Positions 1 to 46,564 of a DNA stretch of 46,564 nucleotides are shown piece after piece; the first letter of the stretch is position 1; each line of letters opens with the position of its first letter. Source of the DNA: Chitinivibrionia bacterium (lineage in GTDB: Bacteria; Fibrobacterota; Chitinivibrionia; Chitinivibrionales; Chitinivibrionaceae). Both the position numbers and the translations under genes were made by a program. Below the pieces are notes generated by a model. The model saw only the letters and a program-made list of their open reading frames with translations, made no database searches and had not been told where the DNA came from. The stretch is from NCBI GenBank assembly GCA_009779925.1, contig WRAZ01000013.1, positions 1-46,564 of the forward strand. Direction: 5' to 3'.

Positions 1-14
1 AAGCGAGGTGTATA

Positions 15-209
15 ATGGCTAATATTTTTTATACAATGCAAAAAAACAGTTATGATTTAACTGCAATTGATGTTTATAACGATTTGGCGAACTCGTATTT
101 TCCGACATACAAAGGAAGAATTTACGATAAAATAAATCTGCTGAACGACAAATATCGGCTTTACGGCGATATAAACAAGGCGTTGCAAGAAGCAAGGGAG
201 AGAGTGTAA
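15..209 (+). CDS. Small hypothetical protein
   Basis: A 64-residue soluble protein that I do not recognise. It has no signal peptide, membrane segment or cysteine. A purine-rich GAGGTG lies about 5 bases before the ATG, which supports this start. The stop is 3 bases before the next start, so the two genes are probably co-transcribed. The aromatic-rich first half and charged, probably helical C-terminus give no functional clue. The window edge hides what lies upstream. Confidence 0.6.
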   Translation: MANIFYTMQKNSYDLTAIDVYNDLANSYFPTYKGRIYDKINLLNDKYRLYGDINKALQEARERV

Positions 210-212
210 ATA

Positions 213-593
213 ATGGCAATAGAGCAACATCAAATCAGAACAGCGGAAAGTCAAAATATGTACGCAATAGAGCGCAATATCATAATAAATGACAGTTTAC
301 TGCCGTCCGCCGATGAATTGTCAAAATTGGCGCAAATAGACGTGTCTATTGTTAAATGGCTGATGGATAAAGCGGATATTGAGCAGGAAATCAGAAAAAA
401 GGTAACTTTGGAAGGAATAACGCTTGCTAAAAATTCTATGTGGATTGCTTTTTCAATAATACTGCTTGCTATGGCTATATCTGTTATTTTCGCCCTTGTA
501 GGAAACGAGTATTTAGGAATAGCGTTTAGTGTTATTTCTGTAATCGTATTCGTTCAAGCATTTCTGAGATTCGGTCGCAATCAAAAGCAGTAG
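213..593 (+). CDS. Hypothetical two-helix membrane protein
   Basis: 126 residues of unknown function. The first 70 residues are polar and helical. Residues from about 76 to 118 form two hydrophobic segments separated by a short GNEY loop, followed by a basic tail. This is the architecture of a small inner-membrane protein with a cytoplasmic N-terminal domain. It starts 3 bases after the preceding gene, suggesting a two-gene operon. No family motif is visible. Confidence 0.6.
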   Translation: MAIEQHQIRTAESQNMYAIERNIIINDSLLPSADELSKLAQIDVSIVKWLMDKADIEQEIRKKVTLEGITLAKNSMWIAFSIILLAMAISVIFALVGNEYLGIAFSVISVIVFVQAFLRFGRNQKQ

Positions 594-631
594 GCGGATA
601 TTTGGGCTGGCAGCCCCCGCCCCTATAAAAC

Positions 632-802
632 GCAATCGTCTGGAATCTAATCAACCAATCAGGCAGATACGTCGCCAACGGCACATACCTAATCATTGTA
701 GAGACGCAAACGTATGTTCGTGGAGCGGAGCGTAATCAATGCCTTGCGTCTCCCAACGGTCGAAGATTTTCGTATTCTGCGAGGATTGGGGTAAGTAGGT
801 AA
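632..802 (+). pseudogene. Orphan fragment of secretion/sorting C-terminal domain
   Basis: Reading from GCA at 632 to TAA at 800-802 gives an open stretch that matches the last ~45 residues of the two exoproteases at 34343-37513 and 37590-40703. Shared motifs are IVWNL, GRYVANGTYLI, GRRF, YSARIGV and a terminal Arg-stop. An in-frame stop lies just upstream and there is no start codon, so this is a broken remnant. Compared with the intact copies it has an in-frame replacement at about 704-757, bounded by the 9-bp inverted repeat GAGACGCAA/TTGCGTCTC. Its left edge is the GC-rich palindromic stretch at 604-624, at the same place where protease 2 carries a palindrome. Confidence 0.75.
701..752. 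repeat. 52-bp element with 9-bp inverted termini inside CTD remnant
   Basis: GAGACGCAA at 701-709 and TTGCGTCTC at 744-752 are exact inverted repeats. The enclosed bases stay in frame with the sorting-domain remnant and replace the short AIGIS stretch of the intact copies. The GTAGAGAC edge resembles the palindrome at 40732-40755 (AGAGACAAGGC/GCCTTGTCTCT), so the two may be relatives. Confidence 0.6.
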
Positions 803-823
803 GGAATTTTCGGTTATTTGTAA

Positions 824-853
824 AGGCAGACCTATGTGTCTGCCTTTTTTTTG
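824..853 (+). terminator. Rho-independent terminator
   Basis: AGGCAGAC (824-831) pairs with GTCTGCCT (838-845) around a six-base loop and is followed by eight T residues. It would end transcription through the orphan sorting-domain fragment. The remaining bases to 953 hold nothing I can identify. Confidence 0.8.
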
Positions 854-953
854 CATTTTCTTGCAGGTGTACCGAGAAAAGTCGGTAAAAATGTGGTTTT
901 TTCACGGTATAAGTGTAAAAACTTGCAAAATAGCGAGGTTTTTTGCTTTGTTC

Positions 954-1205
954 TCAAAACCCCAGCTCTTTGGCTACCTCGTTCATTTGTTTTTCTACTA
1001 AAATTTTTCTTCGTTTTTCTGCGCAGTTTACTTTCACGCCGAAATATGACGGGCAAAAATCGACTGCAACGGCGATTACAAATGCTACTCCCATAACGGC
1101 GGAGAAAATTTTTACGGTGTTATTGGGAATAGAAAAAGTCGTTATCGCAAAAACTGTGGCGATTATCAGCATTCGGAGTATTCGGTCTTTTTTTTCGGCG
1201 GTCAT
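954..1205 (-). CDS. DUF2892-like small inner-membrane protein
   Basis: 83 residues with two hydrophobic segments (about 11-27 and 32-48) followed by a CPSYFGVKV motif and a basic tail. The N-terminal KKDRILRML, two helices and CP-x-Y-x-x-G pattern are the hallmarks of the DUF2892 (YgaP-type transmembrane) family, whose function is poorly known. Its ATG directly abuts the stop codon of the chorismate mutase gene, so translational coupling is likely and it would be the last gene of the rnf transcript. Confidence 0.65.
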   Translation of the reverse strand: MTAEKKDRILRMLIIATVFAITTFSIPNNTVKIFSAVMGVAFVIAVAVDFCPSYFGVKVNCAEKRRKILVEKQMNEVAKELGF

Positions 1206-1961
1206 TTATTTGGCGCGGGCAAAAAGATATTTCAGTTCCCCCTCCTTAGTGAGCGGGATTATTGTGTTTTCGTAGAAATTTCCGATTAAGTACGAGTCGA
1301 TTTTTTTTCGCAGTTTTGAGGTGTAAGCGTCTTGGATTTTGTCGCATTTTTCTTGAACTCGCAGAATTATTTTCTCCTCGACTTCTTTGCGGGTCAGCAT
1401 TGCCATTACGGCTTCTTTATCGTTTGCTTTTACCGCTTCTTTGTAGGCGGGCGGATTAGACAGAAATTTGCTTTCGGCAACATAAAAAGAGCCGTAGTGT
1501 ATTCGCTTTGAAACGGCTACCAGCGCCGAAATATCCGCTTCCGCCGTGCTTCCGTATTCGCCGTCGTCGCCATTTTCGCAGGAATTGTTTATAAACGACA
1601 AATAATGCGCTTTAACTTTATCGGTTATGTTTATTTCGCTTAAAATATCTTTGGTAAAATTCTCTTTGTTTTGGACGATATTCGCGTTTATCGGCAGAGT
1701 GGTATCGTGGAAAAAAGGTTTTTCTTCGGCGACGGTGAATTTTCCGAGTTGCGCAAAAATCTGCTCGATTTGCTTGTGCATATAGTCAAGCGGAGAAAAG
1801 GCACAGGGGGAGAGGGTGTTTTTTATAAGAACTTTGTCGGTCGAGTAAACGGGCGAATTTTTTTTGTATTGCATACGGTCAAGAATTCGCGAAATTATTG
1901 TTTCTTCCATCGACTCCAAACGGTCGGCTATTTGCATAAGGTCAAAGTTATTCATAATCAT
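1206..1961 (-). CDS. aroQ: Chorismate mutase, eukaryotic (yeast/plant) type
   Basis: A 251-residue enzyme predicted to convert chorismate to prephenate for phenylalanine and tyrosine synthesis. It aligns by eye with the monofunctional all-helical mutases of fungi and plants (Aro7p/CM1). Visible motifs are an N-terminal LESMEETIISRILDR block, a DYMHKQIEQI helix, PFF, a DGEYGS segment, the ALVAVSKRIHYG signature and a C-terminal IPLTKEGELKYL. That length and pattern differ from the ~90-residue AroQ domains usual in bacteria. The start at 1961 is preceded by AAGGAAAG at good spacing; an upstream extension would overlap rnfB. It begins 20 bases after rnfB and is presumably co-transcribed. Feedback control as in yeast cannot be judged from sequence alone. 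Confidence 0.9.
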   Translation of the reverse strand: MIMNNFDLMQIADRLESMEETIISRILDRMQYKKNSPVYSTDKVLIKNTLSPCAFSPLDYMHKQIEQIFAQLGKFTVAEEKPFFHDTTLPINANIVQNKENFTKDILSEINITDKVKAHYLSFINNSCENGDDGEYGSTAEADISALVAVSKRIHYGSFYVAESKFLSNPPAYKEAVKANDKEAVMAMLTRKEVEEKIILRVQEKCDKIQDAYTSKLRKKIDSYLIGNFYENTIIPLTKEGELKYLFARAK

Positions 1962-1981
1962 AAAAATTGCTTTCCTTGCTC

Positions 1982-3019
1982 TTACGAATAATAACTTGCG
2001 TTTTTGCTTGAACGGGAAATATCGCCGTGCGCAAGGGAGCCCCAAACTCTTATTGCTCTTATTTCGCAGGATGAAATACAACGTCCGCAACCTATACACA
2101 AATTTTTGTTTACACTGTGGCGTTTGCCCTTTTCTCCGACAATTGCTCCTTTTACGGGGCAGATTTCTACGCATTTTCCGCAACCGTTGCATTGCATATC
2201 AATATTTACTGTAGGGCGACCTTTTGCCAAATCTGTGAAGCTGTTTGAGGGGCATTTTTTCATTGCAAGTATAAAGTTTTCACTTGTTTTATAATTAAGT
2301 TTAGGCAAATTGTTTTCCATTTCTATGGCGTTTGGATCGACCACCGCTTTTATGCAAATTGTGCAACCTGTGCAACCGACTGAACAGCACGACCTTACGT
2401 TTGCGCCTCTGTTGTGGTTGTTGCAAGCCAAAAATATTTTTTGCGAATCGGGCGTAATATCTATAAGGTCTCGCGGGCAAGACGCTACGCAGGCAACGCA
2501 ACCGCAACATTTTTCGTTGTCCACAACGGCTATTTGGTTTTTGTTTATTGAAATAGCGCCAAATGGGCAGGCGGCTACGCAATTTCCGAAACCAAGACAG
2601 CCGAAACTGCATTCTTTTGAGCCTCCCGCTACTAAAACAGCGGCAAAACAATCATTAATTCCGTCGTAAATTGCTCGTTCCTTTGCCTCTGCTCTTCCGC
2701 CTTTGCAACGAATTTTGGCAGTTTTCGGCACAATCTGACCCGTGGATTGGCTTCCTGTAATATTTGCTATTTCGCTTGCGACATTAGCTCCTCCGGGAGG
2801 GCAACCGTTTGTTTTTGCGCTTGCGTCGGAAGCGGCAAGCGCTTCGGCAAATGCTTTGCAACCTGCAAATCCGCAGGCGCCGCAGTTAATTCCGGGGAGA
2901 ACCGAAAGAATTTTTTTTACTTTCACGTTTTCTTCGACATAAAATTTTTTATCGGCGAAAACCATAATAATCGCGAGTATTAAGGCAAGTGTGGTAAAAG
3001 CTAAAATAGTCGTAAACAT
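1982..3019 (-). CDS. rnfB: Rnf electron transport complex subunit B
   Basis: 345 residues: the iron-sulfur subunit that takes electrons from reduced ferredoxin. An N-terminal membrane helix (4-21) anchors it. The RnfB-type cluster site follows (C46, C49, C54, C73), then several ferredoxin-like modules. The first module has canonical CxxCxxxCP-like motifs (CLGFGNCVAACP, CCGCVACVASCP). The second, from about residue 215, looks degenerate: CTGCTIC is followed by Val instead of the fourth Cys, and the partner motif keeps only KKCP. A third, C-terminal module (CNGCGKCVEICP, CIGCGRCISSC) makes the protein longer than enterobacterial RsxB. Last of the rnfCDGEAB series; rnfA ends one base upstream of its start. 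Confidence 0.95.
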   Translation of the reverse strand: MFTTILAFTTLALILAIIMVFADKKFYVEENVKVKKILSVLPGINCGACGFAGCKAFAEALAASDASAKTNGCPPGGANVASEIANITGSQSTGQIVPKTAKIRCKGGRAEAKERAIYDGINDCFAAVLVAGGSKECSFGCLGFGNCVAACPFGAISINKNQIAVVDNEKCCGCVACVASCPRDLIDITPDSQKIFLACNNHNRGANVRSCCSVGCTGCTICIKAVVDPNAIEMENNLPKLNYKTSENFILAMKKCPSNSFTDLAKGRPTVNIDMQCNGCGKCVEICPVKGAIVGEKGKRHSVNKNLCIGCGRCISSCEIRAIRVWGSLAHGDISRSSKNASYYS

Positions 3020-3685
3020 TTATCCTCCTATCGACATTCCTGTAAAACCCAAAAACGCAATCGCCATAAGTCCTGCGGCAATCAGCGATATAGGCAAGCC
3101 TTCAAGCGCTTTGGGAACATTGGCAAATTCGAGCCGTTCTCTTATCCCCGCCATAAGAACGATTGCAAGCGTGAAGCCTACTCCCGACATAAATGAATGT
3201 ACAATCGCTCCGTGAAATTGGAAGATTTCGCCTGTAAATTGATTTACTTGCACGTTAAGCAACGCCACGCCCAAAATAGCGCAGTTTGTCGCCATCAGGG
3301 GTAAAAATACTCCCAAAGATTCGTAAAGCATCGGAGAAAATTTTTTCAACATCATTTCTACGACTTGGGTGAACGCCGCAATAATCAAAACAAAGGAAAT
3401 GGTTTGAAAATATTCCATACCGTTTGTTGTAATTCCCCCGCCTATTCGCATTTGTGTTTCAGGGTCGATAATCATTGGCTTAAGAATAAATTCGTTAAAC
3501 GGGTAAGCGAACAGCGTTGAGCCGACCATAACAAATGTAACGGAAAGCCCCATTCCTAAAGCGGTCGACAGCTTTTTTGATACACCGAAAAACGGGCACA
3601 AACCCAAGAACCTCGACAAAACGAAATTCGAGATAAATATGGCGCCGATTGATATTTGCATAAAAACTACAAGCATTTCACTCAT
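3020..3685 (-). CDS. rnfA: Rnf complex subunit A (integral membrane)
   Basis: 221 residues, six predicted membrane helices, homologous to RnfE and to NqrE/NqrD. The segment with SNFVLSRFLGLCPFFGVSK is the Cys-bearing signature of RnfA, where paired half-helices of RnfA and RnfE hold an iron-sulfur centre in the membrane. It is somewhat longer than the common ~193 residues because of an insertion (about 80-100, GGGITTNGMEY region) in a loop. The gene overlaps rnfE by 4 bases and directly precedes rnfB. Confidence 0.95.
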   Translation of the reverse strand: MSEMLVVFMQISIGAIFISNFVLSRFLGLCPFFGVSKKLSTALGMGLSVTFVMVGSTLFAYPFNEFILKPMIIDPETQMRIGGGITTNGMEYFQTISFVLIIAAFTQVVEMMLKKFSPMLYESLGVFLPLMATNCAILGVALLNVQVNQFTGEIFQFHGAIVHSFMSGVGFTLAIVLMAGIRERLEFANVPKALEGLPISLIAAGLMAIAFLGFTGMSIGG

Positions 3686-4281
3686 TTTGCACCTCTCAAT
3701 TTAATGTGATTTATTATAGCCAATACTAACGCAATTGAGAAGAACCCGCCAGGCGCTAAAATAAATATTGTCATAGGTGAAAAATCGGGGATAACCGTTA
3801 GTCCGAGCAATCTGTTTGCGCCCAAAAATTCGCGAATGGCGCTTACGACCACAATCGCCAGAGTGTAGCCTATCCCCATAACAAGCCCGTCGGTTATTGA
3901 CGGGAACACGGGATTTTTTGCGGCAAACGACTCGGCTCTTGCAAAAATTATACAATTTACGACAATCAGCGGAATAAATATCCCCAAACTTGTGTTGAGT
4001 TCGGGAGAATATGCCTTAATAAGCAGTTCAATCACGGAAACAAAAGTCGCAATAATTACAATATAGCAGGGAATTCGCACTTTGGCGGGGATTAAATTTC
4101 TGAAAAGCGAAATTATAGTATTTGAACCGATAAGCACTGCCGTTGTCGCTACGCCCATTCCTATCCCGTTTTGGACGGAAGTGCTTACGCCGAGCGTCGG
4201 ACAAAGCCCAAGTCCCAATATCAGTATGGGATTTTCTTTTATAACGCCTCTTTTTAGTTCTTGTATGAATTTATTGAACAT
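3682..4281 (-). CDS. rnfE: Rnf complex subunit E (integral membrane)
   Basis: 199 residues with about six membrane helices. The N-terminal motif NPILILGLGLCPTLGVS is the RnfE/NqrD signature containing the membrane cluster cysteine, complementary to RnfA. It starts inside the end of rnfG (11-base overlap) and overlaps rnfA by 4 bases, the tight packing typical of this operon. It is part of the ion-pumping core that couples ferredoxin:NAD oxidoreduction to Na+ or H+ export; the ion cannot be deduced here. Confidence 0.95.
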   Translation of the reverse strand: MFNKFIQELKRGVIKENPILILGLGLCPTLGVSTSVQNGIGMGVATTAVLIGSNTIISLFRNLIPAKVRIPCYIVIIATFVSVIELLIKAYSPELNTSLGIFIPLIVVNCIIFARAESFAAKNPVFPSITDGLVMGIGYTLAIVVVSAIREFLGANRLLGLTVIPDFSPMTIFILAPGGFFSIALVLAIINHIKLRGAK

Positions 4282-4984
4282 CAGTTTCGTCCTCCGTTAA
4301 ATCTTCGGCGTACGGCTCTTTGTTTGGCTGTGAATATTTGTTTACAGCAAGCAAAGCCATAAGTTTTTGCGCTCTTGCCGAAAGTTCTTCTTTTATCACT
4401 CTGACAGTTATTGTCGAGCCTGTGATAAGCGTAATTTCGTTTTTTCTCAGCAAATCGTCTCTTTGCGAGGCGGATAATTTGTGCCATTCGTTGCTTGTTC
4501 TGTTAATGCTTATAGGTTTTGTCGCCAAAATTCCTCTGAATTGCTCGCCAAACCAAGGCGTATTATCTTCGCTTCTTCGGAACGGAAACCAAGTGCCCGA
4601 AGCGGCTTCTGTTATTCTTGCTCCAAGACCGGGGGTTTCGGTTTGGCTTATTATGGAAAGTCCTTTAATTTTGCCGTCCAAATCTATACCGCAAATAAAT
4701 CTTATTATGCCCGAATAGCCGCGCGTTTCCCCTATAAATGCGTATCCTATGGCATTGCCGTCTTTGTCGTATTCTCTCCAAAATTCACCGAAGCCGTCGA
4801 GCGTGTCCGTCTTTGCGTTTGCGCCGTATGACAAAACATTTCTAAGCGATGCCTGTTCTGCTTTGTTTTCGTTGTCCTTAATTATCTGATATGTTTTTTG
4901 ATGGACGGAGCTTATCGTTAATGCCGCGATAAACGAGAAAAACAAAATAGCCAATATCATTTTAACAGAGTTGCTTTTAATCAT
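4271..4984 (-). CDS. rnfG: Rnf complex subunit G (covalent FMN)
   Basis: 237 residues. An N-terminal membrane helix (8-26) is followed by an FMN-binding domain. The TPGLGARI stretch (117-124) and the flavinylation-type motif S190-T-I-T193 are visible; T193 would carry FMN by phosphoester bond. The usual motif is S(T)GAT, so here the two middle residues are T-I. The acidic C-terminal tail (from about 217) overlaps the rnfE start. Flavinylation by an ApbE-type enzyme would be needed, but none is encoded in the window. Confidence 0.93.
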   Translation of the reverse strand: MIKSNSVKMILAILFFSFIAALTISSVHQKTYQIIKDNENKAEQASLRNVLSYGANAKTDTLDGFGEFWREYDKDGNAIGYAFIGETRGYSGIIRFICGIDLDGKIKGLSIISQTETPGLGARITEAASGTWFPFRRSEDNTPWFGEQFRGILATKPISINRTSNEWHKLSASQRDDLLRKNEITLITGSTITVRVIKEELSARAQKLMALLAVNKYSQPNKEPYAEDLTEDETDVQ

Positions 4985-6045
4985 TTTTTACCTCCTGTGC
5001 CGTAAACTTTCGGTCTGACGTATCTGTCTATGAGCGGGGTCAGCAAGTTCATAAATAAAATTGCATAAGACGCTCCCTCGGGATAGCCGCCGAACGAGCG
5101 TATGAGAACTGTTATAACGGCGCAACCCGCCGCAAAAAGCGCCTGCCCTTTTATGGTTATCGGTGTGGTTGTCATATCGGTAATCATAAAGAATGCCGCC
5201 AAAAATATTCCGCCCGAAAGTATGTGGAAAGTCGGAATTGTAAGCGCCGTCGCGTTGAAAAGGCTGGCGTTGCTTCCCGAAAATAGCCAATAAATCAAAA
5301 ATATGCCGCCTATATATATTAAAGGTACAATCGGGTGTATAACTTTTCTTAATATCAAATAAATTCCGCCCAAAAGAAGAGCAAAAGCCGATGTTTCACC
5401 GATAGTTCCGCCGACATTTCCCCAAAATAGAGGTACGAGCGCTTCTTGTAAAACTTGCAGGTTAATGCCTGCATTCTGCAAAATATTGAGCGCGGCAAGC
5501 GGTGTTGCCTCCGAAATTCCGTCTATTGCTATGGCGCTTGATACGGTATCAAGTTTAAAGCCCGACAAATGTATGTTTACAAATCCTCCCGAAACATTTT
5601 GTGCGAAAATGCTGCCTGTCATAGCCGCAGGATACGACGCCATCAAAAACGCGCGACCTGCAAGCGCGGGGTTTATGAAGTTGCACCCCAAACCTCCGAA
5701 TGCCATTTTTGCAACGCCGATAGCAAAAACCGTTCCGACAATAACTAAAAGCGGACTTATTGCAACAGGCAGGTTAAACGCTAAAAGAATTCCCGTAATA
5801 ACTGCGCTTAAATCGCCTATCGAAGTTTTTCTTTTCATCATAAATACCGATATAATATGTTCGGTTATTACGGCGGTGGCAACTGCCAAGAGCGTAATAA
5901 AAAGCGCTCTTACCCCAAAAAACATTACTGCTCCAACCATTGCAGGCATAAGCGCAATAATCACGTCGAGCATAATTTTTGGCACCGTGCGGCTGTTTCT
6001 TATATGCGGCGAAGACGAAATATGTAGTAAATTAACCTCTGTCAT
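4981..6045 (-). CDS. rnfD: Rnf complex subunit D (covalent FMN, membrane)
   Basis: 354 residues with eight to ten membrane helices, homologous to NqrB. The start at 6045 (MTEVNLL) is chosen because AGGGAAAA lies just upstream and the gene then begins one base after the rnfC stop; a longer reading would run into rnfC. The flavinylation site is in IDGISEATPL, with Thr181 as the expected FMN attachment. Family members usually have SGAT, here SEAT. The GGTIGETSA motif is characteristic. It overlaps rnfG by 4 bases. Confidence 0.94.
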   Translation of the reverse strand: MTEVNLLHISSSPHIRNSRTVPKIMLDVIIALMPAMVGAVMFFGVRALFITLLAVATAVITEHIISVFMMKRKTSIGDLSAVITGILLAFNLPVAISPLLVIVGTVFAIGVAKMAFGGLGCNFINPALAGRAFLMASYPAAMTGSIFAQNVSGGFVNIHLSGFKLDTVSSAIAIDGISEATPLAALNILQNAGINLQVLQEALVPLFWGNVGGTIGETSAFALLLGGIYLILRKVIHPIVPLIYIGGIFLIYWLFSGSNASLFNATALTIPTFHILSGGIFLAAFFMITDMTTTPITIKGQALFAAGCAVITVLIRSFGGYPEGASYAILFMNLLTPLIDRYVRPKVYGTGGKK

Positions 6046-6046
6046 T

Positions 6047-7417
6047 TTATTTTCCCTGCTTGGTTGATGATTTTTTAGCGTTTTCGCGAATGATAGCGTC
6101 TTTCGCAAAACGAATTTTATGCAAAATGTTTACCTTTGACGGGCAAAGATATGAGCAACATCCGCACTCCATACAATCTCTGATGTTGTTTGCTATAGCC
6201 TGTTCAAGCATAAGTTTTCGGGAATATTTTGCAAGTATCGAGGGAACAAGCCGCGCAGGACATTTACTTACGCAAAGTCCGCAGTTAATGCAGTTGTTTT
6301 CGCACATTCCGGGAGAAGATTTGCTCAAAACCAAAAGTCCCGATGTCTGTTTCATAACGGGAACATCCAGCGATGACAGCGAAACGCCCATCATAGGACC
6401 GCCCATAATAACTTTTTTTGTGTTTGTAAAGTCGGTTTGGCAATATTCTAAAATTTCACGAACGCTTGTTCCTACAGGAATAAGATAATTTCCCGGTCTT
6501 TTTACGCCGTCGCCCGTTATTGTGATAATTCTTTCGGTAAGCGGAATTCCCAGCACTACTGCGTTGTAAGCGGCTACGGTAGATGCCACGTTTTGCACTA
6601 CGCAACCTGCGTCCGAAGTTAGCTTACCGCTCGGGATTTCTCGTTTCAGAACCGCATAAACCAATTGTTTTTCGCCGCCTTGCGGGTATTTTGTTCTGAG
6701 TGCAACGACTTTTATATCACGGAATTCCGTGTTTGGGGCAGTTAAGCGCTTAAGCGAAGCAATCGCTTCTGGCTTGTTTTTTTCTATTGCAATAAAGACT
6801 TTTTGTACGCCTAATATTTTTTGAAATATTTTTGTTCCGTTAAGAAGTTTCTCTTGACGGTCTAACATAAGGCGATGGTCGTTTGTAAGATACGGTTCGC
6901 ATTCGGCGGCGTTAATTATGAGTGCGTCTATAGTTTTGTCGGGCGGCGGCGAAAGTTTTACGTGCGCAGGAAACCCTGCACCGCCCATTCCCACAATTCC
7001 GCAGTCCTTTATTCTTGCGATTAAGGTTTGCGGCGCCTGAGTTTTCCAGTTTTTTATAGGTTCAAAGCGATGCTCTTCGTTTTGGTCGTCGCTTAAAATT
7101 TCTATTCCCGCAATCGACTGTCCTGACGCGTGCGGAAAAATTCCCACAGTATTGACAACACCCGAAACGGATGAAAATACAGGAGAAGAAACGTGTCCGT
7201 CCGCTTCGGCAAGGCATTGTCCTTTTGCAACTTTATCGCCTTTTTTCACGATTACCTTTGCAGGAGTTCCTATGTGCATTACAGTCGGAATGATGACTTT
7301 TTGCGGCAGAGGATATCTTTCGATAGTCAAGCCTTGAGTTGCATCTTTATTATGTGGGGGGTGAATTCCGCCCGGAAAAGTATATCTTCTAAACAATATA
7401 TTACTTCTGACCTCCAT
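6047..7417 (-). CDS. rnfC: Rnf complex subunit C (NADH/FMN, 2[4Fe-4S])
   Basis: 456 residues; the soluble subunit that reacts with NAD(H). The N-terminus RRYTFPGGIHPPHNK is the standard RnfC opening, supporting the start. A biotinyl/lipoyl-like barrel follows, then the nucleotide/FMN-binding segment with GMGGAGFPAHVK and INAAECEPYL, an SLBB domain, and two 4Fe-4S motifs near the C-terminus (CINCGLCVSKCP and CMECGCCSYLCP). First gene of rnfCDGEAB, the order of clostridial and Thermotoga-type clusters. The 113-base gap to the divergent acyltransferase gene must hold both promoters. Confidence 0.95.
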   Translation of the reverse strand: MEVRSNILFRRYTFPGGIHPPHNKDATQGLTIERYPLPQKVIIPTVMHIGTPAKVIVKKGDKVAKGQCLAEADGHVSSPVFSSVSGVVNTVGIFPHASGQSIAGIEILSDDQNEEHRFEPIKNWKTQAPQTLIARIKDCGIVGMGGAGFPAHVKLSPPPDKTIDALIINAAECEPYLTNDHRLMLDRQEKLLNGTKIFQKILGVQKVFIAIEKNKPEAIASLKRLTAPNTEFRDIKVVALRTKYPQGGEKQLVYAVLKREIPSGKLTSDAGCVVQNVASTVAAYNAVVLGIPLTERIITITGDGVKRPGNYLIPVGTSVREILEYCQTDFTNTKKVIMGGPMMGVSLSSLDVPVMKQTSGLLVLSKSSPGMCENNCINCGLCVSKCPARLVPSILAKYSRKLMLEQAIANNIRDCMECGCCSYLCPSKVNILHKIRFAKDAIIRENAKKSSTKQGK

Positions 7418-7530
7418 AAAAAATTTGTATAAAATTGCACAAATTTATATAAAAATTCGCATAAAAATACTTTTTGGGCATATACATATAGTATCTTTTC
7501 GTAAAAAAAGCAAAAAAAAGGCGGAAATAT
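7418..7530. promoter_or_regulatory. Divergent promoter region, rnf / acyltransferase
   Basis: A 113-base AT-rich spacer between divergent starts. On the plus strand ATATAGTATCTTTT (7486-7499) lies about 31 bases before the ATG. A nearly identical ATATAGTATTTT occurs at similar distance before the radical SAM gene (20065) and the methyltransferase gene (33054-33043, minus), so it may be a -10 element. No convincing -35 is seen. GGCGG before the ATG at 7531 is the ribosome site. Confidence 0.4.
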
Positions 7531-8403
7531 ATGGGAATAAGCAAAACGTTGCAGTCAACCGAAATCTTGCAAAAGATAGCAGGGAAATCGTTTGACGAAA
7601 CAAAAGAAATCTTGCTTGAGGCAGGAAATGTTTACTACGCTCAAAACGTTGAGGAGAGTGAAACTATAAAACAAAATTTGGCGAGTTTCGGCTTGCCGAG
7701 CGACGAAGCAACAATAAAAGAAGTGCGCGATAATATAGTTTATCATTACGCCGAAAAAATTTTCCCGCTTACGGGAGCGCCCGCGCAACTTGCCGAGTTT
7801 ATTAAAGAACGGATAGATTTTTCCAAGGCTCAATCGCAAATAGAGACCGCGCTTAAAGATGGGGCGGTTCTTATAGCAACCCCGCATTTCGGCGGCGTGG
7901 AATGTATAACGCCGACAATATCGCTTATGAAAGTCCCCGCAAACGCCGTCCTTAAATTCAGTACGCAAAACTTGTCCGACAGAATTCGCGCCTTTGCCGA
8001 CAATATGGAAAAGAGCGGACTTTTCGCAAAAATAAACTTTATAGAACTCGGCAAACCCAATTCGCAGGGCGCTTTGGCAATGGCGCAAGTTTTAAGTAAA
8101 AAAGAAGTTCTCTTTTCAGTTTTCGACGAAGAAACGCCTTACTCAAAACCCGTAAATCTTTTCAACAAAAAAGTATTAGGCGGCGCAGGATTAGATAAAC
8201 TTCTGAAATTCGCAAGCGACAACGTCAGCGTTTTCACCGTATTTATGATAAGACACGGCAAAAACTACGAAATGAAACTCCTGCCGATAGACCCAAAATC
8301 CGACAACCCAATTCAGCAAATGTACAACAATCTCGAAAGCGTTCTGCGCGAGCATTACGTTCAATGGTATTTCCTGCACGAAGAAATCCCGTTTGCGGAA
8401 TGA
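7531..8403 (+). CDS. LpxL/HtrB-type lysophospholipid acyltransferase family protein
   Basis: 290 residues. The motif HFGGVE (H119 to E124) matches the catalytic HxxxxD/E box of lipid A late acyltransferases, where HFGNWE is common. A GAGL-KLLKFA block and the C-terminal QWYFLHEEIPF are also family-like. It would transfer an acyl chain to lipid A or another lipid. Unlike LpxL/LpxM it has no N-terminal membrane helix; residues 1-110 are helical and polar. It may therefore be a peripheral enzyme acting on another glycolipid or polyene-like product. Neighbours do not specify the substrate. Confidence 0.75.
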   Translation: MGISKTLQSTEILQKIAGKSFDETKEILLEAGNVYYAQNVEESETIKQNLASFGLPSDEATIKEVRDNIVYHYAEKIFPLTGAPAQLAEFIKERIDFSKAQSQIETALKDGAVLIATPHFGGVECITPTISLMKVPANAVLKFSTQNLSDRIRAFADNMEKSGLFAKINFIELGKPNSQGALAMAQVLSKKEVLFSVFDEETPYSKPVNLFNKKVLGGAGLDKLLKFASDNVSVFTVFMIRHGKNYEMKLLPIDPKSDNPIQQMYNNLESVLREHYVQWYFLHEEIPFAE

Positions 8404-8459
8404 AAAAAGGGTGGCGCTCGTCGCTCAAAACGTATTTTCTTGCTAAAAACGGAGAATAA

Positions 8460-9464
8460 ATGAACAAAGAAATGCAATTTTTAATATACAACACCCCGCA
8501 GGGAGATGTGAATGTTAATGTTGTCGTAAAAGACGAAACAATATGGCTATCCCAAAAAGCAATGGGACAGTTGTTTGACGTGGATAGAACGTCAATAGGA
8601 AGACACTTAAAGAATATCTTTGAAGAAGAAGAACTTGACGAAAAAGTGGTTAGTGCATTTTTTGCACATACCACTCAACACGGAGCAATAGCAGATAAAA
8701 CGCAAACAAATGAATCTAAATTCTATAATCTCGATGCAATTATCGCTGTCGGCTATCGCGTTAATTCAAAAAAAGCAACCGCTTTTCGTATTTGGGCAAC
8801 CAAAACACTGAAAGAATTTATCACCAAGGGCTTTATTCTTGACGACGAACGCCTAAAACTCGGCAAAACCGCTTTCGGAAAAGATTATTTTCGCGAACTT
8901 TTGGAGCGCGTTCGTTCCATTCGTGCAAGCGAGCGGCGAATATGGCAACAAATTACGGATATTTTCGCCGAATGCAGTATTGATTACAACAAAAATTCTT
9001 TAACAACCCACGATTTTTACGCAATGGTGCAAAATAAATTCCATTTTGCCATTACAGGACAAACGGCGGCGGAAATTATTTACACAAAAGCTGACAGAAA
9101 CAAAGAAAATATGGGACTTACAACTTGGAAAAACGCACCCGAAGGACGAATTCTTAAATCAGATGTTAAAATAGCGAAAAACTATTTGTCGGAAACAGAA
9201 ATCAGGCGTTTGGAAAGAGCGGTAAACGGTTATTTTGACTATATTGAAGATGTAATAGAGCAAGAAAACGCCTTTAGTATGGCAGAATTTGCACAAAGCG
9301 TAAATGAATTTTTATCATTCAGAAAATTCAAGATTTTGGATGGTAAAGGCAAAATTTCAAAAGGAGAAGCAGAAGAAAAAGCAGAGGCTGAATATGATGA
9401 GTTTAATAAAATTCAAAAGATTGTTTCTGATTTTGATAAAACAATAAAAATATGCAAGGAGTGA
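8460..9464 (+). CDS. RhuM family protein
   Basis: 334 residues matching the 'virulence protein RhuM' family, named after a Salmonella pathogenicity island 3 gene and found widely in mobile and defence-associated regions. Visible are an N-terminal DNA-binding-like module (TIWLSQKAMGQLFDVDRTSIGRH), the YNLDAIIAVGYRVNS signature, a FRIWATKTLKEF helix, and a C-terminal half with the TAAEIIY and helical Fic/Doc-like portion. GGAG lies 8 bases before the ATG. The biochemical role is not established; a regulatory or toxin-like role is often proposed. It is followed closely by the muramidase gene. Confidence 0.88.
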   Translation: MNKEMQFLIYNTPQGDVNVNVVVKDETIWLSQKAMGQLFDVDRTSIGRHLKNIFEEEELDEKVVSAFFAHTTQHGAIADKTQTNESKFYNLDAIIAVGYRVNSKKATAFRIWATKTLKEFITKGFILDDERLKLGKTAFGKDYFRELLERVRSIRASERRIWQQITDIFAECSIDYNKNSLTTHDFYAMVQNKFHFAITGQTAAEIIYTKADRNKENMGLTTWKNAPEGRILKSDVKIAKNYLSETEIRRLERAVNGYFDYIEDVIEQENAFSMAEFAQSVNEFLSFRKFKILDGKGKISKGEAEEKAEAEYDEFNKIQKIVSDFDKTIKICKE

Positions 9465-9466
9465 AT

Positions 9467-10630
9467 ATGGTAATCACAGGACTAGCGCAACTGTCGGCGA
9501 ATATCGACAAATACATCGGCAAAAAAAACATTGCAATTTTATGCCACGCGGCTTCGGTAGATGCAAAACTTAATCACATAATCGACATTTTGCAGAAAAA
9601 AGGCGCGAACATCAAAGCGATTTTCGGTCCTCAACACGGACTTTTCGGGCAAACTCAGGATAATATGATAGAGTGGGAGGCGACGGTCGCCCCCCGTGAT
9701 GAAAAATCGGCGAAAAACACCGCAAGCGTTTACTCGCTTTACGGACAAACCCGCACGCCCTCGGACGAAATGCTTTCAGGGGTCGATTGTCTTATTGTCG
9801 ATTTGCAGGATGTTGGCGCAAGACCTTACACATACATCTGGACAATGAAAGAATGCGCGGGCGTTTGCGAAAAACTTGGGATAGAAATGCTTGTTTTGGA
9901 CAGACCTAATCCTATCGGCTTTTTTGAGGAAGAGGGCGCGGTGTTGCAACCGAAATATTTCAGTTTTGTCGGCGGCGCGCAAATTAAAATGGCTCACAAA
10001 AAAACTATCGGACAAATCGCCAAAATGTTCAAGAACGAATTTTTTCCAAACCTTAATTTGAATGTTGTTGAAATGCAAAACTACGACATAAATATGAAAT
10101 TTGAAGAAACGGGGCTTCCCTGGGTAATTCCGTCGCCGAATATGCCGACCGTCGATACCGCGATTGTATATCCCGGGCAGGTTTTGCTCGAAACCACCAA
10201 TGTTTCGGAGGGAAGAGGAACTTGCAAGCCCTTTGAGTTTTTCGGCGCGCCGTATATTAAGCCCGCGGAATTTCTGCAAACATTTAATTCGTTCAATATA
10301 GACGGTTGCATTCTGAGACGACACGATTTTTCTCCGACATTCAACAAATATTCGGGAGCGGATAATCGAGTTTGCGGAAAAACCGACGATAAAACCTTGC
10401 AAAAACACGATTGCGTAGGCTTTCAAATTCACATTACGGATTTGGCGAAATTTAAGCCCGTGAAAACAAGCGTTGCGATACTGAAATCAATCGCGCTGAC
10501 TTCGCCCGACGATTTTTTACTTAACCCACCGCCTTACGAGTACGAATACGTAAATATGCCGCTCGATATTGTTTGGGGCGACAGCTCGCTTCGGGAGTAT
10601 TTGGCGGATAGTTCGGCGAGAGATTTTTAG
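9467..10630 (+). CDS. namZ: NamZ-like exo-beta-N-acetylmuramidase (DUF1343)
   Basis: 387 residues of the DUF1343 family, whose characterised members (NamZ) release MurNAc from the non-reducing end of peptidoglycan fragments. Family signatures are FGPQHGLFG, the LYG-x-x-R-P-like segment, LIVDLQDVGARPYTYIWTM, LDRPNPIG and NVSEGRGTCKPFEFFGAP. The start at 9467 is favoured over an ATG at 9452 because AAGGAGTG sits immediately upstream; it begins 2 bases after the RhuM stop. No signal peptide is visible, so it probably works in the cytoplasm on imported muropeptides, in contrast to secreted family members. Confidence 0.88.
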   Translation: MVITGLAQLSANIDKYIGKKNIAILCHAASVDAKLNHIIDILQKKGANIKAIFGPQHGLFGQTQDNMIEWEATVAPRDEKSAKNTASVYSLYGQTRTPSDEMLSGVDCLIVDLQDVGARPYTYIWTMKECAGVCEKLGIEMLVLDRPNPIGFFEEEGAVLQPKYFSFVGGAQIKMAHKKTIGQIAKMFKNEFFPNLNLNVVEMQNYDINMKFEETGLPWVIPSPNMPTVDTAIVYPGQVLLETTNVSEGRGTCKPFEFFGAPYIKPAEFLQTFNSFNIDGCILRRHDFSPTFNKYSGADNRVCGKTDDKTLQKHDCVGFQIHITDLAKFKPVKTSVAILKSIALTSPDDFLLNPPPYEYEYVNMPLDIVWGDSSLREYLADSSARDF

Positions 10631-10640
10631 AAAACCGCAG

Positions 10641-10665
10641 GGGCGGCGTATGGTATTACGCTCCC
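10641..10665. repeat. Imperfect GC-rich hairpin between convergent genes
   Basis: GGGGCGGCGTA and TACGCTCCC form an imperfect stem around TGGTAT. The position between convergent genes and the GGGGC/CTCCC ends suggest a decayed member of the palindrome family seen elsewhere in the window. Confidence 0.4.
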
Positions 10666-10689
10666 TAATAGGGTATCTTGGGCGAAGTC

Positions 10690-11586
10690 CTATATATACA
10701 ATTTTAGCAATTCGTCTTCAGTTATATCAATTCCTATATTCTTCAAAATTTCTTTATGTTGGCTAAACATTTCTTTTACTAACATTTTTTTTACTTCAGA
10801 ATCTCCAAAGTGTACTGCTCTATGGCAGGTAGGACAAATACATACTATGTTTTCTACACAATCTATATTTACATTGTATTTTTTTTCAAAATCTTTAGCA
10901 TTTTTCACCGTACAAGGTATCAAATGGTGCCCTTCCATGTATTGAAAGCCGAGGTTAGTTAAAAATGTTGTATGAGAACTTTTTATTTGACAGACGTAAT
11001 TTGCCTCTTTCAAAACATATTTAGAATATTTTATATCTCTTTGAACGGCTTCACTATTTTTATTTCCCACAATATCAAGAGTTCTTTTTGAAGAATTTTC
11101 TGCTTGTTGTGTAGTTGCAGGTTCAGCTAAATTTATTTTTTCTTGAATTTGATTATCATCATTGTCCAACAAATCAAATGCAAAAGCATTTGCAATTTTT
11201 TCTGCGACAGTATTGGGTAATTTTTTAGATTGAGGAATTGAAAAACCCCAATCTTCTAACATTTTAAAAGTTATTTTCTTTTGAGGTAAATCATTACAAA
11301 ATTCAAACTCAAAAAATAAATCTTTTTCTTTGTAATTTCTTTTTTTTATTATAAATTCACTATCATTAAATTGTAAATCTGAATATTTAATTTTTACTTT
11401 TGTAATTATAGCTTTATATTTAATTTCTGAATATGGTTTTGTTTTATAAATATAAACAATATCTCCTTCTTTCATACCCAGCAAAAACCTATTTTGTGCC
11501 CATTCTAATTTTTGCACTTTTTCAAAGGCTATATCAACTAAAAACCAATCTTTACAAGGAATAAGCCAACTTGAATGTTTTGTCAT
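10690..11586 (-). CDS. EVE-like/HNH endonuclease (possible type IV restriction)
   Basis: 298 residues. The N-terminus (SSWLIPC ... EGDIVYIYKTK ... IKYKAIITKV) resembles EVE/PUA-like modified-base readers. A linker of about 140-185 follows. The C-terminal half is an HNH nuclease with C199, GHHLIPC (H220, H221), N246 and CPTCHRAVH (C251, C254, H259). Such EVE-HNH proteins are generally regarded as modification-dependent restriction enzymes cutting DNA with modified cytosine. The gene is strikingly AT-rich and Lys/Ile/Phe-rich compared with its neighbours, a sign of recent acquisition. It stands alone on the minus strand, converging on namZ. Confidence 0.85.
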   Translation of the reverse strand: MTKHSSWLIPCKDWFLVDIAFEKVQKLEWAQNRFLLGMKEGDIVYIYKTKPYSEIKYKAIITKVKIKYSDLQFNDSEFIIKKRNYKEKDLFFEFEFCNDLPQKKITFKMLEDWGFSIPQSKKLPNTVAEKIANAFAFDLLDNDDNQIQEKINLAEPATTQQAENSSKRTLDIVGNKNSEAVQRDIKYSKYVLKEANYVCQIKSSHTTFLTNLGFQYMEGHHLIPCTVKNAKDFEKKYNVNIDCVENIVCICPTCHRAVHFGDSEVKKMLVKEMFSQHKEILKNIGIDITEDELLKLYI

Positions 11587-11629
11587 TAATAGATACTCCT
11601 TTTTTATATGTTCTATTTAATTACCACTT

Positions 11630-11658
11630 TTGCACTGTTAATATAGTACTTGCACAGT
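11630..11658. promoter_or_regulatory. Direct repeats upstream of HNH gene
   Basis: TTGCACTGT (11630-11638) and TTGCACAGT (11650-11658) are near-identical direct repeats 20 bases apart, about 45-70 bases upstream of the HNH start. ATATAGTA lies between them, and a further GTGC half-site follows. This could be an operator overlapping the promoter of the nuclease gene. Confidence 0.35.
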
Positions 11659-11982
11659 ATAATGTGCGTGAAAAAAACAACAATTCAATGTTTTTTTTAC
11701 AATTCGGTGCACGCAAAAATTATTTTATGGGTGCGATAAAAGATAAATCGTCGAGATTTAGTTCTTGGCTTTGTATCTGTTCTTTGAAAAATTTCTTTTT
11801 ATCGAAAAGTCATCAAAACACTTTTGGGCTGTTTTGTCGGAGGCTTTTCGGTACAATTAAAGTACAGGTACATATTCATCTTTTATCGCAAGAAACATGA
11901 ATTTTGGCAGAACAGCCTTTCCCGCTGTTTTTGCTTAACTTTAATTAACTTGCCGTTAGAAACGGTGGAAAGGTGTGTTTTT
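11659..11982. other. Intergenic region between HNH gene and secreted protein gene
   Basis: About 320 AT-rich bases without a credible gene. At 11911-11932 AACAGC/GCTGTT with loop CTTTCCC is followed by T residues, so it looks like a weak terminator or leader hairpin before the next gene. A small CCGTT-AGA-AACGG hairpin (11953-11965) sits just before its ribosome site. Open frames here are short and lack ribosome sites. Confidence 0.4.
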
Positions 11983-12846
11983 ATGAAAAGATTGGTAGTT
12001 GCCGCAATGATGGCGGTATTGGTTGTAGCGGGGAGTGTGTTTGCTCAGGCGCTTAGCGCGTATGAACGAAGGTTTGTAGAACTTATGATAAATTTTTTCA
12101 GAGAAACTACACAAGATATGCCTGCACACGATACACCTTCTGTTAATCGTCGCAATAATATGTTTGCGCAGATTAGAAGGCTTGAAAACCTTCCAAACGA
12201 CAGAGAAAAAAGGCGTGAGGTGGTATTCCAATATCAAGAGTTTTTCCCTGCGGCGCAAATGGCGGCAAATAACGGTATAATAAACGCAACTGCCTTTCAA
12301 GCAAGAGTTGAGAGGCTTGGAAGAGATTTGACCGCCGCAAGGAGTTTGATGACTCCTGTTGAAAGACAGTTAATGCAAGAGCAAGAGGAAGGACAAAGGC
12401 GTGAAGAACAAGAAAGGGCGCGTATAGCGGCAGAACAACGAGCAGAGCAAGTGCGGATTTTGCTACTGCCTAGTATGTGTAGTGAAACGTTTATTGTGGC
12501 ATTGGATACAGTGCGTTCTTGGTCTAGGAATGTTAGAATTGACGCTAATACTTTTAGGTTATCTCCAGATTCATTGAGACAGTTAATTCAAACAGAAAGC
12601 TCTGAATATGATAATCAACATCGAGCATTAGCAACTCTCGCTAGCTTTGGAAGTATGTATCGTTCGTATGTTATAGAATCCTTTAATAGTTTTGTTAGAA
12701 CAGGCGGCTTCCCTAGAACAAGGGAAACTGCTAATACAATTATTATAGGGACGATGATACGAGATGAATCGTGCCTTATTGAATTTAGAATACCGCTACA
12801 ACGATTTTTAGAAGAGGAATTCACAAATCATTTTGGGAATCTTTAG
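11983..12846 (+). CDS. Secreted hypothetical protein
   Basis: 287 residues starting at MKRLVV, preceded by GGAAAGGTG; a longer reading upstream lacks a ribosome site. A clear signal peptide (1-23, ending GSVFAQA) directs it to the periplasm or outside. The mature part is predicted almost entirely helical, with a charged coiled-coil-like stretch (about 130-155, QEEGQRREEQERARIAAEQRAEQ region). No enzymatic motif and no recognisable family. It has its own terminator, so it is probably monocistronic. Confidence 0.75.
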   Translation: MKRLVVAAMMAVLVVAGSVFAQALSAYERRFVELMINFFRETTQDMPAHDTPSVNRRNNMFAQIRRLENLPNDREKRREVVFQYQEFFPAAQMAANNGIINATAFQARVERLGRDLTAARSLMTPVERQLMQEQEEGQRREEQERARIAAEQRAEQVRILLLPSMCSETFIVALDTVRSWSRNVRIDANTFRLSPDSLRQLIQTESSEYDNQHRALATLASFGSMYRSYVIESFNSFVRTGGFPRTRETANTIIIGTMIRDESCLIEFRIPLQRFLEEEFTNHFGNL

Positions 12847-12875
12847 AGCAAGTTATAGAAATTAGCGAAAAAGAC

Positions 12876-12915
12876 AGTGCCCAGCCCTTGTGCAATAGGG
12901 TTGGCACTTTTTTTG
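12876..12915 (+). terminator. Terminator after secreted hypothetical gene
   Basis: AGTGCC-CAG-CCCT pairs with AGGG-TT-GGCACT and is followed by seven T residues, a good intrinsic terminator. By coincidence the right arm plus T-run (TTGGCACTTTTTTTGC, 12901-12916) also has the GG-N10-GC spacing of a sigma-54 promoter. Confidence 0.75.
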
Positions 12916-12928
12916 CTTCAAACAGAGA

Positions 12929-13292
12929 ACGCGAGAGAAGAGCGAGAAAGTCGGATTTTGATATTAACACAAGAAAAAACACCAGCCAAGAAATCTTTGA
13001 ACAGAGAACAATAATCGATAATTTTGGAAACGAACAAACTGTTTACGTCAGAAGCAGTTTGTTTGTTCGAGAAGAAACAAGAAACACAAACCACAATGTT
13101 AAAATCCAAGAAACGTGGTCGCCTCACGTTAGGCAAACACCTGTTAGCCGCACAGGAAGAACAGCTGAACAGCGTTCAAATATCAGAATCGGAGTTTTTA
13201 CGACTTTGGGGTTTGCGGCAATTTTGGTGCCGACAGGAATTTATTTACACAAGAATAAAGACAGAATAAACAATCGTCATAAGTCCAGATAA
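12929..13292 (+). pseudogene. Possible gene remnant, C-terminal membrane helix
   Basis: An open frame of about 120 codons with protein-like composition: a charged, Arg/Asn-rich body and one hydrophobic segment near the C-terminus (RIGVFTTLGFAAILVPTGIYL). The only in-frame start (TTG at 12888) lies inside the upstream terminator, and no ATG or ribosome site is present, so it may be an N-terminally truncated gene or chance. An inverted repeat (GAACAAACTG ... CAGTTTGTTTGTTC, about 13031-13067) is embedded in it. Function unknown. Confidence 0.35.
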
Positions 13293-13367
13293 TTTTTGCT
13301 TCATTCAATTTATAGAGGAAGAAACAACTAAACTCGCAAGAAAGAGATAAAAAACGTCCCTGACAAC

Positions 13368-14078
13368 TCACCCCTGCAACTCAAACACAATTGTCTGAGT
13401 AGCCCTTATCTGAACGGGAACGCCGTCTTTTTTGGCGGGAGTAAAGCGCCACGACATAACAGTTCTTCTTATTGTTGCCTCAAACGAGGGGTGGGGAGGC
13501 ATAGACAGTATTTCTACCGAACGCACGCGCCCTACCACATCTATTATATAGGCGATTTCGGCTGTTCCTGTGATATTTGCGGCTCTTGCGGCTCTGGGAT
13601 AGGGAACTTGCGGCATAAAAATCGCCCTTGGCGCTTCGGTAAATTGGACGACGGTTTCCTCTCTTGTTTGAGAAAAAGCGACTTCGTCCGTGTTGCTTGA
13701 TATTTCGCCCGTTTCTACAAAAATTTCGCTTGTTTCGCTACTTTCTTGCGTGTGTTCGGATATTTCTTCCAAAATTTCGGTTTCGGTAATTTCGATTTCT
13801 TCTTGCCTCGGGGTAAATGCCTCGGGGTCTGTTATGCGCTCTTGTCTTGGTTGCTGTTCTCTTGGCGTGGGCGGGGTTTGTTGTGGTTGCGGGGGGGGCG
13901 TTTGTTGCGTTGCGGGTTGCGGACTTACAAGCATTACTGTAATTACGGATTTGTCGATTTCGGGGAATGGAGTTGATTTTGCGAAAATAAACGCTAAAAA
14001 AGCAAAGGCGGCAATATGAAATATTGTCGCTAATGCGAAATTTACCGCTAATGTTTTCTTTTCCATTTCTAAGTCCAA
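13368..14078 (-). CDS. tonB: TonB energy-transducing protein
   Basis: 236 residues. A single N-terminal membrane anchor (about 13-33) is followed by a Pro/Gln-rich then Glu/Thr-rich periplasm-spanning linker (55-150). The C-terminal TonB domain shows YPRAARAANITGTAEIAYIID, GRVRSVEIL and a final WRFTPAKKDGVPV block. It transmits proton-motive force from ExbB/ExbD (not in the window) to outer-membrane receptors. It is the last gene behind the receptor and lipoprotein genes, which suggests a dedicated TonB for that uptake system. ATG at 14078 is the first codon of the frame; an internal ATG at 14066 is an alternative. Confidence 0.88.
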   Translation of the reverse strand: MDLEMEKKTLAVNFALATIFHIAAFAFLAFIFAKSTPFPEIDKSVITVMLVSPQPATQQTPPPQPQQTPPTPREQQPRQERITDPEAFTPRQEEIEITETEILEEISEHTQESSETSEIFVETGEISSNTDEVAFSQTREETVVQFTEAPRAIFMPQVPYPRAARAANITGTAEIAYIIDVVGRVRSVEILSMPPHPSFEATIRRTVMSWRFTPAKKDGVPVQIRATQTIVFELQG

Positions 14079-14105
14079 AACGCTTTTTCTTCCTTTTGTT
14101 AAATT

Positions 14106-14137
14106 GAGCAGGGCAAAAATAGTATTTGCGCCTGCTC
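14106..14137. repeat. Hairpin upstream of tonB
   Basis: GAGCAGG-GCAAA pairs with TTTGC-G-CCTGCTC over a 7-base loop. Reading toward tonB it is followed by AATTTAAC rather than a T-run, so it may be an attenuator or mRNA-stability structure between the lipoprotein and tonB genes. Confidence 0.5.
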
Positions 14138-14146
14138 TTTCACAAT

Positions 14147-14175
14147 AGAGAGCGGGGGAATTTCCCTCACTCTCT
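14147..14175. repeat. Second hairpin between lipoprotein gene and tonB
   Basis: AGAGAG (14147-14152) and CTCTCT (14170-14175) enclose a second imperfect GGGGGAAA/TTTCCC arm. It lies 12 bases after the lipoprotein stop and could reduce read-through into tonB. Confidence 0.5.
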
Positions 14176-14187
14176 TAAAAATCCGAA

Positions 14188-16116
14188 TTAGTTTGCTGCC
14201 GGGGCAATCGTTGTAGCATCGAAATCCCAGTTTGCAGCGTTCATTATGATTGAACCGTGTATTTCATCCCAAAGCGTTCTTCTTGCCGGAAGCGTTCCTC
14301 TTGTCGGAACGTATGCAGGAAATTCAGGGTTATCTGCAGTTCCGCTTCCAACGTGTGCAATAACCAATTCACGACTGAAAATGATGCGTCCTACAACATC
14401 TGTAAGTCCGAGATCATAACTTCTTTGCGCCAAGTATGCAAAGTCATAATGTATTCTGTAGAATGCAAGAACTTCGTTTAACCATCTGTGAACTTGCGCT
14501 CTGCGACGGAAATGAAGCGTTTCGCCTGCCGCTACCCAGTATTGCGACCAAACAGGACGAGCGTGTTGTTGGCTGTCGAAGTATCCCGTATGAGATTCGT
14601 TCGTTTCGTTGGGACCTGTAGGTCTGTTCACAGTTCCCCACCAACGACCCAAAACTTCAAATGAGAAGTTATCTGTGCCGACGGTTAATCTTCCACTAAG
14701 TAAATATCCTGCGCCCAAACCGTCGTGTCCTGCGTTGCGCAGTCTGTCTATTGCAGGGGCGGTGTTATCTAGCGAACCGTCTTGGGACATATCTATAACT
14801 ACGCGATTCCACCAATTGTTAGCGTTTTGGCTACGACTATATCCTGCAACGCTGTCGTTTGGCGTGCTGGGAACACCACGTGGGTGCTCGTATGCGCCGG
14901 GCCAAAATACTCTCATCCAAGGCGAGCCGTGCTCTCCGCCTTCAAGACGTTCTGCCGCAACTAATTGCAACTGTGTTCTTTCTGCGTCCGTAAGCGGGTT
15001 TCCTGCGGCATTTGTTCCGAGCTTCAAGCGTTCTGCCGCAACAATTGCGTTTGTGGTTCTGTCGGCAGTTCCAAGGTATTGGAAATCGTCTGTGCGCAAA
15101 TTAACTGCGAAAGCGCCTGCAACAGGGTGAGTAATATCGCGTGAATTAACGTCGAGGTTGGGCCAAAGTTCTATTGAACCCGAAGCGTGCCTTAGCGTTC
15201 TTCCTGTTTCTACATTAACGCCTGCCCAGTGTCCCGATTCCATATATGGGTATCTTACCAAAATGTATGCTTCGTCTATGGTTGCGGTGAACGGATTACC
15301 GGGTATTGCTATGGGAGATTGAAGCGCATTTACTCCGTTTACTATCGGTCCGCCGACGTACCACGAAATTAAAATGTTTCCTGTTGATTGTCTCCAGTCC
15401 GTCCAAATTGCGTAAAGAGTCATATCGCCTTCCACGGGAATTGTGTCGCGAATGTTCCAGAAGTCCACTCCGCGTTCTGCGTTTGGCGCTATTGTGGGAG
15501 TAAGGCTCCATTCCGTAATAGAGAAACCCTGTTGTGTGCGATTAAAACGCGTGCCGCTGCTTACGGCAAGAACGGAAGCGTTAATCATTTGCGCCGCAGG
15601 TACTGCAGGTGCTCCTGCCCGGCTGATTACAGTCATTTGAGCGGGAGCTCGTCCTTGGAATGTTCCTGCGGGAGTATTCGCGTTGAAAGTTATGGTTGCT
15701 CTTCTATCGGCGTTTATGGGAAGCCATCTTGGACTTAATGTGTCGGCTGCTGTTATTACAAGGGTGTCGTTTGCTCCGCCTACACGGTTGCCTGCTTGGT
15801 TAAACCAACCATCAAAACGCCAGCCGAAGTTTTCAAATGCCTCTATTTGCGCTCGTGTGGCATTGGCTCCGGGTGTGGCAGGTCCGCGCGAACCGGAAAC
15901 CGGCAAAATTATTCTGCTGCCGACTTCTGCTCTGATAGTAGCGGGCGCCGCTGGCGCGCCAAGGTCGGTAGTGTTATTCCAGAACAAAATTGAAACAATT
16001 TCTCCTGTTTTTTTGTCTTCTTTTTCGTCGTCAGAACAACCGAACAAGAAGAACATCAGCATCATCGCCATTGCGATTTTCAAGGAAACCGCTAACCTTT
16101 CTTTCAAAAATTCCAT
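14188..16116 (-). CDS. Large outer-surface lipoprotein with Listeria-Bacteroides repeats
   Basis: 642 residues. After a hydrophobic leader the lipobox FLFGC places the lipidated Cys at position 27, followed by SDDEKED. Two InlB B-repeat-like modules follow: around 90-135 (FDGWFNQAGN ... LSPRWL) and 190-245 (ITEWSLTP ... LYAIW). The remaining 390 residues are beta-rich and Trp/Tyr-rich with no recognised family. It sits between the TonB-dependent receptor and tonB genes, so it is probably a surface substrate-binding or accessory lipoprotein of that transporter, in the manner of SusD- or HmuY-like partners; no specific homology to those is claimed. Confidence 0.75.
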   Translation of the reverse strand: MEFLKERLAVSLKIAMAMMLMFFLFGCSDDEKEDKKTGEIVSILFWNNTTDLGAPAAPATIRAEVGSRIILPVSGSRGPATPGANATRAQIEAFENFGWRFDGWFNQAGNRVGGANDTLVITAADTLSPRWLPINADRRATITFNANTPAGTFQGRAPAQMTVISRAGAPAVPAAQMINASVLAVSSGTRFNRTQQGFSITEWSLTPTIAPNAERGVDFWNIRDTIPVEGDMTLYAIWTDWRQSTGNILISWYVGGPIVNGVNALQSPIAIPGNPFTATIDEAYILVRYPYMESGHWAGVNVETGRTLRHASGSIELWPNLDVNSRDITHPVAGAFAVNLRTDDFQYLGTADRTTNAIVAAERLKLGTNAAGNPLTDAERTQLQLVAAERLEGGEHGSPWMRVFWPGAYEHPRGVPSTPNDSVAGYSRSQNANNWWNRVVIDMSQDGSLDNTAPAIDRLRNAGHDGLGAGYLLSGRLTVGTDNFSFEVLGRWWGTVNRPTGPNETNESHTGYFDSQQHARPVWSQYWVAAGETLHFRRRAQVHRWLNEVLAFYRIHYDFAYLAQRSYDLGLTDVVGRIIFSRELVIAHVGSGTADNPEFPAYVPTRGTLPARRTLWDEIHGSIIMNAANWDFDATTIAPAAN

Positions 16117-16162
16117 TTAAGGAACCTCCTTTAAATAAAAAAACATAAAAAAAATACAAAAA

Positions 16163-18262
16163 TTATCCGTTAAAACGTATTCCAAACCAAAAAGTTCTCC
16201 CTCTGACGGGAGCCCAAACAGAAGTCGATAAATAAAAATCACCCTCGTGATGAAAAACGGGCTCTATACTCTGCTGATAAAAATCGCCGATATTTTGACA
16301 CGAAGCGCTGAAAGTCCATCTGCCTAAGGTTTTGTCAATTTGCGCGTTAAATACCGAAAACGGCTCGCTGTGCCTTTGGGGAAGCACTACGTTTGTGCCG
16401 AAGCGAACTTCTCTTAAGCGTTGGCTTCCCGTGTAATTCCAGTCCGCCGACAGTGCAAGCCCCGTTCTTCGCGGCTCCCAAAGCACTCTACTTAGCGCAG
16501 ATACGCGCGGCGAATAATAGGCAAAATAAGACGATGTTTGATTGCGCGAGTCGAAATCCGTGAAATTTGTGCCTGCGTCAACGGTAAATCCGCGCGGAAG
16601 TATAAATCTTACCAAACCTTCTACGCCGCGCGTTATAGCCGTGCCGTCAAGATTTTGGTAAGACACGATTTGCCGTCCGCCCGTCGTAAATCTGGAATAA
16701 TACGGCTGAATATAATCCGAAATCATTGCTTGGAATACCGTTATTTCGGTCGCCATTCCCAAATTTAGCAACCAAAATTGCGACCAACGGGCATTTAGCG
16801 CTACCGACCAAGCGGTTTCAGGACGAAGATTTGCAACGGAAGTCGAGTCCACAATATAGAGCGCGCTCGTAATAGCCGCGTGATTTTCGGAGAATAAATT
16901 AAACGTTCTGAAACCTTTTCCTGCGGTCGCCATAAAATTCCAGTGGTGGTCGGGGCTGAAATTTACTGCAAATCGCGGCGAGAATATGCTTCCGTGAACA
17001 TTGTGAAAATCGTAGCGCGCGCCTGCGGAAAAATCCCAGTAATCGTTTATTAAAAAAGTGTTTTGCAAATAAACGGCGGGAATTGTATAAAGATGCGTTC
17101 CGAGCGAGCGGTTGTCTTCAAATTGGTCATAAGTAAAACTCACGCCTGCAAGCAGTTGATTTCTGTCGAAGTTAAACGTGAAATCCGAGACCCCGAAAAC
17201 CATATTTTGCAACGCTTCCAAGGTTAAAAATCCATACCAACTTTCTTGGTAATGCTGAATGAAATTTACGCGGTTTTCGTTAACTATGCTTTGCGCGGGA
17301 ATTATGCTCGGCGTAATTTGGGTTTTGGAGCCAACACCGTAATTTACGCGCCGTGTTCGTGCGTATTCCTGATAAATTATCGGTCGATGTCTATGGTTTC
17401 CCTGATTATCGACAAAACTGCTTTCGGGCTGAAATACGCCTATCCATCTGCGATCCGAGTTGCTTGTTCCGCCAAATCTGTCTTCAAACGAAACTTGCGC
17501 GTTTGCGTTGAGTTGGGTGTTTTGCCCAACTTCTTGAGTGAGCCGCATAGAAATTGCCACGCGGTCAAATTCAGGCGAATTATCCATAAGCGTTCCGAGT
17601 TTGTCTATGGCTATGCCGTCCGTGTTTATGCGCGGGGCGGAGGTGTAATTCAGCGCAACTTCTACGCCCGTTTTTGTTTCGTCGATAAATTTAGAGAAAA
17701 ATGCGTCGTAATACTGTTCGTTAAAATTTGAGTACATTGCTCGGAAATACGTTTGCGTTTCACGCGGAATTGGTCTTTGGATAATATCGACCACCCCTGC
17801 GATTGCGCTGTTTCCGTGTCTGACGCTTGACGCTCCGCGCATTACCAATATATTTTCGATATTTACGAGCGGGATTTGCTCTATTCCGTAAATATTTCCC
17901 AAACCCGAAAAAACAGGCAAACCGTTAATAAGAATTTGCGAATATCCGCTTCCCAATCCCAAAAGTCGAATGTGCGCGGTTTTGCAGACGGAGCAATCGA
18001 TTTTCTTTTGGACGCCCGGCATTGTACCGAGTAAATCCAAGAGGTTTGTGTTCATAGACCTTTCGATTTGCGCGCGCGTAATAGTATCGACTATTGCAAC
18101 TCTGTCGCTTGGTTGCGTGAGTTGAGCGTGGGCTTCTTGCACAAGCATTACTCCCATATCAAGCGTTTCGACGGGCGCGGTTTCCGCCGTCTCTTGGTCT
18201 TGCGCAAACAAAGCTACTGCAGACAAAACAGATATTACTATTATTTTTTTGCCGTTTTTCAT
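16163..18262 (-). CDS. TonB-dependent outer-membrane receptor
   Basis: 699 residues with a signal peptide (1-20) and plug domain (about 50-165), then a 22-strand-type barrel ending in aromatic-rich strands with a C-terminal FGIRFNG. Plug motifs are VAIVDTITRAQIERS, LGSGYSQILINGLPVFSGLG, IPLVNIENILVMRG and HGNSAIAGVVDI. A CxxC pair (C90, C93) precedes the RLLGLG strand; this occurs in a subset of Bacteroidetes-type receptors. It imports a ligand too large or scarce for porins, driven by TonB encoded downstream. Flanked 13 bases upstream by a lipoprotein gene and 46 bases downstream by another. The ligand is unknown; a metal or metallophore is a guess. Confidence 0.9.
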   Translation of the reverse strand: MKNGKKIIVISVLSAVALFAQDQETAETAPVETLDMGVMLVQEAHAQLTQPSDRVAIVDTITRAQIERSMNTNLLDLLGTMPGVQKKIDCSVCKTAHIRLLGLGSGYSQILINGLPVFSGLGNIYGIEQIPLVNIENILVMRGASSVRHGNSAIAGVVDIIQRPIPRETQTYFRAMYSNFNEQYYDAFFSKFIDETKTGVEVALNYTSAPRINTDGIAIDKLGTLMDNSPEFDRVAISMRLTQEVGQNTQLNANAQVSFEDRFGGTSNSDRRWIGVFQPESSFVDNQGNHRHRPIIYQEYARTRRVNYGVGSKTQITPSIIPAQSIVNENRVNFIQHYQESWYGFLTLEALQNMVFGVSDFTFNFDRNQLLAGVSFTYDQFEDNRSLGTHLYTIPAVYLQNTFLINDYWDFSAGARYDFHNVHGSIFSPRFAVNFSPDHHWNFMATAGKGFRTFNLFSENHAAITSALYIVDSTSVANLRPETAWSVALNARWSQFWLLNLGMATEITVFQAMISDYIQPYYSRFTTGGRQIVSYQNLDGTAITRGVEGLVRFILPRGFTVDAGTNFTDFDSRNQTSSYFAYYSPRVSALSRVLWEPRRTGLALSADWNYTGSQRLREVRFGTNVVLPQRHSEPFSVFNAQIDKTLGRWTFSASCQNIGDFYQQSIEPVFHHEGDFYLSTSVWAPVRGRTFWFGIRFNG

Positions 18263-18275
18263 GTTTCGCCGTTTA

Positions 18276-19058
18276 CTATCTTTTGATAGTTATAAGGTCC
18301 ATTGAATTAGTTCCGCCAAATCTGCTTATAAAGCGAGTAAGTTGAGCGGTATTGTTTGAGCCGTCTATTCTTATATTATTGCCGTCAGCTGTAAGCGCGC
18401 CAACTTCTATTCCGCCAAACCAATGCGCAAATCTCGGCGATAATTTGAAATCCCAGACTTCATCAGCCTGAACCGGTAGGCGAAACATAGTATCGTCCAA
18501 ATCGTTTTCGCCAAAAGCAACGCGAGTGCGGAGCACAAAATTACGTTCGACCGCGCCGTTGTTTACTTTACCTGCAAAATAAAACGTAAATCCTTCGCCG
18601 AGAGTTTCGGAGAAAGGAGGGGTTGCTATTCCAACAATGTTTTGCCCTGTTCCGCTTAAACTATTTACATTATGCGCAGTCTTATGAATGTGGCTGAATA
18701 CTCCCGGAAGCGGCATTGAAAATCCGACGTATTGTTCTTTCAATAAATCAATGGCGAAATGCTTGCCGTCGCCGATTAGCGCGGCAGGTCTTCCGCCCGT
18801 ATCGTGGCGCGGTTGTCTTTGCGCGCTTCTCGGCGCCCAATCTTCTTCCCAGTGAATACCTATATCGCCGAATGATACGTGCGCCGTATCTATTGTCCAA
18901 GTAGCGCCGCCTGCGCTAAAACTTACCGTTCCCGCCCCCAAATCGACATCGGGCACAAAACTGAAATGAATGGTCGCGTACTCAACGGTTGGGGTGTCGG
19001 TAGAGGCGCAGCCAAGCAATAAAAGCATCGCAAACAGTGGCACAAATAACTTTTTCAT
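18276..19058 (-). CDS. Lipoprotein, possibly MbnP-like
   Basis: 260 residues with lipobox LLLGC (Cys17). The mature part is beta-rich. The order VSFSAGGATWTIDTAHVSFGDIGI, then HFAIDLLKEQYVGFSMPLPGVFSHIHK, loosely recalls MbnP-like periplasmic proteins, which bind copper and neighbour TonB receptors. The SHIHKTAH cluster offers possible metal ligands. This assignment is weak. It is the first gene of the operon lipoprotein-receptor-lipoprotein-tonB; AAAGGAG precedes the ATG. It could equally be an unknown surface binding protein. Confidence 0.65.
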   Translation of the reverse strand: MKKLFVPLFAMLLLLGCASTDTPTVEYATIHFSFVPDVDLGAGTVSFSAGGATWTIDTAHVSFGDIGIHWEEDWAPRSAQRQPRHDTGGRPAALIGDGKHFAIDLLKEQYVGFSMPLPGVFSHIHKTAHNVNSLSGTGQNIVGIATPPFSETLGEGFTFYFAGKVNNGAVERNFVLRTRVAFGENDLDDTMFRLPVQADEVWDFKLSPRFAHWFGGIEVGALTADGNNIRIDGSNNTAQLTRFISRFGGTNSMDLITIKR

Positions 19059-19110
19059 AAATATAACTCCTTTAAAATAAGTTCAAAAAGCATTTTTGGG
19101 TTTCTTTTCG

Positions 19111-19145
19111 GGAATAAATTAAGTTTTATTAAACGTTTAAGTCAA
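19111..19145 (-). promoter_or_regulatory. Promoter and palindromic operator of uptake operon
   Basis: On the minus strand TTGACT (19145-19140) is a good -35; 17 bases further is TTAATT as a weak -10. The 12-bp perfect palindrome TTAAACGTTTAA (19129-19140) overlaps the -35 and spacer, a plausible operator for a repressor controlling the lipoprotein/receptor/TonB operon. Confidence 0.45.
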
Positions 19146-19289
19146 GGAATTTCAAAAACACTGAATGAGCATTTTCTTTTACGGCGTTTTGTTAAATGCA
19201 CAATTTGAGGATGAACAAAAAAATAGTTGATTTTTTGAGTGTTTTGTGTGGCGCAAAATGTATTTTCCTGTCAAAAGGAAGCAAAAATA

Positions 19290-20021
19290 ATGAAAATACG
19301 AATAAACAGATACCTCGCCGAATGCGGGGTCGGCTCTCGAAGACAGTGCGACGAAGTTATTTTGTCGGGCAAGGTTTTAATTAACGGTGAGGTTGCGCAA
19401 ATCGGCGCACAGGTCGATAAGGATACTGACGAAATTCTGCTTGATGGAAAAAAGATTTTGTCTGATTTGCAGAAAAGATATTACGCCTATCATAAAACCA
19501 AAGGCGCCATTGTAAGCAGAAGCGACGAAAACGGGCGGGCGACTATTTACGACGCGCTGAAAAAACTGAATGTCGAAAATTATGAGGCGCTGAAATACGT
19601 CGGTCGGCTCGATTTTAATTCCGAAGGACTGCTTCTTTTAACAAACGACGGAGATTTGGCGTTTACGCTAACTCACCCGAAATTTCAGGTTAAAAAAGTG
19701 TATTTTGTAAAAATCGGCAGGGAATTGGGCATTGCGGAAATGAAGAAAATTGTTGAAACAGGCGTTGTGTCGGAGGGTGAAAATCTGAAAGCGGCGGCAG
19801 TAAGATTTAAGTTTCGCGACGGCGACAAATTTTGCTATGAAATGGATTTGTGCGAGGGGAAAAATCGGCAGGTACGCCGAATTTTTGAAGCGCTCGGAGA
19901 AAAGGTAATTCAACTGAAACGCCTGTCTTTTGCAAGCGTTAAACTCGGAGATTTGCCTTACGGAAAGATTAGAGAGTTGTCGCAGGCAGAAGTTGAGGCG
20001 CTAAAAAACAAGTTTCAATAA
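19290..20021 (+). CDS. rluB: RsuA/RluB-family rRNA pseudouridine synthase
   Basis: 243 residues. An N-terminal S4 RNA-binding domain (MKIRINRYLAECGVGSRRQCDEVI) is followed by the catalytic domain with GRLDFNSEGLLLLTNDG, where D108 is the catalytic aspartate, and the KNRQVRRIFEALG motif. It isomerises a uridine in rRNA, by homology in 23S helix 89-type sites (RluB) though RsuA/RluE/RluF cannot be excluded by eye. The start at 19290 has AAGGAAG upstream; a longer frame beginning at 19239 lacks both ribosome site and homology. Confidence 0.9.
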   Translation: MKIRINRYLAECGVGSRRQCDEVILSGKVLINGEVAQIGAQVDKDTDEILLDGKKILSDLQKRYYAYHKTKGAIVSRSDENGRATIYDALKKLNVENYEALKYVGRLDFNSEGLLLLTNDGDLAFTLTHPKFQVKKVYFVKIGRELGIAEMKKIVETGVVSEGENLKAAAVRFKFRDGDKFCYEMDLCEGKNRQVRRIFEALGEKVIQLKRLSFASVKLGDLPYGKIRELSQAEVEALKNKFQ

Positions 20022-20064
20022 AAAATACGAAAAAATTCTTAAAAAATCGCTATTTTGCTTTGGC

Positions 20065-20077
20065 ATATAGTATTTTT
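20065..20077 (+). promoter_or_regulatory. Candidate -10 element of radical SAM gene
   Basis: ATATAGTATTTTT, about 37 bases before the ATG at 20114. The same string occurs before the acyltransferase (7486) and, on the minus strand, before the methyltransferase (33054). No -35 is obvious. Confidence 0.35.
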
Positions 20078-20113
20078 CCTCCTCAAAAGTATAAAAAAAG
20101 TGTTGGAGAAAAA

Positions 20114-21328
20114 ATGTCGAGTGTTAAAGGTAAAGCGGGACTTCCGTTGCCGTTCATAACAAAACACCTTATTCCGTGTCTTTTGGAAGATTTAAGCAGA
20201 GCTAAATTGCTTCGTTCGATGTGGCGCCGTTATTTCAAAAAATACGACCCGAACAAAGACGTTCCGATAAGCCAAATTTCGCTGAGGGTAAATGAAGCGT
20301 GTAATTTGCGTTGCGCAAGTTGCGGACAATGGGGTGAAAACGGACACCTTCGCGAAAAAGTAAAAGCAGGACATAAATTAGACCAACTCGACTTTGAGGT
20401 CGTCAAAAAACTTATAGCCGACACAAAACACGACTGCCCGACCTACTACATTTGGGGGGGAGAGCCGACTTTGTGGAAGCCGCTTGTGCCGCTTTTTCAA
20501 GAACTCGGAAAAAATAAACTTTACGGCTCTATTGTCAGCAACGCACAGGCGCTCGAGCCGATTTTGGAAGAATTGATAGACACTGGCGCACTTATGATAC
20601 TCTTTTTGTCGCTCGACGGCTGGGACAGCGCATCGCAAAACAAAATGCGCGCTCCTGCAGGCGGCGAGGGTGTCGGCTCGGACAACTTCGAGAAAATTAT
20701 GGGCGTTATAAATAAAGTCGATGAAATCAAAAAACGCAAAAAACTGAAATATCCTATGGTGGTGCCGATTACGGTTGTTTCAAATTTGAACTACGAACAT
20801 TTGGCGGATATTCACCGTTTGGTTATGGATAAAACCCAGCTTCACCCTTATTATTACGGTTGGTATATTACCGAGGAACGCGCGAAAGAATACGAAACTG
20901 TCTATAAAAAATGTTTCGGCGAAGTTCCGACTGCGCACCGCGGCTATCTGAAATCTTGCTTTAATGACGTTGATGCGGAAATAACATCAAAGCAAATAAA
21001 AGAAGTTATGAAAATATCCAAAGGGCGTGAGAGCGTTCCGCAGATATTGCCCGATATTTACGAAAAAGAAGACATCGAACGATACTATAACGACCATACT
21101 TGGACTTGCGGCTACGACAAATGTCAAAGCATATATCACGTTGTAGAAGTGTCGCCCGACGGTCGTGTTACACCTTGCCGCGATTATCAGGATTATACCG
21201 TGGGCAATATAAACGAACAGCCGTTTTACGAAATTTGGAACGGCGAAAAATATAAGGAATTCCGCAGACAACTTGCCAAAGGGCTTATGCCTGTTTGTAG
21301 TCGTTGTTGCGGTTTGCAAGGTTTTTAA
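20114..21328 (+). CDS. Radical SAM/SPASM domain protein
   Basis: 404 residues. The radical SAM cluster motif is C63-x3-C67-x2-C70 (EACNLRCASCG). IWGGEP is the SAM-binding GGE motif. The C-terminal SPASM part has several Cys (CGYDKCQ, VTPCRDYQDYTVGN, CSRCCG) for auxiliary Fe-S clusters. Such enzymes modify peptides, proteins or small molecules by radical chemistry. No precursor peptide gene is seen nearby, so the substrate is unknown. The start at 20114 follows TTGGAGAA; a TTG start at 20060 would lie in the promoter region. The N-terminal 45 residues are a basic, helical extension. Confidence 0.88.
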   Translation: MSSVKGKAGLPLPFITKHLIPCLLEDLSRAKLLRSMWRRYFKKYDPNKDVPISQISLRVNEACNLRCASCGQWGENGHLREKVKAGHKLDQLDFEVVKKLIADTKHDCPTYYIWGGEPTLWKPLVPLFQELGKNKLYGSIVSNAQALEPILEELIDTGALMILFLSLDGWDSASQNKMRAPAGGEGVGSDNFEKIMGVINKVDEIKKRKKLKYPMVVPITVVSNLNYEHLADIHRLVMDKTQLHPYYYGWYITEERAKEYETVYKKCFGEVPTAHRGYLKSCFNDVDAEITSKQIKEVMKISKGRESVPQILPDIYEKEDIERYYNDHTWTCGYDKCQSIYHVVEVSPDGRVTPCRDYQDYTVGNINEQPFYEIWNGEKYKEFRRQLAKGLMPVCSRCCGLQGF

Positions 21329-21386
21329 AAGAAAATAAAACACTAAAAATAAAAAAAGACCCAAAGCGGTCAGAAGAGGAGATGGT

Positions 21387-22799
21387 ATGAGTGACGGAAA
21401 AGCGGTTTCAAAAAAAGAGGAACTGACTTCTGCACAAGAAGAGCAGATGGCGGAAATTAAAAAACTCGATTCGCAGGCGATTAAGAAAGAAGCAGAAAAA
21501 AAAGAAGAAGGTTCGGCGTCAAGCGACGAGAAAAAATCCAAATCAGGAAAAGCGCCTAAAGCTCAACTTCGGGAGATGGCGGAAAACAAAACCGTTGTTT
21601 CGGGAACAGTTACGGGAGTAAGCAGAGGCGGTTTGAAAGTTAAAGTTCTCGGACACGACGCATTTTGCCCTATTTCGCAACTTGATACGAAAAAATTGAA
21701 GCCTGAAGATTTGAACTCATACCTTAAAGAAAATTATGAATTTGTTATAACAGGAATTGAGAAAGGTACAAATGTTATCCTTTCAAGAATTCCGCTTGTT
21801 GCAGGCGATGTTGAAGGAAGAGTTGCCGAAATAGAAGCAATCGTAAAAGGCGGCGGCACAATCAGCGGCACAGTTTCCGGCATTCTTATGGATAAAAGCA
21901 AAAAAGAAGAGACCGGCGCTTTTGTTGATTTGGATGGAGTAGAAGGTTTGGTGCATATTTCAGAACTTTCTTGGACGCGTGCCGCAAATGTCAGAGATGT
22001 TGTTGAAGTCGGTAAAGACTACACTTTCAAAGTGATTTCCGTTGAGCGCAAAGACCCGCTTACCGCTACAAAAGTAAAACTTTCTCTCAAACAGGTGGGC
22101 AACGACCCGTGGAAAGACCTCGGCAGTCAATTAAAAGTCGGACAAAAAATCAGCGGCATTGTGTCGCGCACGGGTAATAACGGTGCATTTGTTTGTTTGA
22201 AAGAGGGAATTGAAGCGCTTATCAGAACGGAAGATTTGAGCTGGGAAAAATTCAAGAAAATCTCGGACATCGTTAAAAAAGGTGATGAAGTTAATGCGAA
22301 AATTATAAATATCGACCTTGAAAAACGCCGAGTAGATTTGTCGCTCAAAGACGAAAACAGCGACCCTTGGACTAATATTACGAGCAAATATCAAGACGGA
22401 ATGACCGTAAAAGGCACCGTTGCCGATGAAAAAGAGTACGGCTATTTTATAGATATTGAAGCAGGAATTACAGGACTTTTGAATAAGGCGCGCATTGCGG
22501 GCGAAAAAGGCAAAAAGGACAAACTTTGGAAAAAAGGCGAAGAGGTTGAAGTCGTAGTTCAGTATATTGATACCGAAGAAAGAAAAATAGTGCTTTCTTT
22601 TGGCGAGGTAGAGCTTGCGCCTATGCAGAAAATTTCCGACCAGCCGAAAAAGAAAAGGGAAAGAACGGACAAATCGTCTTCAAAAGGCGGTGGCGCACCT
22701 TTAACTTACGATACAGCAAAAACAGGCGGCGAAGACGGAGCGAGCGAGTTTGCAAATTTGTTGCAAAATGCAATCGACAAAAAGAAGAAGAAAAAATAA
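21387..22799 (+). CDS. Multi-S1-domain RNA-binding protein (RpsA-like)
   Basis: 470 residues. A charged Lys/Glu/Ser-rich N-terminal region (1-60) precedes four S1-type OB folds at about 69-130 (degenerate), 155-235, 250-322 and 337-403, each with the G-x-V ... GAFVDL-G-x-x-GLVHISEL pattern. A Lys/Ser-rich tail follows. It resembles ribosomal protein S1 in having tandem S1 domains but is shorter than the six-domain form, as in several non-proteobacterial phyla. It probably helps mRNA binding to the ribosome or is a paralogue doing so. AGAGGAG 6 bases before the ATG fixes the start. Confidence 0.88.
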   Translation: MSDGKAVSKKEELTSAQEEQMAEIKKLDSQAIKKEAEKKEEGSASSDEKKSKSGKAPKAQLREMAENKTVVSGTVTGVSRGGLKVKVLGHDAFCPISQLDTKKLKPEDLNSYLKENYEFVITGIEKGTNVILSRIPLVAGDVEGRVAEIEAIVKGGGTISGTVSGILMDKSKKEETGAFVDLDGVEGLVHISELSWTRAANVRDVVEVGKDYTFKVISVERKDPLTATKVKLSLKQVGNDPWKDLGSQLKVGQKISGIVSRTGNNGAFVCLKEGIEALIRTEDLSWEKFKKISDIVKKGDEVNAKIINIDLEKRRVDLSLKDENSDPWTNITSKYQDGMTVKGTVADEKEYGYFIDIEAGITGLLNKARIAGEKGKKDKLWKKGEEVEVVVQYIDTEERKIVLSFGEVELAPMQKISDQPKKKRERTDKSSSKGGGAPLTYDTAKTGGEDGASEFANLLQNAIDKKKKKK

Positions 22800-22808
22800 T
22801 CTTTATAA

Positions 22809-22845
22809 AAAAAGGCGTTGAAGAAATTCAGCGCCTTTTTTGTTT
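22809..22845. terminator. Bidirectional terminator
   Basis: AAGGCG-TTGAA and TTCAG-CGCCTT form a stem around GAAA, with A-run before and T-run after. It can end the S1-domain gene on the plus strand and the ferredoxin gene on the minus strand. Confidence 0.8.
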
Positions 22846-22865
22846 TCTAGGGCAAATCAAAAAAC

Positions 22866-23033
22866 TTATGCTTTGATTGCGTCTGCAGGGCAAGAATCTA
22901 CGCACACACCGCAATCAGTGCAATCATCCGCGTTAATTACGTATGTTGAACCTGATTCTACGATTGCGTTTGTCGGGCATTCGGGAACGCAAGCGCCGCA
23001 CGCCAAGCAATCTTCTGTGATTTTGTAAGCCAT
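22866..23033 (-). CDS. 2[4Fe-4S] ferredoxin
   Basis: 55 residues, the classic clostridial-type ferredoxin with two cluster motifs, CLACGACVPECP and CTDCGVCVDSCP, related by internal duplication. It is a low-potential electron carrier in the cytoplasm and a natural partner of the Rnf complex and of radical SAM enzymes. The start MAYKITED at 23033 is supported by GAAAGAGG 8 bases upstream. It is monocistronic. Confidence 0.96.
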   Translation of the reverse strand: MAYKITEDCLACGACVPECPTNAIVESGSTYVINADDCTDCGVCVDSCPADAIKA

Positions 23034-23218
23034 AAAGATACCTCTTTCAATTAAAAGTAATAACAATTTTACTCAGTGCCAATAAAATAAGATATTCCAC
23101 ATCCGTTTGTCAAGAAAAATTGTCGAATTGGCAATATTTTCCCTATTTGTTAAGAAAAAAATTTGCATTTTCAGCAAAATATGGATGGTAATTGCGTTTT
23201 TGGCGGCTAAAAACAGTG

Positions 23219-23236
23219 TTGGCACGCATTTTGCAT
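23219..23236 (+). promoter_or_regulatory. Sigma-54 promoter
   Basis: TTGGCACGCATTTTGCAT matches the -24/-12 consensus TGGCACG-N4-TTGC with exact GG-N10-GC spacing (GG 23221-23222, GC 23233-23234). Transcription should start near 23245, about 42 bases before the ATG at 23288. An activator (NtrC family) would be required. Confidence 0.88.
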
Positions 23237-23287
23237 AGATAAATGTGATGAAATGTATGGAACAAAACTTTAACGAAGGGATTCATT

Positions 23288-23587
23288 ATGAACGGCGTTA
23301 TCAACAATATGCAGACAGTCGGGTCAGAGTACTCCGATTATTTGAAAAGTCTGCGCAAAGACGTGTCGGAGCAGGAAGCGAAAACACAAAATTCGCCTAA
23401 AGCGAAAGACAGAGTAGAAGTTAATACAGGTAAAACTGCCGCAGCACCACTTGACATTTTTGACAAGAATTATGCGGACAGCGTAGTATCAATGCTTCTC
23501 GGCAAAATTATGCAGGAGCCGGGTTTAGCATTGGAAGCACAGGGCGGTTTGCAACCAAGCAGAATGTCTGCCCTATTAGAATCGTAA
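23288..23587 (+). CDS. Small sigma-54-dependent protein, possibly flagellar
   Basis: 99 residues of unknown family: a polar N-terminal helix with KSLRKDVSEQEAKT, a Lys/Pro-rich linker (PKAKDRVEVNTGKT), and a C-terminal amphipathic part (NYADSVVSMLLGKIMQEPG ... MSALLES). No signal peptide or Cys. AAGGG precedes the start. Its perfect sigma-54 promoter, shared in type with the flgF/G and pilM genes in this window, suggests a role in motility or appendages. It is flanked by its own promoter and terminator. Confidence 0.7.
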   Translation: MNGVINNMQTVGSEYSDYLKSLRKDVSEQEAKTQNSPKAKDRVEVNTGKTAAAPLDIFDKNYADSVVSMLLGKIMQEPGLALEAQGGLQPSRMSALLES

Positions 23588-23624
23588 ATTAGTGTCTCCT
23601 TTTAAATCCCATCCCTAAAAAAAA

Positions 23625-23653
23625 CCGAACTTAAAAAAGTTCGGTTTTTTTTG
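23625..23653 (+). terminator. Rho-independent terminator
   Basis: CCGAACTT (23625-23632) and AAGTTCGG (23637-23644) around a 4-base A loop, then nine T residues. Confidence 0.88.
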
Positions 23654-23671
23654 TTATTGCAGAATAAAAAA

Positions 23672-23698
23672 TAAGGGCAAAAGATTTTTTGCCCCTAC
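23672..23698 (-). terminator. GTAGGGGC-type palindrome acting as dapB terminator
   Basis: On the minus strand GTAGGGGCAAAA ... TTTTGCCC is followed by TTATTTTTT, so it looks like an intrinsic terminator 32 bases after dapB. The GTAGGGGC end matches the palindromes at 40533 and 43560. Confidence 0.7.
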
Positions 23699-23729
23699 AT
23701 TTTGTGTGTTTTTTCAAAATAAATTTTAT

Positions 23730-24560
23730 TTACATCGCGCCTGATTTCAGGACGTCAATCATAGAAAAGCAAGTGCCTTCGCCTTTTGGTTTCAGGTTTT
23801 TCGCCAAAAAGATTATCGCGTCAACTGTTCCGTCGGCGTAAATGCTTCTGCCGCAGACGTTGTGGCGGAATTCAAACGCGACGGTTTTGTCTTCGCTTTC
23901 CAAACGATAGGTATGGAACGCGTGTCCGCCGAGATATTTTTCAGGTACGCCGAATTCCATTTGCTCGCGCTCGTCGCGGACTTGTTGTATGTCGTCGTAT
24001 GTAATCGGTTTAATTCCCGTTTTGTTGAAAGTATCAACGATTGCTTTGGCGGTTCCAGAAGTATCCGCTTTGGTTTTTTGGTGGCTTTCCTTACACGACA
24101 ATGTGTAATTTTTGTATAAATCGGGAAAGTTTTTCTGCATTTGTTCAAGCATAAACTGAAGCGCGACTATCTGCTTTGCCATATTCGGCGCGATTACACA
24201 GGAAAGTTTGGCGTTTTTGATGTCGTCGAAAAGTTTTACTCTGTCGCCACCCGTTGTTCCCATAACAAAAGGTAAATTGTGCGCGATGTAAAACTCGGCG
24301 TTTGAATTTACCGCTGTCGGGTGCGTGTAATCGACTGTGATAAATTCGCCGAACTCGCTTTTTATTTTTTCAATAGCGCTTTCTTTTTCGTCGGGTTTCA
24401 GTAATTTTATCTTGCTTTTGCCGATTTCTATCTCTTTTTCGCTTATCTGCGCGCCTGTCAGCGAGTAGGGGATAAGTTCAAGCCCTCGCGCTATAACGGC
24501 TTGCGCCACTTCTTTTGCCACATTTCCCGGCAAGCCGTTTATCATAACTTTTATTGACAC
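23730..24560 (-). CDS. dapB: 4-hydroxy-tetrahydrodipicolinate reductase, plant-type
   Basis: 276 residues. The enzyme reduces the dipicolinate precursor with NAD(P)H in lysine/diaminopimelate synthesis. It follows the plant-type subgroup: MINGLPGNVAKEVA at the nucleotide-binding N-terminus, VDYTHPTAVNSNAEFY, LPFVMGTTGGDR, APNMAKQIVALQ, the substrate motif SHQKTKADTSGTAKA, GHAFHTYRLES and HNVCGRSIYADGTVDA. Its ATG lies one base after the pilQ stop, so it is carried on the pilus transcript although metabolically unrelated. Confidence 0.92.
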   Translation of the reverse strand: MSIKVMINGLPGNVAKEVAQAVIARGLELIPYSLTGAQISEKEIEIGKSKIKLLKPDEKESAIEKIKSEFGEFITVDYTHPTAVNSNAEFYIAHNLPFVMGTTGGDRVKLFDDIKNAKLSCVIAPNMAKQIVALQFMLEQMQKNFPDLYKNYTLSCKESHQKTKADTSGTAKAIVDTFNKTGIKPITYDDIQQVRDEREQMEFGVPEKYLGGHAFHTYRLESEDKTVAFEFRHNVCGRSIYADGTVDAIIFLAKNLKPKGEGTCFSMIDVLKSGAM

Positions 24561-24561
24561 A

Positions 24562-25899
24562 TTATCTCCATTCTGCGGGCAACGGCTCGGGTCTGATTAC
24601 CTGCGCTGTATTGTTTGGTGATGTTTCTCTTTGGTATTCAATCAAATCCAAACGCGTTCTTTTGATAATATGCGGTGTCACAAAAATAACGAGGTCTCGT
24701 CTTCTTACGTCGCTTTCCGTGCTTCTGAAAAGACGACCTAAAATCGGAATATCCATCAAAAGCGGTATTCCTCTTGCGGTTTGCTGGTTATCGTCGTCTG
24801 TAAGACCTGCGATAACGATTGTTTCGCCATCACGAACAACTACGTTTGTCTGTGCGCTCTGCTCGGTGATAACTGGTCCGTCCGCTGACATACTGTATGA
24901 CCTTTTGATTGGGTTGAGCGCCATTTTTATGTCGCCTTGTCCTGTAATGGTCGGTGTGACAATCAATTCCGTACCTGCGTTAAGCATTTCAACTATGTCG
25001 TTTCCTGAGATGTCAAGACGGGTTACGGGGATTTGACTACCCATAAAAATTCTCGCCTCTCTGTTTTCCAAGGTCGTTATTTGCGGCTCTGCAACAACTT
25101 CGCTGTTTTCTCTTGTAAACAAATATTCCATCGTTATGTTGAAATCGACTTCGTTAAGTATTCCGAATGTCGCACTCTGAAGAGCGCCCGCAATAGGCGT
25201 CATATGATGAATATCGCCCGAAACTGTGTTTCCGCCGACACCGAAGAAACTCCATTGAACACCCATATTATTACGTACTCTCGAAGAAATTTCGACGATT
25301 TTTGCGGAAATTGAAATCTGCATCATTTCTCTGTCCATTTCGTCAATAAAATCCATAACGGTATTGACATTCCGAGAGAGTTCGTGAACGACCAAAGAAT
25401 TGGTGTGAGTAATCGCCGAAACGCGACCTCTTTGCGAAAGGACTGCGCGAACGGCTCTTTCCATTTCGTCGGCGGTGGTGTTGCGCAGGCGTATCGTTAA
25501 TACTTCCAAGGTTTCTATCGCCTCTAAGTTGCGGCGCACTGTTTCTTCGCGAATTAGTTGTTCGTTTGCGTCGGTAGCGGTTGCTACAAAAATATGGTTG
25601 TCCGATACGATGTATGCCCAACCGTTTATCTGACACAATATAGCAAGAACTTCCTGCCACGTTCTGTTGCGAAGCGAGAGGCGTATTCTTTCGTTAGCGA
25701 TAGTGTTATCGACCACAATGTCAACTCCGCTTACAGTCGAAAGTTGCGTCGCGATTGAACTGAGTGTGGCATTATTCCACTCCCATCTTTCAAATACTCT
25801 GTCATTTGTTCCGCTTGGCAATCGCTGTGTAGCGAACAAACACATCGGAATCAGCAATAATCCCGCCAAGATGATTTTGTTTACAAAATTCCTTTTCAT
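24562..25899 (-). CDS. pilQ: Secretin PilQ (short form)
   Basis: 445 residues: the outer-membrane ring through which type IV pili pass. A signal peptide (1-23) is followed by an STN/N0-like domain (SSIATQLSTVSGVDIVVDNTI), a second N1-like domain with LEVLTIRLRNTTADEMERAV, and the secretin domain ending in PLLMDIPILGRLFRS and DLVIFVTPHII. It lacks the N-terminal AMIN domains of proteobacterial PilQ and is much shorter than the usual ~700 residues. ATG at 25899 with AAAGGTGG upstream is preferred to a GTG at 25908. Fifth gene of pilMNOPQ. Confidence 0.92.
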   Translation of the reverse strand: MKRNFVNKIILAGLLLIPMCLFATQRLPSGTNDRVFERWEWNNATLSSIATQLSTVSGVDIVVDNTIANERIRLSLRNRTWQEVLAILCQINGWAYIVSDNHIFVATATDANEQLIREETVRRNLEAIETLEVLTIRLRNTTADEMERAVRAVLSQRGRVSAITHTNSLVVHELSRNVNTVMDFIDEMDREMMQISISAKIVEISSRVRNNMGVQWSFFGVGGNTVSGDIHHMTPIAGALQSATFGILNEVDFNITMEYLFTRENSEVVAEPQITTLENREARIFMGSQIPVTRLDISGNDIVEMLNAGTELIVTPTITGQGDIKMALNPIKRSYSMSADGPVITEQSAQTNVVVRDGETIVIAGLTDDDNQQTARGIPLLMDIPILGRLFRSTESDVRRRDLVIFVTPHIIKRTRLDLIEYQRETSPNNTAQVIRPEPLPAEWR

Positions 25900-25910
25900 A
25901 TATACCACCT

Positions 25911-27017
25911 TTAATTAACGTTCAATTCTTTTATAACCGTGTATGAGAAATTCGCTTCCCGCAAAAGGAAAATAGCTTTTCCGTCTTCTATTCTCAACAA
26001 TTTACCACTTACCACAGGGTCGCCTATTTTCATAGAGAACGCGGTAATCTCGCTTCCTATTCTTTCTTCAAAAAGCGCCAATCCGCCTGATGCGTCATAC
26101 AAAATTCCCACAAGGGTCATATTGTTCAAGTGGGGGAGACCTTCGCGCAAAAAGTGCGACCTGTCAAGCGGTAAGAACGGGTCTCTGCCTCTTCGACTGT
26201 ATGTGTGTACCGTTCTTGGTGCGGAAGGAGGCGTTTGCCCTTCTTGGACTTGCGTTGCCGTTTCGGCAACAATCGCTGTATCTATAACCAATGGACGCGG
26301 AGTAAGCACTGTTGCGTCTTGCACCGGAACTATTACATCGCCTACGACAACTTCGTCTGTTGCTCCGCGCGTCGGAGTGGGGGCGGTAGCGGCAATTCCT
26401 TGTTGCGCCGCAAAAACAGCGCCGTTTGCCACTACGCTTTCGTGTATCCAAGCCGTGGTTCCGTTTTCGAGCTCGACGGCGTACCAGTCTTGCTCTTTAC
26501 GCGTTGCCGAAATTTCGTCGCCACGTCGTTTTCTTGCGACAACCTGAGCGGTTGTTGAAGGTCTTGCTCTCAGATTTACAGTGTTTCCGGAAACAGCAAG
26601 GCGAATTCTCTGTCTTTCGGCAGTTTCGGCTATTTGAGCAATTCCTGCGGCGCTCGGTAAAAGGAACAATATTCCGTTTTCGTTTTGTCTGCTTTGCATA
26701 TCGCTTGCATTCGCTCTGAAATTCTGAAGCAAAATTTGGACTTCACCGTCTTCTACTCTGCTTGCCATTGCAGACATAGGAAAACTGTTGTCGAGGTTTC
26801 TTAATCCCGTCAAATTTGTTTGCCTCGTGAAATTAGGCGATTTTATTCTTATAAGCAAATTTCCGTCTTTACTCTCATACGAAATCTCCATATCGGCGGC
26901 TCTTGTCTCGACATTTATGATATGCCCGAGTTGCCCCGATACCAATCCGATATACGAAACCGTGTTCGCCCAAACCGCGACGCCGCAAAGCAATATTGCA
27001 GAAATAATTATTTTCAT
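25911..27017 (-). CDS. pilP: PilP-like protein with AMIN-like and SH3 domains
   Basis: 368 residues, about twice the usual PilP length. A signal peptide (1-17) is followed by an AMIN-like beta domain (about 20-120: VSYIGLVSG ... LLIRIKSPNF ... VQILLQNF), a bacterial SH3 domain (about 138-200: NTVNLRARPSTTAQVVARKRRGDEI ... WYAVELENGTTAWIHESVV), a Thr/Val/Pro-rich linker, and a C-terminal PilP-like module (280-368: RRGRDPFLPLD, LTLVGIL-type NNMTLVGILYD, KIGDPV, GKAIFLL). PilP normally links the PilN/O inner-membrane complex to PilQ. Extra AMIN and SH3 domains would bind peptidoglycan. It overlaps pilO by 4 bases. Confidence 0.8.
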   Translation of the reverse strand: MKIIISAILLCGVAVWANTVSYIGLVSGQLGHIINVETRAADMEISYESKDGNLLIRIKSPNFTRQTNLTGLRNLDNSFPMSAMASRVEDGEVQILLQNFRANASDMQSRQNENGILFLLPSAAGIAQIAETAERQRIRLAVSGNTVNLRARPSTTAQVVARKRRGDEISATRKEQDWYAVELENGTTAWIHESVVANGAVFAAQQGIAATAPTPTRGATDEVVVGDVIVPVQDATVLTPRPLVIDTAIVAETATQVQEGQTPPSAPRTVHTYSRRGRDPFLPLDRSHFLREGLPHLNNMTLVGILYDASGGLALFEERIGSEITAFSMKIGDPVVSGKLLRIEDGKAIFLLREANFSYTVIKELNVN

Positions 27018-27643
27018 TGTTGCGCCCCCTGTAAAGATGTGTATGTAGTCATTCTGAAATTGACCAAAACGCTTCGTATCATTTCGTCGCTTGTTTTGTT
27101 GCCCCGATAATTATCGAATGCTTGCAAATCGTTCATAAGCACCGAACTCGCTCTTAAACTTACTCGGTCTATATTTACAATCATATCGAAATTTGCTACC
27201 TGTGCGAAAAAATTTCCTATTCTGTGGAACGAACCCAAAAGCGACATTTCATAAAGGTTTTCGGTGAAATATTCCCGCGAAATTCTTTCAAGTGGTCTGA
27301 AATTCATAACCGCTATATTCTGACTTCTCGCAACTCTCGATATACTCGTTATAAGTCCTGCAACATCGGGTTCTGTCGGGAAAAGCGCTTCAAGCGAGTC
27401 CATTTCCTGCTGTAATTGGGCAACCTCAATCCGCATTCTGTCTAACTGTGGTCTTAACTCCAAAATTCTGTCCAATTCTTGAGTAAGTTGTGCAGAACGA
27501 GCGTTAAGATTTCTTAAATTTTCCATTCTCGGCATAATTTTAAAATAGACAAGAAGCCCTGCGCCAATTATGCCGACGGCGAGTATCGCGGCTATAATCT
27601 GCGTTTTTCTGTCGCTGAAATCAATATTTATATTTGTTGCCAT
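27014..27643 (-). CDS. pilO: Type IV pilus inner-membrane protein PilO
   Basis: 209 residues. A short cytoplasmic N-terminus, one membrane helix (about 15-35), a periplasmic coiled coil (40-90, LNARSAQLTQELDRILELRPQ...) and a C-terminal ferredoxin-like fold. It forms the alignment subcomplex with PilN and PilP. The start is 15 bases after the pilN stop; it overlaps the pilP-like gene by 4 bases. Confidence 0.92.
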   Translation of the reverse strand: MATNINIDFSDRKTQIIAAILAVGIIGAGLLVYFKIMPRMENLRNLNARSAQLTQELDRILELRPQLDRMRIEVAQLQQEMDSLEALFPTEPDVAGLITSISRVARSQNIAVMNFRPLERISREYFTENLYEMSLLGSFHRIGNFFAQVANFDMIVNIDRVSLRASSVLMNDLQAFDNYRGNKTSDEMIRSVLVNFRMTTYTSLQGAQQ

Positions 27644-27658
27644 ATTTTGCCTCGCCCT

Positions 27659-28231
27659 CTATTTATTTTCATTTTGGTTTGTGTTTACGAGAGTATGCCG
27701 AAGCGTGAAACTTTTCAGTTGTCCGTCTCTGCCCGCGTCTCTCATTTCTACCAAATCAACGCCGCCTACGTTTGGCGCCGCATACAGTCTGTTCATAAAC
27801 TGTCCTACTTCCGAAACCGCTTCGGTCATTCCCGAAATCGTCATTCTGCCATCTGCTTCTTCTGCACTCGTTATCCACGTTGTTGAGGGGAGAACTTTTG
27901 CGTATAATTCAAGCACGTCCACCCATTTGGCGCGATTTACGTCTATCGATTTAAGCGCGTTTACTTTTACCTGTATCTCTTGCTGAATTCCCGTCAGCGT
28001 TCTTATTTCGTCCTGTATTCTTCTGTTTACTTCGATTTGCCTTCTTGTGTTTGCGATATTTGTTTCCACCCGCTTGATTTGTCCGTCCAAAATTAACATA
28101 CAAATAAGCGCGCCCAAATTCAGCACAATGGCAATTATGGCGGGAATAAGATACTTCAAATTTATTTTGAGGTGTCTGTCTCGGACGGCTCGCGTTGCCG
28201 GAATTAAGTTAATTTCAATTCTATCTATCAT
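27659..28231 (-). CDS. pilN: Type IV pilus inner-membrane protein PilN
   Basis: 190 residues. The N-terminal IEINLIPATRA is the conserved cytoplasmic motif (INLLP-type) that docks into PilM. One membrane helix (about 29-50), a coiled coil (52-95) and a periplasmic ferredoxin-like domain follow. It overlaps pilM by 4 bases. Confidence 0.93.
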   Translation of the reverse strand: MIDRIEINLIPATRAVRDRHLKINLKYLIPAIIAIVLNLGALICMLILDGQIKRVETNIANTRRQIEVNRRIQDEIRTLTGIQQEIQVKVNALKSIDVNRAKWVDVLELYAKVLPSTTWITSAEEADGRMTISGMTEAVSEVGQFMNRLYAAPNVGGVDLVEMRDAGRDGQLKSFTLRHTLVNTNQNENK

Positions 28232-29328
28232 ATTCTACCTACCCCTCGCAATGCCAAGCCGGTTGCTATGGACAGAAGCGCCGCAAAATTCGACGGGTCT
28301 GCATTGTTAAACAATTCTTCGTCATACTTCAAAAACGCGAACGGATTTGAGAGGCGCACCTGAATTTCCAAGCGGTTTGAAAGAAAGTCAATCAGTCCCG
28401 GAATATAAACACCGCCGCCGCAAACCACAATTTTTTCCACTTTTTCGTAGCCTGCTTCTTTGCTGTAATACGAATACGCCATATCAAAACTTCCCACAAA
28501 TTCCTCAAACGCAAATTGCAGGGACGCTTGAACATCGTCGAGCGAAACACCTTGAACTTGTTGCCCGGTAAGTATTGACAACGCGCGCTGATAATCTATT
28601 TTGAGCTGTTTTTGCAGAGTTTTGGCAATGTAGTCGCCGCCTATGTTTATGTTTCTTGCCGAATGATAAATTCCGTCCTTAATAAACAACATTCTGCTTC
28701 CTTGGTGTCCTATATCCATAAGTACGAGCGTTTCGGGGAACTCTTCCACTTCGCTCTCTAAGGCGTAGCAGTTGTTGAACGCGTAAGAAGAAACATCGAC
28801 AATCGTAGGGCGAAGTCCTGCTTCGTAGAGCGCGTCGATACACCATTTCATATTTTTTTCTTTGGCGGCAACGAGCAAAACCGTTACGTCGCCTTTTTCT
28901 TCTTCCATTTCTATGTTTTCTTCTTGCGTTAGGCTTTTCGGCAATATCTTGTATTGAATTGTTACGTCTCCGCCGTCAAAAGGACTTCTTTGGCTTGCTT
29001 CAAAAAGTATTGTCTCGGCTACGTCGTCGGAGCCTTCTATGTTTAATTTGATTTTATCGCTCAGAATACTCGAAGTCCCCATAGAAATTATCACATCGAC
29101 TATTTCGGGGTCGCATCTGTTAATAAGCTCGCTTATTGTTGAAATAAAGATTTCTTTCTCTTTTATTTCGCCGTTCGAGACGATACCGTCAGGCAAATCT
29201 TGCACACCAACGGCGACAAGACGGTAAAAATCGTCTTCTTTTTTTATTTCAACCAACTTTATGGACTTGCTTCCAATATCAAGTCCTACGCTGTAATTCT
29301 TTCTTTTTCTTTTAGCGAACAATCCCAT
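28228..29328 (-). CDS. pilM: Type IV pilus assembly ATPase-like protein PilM
   Basis: 366 residues of the actin/FtsA fold. Phosphate-1 motif VGLDIGSKSIKLVEI near the N-terminus, LVLMDIGHQGSRMLF as phosphate-2, and KIVVCGGGVYIPGL as the adenosine motif. It is the cytoplasmic ring component that binds the PilN N-terminus. First gene of the pil operon, about 48 bases downstream of a sigma-54 promoter. Motor ATPases (PilB/PilT) and the pilin gene are not in this window. Confidence 0.93.
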   Translation of the reverse strand: MGLFAKRKRKNYSVGLDIGSKSIKLVEIKKEDDFYRLVAVGVQDLPDGIVSNGEIKEKEIFISTISELINRCDPEIVDVIISMGTSSILSDKIKLNIEGSDDVAETILFEASQRSPFDGGDVTIQYKILPKSLTQEENIEMEEEKGDVTVLLVAAKEKNMKWCIDALYEAGLRPTIVDVSSYAFNNCYALESEVEEFPETLVLMDIGHQGSRMLFIKDGIYHSARNINIGGDYIAKTLQKQLKIDYQRALSILTGQQVQGVSLDDVQASLQFAFEEFVGSFDMAYSYYSKEAGYEKVEKIVVCGGGVYIPGLIDFLSNRLEIQVRLSNPFAFLKYDEELFNNADPSNFAALLSIATGLALRGVGRI

Positions 29329-29375
29329 ATTTAACTCTCAATCAAAAAGGTTCATCGTTCAGATTTAAATTATAC

Positions 29376-29390
29376 GCAAAATCTGTGCCA
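29376..29390 (-). promoter_or_regulatory. Sigma-54 promoter of pil operon
   Basis: On the minus strand TGGCACAGATTTTGC (29390-29376) has the GG-N10-GC spacing and matches the -24/-12 consensus. Transcription would start near 29365, leaving a leader of about 37 bases before pilM. Confidence 0.87.
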
Positions 29391-29399
29391 AATGAAGTC

Positions 29400-29424
29400 A
29401 AAACTCCCGAAAGAGTTTTTTTAT
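29400..29424. terminator. Bidirectional hairpin terminator
   Basis: AAAACTC (29400-29406) and GAGTTTT (29413-29419) around CCGAAA, with A/T runs. It separates the upstream PilZ operon from the pil promoter on the minus strand. Confidence 0.6.
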
Positions 29425-29429
29425 TTATT

Positions 29430-29852
29430 TCATCTCGTTTCCGGAAACCAATTTACGGTATCGGGACTAAACAAAAATATCTCCCTAACCTGAAAATCCG
29501 TTGTATTGCCGAAAGTTCCGCGCGACTCTATGCGTATTCTTATACTGTCTGCCGTAATTTTATTTTTTATAACATTTACCGAAAAACTCCTGCCTTCTTC
29601 GGTTTGCCCGGAAAACTGCAAAAAATTCCCGATAGAATCAAGTATTATTGCGCCTGTTTCAAAGTCCATCGCTTTTTCGGCTATTTTTTCGTAAAACCTT
29701 TCTATTCCCAAATCGGAACTTTGACGCGCCCGCAAATCGAAATCTCTTGCGTCGCTTGCACTTTGTCTTACCACGGTAATTGTTATCGCAACTACGACTG
29801 CGACCGTAATAAATACCATAAGTAATTGAATTTTGAAGGATAATTTTACCAT
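29430..29852 (-). CDS. Small membrane-anchored protein
   Basis: 140 residues. A single N-terminal hydrophobic segment (about 7-29) is followed by a polar helical stretch (DARDFDLRARQSSDLGIERFYEK) and a beta-rich extracytoplasmic domain. The layout is reminiscent of minor pilin-like proteins, but there is no prepilin peptidase G-F-T motif, so that is only a suggestion. It begins 21 bases after the PilZ-protein stop and precedes the pil promoter. Confidence 0.6.
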   Translation of the reverse strand: MVKLSFKIQLLMVFITVAVVVAITITVVRQSASDARDFDLRARQSSDLGIERFYEKIAEKAMDFETGAIILDSIGNFLQFSGQTEEGRSFSVNVIKNKITADSIRIRIESRGTFGNTTDFQVREIFLFSPDTVNWFPETR

Positions 29853-29873
29853 AATTTGTTTTCTTCCTTTTTC

Positions 29874-31031
29874 TTATCTGAATTGAATTTTTTCACGTTG
29901 TTTTTCGTAAATAAATTTAACAATCCGCTCAATATCACTTTCTAACGGATTAAAAAATATCAATCTGTGCTTATAATATACGTTTTGCTTACTCTCGTGT
30001 GAGGAAATTGCGATGATTTTTCCCTTCATTGCAAATTTTTGTTGATTTAAAGTAAATTCCAAAAAGACAATATCCTGAGGGGAAAGCGAAGCAGGGGCGT
30101 TAAAAGCAAGTCCGCCTCCGCTTATGTCTATCAGAGCGGCATCCTGCAAGATTTCGCCGATACCGGGTTTTGCTTTTTCGTCCGCTCTCTTTATTATTTT
30201 ACAGTGAATAAGTATATCTACAGGAAGTCGGGCATATTGGCGCGCTTGCTGTCTCTCGAGCGTGGTTGTGTGATAAAACGAGAGTGTGTTATGGTTAATG
30301 CTTGTCGAGCGAATAGTAAGCGGGATAGTATAAATTGCGTCTTGTTTGCGTGTGATTTTGGCGACCAACGTACTTTCGCTTCTGTCTTTTCTGTAATTAT
30401 CAAGCAAAGAAAGGTCAACTTCAAAATATAATTCGTTGTTGCTCAGAAGCCTTGTTTGTCCGACAAAAACATCGTTGTATGGTTTGTAAAGCAAAATTTC
30501 CTGCCCGAATTCAATGTTTCTTGTTGATTCGAGCGCTTTTTCTTCAATGTAGGTAAAGCCCAGTCTTTTACGGATGAAGGAAATTTCATCGGCAATGGCG
30601 AGTGCTTTCGGAGTGTCGTCTCTGTAATGCCTTATGACCTTGTTTATTTCGACATCAACGGCATTTTCAAAAATCATCAACGAACTGAAAACGTCGGCAA
30701 GCATATCGGGAGCTACGGCTTTAGTCATATTTCTTAAAAGCGTTTGTTCTGAGGCGGAAAGTCCTGCATTTCTTGCCCTTTGTTCAAATTGACTGCCGAC
30801 AAAATCGCTGATGGTCTTCTTTTTCTCCTTTTGTTGGACTATGCTTGCTATGATTAACGCCGAAAGCGCGGCGGCAACGGCAATTAAAACGCCGATAATT
30901 ATTTCTTCGGACGGTCCGTGCCATTCAAATCTTTGTGCCACGGAATGATTATTCGGTCGTGTTTGAGCGACCGCAAAAGAAAGTATTGCAAAAACAATAG
31001 CAGTAAATTTAGGCAAGAAGTTGTTCTGCAT
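29874..31031 (-). CDS. PilZ-domain c-di-GMP receptor, membrane-linked
   Basis: 385 residues. A signal-like segment (1-22) and a second membrane helix (about 44-66) are followed by a helical region, a YcgR-N-like beta domain (about 170-260: IEFGQEILLYKPYND ...) and a PilZ domain with RQYAR (RxxxR) and DISGGGLAF (DxSxxG), the two c-di-GMP-binding signatures. It is likely a motility effector, as for YcgR/flagellar brake proteins, and sits downstream of fliN. It overlaps the preceding small gene by 23 bases; GGGAGG lies before its ATG inside that gene. Confidence 0.83.
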   Translation of the reverse strand: MQNNFLPKFTAIVFAILSFAVAQTRPNNHSVAQRFEWHGPSEEIIIGVLIAVAAALSALIIASIVQQKEKKKTISDFVGSQFEQRARNAGLSASEQTLLRNMTKAVAPDMLADVFSSLMIFENAVDVEINKVIRHYRDDTPKALAIADEISFIRKRLGFTYIEEKALESTRNIEFGQEILLYKPYNDVFVGQTRLLSNNELYFEVDLSLLDNYRKDRSESTLVAKITRKQDAIYTIPLTIRSTSINHNTLSFYHTTTLERQQARQYARLPVDILIHCKIIKRADEKAKPGIGEILQDAALIDISGGGLAFNAPASLSPQDIVFLEFTLNQQKFAMKGKIIAISSHESKQNVYYKHRLIFFNPLESDIERIVKFIYEKQREKIQFR

Positions 31032-31191
31032 ATCGCCGTTCCTCCCGCCTTTTCATAAGTATAAATCTTGTAAATTGTTCTTTCTCGAACGTTTTCGGCA
31101 AGACAAAGATACGAGTTGCGATTGCTGTTAAAATCGCCAAAAACAATGTGGATACCCACCCGCTCGTAAATAAAATATCTACAATATTCAT
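31009..31191 (-). CDS. 60-residue membrane protein overlapping PilZ gene
   Basis: 60 residues: one hydrophobic helix (about 9-30) followed by a very basic cytoplasmic tail (KTFEKEQFTRFILMKRREERRYAEQLL). AAGGCGGA precedes the ATG at 31191. Its last 23 bases overlap the PilZ-protein start, implying coupling. By position between fliN and motility genes it might be a FliO-like or other export-apparatus accessory, but no sequence signature supports this. Confidence 0.55.
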   Translation of the reverse strand: MNIVDILFTSGWVSTLFLAILTAIATRIFVLPKTFEKEQFTRFILMKRREERRYAEQLLA

Positions 31192-31258
31192 ATTTTCCGC
31201 CTTGTCAAAAGTCATTACTCTTACTGAAATATCGGACGTTTCATATAAAAAGATAATA

Positions 31259-31276
31259 GCAATTCCGTAAAATTGC
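31259..31276. repeat. Small hairpin between fliN and 60-aa gene
   Basis: GCAATT and AATTGC enclose CCGTAA in the 100-base gap after fliN. On the minus strand it is followed by TATTATCTTTTT, so it may be a weak terminator. The rest of the gap shows nothing else. Confidence 0.4.
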
Positions 31277-31291
31277 TCGTTTTTTATACTT

Positions 31292-31555
31292 TTACAACTG
31301 CTTGAATTTTTCGCTCGACGAATACAGTGTTCCGATTCTCACACAAATTTGGTTGTTTTCGACGGTTACTTCGCCTTTCGCAAGCAATTTTCCGCCGACA
31401 AAAACGTCCACAGCCTCACCCGACAATCGGTTAAGACGAACTAATTTTCCTTTTTTAAGTTTAAGCAATTGCCTGACGCTCATATTGGTTTGTCCGAGTT
31501 GTACGGATATTCCAAGCGGTACGTCAAGTAGCATATTCATAGAATTAGCAGCCAT
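31292..31555 (-). CDS. fliN: Flagellar motor switch protein FliN (SpoA domain)
   Basis: 87 residues that are essentially one SpoA/FliN C-terminal domain: LLDVPLGISVQLGQTNMSVRQLLKLKKGKLVRLNRLSGEAVDVFVGGKLLAKGEVTVE, continuing to IGTLYSS. FliN forms the lower C-ring of the flagellar switch and binds CheY-P and FliH. It is shorter than most FliN because the N-terminal extension is missing. It lies between a Yip1-family membrane protein gene and a small membrane gene rather than beside fliM. Confidence 0.88.
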   Translation of the reverse strand: MAANSMNMLLDVPLGISVQLGQTNMSVRQLLKLKKGKLVRLNRLSGEAVDVFVGGKLLAKGEVTVENNQICVRIGTLYSSSEKFKQL

Positions 31556-31579
31556 AAAAACTCCTTTGTCAGTGTAAAT

Positions 31580-32152
31580 TTACCACGGTAAAGTCGATTG
31601 CTCCATAAGGGTAGCAAATGTCGCTCCCAATAAAACAATTACCATAGTAATAAATATCGCCAATATAATAATCGGAAGAATTACAAAAAACATAAACACT
31701 TTTAACGCAGAAACGTTATGAACCGCCGAAATTCCGAAAATAAAAGCGCGAATGTTGAAAATCGCCGCCAAAAAAACGCCGATTACGGGCACTACCAAAA
31801 GAACGCTTGTAGCATTGGAATAAGCGATTACTTTAAGCGTCTGTTTGAAGTTGCTTCTTTTCGGAACAAAGAAAAATATCGCCAAATGCACAAAAAATGC
31901 CGACACATACAAATTCATAACGATAAGCGCAGGCATAAAAATCAACAAACTGATTTTGGCAGCCCACGCTATTTCCTGCATTGAAGCGGTCGGCGCGCTT
32001 ACCACCATAAACGCAAAAAATGCAAGCGAACCAATAATCATTGCAAAAATCAGCGCGTCTTTTACGGAATTACCTTTTGGCATTTCGGCGCTGAAATACT
32101 CATACGGATTTTTGATTATCGCCCAAATTATGGAAATGTATTTTTCAAGCAT
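31580..32152 (-). CDS. Yip1-domain membrane protein
   Basis: 190 residues with five hydrophobic segments. The N-terminus (IIWAIIKNPYEYFSAEMPKGNSVKDALIFAMIIG) is typical of bacterial YIP1-family proteins, whose function is unclear. It starts 12 bases after the methyltransferase stop and ends 24 bases before fliN, so it belongs to the same transcription unit. Confidence 0.75.
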   Translation of the reverse strand: MLEKYISIIWAIIKNPYEYFSAEMPKGNSVKDALIFAMIIGSLAFFAFMVVSAPTASMQEIAWAAKISLLIFMPALIVMNLYVSAFFVHLAIFFFVPKRSNFKQTLKVIAYSNATSVLLVVPVIGVFLAAIFNIRAFIFGISAVHNVSALKVFMFFVILPIIILAIFITMVIVLLGATFATLMEQSTLPW

Positions 32153-32164
32153 ACAAAACTCTCC

Positions 32165-33013
32165 TTACTTTGTCGCCCAGAATATTCCGTAAGCCATAAG
32201 TCCGCGTTGCAACACAAAAAATTGGTGAAACATAGCGTCGGTAGGGTAGTCGTTCAGTTCGATTATTTTGTCTAATATATGCAATGGGAAAAACAAAATT
32301 CCCGAAATAATCACCATTATCCACGCAGACGGCATAACGATTTTGCTTACGTCGACGTAATCCGCCGCCGCAAAACCGGCGGCGGAAGCAAAACCTTTCC
32401 AAGCGTCTAACGTCTCCATATTGTTGAGTTTCCAGCCGTCCATCCAGCGGTGCATTACTCTTTTGTCGTTGCCTTGCATTGAGTCCACTTCTTTGCCCGC
32501 AAATCCGTCCGCCATTCCGAAACGTCCGCCTTTTTTGAGAACGCGGTAAACGCCCTTAATAAACTCGCTCTTAGGGTCGGCATAGCAAATACTTTCGAGC
32601 CCCATTACGACCGTGAAAGTTTCGTCGGGAAACGTCAAATTCATATAATCCATAACTTTAAAATCGCACAAATCCGCAACGCCAGCCGCCGCCGCGCGCT
32701 TTTTCGCCGTTTCGATTTGTTCGGGAACAATGCTCACGCCGACTACTTTACAGCCGAATGTTTTTGCAAGCCACACCGCGTTTCCGCCAACTCCGCAACC
32801 CGCGTCCAAAACGTAGTCGTCTTTTGTTATTCCGCCGACTTTTTCTATAAGCTTTTCGTTCATTCGTCTTGCGGCGGCGCGCTGAGTTTTTACGCCTTTT
32901 TCCCAATATCCGTAGTGCATATCGGGACCCCACATTGCATAAGCTTTGTCGTTTCCGCGATAATATTTCACAATGTCGTCGTTAGTCCAAGTTCCTTTTT
33001 TCTTCCATCCCAT
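32165..33013 (-). CDS. SAM-dependent methyltransferase (sterol/tocopherol MT-like)
   Basis: 282 residues. Class I methyltransferase motif I is VLDAGCGVGGNAVWLA; the upstream AYAMWGPDMHYGYW and MNEKLIEKVGG segments and VMGLESICYADP resemble the sterol-24-C / gamma-tocopherol methyltransferase and cyclopropane-synthase-like group, which act on lipid or quinone substrates. A C-terminal hydrophobic helix (about 225-245) suggests membrane contact. The start at 33013 is chosen because GGAG lies 6 bases upstream; an ATG at 33025 has no ribosome site. First gene of a unit running through Yip1 and fliN. Confidence 0.82.
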   Translation of the reverse strand: MGWKKKGTWTNDDIVKYYRGNDKAYAMWGPDMHYGYWEKGVKTQRAAARRMNEKLIEKVGGITKDDYVLDAGCGVGGNAVWLAKTFGCKVVGVSIVPEQIETAKKRAAAAGVADLCDFKVMDYMNLTFPDETFTVVMGLESICYADPKSEFIKGVYRVLKKGGRFGMADGFAGKEVDSMQGNDKRVMHRWMDGWKLNNMETLDAWKGFASAAGFAAADYVDVSKIVMPSAWIMVIISGILFFPLHILDKIIELNDYPTDAMFHQFFVLQRGLMAYGIFWATK

Positions 33014-33042
33014 TTTGTTCTCCATTGGTAAGTTTTTTTAGT

Positions 33043-33054
33043 AAAATACTATAT
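33043..33054 (-). promoter_or_regulatory. Candidate -10 element of methyltransferase operon
   Basis: ATATAGTATTTT read on the minus strand (33054 to 33043), about 30 bases before the ATG at 33013. It matches the motif before the acyltransferase and radical SAM genes. Confidence 0.35.
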
Positions 33055-33130
33055 TTACAAGAACATAGTGAGCGCAATGCTGAAAAAATATATTATTTTA
33101 TGGACTTTTGGAATGGTCGAGAGGAAATTT

Positions 33131-33532
33131 ATGAGAAAAATTATATTTATGATAATGTTTTGCGCGAGTTTTTTGTTTGCTTCGCCGATTGCGACAAACG
33201 TTATGCGCGAACTTAGGTTTGTGTATCAAACGCAAAAAGCCGATATGTTTATCGAGGCGTATCTCAGAGAGCGGCGATTAAGCGACGAACAAGTTCGCAG
33301 AATTCGCGAAAGAATGGACTTTTTCTTCAATTCAAACATATTCTTAGAAACAGGCGCGGCGTATTTGGCGCATTTTTTCTCCGAAAGAGAACTTATGGAA
33401 ATATACGATAATTTGCGTTTTGGCACCGACCCAAGCGCGGCAATGCGGCGAATGGACAGATTGTTCAGGAGGTTAGACCCGTTTTTGTTCGATTTTTTGC
33501 GGCAGAATGTTTTTACAAATCCTCAATCTTAA
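33131..33532 (+). CDS. Small exported protein
   Basis: 133 residues. A signal peptide (1-18, [19 protein letters not shown]) is followed by an all-helical, Arg-rich mature domain with [19 protein letters not shown], loosely like DUF2059-type periplasmic proteins. GAGGAA 6 bases before the ATG at 33131 fixes the start; a longer upstream frame lacks this. Its 3' end overlaps the convergent Fic gene by 20 bases. Function unknown. Confidence 0.65.
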
Positions 33533-34118
33533 ATTCGCTGTATCCTTCGTAGTAATAACTGACGTCAATGCCTTTCATATACGTTTCGCGTTCGTCCGCT
33601 TTGTCTGTTAAAGCGTTTTTTAAAAGGTGTTTTATCTCAATGTCTTTTATAGGACTGCGTTTCATTGCCGAGAGGTAGTCTTCTTTGTCAATGCTGTTCC
33701 AATCGACAACTTTTTTTAACTCGTTTTTTAAAATTAAATCCAGCCAAATTCGCGCCGAGCGACCGTTGCCCTCGCGAAACGGGTGAGCGATATTCATTTC
33801 CACATATTTTTCGGTGATTTCGTCAAATGTTTTTTGCGGCATAGTATCGATATGTTTCAGCGATTGTTCCAAATACATAATCGGAACAAAGCGAAAATTG
33901 CCTTTGGAGATATTTACATCGCGAATTTTACCTGCAAAATCGTAAATTTCGCCGAACAAAAACTCGTGTATTCGGCAAAGTCCTGCAAAAGTCCCGACTT
34001 CGACTTTATTGATTTCGCCGCTGTCAAAAAACAGTTTAGCCTTTTGCTTGCTGATTTTTTCCTCGGCTCTGTTCAGTTCAACTTGGTTTTCAATACCTAA
34101 TTTGTTTTTCAGTATCAT
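33513..34118 (-). CDS. Fic-domain protein, class III (self-inhibited)
   Basis: 201 residues. The Fic active-site motif [12 protein letters not shown] (112-123) is intact, with H112 as base and E116 as Mg2+ ligand, predicting AMP (or other NMP) transfer to a target hydroxyl. At the C-terminus SYYYEG (187-192) fits the inhibitory helix motif S/T-x-x-x-E-G/N that defines class III Fic proteins such as NmFic, with E191 as the inhibitory glutamate. No separate antitoxin gene is therefore needed, and none is seen. [14 protein letters not shown] is the usual target-dock flap region. Confidence 0.9.
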
Positions 34119-34229
34119 TTTTTCTCCGCTTCTTTTGCTAATTTTATAGAAAATATTATTTGCCGCGGTTAAAAATTATAAAAAAACTACCAAATCACCA
34201 CTCCGCTCCAAAATAAATAGTGTTCTACA

Positions 34230-34264
34230 TAGACAACTGTACAGTCGCCCCCTTTTTATTTTCA
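34230..34264. repeat. Decayed palindrome / duplicated terminator remnant upstream of protease 1
   Basis: GACAACTGTACAGTCGCCCC followed by CTTTTTATTTTCA. The AGTCGCCCC-TTTTTATTTTCA part repeats, with one base difference, the terminator after protease 1 (37538-37556). This marks the left edge of the tandem duplication or the trace of a lost third copy. Confidence 0.6.
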
Positions 34265-34342
34265 AGCGAAATTCGACTTTTTGTATTATATTTATAACGG
34301 CAGTTTTATTCATTAGGTATATGATACAAAGGAGGTTTCTTT

Positions 34343-37300
34343 ATGAATTTAATAAGTAAATTTAAAGCGTTCGTATTGTTTTTTGTCTTATTAGTGTGTT
34401 TCGTCCCTGCGGCTACGGCGCAGGATTTTTCCGGAAAAATTTCACCCGACTTGCTTGAAGCAATGAACAAAGCGGGCGAAAGTGATTTATTTGACGTCTA
34501 TCTTTGGCTAACAACCATCGACCGCAAGGCGGTGGACGAGGAAGTGGAAAAACTCACGGGTTTTACCGAGAATTCGTTTGAAGTTGACAACGAGGAATTT
34601 GATTTGTTGGCGGATTTGATAATGGGCGACAACGACGACGAGGACGAAAATAAAGCCGAACGTCGGCGAGAAGCGAGGGAACGCTTTCAACAAAACGCAA
34701 GAGAACGCGAGCGCAGAAGTCAAAATGTCGATCGTTTTATTACGGAACGCCGCAGAATTGCCAGCCGCGAATATAACAATATGCACCGCAGTTTCGGACG
34801 AAATCATTTGAGCAACATAGAAGTTGTATTTCAGAGCCAACTTACGCCAATGGCTGTTATTAAAGCGACAAGAGCCGATATTATGCGACTTGCGCGCGTG
34901 GACAATGTTCAGAGTTTGGGTTTGTACGTAGAGGAGGAATACGTAAATAATAGCGAAGAGCATTGGTTGGTTACTGATTTAGCCATAAGTTTACCGAACG
35001 CAGGCGCAGATTATACAAGAAATGTGATGGGGCTTAGAGGCGAAGATATTCGTATAGGACAATTTGAAAATGGTATTGCGCCGAGAGAGGGTTTGTTGGC
35101 GCACGTTCCTATGACTCATATAGGATCCGGACTGCCCGGCGCCAACGATCACGCTTATACTGTTGCGATTGTAATGCTCAGCAAAGCGGGAGTTGTTCCC
35201 AACGCGAGTTTAGTCCGCGGTGTAAATCAGGTGCCGACTACCGTTAGAAACGAGGGTTGGGAAGCGGCAGTGTTGCCTCCGCACAGCGTTCACTTAATAA
35301 ACCAGAGTTCCGCATTGCTGGGGCAACCTCACGCTCATTATACGGCAAATGCCCGTTGGTTGGACTATATGGTTGCCAATCACCACGTTATGTTTGTGAT
35401 GTCCACAGGAAATGAGAATTCTCCTACAGCCAGAAGAATGGTAGGTAATCCGGCGACGGCGTACAATATACTTGCCGTCGGTTCGCACTGGCACAATAAT
35501 ACGGTATCCCACCACGACGATAGATTTTCCGAGTTTACAAATCACGGTACATCTTTTGGGCTTATTAAACCGGATGTTCTCGCTCCCGGCGGCGGCGGAA
35601 CAAGTTATGCCTCGCCATACGTCGCGGGCGTTGTTGCGCAAATGTTGCAACATATTCCCGAACTTAGAACGCAAGCTCATGCGGTTAAAGCAAGAATACT
35701 TGCCTCAACCGACAGAAAAGTTTTGAGGGGAGATGGACAGCCCGATGTCGGCGAAGTTATGGGGCAGATGACTCCGCGCCAAGGCGCAGGCGTGATAAAT
35801 GCGGTAAACGCCGTTAATTTCGGGCACTACGCAGGAACTTTGGCGGCGAACGCAAACCACTACGAAATAAGAATTCCCGTGCAGGCAGGCGATACGACGC
35901 AAATCGCGCTTTCGTGGTTTATGAACATAAGCGCTACAGGTTCAACTCCCCAAGACCCAAGCAGTTTGCTGACCAACTTGGATTTGGAAGTTTATAACAG
36001 TAGCGGCACAATGGTAGGCTCTTCCCGTCATCGCATAAACAACAACCAAATAGTAAGATTTCGCTCGACAGCAGGCGGAGAATACAGGGTGCGCGTTGTT
36101 CGTCATTCTCAAAATAATACCGTTGAGCGCTTTGCACTTGCTTTCCCAAGGGTTGCAACTACCGACCCTATTCCTGTTGTGTTTGATTTGGACGGCGGCG
36201 CGTTTGTAAGCTTTACTCCGCCAACAACGGTTATTTCGAGCATTACGCTTCCTACTGCGGCGCAAGTTAGCAAAAGCGGTAATATTCTGACGGGCTGGCG
36301 TAATCAGGGCGGTACGACTTTTGCACCCGGTCAAACGGCGACAATTACTTCCGCCACAACATTTACCGCGCAGTGGGCTCCCGTCATAAATGTTAGTTTT
36401 GTTTTGGACGGCGGCGCATACGTAGGCGGCTTTACTCCGCCGTCGGAGATTGCGGCGAACCTTACGCTTCCTACCGCGGCTCAAGTTAGCAAAAGCGGTT
36501 ATTCCTTGACGGGCTGGCGAAACCAAAACAACGAATTTTTTGCACAGGGACAAACCATAACGCTTACCGCTTCCGCGACATTTACCGCGCAGTGGGACAA
36601 GATTGTCGCCATTAGCCGCGTTCGCGTAAATTCTTGGGAAGCCGTAGCGCAGGGCGATATATTTGTGCCGACCTGTTTGTTTGACGGCAATCCCGCAACT
36701 TTCTGGCACGCGAGATGGAGCGGCGGCAGTGGTCATACAACAGGAGAATCGCTTGTCGATATAGATTTTGGCAGTTTGCATACGATAAGCCGAATTGAAA
36801 TTGACAGGCGTTTGATTTCGGGGCAGAACATAAGGTCGGTACGTATGTTTACCCATACCGAGCAAGGCAACGTATTCCCCAACGGCGAAAGAATACCCGC
36901 CAATTTCCCCGCCAACGTTCCGCAAACCGATATTGATTTGGATTTTGCTATGACAGGCTGGACTGAACTCCAAAATCAAGACCGCGAAATCACAGGTCTT
37001 AATACGCCCAATTCCGTAGTGTTAACCCTGAATACTCCCATTACGGCGCGTTATATCCGCCTTGGCATTACGAATGGTACTGCAAGCGCCGCCGATTTTA
37101 CCCAAGTCCGCGAAATCCGCGTATTCGGCGAGAGCGGCGGCTCTACTTTTATCAGAAACAGAGAAATTCTCGACAACCGTTTCGGCATTCTCTTGGAAAA
37201 CGCAATAGTTTCCGCCTTGGCAAGAATTTCGGTGATAACTCCCGAGCCCGCCACTGTGAATATGGTAATTTTGGATAATTTGGGTAATGTTGTATTTTCG

Positions 37301-37513
37301 GCGGACGGCGTAGGAGCCGAGTCAGCGCGCCGTACGTACGGGCAGGTTTATAGCATAAACCTGCCACAACAAAACAATAACCCGATTGTCTGGAATTTAA
37401 CCAACAACAACGGACGGTACGTCGCCAACGGCACGTATTTAATCCTCGTCGAAGCAATCGGTATCAGCGGTCGAAGATTTACATATTCGGCGCGAATTGG
37501 GGTAAACAGGTAG
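34343..37513 (+). CDS. Secreted subtilase-like protein 1, multidomain
   Basis: 1056 residues. Signal peptide (1-26, ATAQD), an inhibitor/propeptide-like region (33-200) with an acidic-then-Arg-rich helical stretch, and an S8 peptidase fold: GQFENG (E242 at the place of catalytic Asp), DHAYTVA (H270), STGNENS (N357, oxyanion) and GTSYASPYVAG (S421). Then a beta-sandwich (about 500-610), two Listeria-Bacteroides repeats (about 613-750), an F5/8 type C (discoidin) carbohydrate-binding domain (760-920) and a C-terminal Por/type IX-like sorting module (955-1056, ILDNLGNVVFS ... GRYVANGTYLI). It is preceded by AAAGGAGG. It is probably exported and surface-attached; protease activity is uncertain given Glu for Asp. 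Confidence 0.88.
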   Translation: MNLISKFKAFVLFFVLLVCFVPAATAQDFSGKISPDLLEAMNKAGESDLFDVYLWLTTIDRKAVDEEVEKLTGFTENSFEVDNEEFDLLADLIMGDNDDEDENKAERRREARERFQQNARERERRSQNVDRFITERRRIASREYNNMHRSFGRNHLSNIEVVFQSQLTPMAVIKATRADIMRLARVDNVQSLGLYVEEEYVNNSEEHWLVTDLAISLPNAGADYTRNVMGLRGEDIRIGQFENGIAPREGLLAHVPMTHIGSGLPGANDHAYTVAIVMLSKAGVVPNASLVRGVNQVPTTVRNEGWEAAVLPPHSVHLINQSSALLGQPHAHYTANARWLDYMVANHHVMFVMSTGNENSPTARRMVGNPATAYNILAVGSHWHNNTVSHHDDRFSEFTNHGTSFGLIKPDVLAPGGGGTSYASPYVAGVVAQMLQHIPELRTQAHAVKARILASTDRKVLRGDGQPDVGEVMGQMTPRQGAGVINAVNAVNFGHYAGTLAANANHYEIRIPVQAGDTTQIALSWFMNISATGSTPQDPSSLLTNLDLEVYNSSGTMVGSSRHRINNNQIVRFRSTAGGEYRVRVVRHSQNNTVERFALAFPRVATTDPIPVVFDLDGGAFVSFTPPTTVISSITLPTAAQVSKSGNILTGWRNQGGTTFAPGQTATITSATTFTAQWAPVINVSFVLDGGAYVGGFTPPSEIAANLTLPTAAQVSKSGYSLTGWRNQNNEFFAQGQTITLTASATFTAQWDKIVAISRVRVNSWEAVAQGDIFVPTCLFDGNPATFWHARWSGGSGHTTGESLVDIDFGSLHTISRIEIDRRLISGQNIRSVRMFTHTEQGNVFPNGERIPANFPANVPQTDIDLDFAMTGWTELQNQDREITGLNTPNSVVLTLNTPITARYIRLGITNGTASAADFTQVREIRVFGESGGSTFIRNREILDNRFGILLENAIVSALARISVITPEPATVNMVILDNLGNVVFSADGVGAESARRTYGQVYSINLPQQNNNPIVWNLTNNNGRYVANGTYLILVEAIGISGRRFTYSARIGVNR
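37341..37365. repeat. Palindrome inside protease 1 linker
   Basis: GGCAGGTTTAT (37341-37351) and ATAAACCTGCC (37355-37365), 11-bp perfect arms with a 3-base loop, in frame, just before the IVWNL strand of the sorting module. It sits at the position where protease 2 has another palindrome. Confidence 0.85.
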
Positions 37514-37520
37514 TTTTTAC

Positions 37521-37550
37521 AGGGGCGACTTTAATTAGTCGCCCCTTTTT
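37521..37550 (+). terminator. Terminator of protease 1 (palindrome-type)
   Basis: AGGGGCGACT (37521-37530) and AGTCGCCCCT (37537-37546), perfect 10-bp arms, loop TTAATT, then T-run. The AGGGGC/GCCCCT ends match the dispersed palindromes. Confidence 0.85.
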
Positions 37551-37589
37551 ATTTTCACGGATATTTATGACTATAAAGGAGGTTTCTTT

Positions 37590-40500
37590 ATGAATTTAAT
37601 AAGTAAATTTAAACCGCTCGTATTGTTTTTTGTCTTATTGGTGTGTTTCGTCCCTGTGGCTACGGCGCAGGATTTTCTCAATAAAATTTCACTCGAATTG
37701 CGCGAAGCAATGAACGAAGCGGGGGAAGACGATTTACTTAAAGTGCATCTTTGGCTGGCAACCATTGACCACAGGGCGGTAGATGAGGAAGTCGAAAAAC
37801 TTACGGGCTTCACCGAATCGTCGTTTAAAGTTAACAGCGAGGAATTTGATTTGCTTGCGGATTTGATAATGGGTGAAAACGAAGAAGAAAATCAGGAGAG
37901 AATCAGAGAGCGCTCTCAACGAAACGCAAGAGAACGCGAGCGCAGAAGCCAAAACGTCAATCGTTTCATTACGGAACGGCGAAAAATTGCTCAACGCGAA
38001 TATAACAATATGCACCGCGGTTTTGCGCGAAATCATTTGCGCAACGTAGAAATTGTATTTCAGAGCCAACTTACGCCGATGGTGATTATTAAAGCGAGCA
38101 AAGCCGATATTCTGCGGATTGCGCGTTTGAACAGTGTTCAAAGTTTGGATTTGTACGTAGAGGAGGAATACGTAAATAGCAATGAGAGTTGGTTGGTTCC
38201 GGATTTAGCCGTCAGTTTACCGAACATTGAAGCAGATTATACAAGAAATGTTATGGGGCTTACAGGCAGCGGTATTATTATAGGACAATTTGAAATGGAA
38301 GTTGCGCCGAGGGACGGTTTGTTGTCGCACGTTCCTATTACTCATATACCCAATCAATGGCAAGGCACAGGCGCTCACGCTCGGGATGTTGCGATTGTAA
38401 TGGTCAGCAGAAGCGGGGTTGTTCCCGACGCGAGTATAGTCGGTTCCATTGCTCAAACGCCTGCCGGTTGGGAAAGGGCGGTATTGCCTCCGTACAACGT
38501 TCATTTAATAAACCAAAGCGCCGCAATGAGAGGCGCCGCCACTGTTCATTATACAACAAACGCCCGTTGGTTGGATTATATGGTTAGTCATTATCACGTT
38601 ATGTTTGTGATGTCCACAGGAAATGAGAATTCCCCAACAGACAGAAGAATGGTAGGTAATCCGGGAACGGCGTACAATATACTTGCCGTCGGTTCGCACT
38701 GGCACAATAATACAGTATCCCACCACGACGATAGATTTTCCGATTTTACCAACCACGGCACATCGTTTGGGCTCATAAAACCTGATGTTCTCGCTCCCGG
38801 CGGCGGCGGTACAAGTTTTGCCGCGCCTCACGTCGCAGGTATTGTTGCGCAAATGTTGCAACATACGCCCGAACTTAAAACGCAAGCTCATTTGGTTAAA
38901 GCAAGAATACTTGCCTCAACCGACAGAAAAGTTCTGAGGTCGGACGGAACGCCCGACGTCGGCGAAGTAATGGGGCAGATGACTCTGCGCCAAGGCGCAG
39001 GCGTGGTAAATGCGAAAAACGCCGTTAATTTCGGCGGCTATGCGGGCGTTTTGGAGGCAAATGACAGACAACAAGAAATAAGAATTTCCGTGCAGGCAAA
39101 CGTTTATACGCAAATCGCGCTTTCTTGGTTTATGAACCAAGGGGCGACAGGTACAACTGTCGCCGACCCAACCCACTTACTGACCAACTTGGATTTGGAA
39201 GTTTACAACAGCGGCGGCACTTTGGTCGGTTCTTCCCGTTCACGAGTAAACAACAACCAATTAGTCCGATTTCGCTCGACAACAGGCGGAACGTACACGG
39301 TGCGCGTTGTCCGTCATTCGGATAATAATGCCGTCGAGCGTTTTGCACTCGCATTTCCGGGGAGCATAGTTCCCAACGATCCCAGTCCTGTCAGTTTTGT
39401 TTTGGACGGCGGCGCGTTTGTAAACTATACCCCGCCGTCAAGCGCTTCGAACATTACGCTTCCTACGGCGGCTCAAGCGAGCAAAAGCGGTTATGTCCTG
39501 ACGGGCTGGCGCAATCAAGGCGGCACGGATTTTGCGCCCGGACAAACGGTAGTGCTTAGTTCCGCTACGATATTTACGGCGCAGTGGGCTGTTCCCATAG
39601 ACCTTAATTTTGCATTGGACGGCGGCACTTTTGCAAGCGACTTTACTCCTCCGCCGTCGCAAGTTCCTGCGGGTAGCAGTATCACGCTTCCTACGGCGGA
39701 GCAAGTCAGCAAAAGCGGTTATGTCCTAACGGGCTGGCGCAATCAAGGCGGTCAGAATTTTGCACTCGGACAAACCATAACGCTTACTGCTTCCGCGACA
39801 TTTACCGCGCAGTGGGACAAGATTATCGCCATTAGCCGCGTTCGCGTAAATTCTTGGGAAGCCGCCGCCGCGGGCGATAGATTTGTGCCGACCTGTTTGT
39901 TCGACGGCAATCCCGCAACATTCTGGCACGCGAGATGGAGCGGCGGTAGCGGTCATACAACAGGAGAGTCGTTTGTCGATATAGATTTGGACGGCGTACA
40001 AACAGTAAACCGAGTTGAAATTGACAGGCGTTTGGCTTCGGGGCAGAACATAAGGGCTGTGCGTATGTTTACCCATACCGAGCAAGGCAATGTATTTCCC
40101 AACGGCGAAAGAATCCCCGCCAATTTTCCCGCCAACGTTCCGCAATCTGATATTGACGCGGATTTTGCTATGACAGGCTGGACTGAACTCCAAAACCAAG
40201 ACCGCGAAATCACAGGTCTTAATACAAGCAATTCCGTGGTATTGACCTTGAATAATCTCATTACGGCGCGTTATATCCGCCTTGGCATCACGAATGGTCC
40301 TGCAAGCGGCGACCCTCATTATACCCAAGTCCGCGAAATCCGCGTATTCGGCGAGAGCGGCGGAGCTACTTCTATCAGAAACAGAGAAATTCCCGACAAC
40401 CGCTTCGGCATTCTTTTGGAAAACGCAATAGTTTCGGATGTGGCAAGAATTTCGGTGATAACCCCCGAGTCCGCCACGGTGAATATGGTAATATTGGATA

Positions 40501-40703
40501 ATTTGGGTAATGTAGTATTTTCGGCGGACGGTGTAAGGGCGGGTTTGAAACCCGCCCCTACGGCAGATGGTGCAATTATTTGGAATTTGCAAAATTTCAA
40601 CGGACGATACGTCGCCAACGGCACGTATTTGATTTTAGTCGAAGCAATCGGTATCAGCGGTCGAAGGTTTACATATTCGGCGCGAATTGGGGTAAACAGG
40701 TAG
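37590..40703 (+). CDS. Secreted subtilase-like protein 2 (tandem paralogue)
   Basis: 1037 residues with the same layout as protein 1 and near-identical leader, ribosome site and C-terminus. Signal peptide 1-26; peptidase-like core with GQFEME (E235), HARDVA (H263), STGNENS (N345) and GTSFAAPHVAG (S409); two Listeria-Bacteroides repeats; F5/8 type C domain; sorting module. Divergence is concentrated in residues around the E and H motifs and in the linker before the last module, where a 29-base palindrome encodes RAGLKPAPT. It begins 76 bases after gene 1, behind that gene's terminator, with a copied AAAGGAGGTTTC ribosome site. Confidence 0.88.
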   Translation: MNLISKFKPLVLFFVLLVCFVPVATAQDFLNKISLELREAMNEAGEDDLLKVHLWLATIDHRAVDEEVEKLTGFTESSFKVNSEEFDLLADLIMGENEEENQERIRERSQRNARERERRSQNVNRFITERRKIAQREYNNMHRGFARNHLRNVEIVFQSQLTPMVIIKASKADILRIARLNSVQSLDLYVEEEYVNSNESWLVPDLAVSLPNIEADYTRNVMGLTGSGIIIGQFEMEVAPRDGLLSHVPITHIPNQWQGTGAHARDVAIVMVSRSGVVPDASIVGSIAQTPAGWERAVLPPYNVHLINQSAAMRGAATVHYTTNARWLDYMVSHYHVMFVMSTGNENSPTDRRMVGNPGTAYNILAVGSHWHNNTVSHHDDRFSDFTNHGTSFGLIKPDVLAPGGGGTSFAAPHVAGIVAQMLQHTPELKTQAHLVKARILASTDRKVLRSDGTPDVGEVMGQMTLRQGAGVVNAKNAVNFGGYAGVLEANDRQQEIRISVQANVYTQIALSWFMNQGATGTTVADPTHLLTNLDLEVYNSGGTLVGSSRSRVNNNQLVRFRSTTGGTYTVRVVRHSDNNAVERFALAFPGSIVPNDPSPVSFVLDGGAFVNYTPPSSASNITLPTAAQASKSGYVLTGWRNQGGTDFAPGQTVVLSSATIFTAQWAVPIDLNFALDGGTFASDFTPPPSQVPAGSSITLPTAEQVSKSGYVLTGWRNQGGQNFALGQTITLTASATFTAQWDKIIAISRVRVNSWEAAAAGDRFVPTCLFDGNPATFWHARWSGGSGHTTGESFVDIDLDGVQTVNRVEIDRRLASGQNIRAVRMFTHTEQGNVFPNGERIPANFPANVPQSDIDADFAMTGWTELQNQDREITGLNTSNSVVLTLNNLITARYIRLGITNGPASGDPHYTQVREIRVFGESGGATSIRNREIPDNRFGILLENAIVSDVARISVITPESATVNMVILDNLGNVVFSADGVRAGLKPAPTADGAIIWNLQNFNGRYVANGTYLILVEAIGISGRRFTYSARIGVNR
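39143..39164. repeat. Palindrome inside protease 2 coding region
   Basis: GGCGACAG (39143-39150) and CTGTCGCC (39157-39164), perfect 8-bp arms, in frame. Protease 1 has the same number of codons here but no palindrome. Confidence 0.7.
40533..40561. repeat. GTAGGGGCGGG-type palindrome inside protease 2
   Basis: GGGCGGGTTT (40537-40546) and AAACCCGCCC (40548-40557) within a 29-base unit that differs at only two positions from the intergenic copy at 43560-43588. It is in frame and translated. Confidence 0.9.
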
Positions 40704-40731
40704 AAAAATTTGTTTTATATGTTTTTTTTGT

Positions 40732-40763
40732 AGAGACAAGGCACGCCTTGTCTCTTTTTTTTG
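40732..40763 (+). terminator. Terminator of protease 2
   Basis: AGAGACAAGGC (40732-40742) and GCCTTGTCTCT (40745-40755), perfect 11-bp arms with a 2-base centre, then eight further T residues. The GTAGAGAC edge resembles the insert at 701-752. Confidence 0.88.
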
Positions 40764-40774
40764 TTTTTGATTTT

Positions 40775-41185
40775 TTAGATTTGAATATCAAGTATTTCCG
40801 CAAATCTTCTTGGTGAAATAATTCCCTCTTCTTGCGGAAAATCGTCAAGATTTCCTGTTATTAAATAATCGGCATTCGCAGTTTTGAATGTCTCGTAAAA
40901 TTTTTTATCGGACTCGTCGCTAAAATGCACATATTGAGGAAAAGGCGATACTTTTTCGCCGTTTTTTAAGATTGCTGAGAGCAGGGTATTTACTGTAATT
41001 GGGGGTATCTTTAGTTTCTTGCGGTTTAAAACATCAATGTATTCTAAAAGCATATCGTCGCTGTAAACAACAACAATATCGCCTCTTTTGAAAACAGTAT
41101 CAACAATAATTGACGGAATACTCGGAGATTTAAGAAGTGAAGAAACAAAAACATTCGTATCTATAACAAGTTTGTAATTAAGCAT
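40775..41185 (-). CDS. PIN-domain toxin of a type II toxin-antitoxin pair
   Basis: 136 residues of the PIN nuclease fold: VIDTNVFVSSLL with D9, LLEYIDVL with the second acidic residue, DESDKKFYE and NADYLITGNLDDF with further acidic residues that would coordinate Mg2+/Mn2+. Such proteins cut RNA and are held inactive by a cognate antitoxin. The gene overlaps the upstream small gene by 8 bases, the usual antitoxin-toxin order. It belongs to the 'putative toxin, PIN family' group rather than VapC proper. Confidence 0.9.
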   Translation of the reverse strand: MLNYKLVIDTNVFVSSLLKSPSIPSIIVDTVFKRGDIVVVYSDDMLLEYIDVLNRKKLKIPPITVNTLLSAILKNGEKVSPFPQYVHFSDESDKKFYETFKTANADYLITGNLDDFPQEEGIISPRRFAEILDIQI

Positions 41186-41372
41186 ATATTAACTTTTCCA
41201 TTTCCCTTCTCTCTTTACGCGCGGCGGCAATCTCTGCATTTATTTCTTCATCAGTCATTTTGCTTGTGCCGTTTAATTTAGCTAATTCTCTTGCGTAATT
41301 CAATGCTTTGATTACTTTTTCACCCTCTATCTCCCTTTGAGTTTTGTAAGGGTTTGTTTTTAATTTATACAT
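41178..41372 (-). CDS. Antitoxin of PIN toxin
   Basis: 64 residues, highly charged and helical (REIEGEKVIKALNYARELAKLNGTSKMTDEEINAEIAAARKERREMEKL). Small size, position immediately upstream and overlap with the PIN toxin identify it as the antitoxin, though no standard DNA-binding fold is evident by eye. AAGGAG lies before the ATG. Confidence 0.75.
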   Translation of the reverse strand: MYKLKTNPYKTQREIEGEKVIKALNYARELAKLNGTSKMTDEEINAEIAAARKERREMEKLIYA

Positions 41373-41572
41373 ATAAAAACTCCTTGTTTGGATTTCTCTT
41401 TTTTATAAAATACCATTTCGCCAAAGTAAATGCAGAGATTATTTGAAAATATTGAAAAACCGCGGCGAATTGTGCAATGTCCTAAATTCTTGATTATTTA
41501 CAGAGCTGTGATACCTTGCTTCTCTTTTTGTTTTTGACAAAACGTATTTTTACCCCAAAAAAGGAGACAAAA

Positions 41573-43549
41573 ATGCCATTCAGCCTCGTAAGCAATTACC
41601 AACCCGCGGGCGACCAGCCGAAAGCGATTGCGGAACTCAGCGACGGGATAAAAAACGGCGAAAAGCACCAAACGCTTTTGGGCGTCACAGGGTCGGGAAA
41701 AACGTTTACGATGGCGAACGTCATAAAAAACGCGAATATGCCCGTCCTAATAATCTCGCACAACAAGACCTTGGCGGCGCAGCTTTTTGAGGAATTTAAG
41801 ACGTTTTTTCCCGAAAACGCCGTCGAATATTTTGTCAGTTTTTACGACTATTATCAGCCCGAAGCGTATATCCCGTCGAGCGACACATACATCGAAAAAA
41901 CCGCCGATATCAACGAAGAAATCGACCGCCTTCGCCTTAAAGCAACCTCGTCTTTGCTCTCTCGAAGAGACGCAATTATTGTGTCGTCGGTCAGTTGCAT
42001 TTACAATATCGGTTCGCCCGAAAATTATCGTGCAAACACCATTGATTTGACGGTCGGAATGAATTTGCCGCAAAGCGAAATCCTCACAAAACTCGTGAAT
42101 ATGCAATATATCCGCAACAATTTGATTTTTGAGCGCGGGACTTTCAGGGTGCGCGGCGACACCGTCGATATTTACCCTGCCTACGAAGAACAGGGGCTTC
42201 GACTTTCGTTTTTCGGCGACGAATTGGAGCAAATTTCCATAATCGACCCGCTCACGGGAAACACAAAATACACGCTCGAAGAAACACTGCTGTTCCCCGC
42301 AAAGCACTACACGCAATCGTCGGTTTCTATTCCGCAGGCGGTCGAAGAAATAAAAGCGGAGATGGAAGAGCAGATAAAAAAATTTGAGGCGGAGGGCAAA
42401 CTAATCGAGGCGCAACGCATAAAAGAGCGCACCACCCGCGATATGGAAATGCTGATGGAAGTCGGCTACATAAACGGGATTGAGAACTATTCGCGGATTT
42501 TGGACGGGCGAAAAATAGGAGAGCGCCCATACTCGCTTTTGGACTTTTTTAAGCCGCCGTTTTTGGTGATAATCGACGAATCGCACATAACAATCCCGCA
42601 AATCGGCGGAATGTACAACGGCGACCGAGCGCGAAAAACCACCTTGGTAAACCACGGATTTCGCATTCCCGCGGCTCTCGACAACCGCCCGCTGAGGTTC
42701 GAGGAATTCGAGCAAATGCTTGATTTTACGATTTTTCTTTCCGCAACTCCCGCCGACTACGAACTGCAAAAAACGGGCGGCGTAATTGTGGAGCAGGTCA
42801 TTCGCCCGACGGGACTTGTTGACCCCGAAATCGAAATTCGCCCCGCCAAAACGCAGGTGGACGACTTGATTTTTCAATTACGTAAAAACGTCGCAAAAGG
42901 CGAGCGCGCTTTGGTGACCACGCTGACAAAAAAGCAATCCGAAGACCTTACGCATCACTTGGACAATCTGGGGTTTCGCGTAAAATATCTGCACTCCGCA
43001 ATCGACACGCTCGAACGCCCGATTATCCTAAACGATTTGCGCAAAGGCGAGTTTGATATTTTAATAGGAATAAATTTATTGCGGGAGGGCTTGGACTTGC
43101 CCGAGGTCTCTCTTGTGGCTATTTTGGACGCCGACCGAGAGGGCTTTTTGCGCTCGACAAAATCGCTTATACAGATTGCGGGACGAGCCGCGCGAAACGT
43201 AAACGGACAGATAATTTTTTACGCCGACACGATAACCGATTCCATAAAAAAGACCCTCGAAGAAACCCGCCGCCGCCGCGAAATCCAGCTGGAATACAAC
43301 AAAGAACACAATATAACGCCGCGCTCAACCACCCGCGAAATCAGCGAAACTTTCTACGGCTACAGCAACAGAGACGGCGAAGACAATCTTCTGATGGCAG
43401 CCGAAGAGCGCGCAAAATACGGCGAAGAACCCGACATAAAAGAAACAATCGCTCTACTGACCAAACAAATGCAATCAGCGGCGCAGAAACTCGATTTTGA
43501 AACCGCGGCGAAGATTAGGGATAAGATTATTGTTTTGAGTGGGAAGTGA
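41573..43549 (+). CDS. uvrB: UvrABC system protein B
   Basis: 658 residues, normal length. The damage-verification helicase-like subunit of nucleotide excision repair. Walker A GVTGSGKT (37-44), the beta-hairpin region YYDYYQPEAYIPSSDTYIEK, DESH box VIIDESHITIPQIGGMYNGDR, helicase motifs SATPADYE and GRAARN, and a C-terminal UVR domain (QMQSAAQKLDFETAAKIRDKI) that contacts UvrC. The start at 41573 follows AAAAGGAGAC; a longer frame from 41516 has no homology. Confidence 0.97.
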   Translation: MPFSLVSNYQPAGDQPKAIAELSDGIKNGEKHQTLLGVTGSGKTFTMANVIKNANMPVLIISHNKTLAAQLFEEFKTFFPENAVEYFVSFYDYYQPEAYIPSSDTYIEKTADINEEIDRLRLKATSSLLSRRDAIIVSSVSCIYNIGSPENYRANTIDLTVGMNLPQSEILTKLVNMQYIRNNLIFERGTFRVRGDTVDIYPAYEEQGLRLSFFGDELEQISIIDPLTGNTKYTLEETLLFPAKHYTQSSVSIPQAVEEIKAEMEEQIKKFEAEGKLIEAQRIKERTTRDMEMLMEVGYINGIENYSRILDGRKIGERPYSLLDFFKPPFLVIIDESHITIPQIGGMYNGDRARKTTLVNHGFRIPAALDNRPLRFEEFEQMLDFTIFLSATPADYELQKTGGVIVEQVIRPTGLVDPEIEIRPAKTQVDDLIFQLRKNVAKGERALVTTLTKKQSEDLTHHLDNLGFRVKYLHSAIDTLERPIILNDLRKGEFDILIGINLLREGLDLPEVSLVAILDADREGFLRSTKSLIQIAGRAARNVNGQIIFYADTITDSIKKTLEETRRRREIQLEYNKEHNITPRSTTREISETFYGYSNRDGEDNLLMAAEERAKYGEEPDIKETIALLTKQMQSAAQKLDFETAAKIRDKIIVLSGK

Positions 43550-43559
43550 GGATTCTTAT

Positions 43560-43588
43560 GTAGGGGCGGGTTTTAAACCCGCCCCTAC
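43560..43588. repeat. Perfect GTAGGGGC palindrome between uvrB and flavodiiron gene
   Basis: GTAGGGGCGGGTTT (43560-43573) and AAACCCGCCCCTAC (43575-43588), perfect 14-bp arms with one central base. It lies between convergent genes 11 bases after uvrB, so it may end both transcripts although no T-run follows. Confidence 0.92.
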
Positions 43589-43609
43589 ACTGATTTCACA
43601 AGAAATTTA

Positions 43610-45472
43610 CTACACCCTCTCAAAATCCGCCGCGCCGTGTTTGCACAATGGACAAATAAAATCGGGCGGCAGAACATCGCCTTCGTAAATATATCCGCAG
43701 ATTTTGCAGACGTATCCCGATTTGTTTTTGTCGGCGATGGGTTGCGGTTTGGGTTTTATGTGGTCGAAATAGTATTGGTATGTGCAAGCGGGAGTATCGC
43801 TCAGCGTTTTTGCCTGCGAGATTTGGGCTATGAAAATTGTATGCGTTCCGCAATCGACGGTCGAAATCACTTTGCCTGCGATTATGGCGTTGGCGTAATC
43901 GGCAAGGGCGTAAAGTCCGTTTTCTGTTCGTACGAGAGCGTTTGCCCACGAGTGATTTATGCCGCCGAATTTATCCGCGTTTTTTCCCGAACTAAGTCCG
44001 AAATGCTCAAAAATGCCGAACGGAGCGGCTTGGGTAAGAACAGAAACTGCCAATTCGCCTGTTTTTTTAATAATGTCGTGGGTTAAATTATCCTTGTTTA
44101 TTGCAACTGAAATCTGAACGGGCGATACCGTAATTTGCGATACCGTATTAACTATGCAAGCGTTGTCTTTGTCGCCGTCTTTGGCGCTTATCAAGAATAA
44201 ACCGTAAGGAATTTTTTGCAATGCCTGCGCATCCACACCTGAAGCGATTTTATCCGTTGAAACAACGTTTGCTTTTTTCGGGAAAGTGCCTGCCAAAGCG
44301 TCTGCAAGGGCGATTATTTCCGCCGCTTTATCCGGTTTTACGCCCGATTTTATGCTTATGTTGCCGATAATTTGTATGTTTTTGCACTGTTTTAGTTTTT
44401 CCGACATTAAATTTCCGCTTGTTGCCGCCCACGAGCCGTTTTCGATTAAAGCTACCGTGCGATTTTGAATGTTGTGCGCTACCAAATCGTAGATAACCGC
44501 TTCCATTGTTATAAAAATACCCGCGTTGTATGTTGTCGAAGCGAAAACCAAATGGCTCCACCTAAAAGCCGCCGCCACAATTTCCGACGTATCCGCAACC
44601 GAAACGTCGAACATTACCGTTTTTATGCCTAAATCGCGCAGACGGCAAGCCAAAATTTCGGCGGCGTTTTCGGTGTTTCCGTAAACGGACGCGTATGCTA
44701 TCATTACGCCTTGTTCTTCGGGCTCGTAATTGCTCCATTGCGTGTAGGGGGTCAGTATATCGCCGAGATTTTTGCGCCACACAAAGCCGTGCAGGGGGCA
44801 AATCATATCTATTGTTAAGGCGGACGCTTTTTTTAGCAGGGTTTGCACTTGCGCGCCGTATTTTCCTACTATGTTTGTATAGTAGCGGCGGGCTTTATCC
44901 AAATAATCGCGGCTGTAATCCACTTCGTCGGCAAACATTGCGCCGTTCAGAGAGCCGAAATTTCCGAAAGCGTCGGCGGAAAAGAGAATGCGGGAGTAAG
45001 CGTCGTATGAAACCATAACTTCGGGCCAATGCACCATAGGAGCCATAACGAAATGCAGAGTGTGTTTTCCTGTGTTGAGCGTGTCGTTTTCGGCGACTAT
45101 TTTTGTTTTTACGGCACTGCCCAAATCATAAAATTGCGCGAGAAAATCCGCGGATTTTTTGTTCAAAACGAGCGTTATTTCGGGATAGCGAGCCAAAACT
45201 GCGGCAATCGCGGCGCTGTGGTCGGGCTCTATGTGGTGCAAAATAAGGTAATCCAAAGGGCGACCTGCAAGTCCCTTTGCCAAATTTTCCAAGAAACGCT
45301 CTTGGACGGCTTTATCGACCGTGTCAAAAAGAACGGTTTTCTCGTCCGTCAATAAATAAGAATTGTAAGAAACGCCCTCGGGAACGGAATAAACCCCTTC
45401 AAAAAGCGCCAATCGACGGTCGTTTGCGCCGACCCAAATTAAATCATCGGTAATTTTTTTTATACAATGCAT
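43610..45472 (-). CDS. Flavodiiron protein fused to flavin reductase and rubredoxin
   Basis: 620 residues. Domain 1 (1-250) is the metallo-beta-lactamase diiron site with H80-x-E82-x-D84-H85, H148, D167 and H228, all ligands present. Domain 2 (255-395) is a flavodoxin with FMN loop ASVYGNTE. Domain 3 (about 415-565) is a flavin reductase-like FMN domain (YGLFLISAKDGDKDNACIVNTVSQIT). Domain 4 (585-620) is a rubredoxin with C589, C592, C607 and C610. It reduces O2 to water and/or NO to N2O, protecting the anaerobic metabolism. Having both a flavin reductase and rubredoxin module would make it nearly self-sufficient from NAD(P)H. AAGGAG precedes the start. Confidence 0.93.
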   Translation of the reverse strand: MHCIKKITDDLIWVGANDRRLALFEGVYSVPEGVSYNSYLLTDEKTVLFDTVDKAVQERFLENLAKGLAGRPLDYLILHHIEPDHSAAIAAVLARYPEITLVLNKKSADFLAQFYDLGSAVKTKIVAENDTLNTGKHTLHFVMAPMVHWPEVMVSYDAYSRILFSADAFGNFGSLNGAMFADEVDYSRDYLDKARRYYTNIVGKYGAQVQTLLKKASALTIDMICPLHGFVWRKNLGDILTPYTQWSNYEPEEQGVMIAYASVYGNTENAAEILACRLRDLGIKTVMFDVSVADTSEIVAAAFRWSHLVFASTTYNAGIFITMEAVIYDLVAHNIQNRTVALIENGSWAATSGNLMSEKLKQCKNIQIIGNISIKSGVKPDKAAEIIALADALAGTFPKKANVVSTDKIASGVDAQALQKIPYGLFLISAKDGDKDNACIVNTVSQITVSPVQISVAINKDNLTHDIIKKTGELAVSVLTQAAPFGIFEHFGLSSGKNADKFGGINHSWANALVRTENGLYALADYANAIIAGKVISTVDCGTHTIFIAQISQAKTLSDTPACTYQYYFDHIKPKPQPIADKNKSGYVCKICGYIYEGDVLPPDFICPLCKHGAADFERV

Positions 45473-45500
45473 TGGTTATATTCTCCTTAAAAATGTTGCC

Positions 45501-45596
45501 TTCGACAGGCTCAGGCAACGGGTTATCAATCGTTTAAGAGTAGAATAGTGCCTACAACACAGTATAAAACACAGTTCGGTGGCTGAGCCTGTCGAA
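45501..45596. repeat. 14-bp inverted repeat flanking 68 bases
   Basis: TTCGACAGGCTCAG (45501-45514) and CTGAGCCTGTCGAA (45583-45596) are exact inverted repeats bracketing the region upstream of the flavodiiron gene, which must also hold its promoter. TTCGACAGGCTCAG-like units occur dispersed in many bacterial genomes; here it may be a small non-autonomous element. Confidence 0.8.
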
Positions 45597-45611
45597 ACCA
45601 CCACAAAGAAA

Positions 45612-45684
<73 letters not shown>

Positions 45685-45689
45685 GATTT

Positions 45690-45720
45690 GGTTAGGGGAA
45701 TATAATAAATTTCCCTAACC
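45690..45720. terminator. Hairpin between flgF/G and tRNA
   Basis: GGTTAGGG and CCCTAACC with inner GAA/TTT pairing enclose an AT-rich loop. It lies between the flagellar gene and the tRNA on the minus strand and probably separates the two transcripts. Confidence 0.6.
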
Positions 45721-45762
45721 AAAAGCAAGGGAAATTAAATAAAAATCTCAAAAAAAATTTAA

Positions 45763-46515
45763 TTATCCGACGCGACCGACCTGATTGACCGCTCTGTCTA
45801 AAGTTTGATCTTCGGACTGTATTGCTTTAGCGGTCATTTCGTACACCCTGTTTGACGAAATCATTTCGACCATTGAGCGTATAGGGTCAACGTTTGAATT
45901 TTCCAAGTAGCCTTGACGTATCATAAAACCGTCGCTTCTGACAACAGGATTGTCGGGTTGCATCGGGCGGAAATAGTTGTTGCCCATTCTTGTCATCCGG
46001 TAGGGTTTGTTGAAGTCGGAAATTCGCAATATCGCTATTTCGTGTCCGTCTTGCATAACGCTTCCGTTGTCGAGGAAACTTACGGGACCTTTTCTTGGGT
46101 CTATTGTAATGAAGCCGTCTTCGCCGAAAACTCGTCCGCCATTGCCGTCAACCAAAAAGTTGTCGGCGTCTGTTTGGAATGCACCGTCGCGAGTGTAGCG
46201 TATGCCCTGTTCGGTCATTATCGTGAAAAACCCTGAACCTTGTATCATTAAATCGAATGCACCTCCTGTGCTTATGGGGTGTCCTTGGCTGTAATCAATG
46301 AAAACTTCGTCGGCTTTGAGTATTCTTTCGGGGCGAATTTCGTATCCGTGATCAGGACCGCCGTGATTCGCCATGTGCCTTGTGATTTGCTCGGCGAAAA
46401 GTCCCGAACTCTTAAAACCTATAGTGTTCATATTAGCAAGATTGTTTGCAATCTGCTCTTGCCTCTGCATTTGAATTGTCATTGCCTGTGTAGCGTGTTT
46501 GATACTTCCCAACAT
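45763..46515 (-). CDS. flgF: Flagellar basal-body rod protein FlgF/FlgG
   Basis: 250 residues. N-terminal rod motif with QEQIANNLANMNTIGFKSSG, a central beta domain (GGAFDLMIQGSGFFTIMTEQGIRYTRDGAF) and the C-terminal rod motif SNVDPIRSMVEMISSNRVYEMTAKAIQSEDQTLDRAV. The length and central domain suit FlgF slightly better than FlgG, but the two cannot be separated surely by eye. AAGGAGGGG precedes the ATG. No second rod gene follows; the tRNA does, so the usual flgF-flgG pair is not seen on this side. Confidence 0.88.
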   Translation of the reverse strand: MLGSIKHATQAMTIQMQRQEQIANNLANMNTIGFKSSGLFAEQITRHMANHGGPDHGYEIRPERILKADEVFIDYSQGHPISTGGAFDLMIQGSGFFTIMTEQGIRYTRDGAFQTDADNFLVDGNGGRVFGEDGFITIDPRKGPVSFLDNGSVMQDGHEIAILRISDFNKPYRMTRMGNNYFRPMQPDNPVVRSDGFMIRQGYLENSNVDPIRSMVEMISSNRVYEMTAKAIQSEDQTLDRAVNQVGRVG

Positions 46516-46549
46516 TTTACCCCTCCTTGAGTTTAATTTGTTTTTATAT

Positions 46550-46564
46550 GCAAAAATTGTGCCA
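46550..46564 (-). promoter_or_regulatory. Sigma-54 promoter of flgF/G
   Basis: Minus strand TGGCACAATTTTTGC (46564-46550) with GG-N10-GC spacing, about 35 bases before the ATG. It runs to the window edge. Confidence 0.85.

Follow-up and report, generated by a model that had tools for sequence, protein, structure and literature searches.

The locus that we have studied raises the question of what two nearly identical palindromes are and how they came to sit in such different places, one of them within the coding sequence of a protease and the other between genes, just past uvrB. They are found in a stretch of 46,564 nucleotides of a Chitinivibrionia bacterium (contig WRAZ01000013.1), which we call here the window. 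A sequence-only reading of this window had proposed a REP/MITE-like family with fixed ends and variable stems that tolerates insertion into coding sequence and sometimes serves as terminator. The two 29-mers are found exactly where this reading had located them, and their differences are restricted to base 4 (A/G) and base 15 (G/T). The features of the window that matter for the argument are the following.

590..627, plus strand: decayed REP, preceding a C-terminal-domain reading frame
23672..23698, minus strand: REP with a single GTAG foot, GTAG-GGGCAAAA-AATC-TTTTGCCC-TTA
34343..37513, plus strand: tandem paralog of the protease
37336..37365, plus strand: palindrome resembling a REP, GTACGGGCAGGTTTATAGCATAAACCTGCC; it occupies the corresponding loop of the upstream tandem protease, with a different reading frame (TYGQVYSINLP); coordinates taken from the alignment
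37521..37546, plus strand: intrinsic-terminator-like hairpin AGGGGCGACTTTAATTAGTCGCCCCT followed by TTTTATTTT, directly 3' of the upstream protease, without GTAG foot
37590..40703, plus strand: surface protein with subtilase S8, Flg_new repeats, F5/8 C domain and C-terminal domain; hosts the in-frame REP
40533..40561, plus strand: double-foot REP monomer GTAAGGGCGGGTTTGAAACCCGCCCCTAC, in frame as VRAGLKPAPT (protease codons 982-991)
41516..43549, plus strand: uvrB
43560..43588, no strand assigned: double-foot REP monomer GTAGGGGCGGGTTTTAAACCCGCCCCTAC in the intergenic stretch between two convergent genes, about 11 bp past the uvrB stop

The pattern AGGGGC-N-GCCCCT matched twice in the window and never in 100 shuffles, and an Rfam search of the window returned a tRNA only. 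Two relatives with the same ends and other inner arms had been added to the 29-mers by the sequence-only reading. The one at 23672-23698 is a true member, whereas 37521-37546 has no GTAG foot and was therefore left out of the REP count. The decayed forms divide in a similar way. The one described at 604-624 is a decayed REP, in which CCCCTATAA gives an in-frame stop at the place where the paralogs read CCCCTACAA, but 34230-34250, also decayed, lies before the tandem duplicate and has the GTCGCCCC-T-run stretch in common with 37521, which makes it a likely remnant of that terminator. A further decayed member may be 10641-10665. Around 604-624 (positions 1-700), the C-terminal-domain frame runs from 628 on with a stop before it, probably a gene remnant, and the upstream ORF is in an unrelated frame and ends in the TAG of a GTAG. 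The tandem subtilase surface proteins (34343-40703) have 82% DNA identity; the C-terminal loop has a palindromic insert in both, but not the same one. Besides, a terminator-like hairpin with a T-run, AGAGACAAGGCACGCCTTGTCTCT, is located 3' of the second protease (40732-40755), and its arms resemble a GTAG-AGACAAGG palindrome found in the loop of another locus (L217).

We have examined the whole source genome (a draft assembly of 2.5 Mb in 88 contigs, 97.6% complete) for further copies. The 29-mer GTAGGGGCGGGTTTNAAACCCGCCCCTAC appeared 57 times at up to 3 mismatches (reversed control, 0), and longer units of the form GTAGGGGC-N25-55-GCCCCTAC 37 times (control, 0), so that the numbers are not those expected by chance. 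The monomer can be read as a REP of 29 bp, GTAG-GGGCGGG-TTTNAAA-CCCGCCC-CTAC. Most monomers, intergenic copies included, had GTAG on at least one strand and an imperfect foot (GTAA or GTAC) at the other end. Nearly all the longer units were paired hairpins with variable stems and linker. These dimers are head-to-head hairpins of 62-74 bp with the same feet, stems of the GGGCGTATTGCATACGCCC, GGGCGGGGTTTGCCCGCCC and GGGCAGACCCCTGTGTCTGCCC types as well as that of the 29-mer, and linkers of about 16-27 bases, which often bear no relation to each other from copy to copy. Several stem types between constant feet, found genome-wide, account for the conserved ends with variable inner arms noticed in the window. 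The traits that define GTAG REPs (a foot beside a short stem-loop, many dispersed copies and head-to-head dimers) are thus all present, as is the one that defines the double foot, GT[AG]G with its complement at the far end. The flanks were mostly a pyrimidine before and a purine after the element (43/57 source-genome copies outside C-terminal domains).

The tolerance of coding sequence that had been proposed is borne out by many in-frame copies in surface-protein and housekeeping ORFs. Inside C-terminal domains alone there were 16 monomers and 8 dimers in frame, and more in other ORFs, although the genomic context was taken from selected stretches, mainly around copies, so that tallies of ORF and intergenic copies are a biased census in which "ORF" takes in short unproven frames. 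The clearest case is a Mur ligase (MurC-like) that contains a 62-bp dimer and two further REPs. Its ortholog in a genome of the same genus, G001, is 85% identical over amino acids 1-282 and lacks all three; no copies of the palindromes were found in that genome. The net gain at the dimer site is 60 bp, with the frame kept, and as the element measures 62 bp the junctions are not strictly precise. Empty sites of this kind were demonstrated in few genes. A conserved aminotransferase has the 29-mer at a place where a solved homolog and family relatives have none, and further in-frame REPs were found in an HrpA-like helicase, methyltransferases of the TrmH family and the RsmE type, a DUF1698 methyltransferase and a glycosyltransferase.

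The palindrome is by no means restricted to this lineage. Leaving the centre base free, the 29-mer is found letter for letter in at least about a dozen phyla among the matches listed: Chloroflexi, Omnitrophota, Nitrospirae, Deltaproteobacteria, Gammaproteobacteria (Lamprocystis), Cyanobacteria (Roseofilum), Planctomycetota, Terriglobia, Spirochaetes, Gemmatimonadota, Bacteroidales, Hydrogenedentota, Glassbacteria and others (names as in the genome titles, most of the genomes being metagenome bins). Among 60 relatives, GTAGGGGC-N8-38-GCCCCTAC was present in 25 and control matches in 3, with a patchy distribution across the phylum. A literature search for the letters of the 29-mer gave chance matches only among the matches listed.

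In the source genome no RAYT/Y1 transposase was found in the draft assembly by PF01797 or by full-length or N-terminal RAYT profiles, so that the RAYT-type transposase, suggested by the sequence-only reading as a thing to search for, did not turn up there. A match of the full profile (E 0.004) was spurious, falling on the window's own palindrome, and the search was for this reason redone with the REP-free N-terminal part, which matched in 15 of the 20 REP-bearing named genomes and not in the source genome. PF01797 alone was a misleading detector, missing the RAYTs of G053, G063, G064, G066, G067, G069, G070 and G074 that were found by clade profiles. In another genome of the same phylum, G041, the 29-mer flanks a RAYT ORF at either end and is also found inside it. 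The profile of this RAYT clade found relatives in 37 of the 60 genomes, G001 not being among them. About 35 of 53 RAYT-clade ORFs (from two sets, three common loci counted once) contained a GTAG hairpin in frame, compared with 0.07-0.17 per kb outside. These hairpins are mostly past the HUH motif and the same sequence often flanks the gene. The translated ORFs have the motifs NH[IFV]H, WQ and YIxNNP, with a match to the NCBIfam RAYT model below its cut-off. When the REP-coded loop was removed, the RAYT phylogeny tracked the REP stem type across phyla, with 3 changes where shuffles gave 8.2 (and none of 1000 as few), in a tree that is poorly resolved in places and whose trimming was chosen after a weaker result had been seen. 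The association was weaker when the middle segment was also removed from the alignment, and the first, untrimmed trees may still include part of the REP-coded loop. Taken from these sequences, the pattern is the one expected if transposase and REP travel and evolve together. One RAYT ORF (L295, in G038:C220) carries four in-frame REPs of the GGGCGTTGCG type.

We consider it very probable that the palindromes are double-foot REPs of the GTAG superfamily, non-autonomous elements spread by a RAYT/TnpAREP of a clade that probably corresponds to subclass 2.4. Their dispersal, the empty sites in the congener, the structural type and the association with cognate RAYTs in other genomes are all observed, and the REP/MITE-like family proposed for the window stands on them. 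The transposase, of the HUH-tyrosine kind, would recognize the GTAG foot and the hairpin in single-stranded DNA (the GTAG-GGGCGGGTTTNAAACCCGCCC-CTAC strand), cut, and then rejoin the REP at new sites, mostly pyrimidine/purine junctions. Copies that break genes would be removed by selection, and in-frame copies in flexible loops would persist. As copies persist in the source genome though no transposase gene was found, they were probably spread by a RAYT that has since been lost, is encoded in what the assembly lacks or acted in trans. Both the transposition chemistry and the mobilization of these copies by this RAYT clade we infer.

Other explanations have been considered. The palindromes could be intrinsic terminators, or hairpins derived from them, selected at gene ends, as the short distance between uvrB and the 43560 copy and the T-run after the 37521 hairpin would suggest. 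The idea that the family sometimes provides terminators comes down to this last hairpin, which has the T-run and no foot, while neither of the true 29-mers of the window is followed by one. Many copies are in frame inside ORFs, and the sequence, common to distant phyla, is fixed far past what termination needs, all of which makes a terminator origin quite unlikely. The near-perfect inverted symmetry and fixed sequence would also fit non-mobile sites under selection to which a protein binds (nucleoid, partition or uptake sites). Nevertheless, such sites would hardly be absent from the congener and patchy in the phylum, the feet are constant but the stems are of several types, the sequence goes together with RAYT genes, and the Mur-ligase ortholog of G001 has empty sites. 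We regard selected binding sites as highly improbable.

REPs spread by a RAYT are elements of a known kind, since double-foot REPs of subclass 2.4 and GTAG REPs have already been described. Quentin et al. (2018; PMC6006769) describe TnpAREP subclass 2.4 with double-foot REPs, the motifs NHxH, WQ and YIxNNP, and REPs in frame inside tnpAREP genes. The double-foot REPs are alike in our case and the same REP flanks and interrupts RAYT genes in other genomes, but no tnpAREP gene was found in the source draft assembly, a cognate RAYT in the same genome being usual in the subclass and not required. They also propose that a double-foot REP may arise via deletion between the members of an inverted dimer, and the monomers and dimers of one stem found together here fit this proposal. 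Di Nocera et al. (2013; PMC3733652) report GTAG REPs with dimers and intragenic copies, and some species without transposase. The GTAG tag, short stem-loop, head-to-head dimers and intergenic plus intragenic locations are shared; the tag in their case does not pair and is found at a single end, whereas here there is mostly a second, sometimes imperfect foot. REPINs (Bertels and Rainey, 2011; PMC3116915) likewise have two inverted REPs and a linker, but here identical REPs often have unrelated linkers, and double-foot units are commonly found singly. The palindromic elements of Rickettsia (RPE), as cited in PMC3733652, are similar in being in-frame inserts in many proteins, housekeeping ones included, but differ in sequence and foot: that paper places RPE-4 and RPE-6 among CGTC repeats and describes RPE-1 as longer.

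The part that we have not found described, in the literature as far as we could consult it, is the recurrence of REPs in a single loop within a family of surface-protein domains. The 40533 copy is located inside the C-terminal domain of the subtilase, a domain that is present in some 30 paralogs and has weak similarity, below the cut-offs of the curated models, to type IX secretion sorting domains. The loop contained an insert in 31 of the 32 cases extracted. Nearly all these inserts are REPs of the GTAG type; about 10 kinds can be told apart, and two reading frames are used. The 29-mer was the reason for picking many of the loci, but domains picked by similarity alone nearly all had an insert too. 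The copies may go back to one or a few insertions, which duplication of the genes and gene conversion then multiplied together with the domain. As this would predict, one and the same dimer, its linker near-identical, recurs in seven domains, and the ADGA-flanked monomer in about seven. The diversity of kinds, frames and junctions in the loop, and the copies outside the domain that show that insertion occurs, go against it, as does the insert kind, which does not track the domain tree (17 changes versus 18.4 in shuffles, the tree being poorly resolved). Such a spread is a serious candidate that we place somewhat short of an even chance as the whole explanation. Duplication of decorated domains does explain part of the loop pattern and the rest needs repeated insertion or conversion; insertion and domain spread probably both act. 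That several kinds of REP repeatedly entered and were kept in this one loop, in more than 30 paralogs, as ready-made peptide modules or recombination handles, is a doubtful proposal for the moment; if true, mobile palindromes would diversify the surface proteins of this lineage.

Near-identical 29 bases thus recur in at least about a dozen phyla, relatives of the transposase carry the REP in their own genes, and the family is found within housekeeping and surface proteins of a genome with no detected transposase. Recurrent peptides like VGAGLKPAPT in predicted proteins are REP-encoded inserts and not protein motifs, a point relevant to annotation; searching the literature for the peptides that the REPs encode brought up no paper of relevance. 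The empty sites in the congener make the insertion and its effect on the protein directly testable. Finally, one of the loops (L213, G000:C1:108900-112700) holds another palindrome, TTCGACAGGCTCA...TGAGCCTGTCGAA, of a non-GTAG type.
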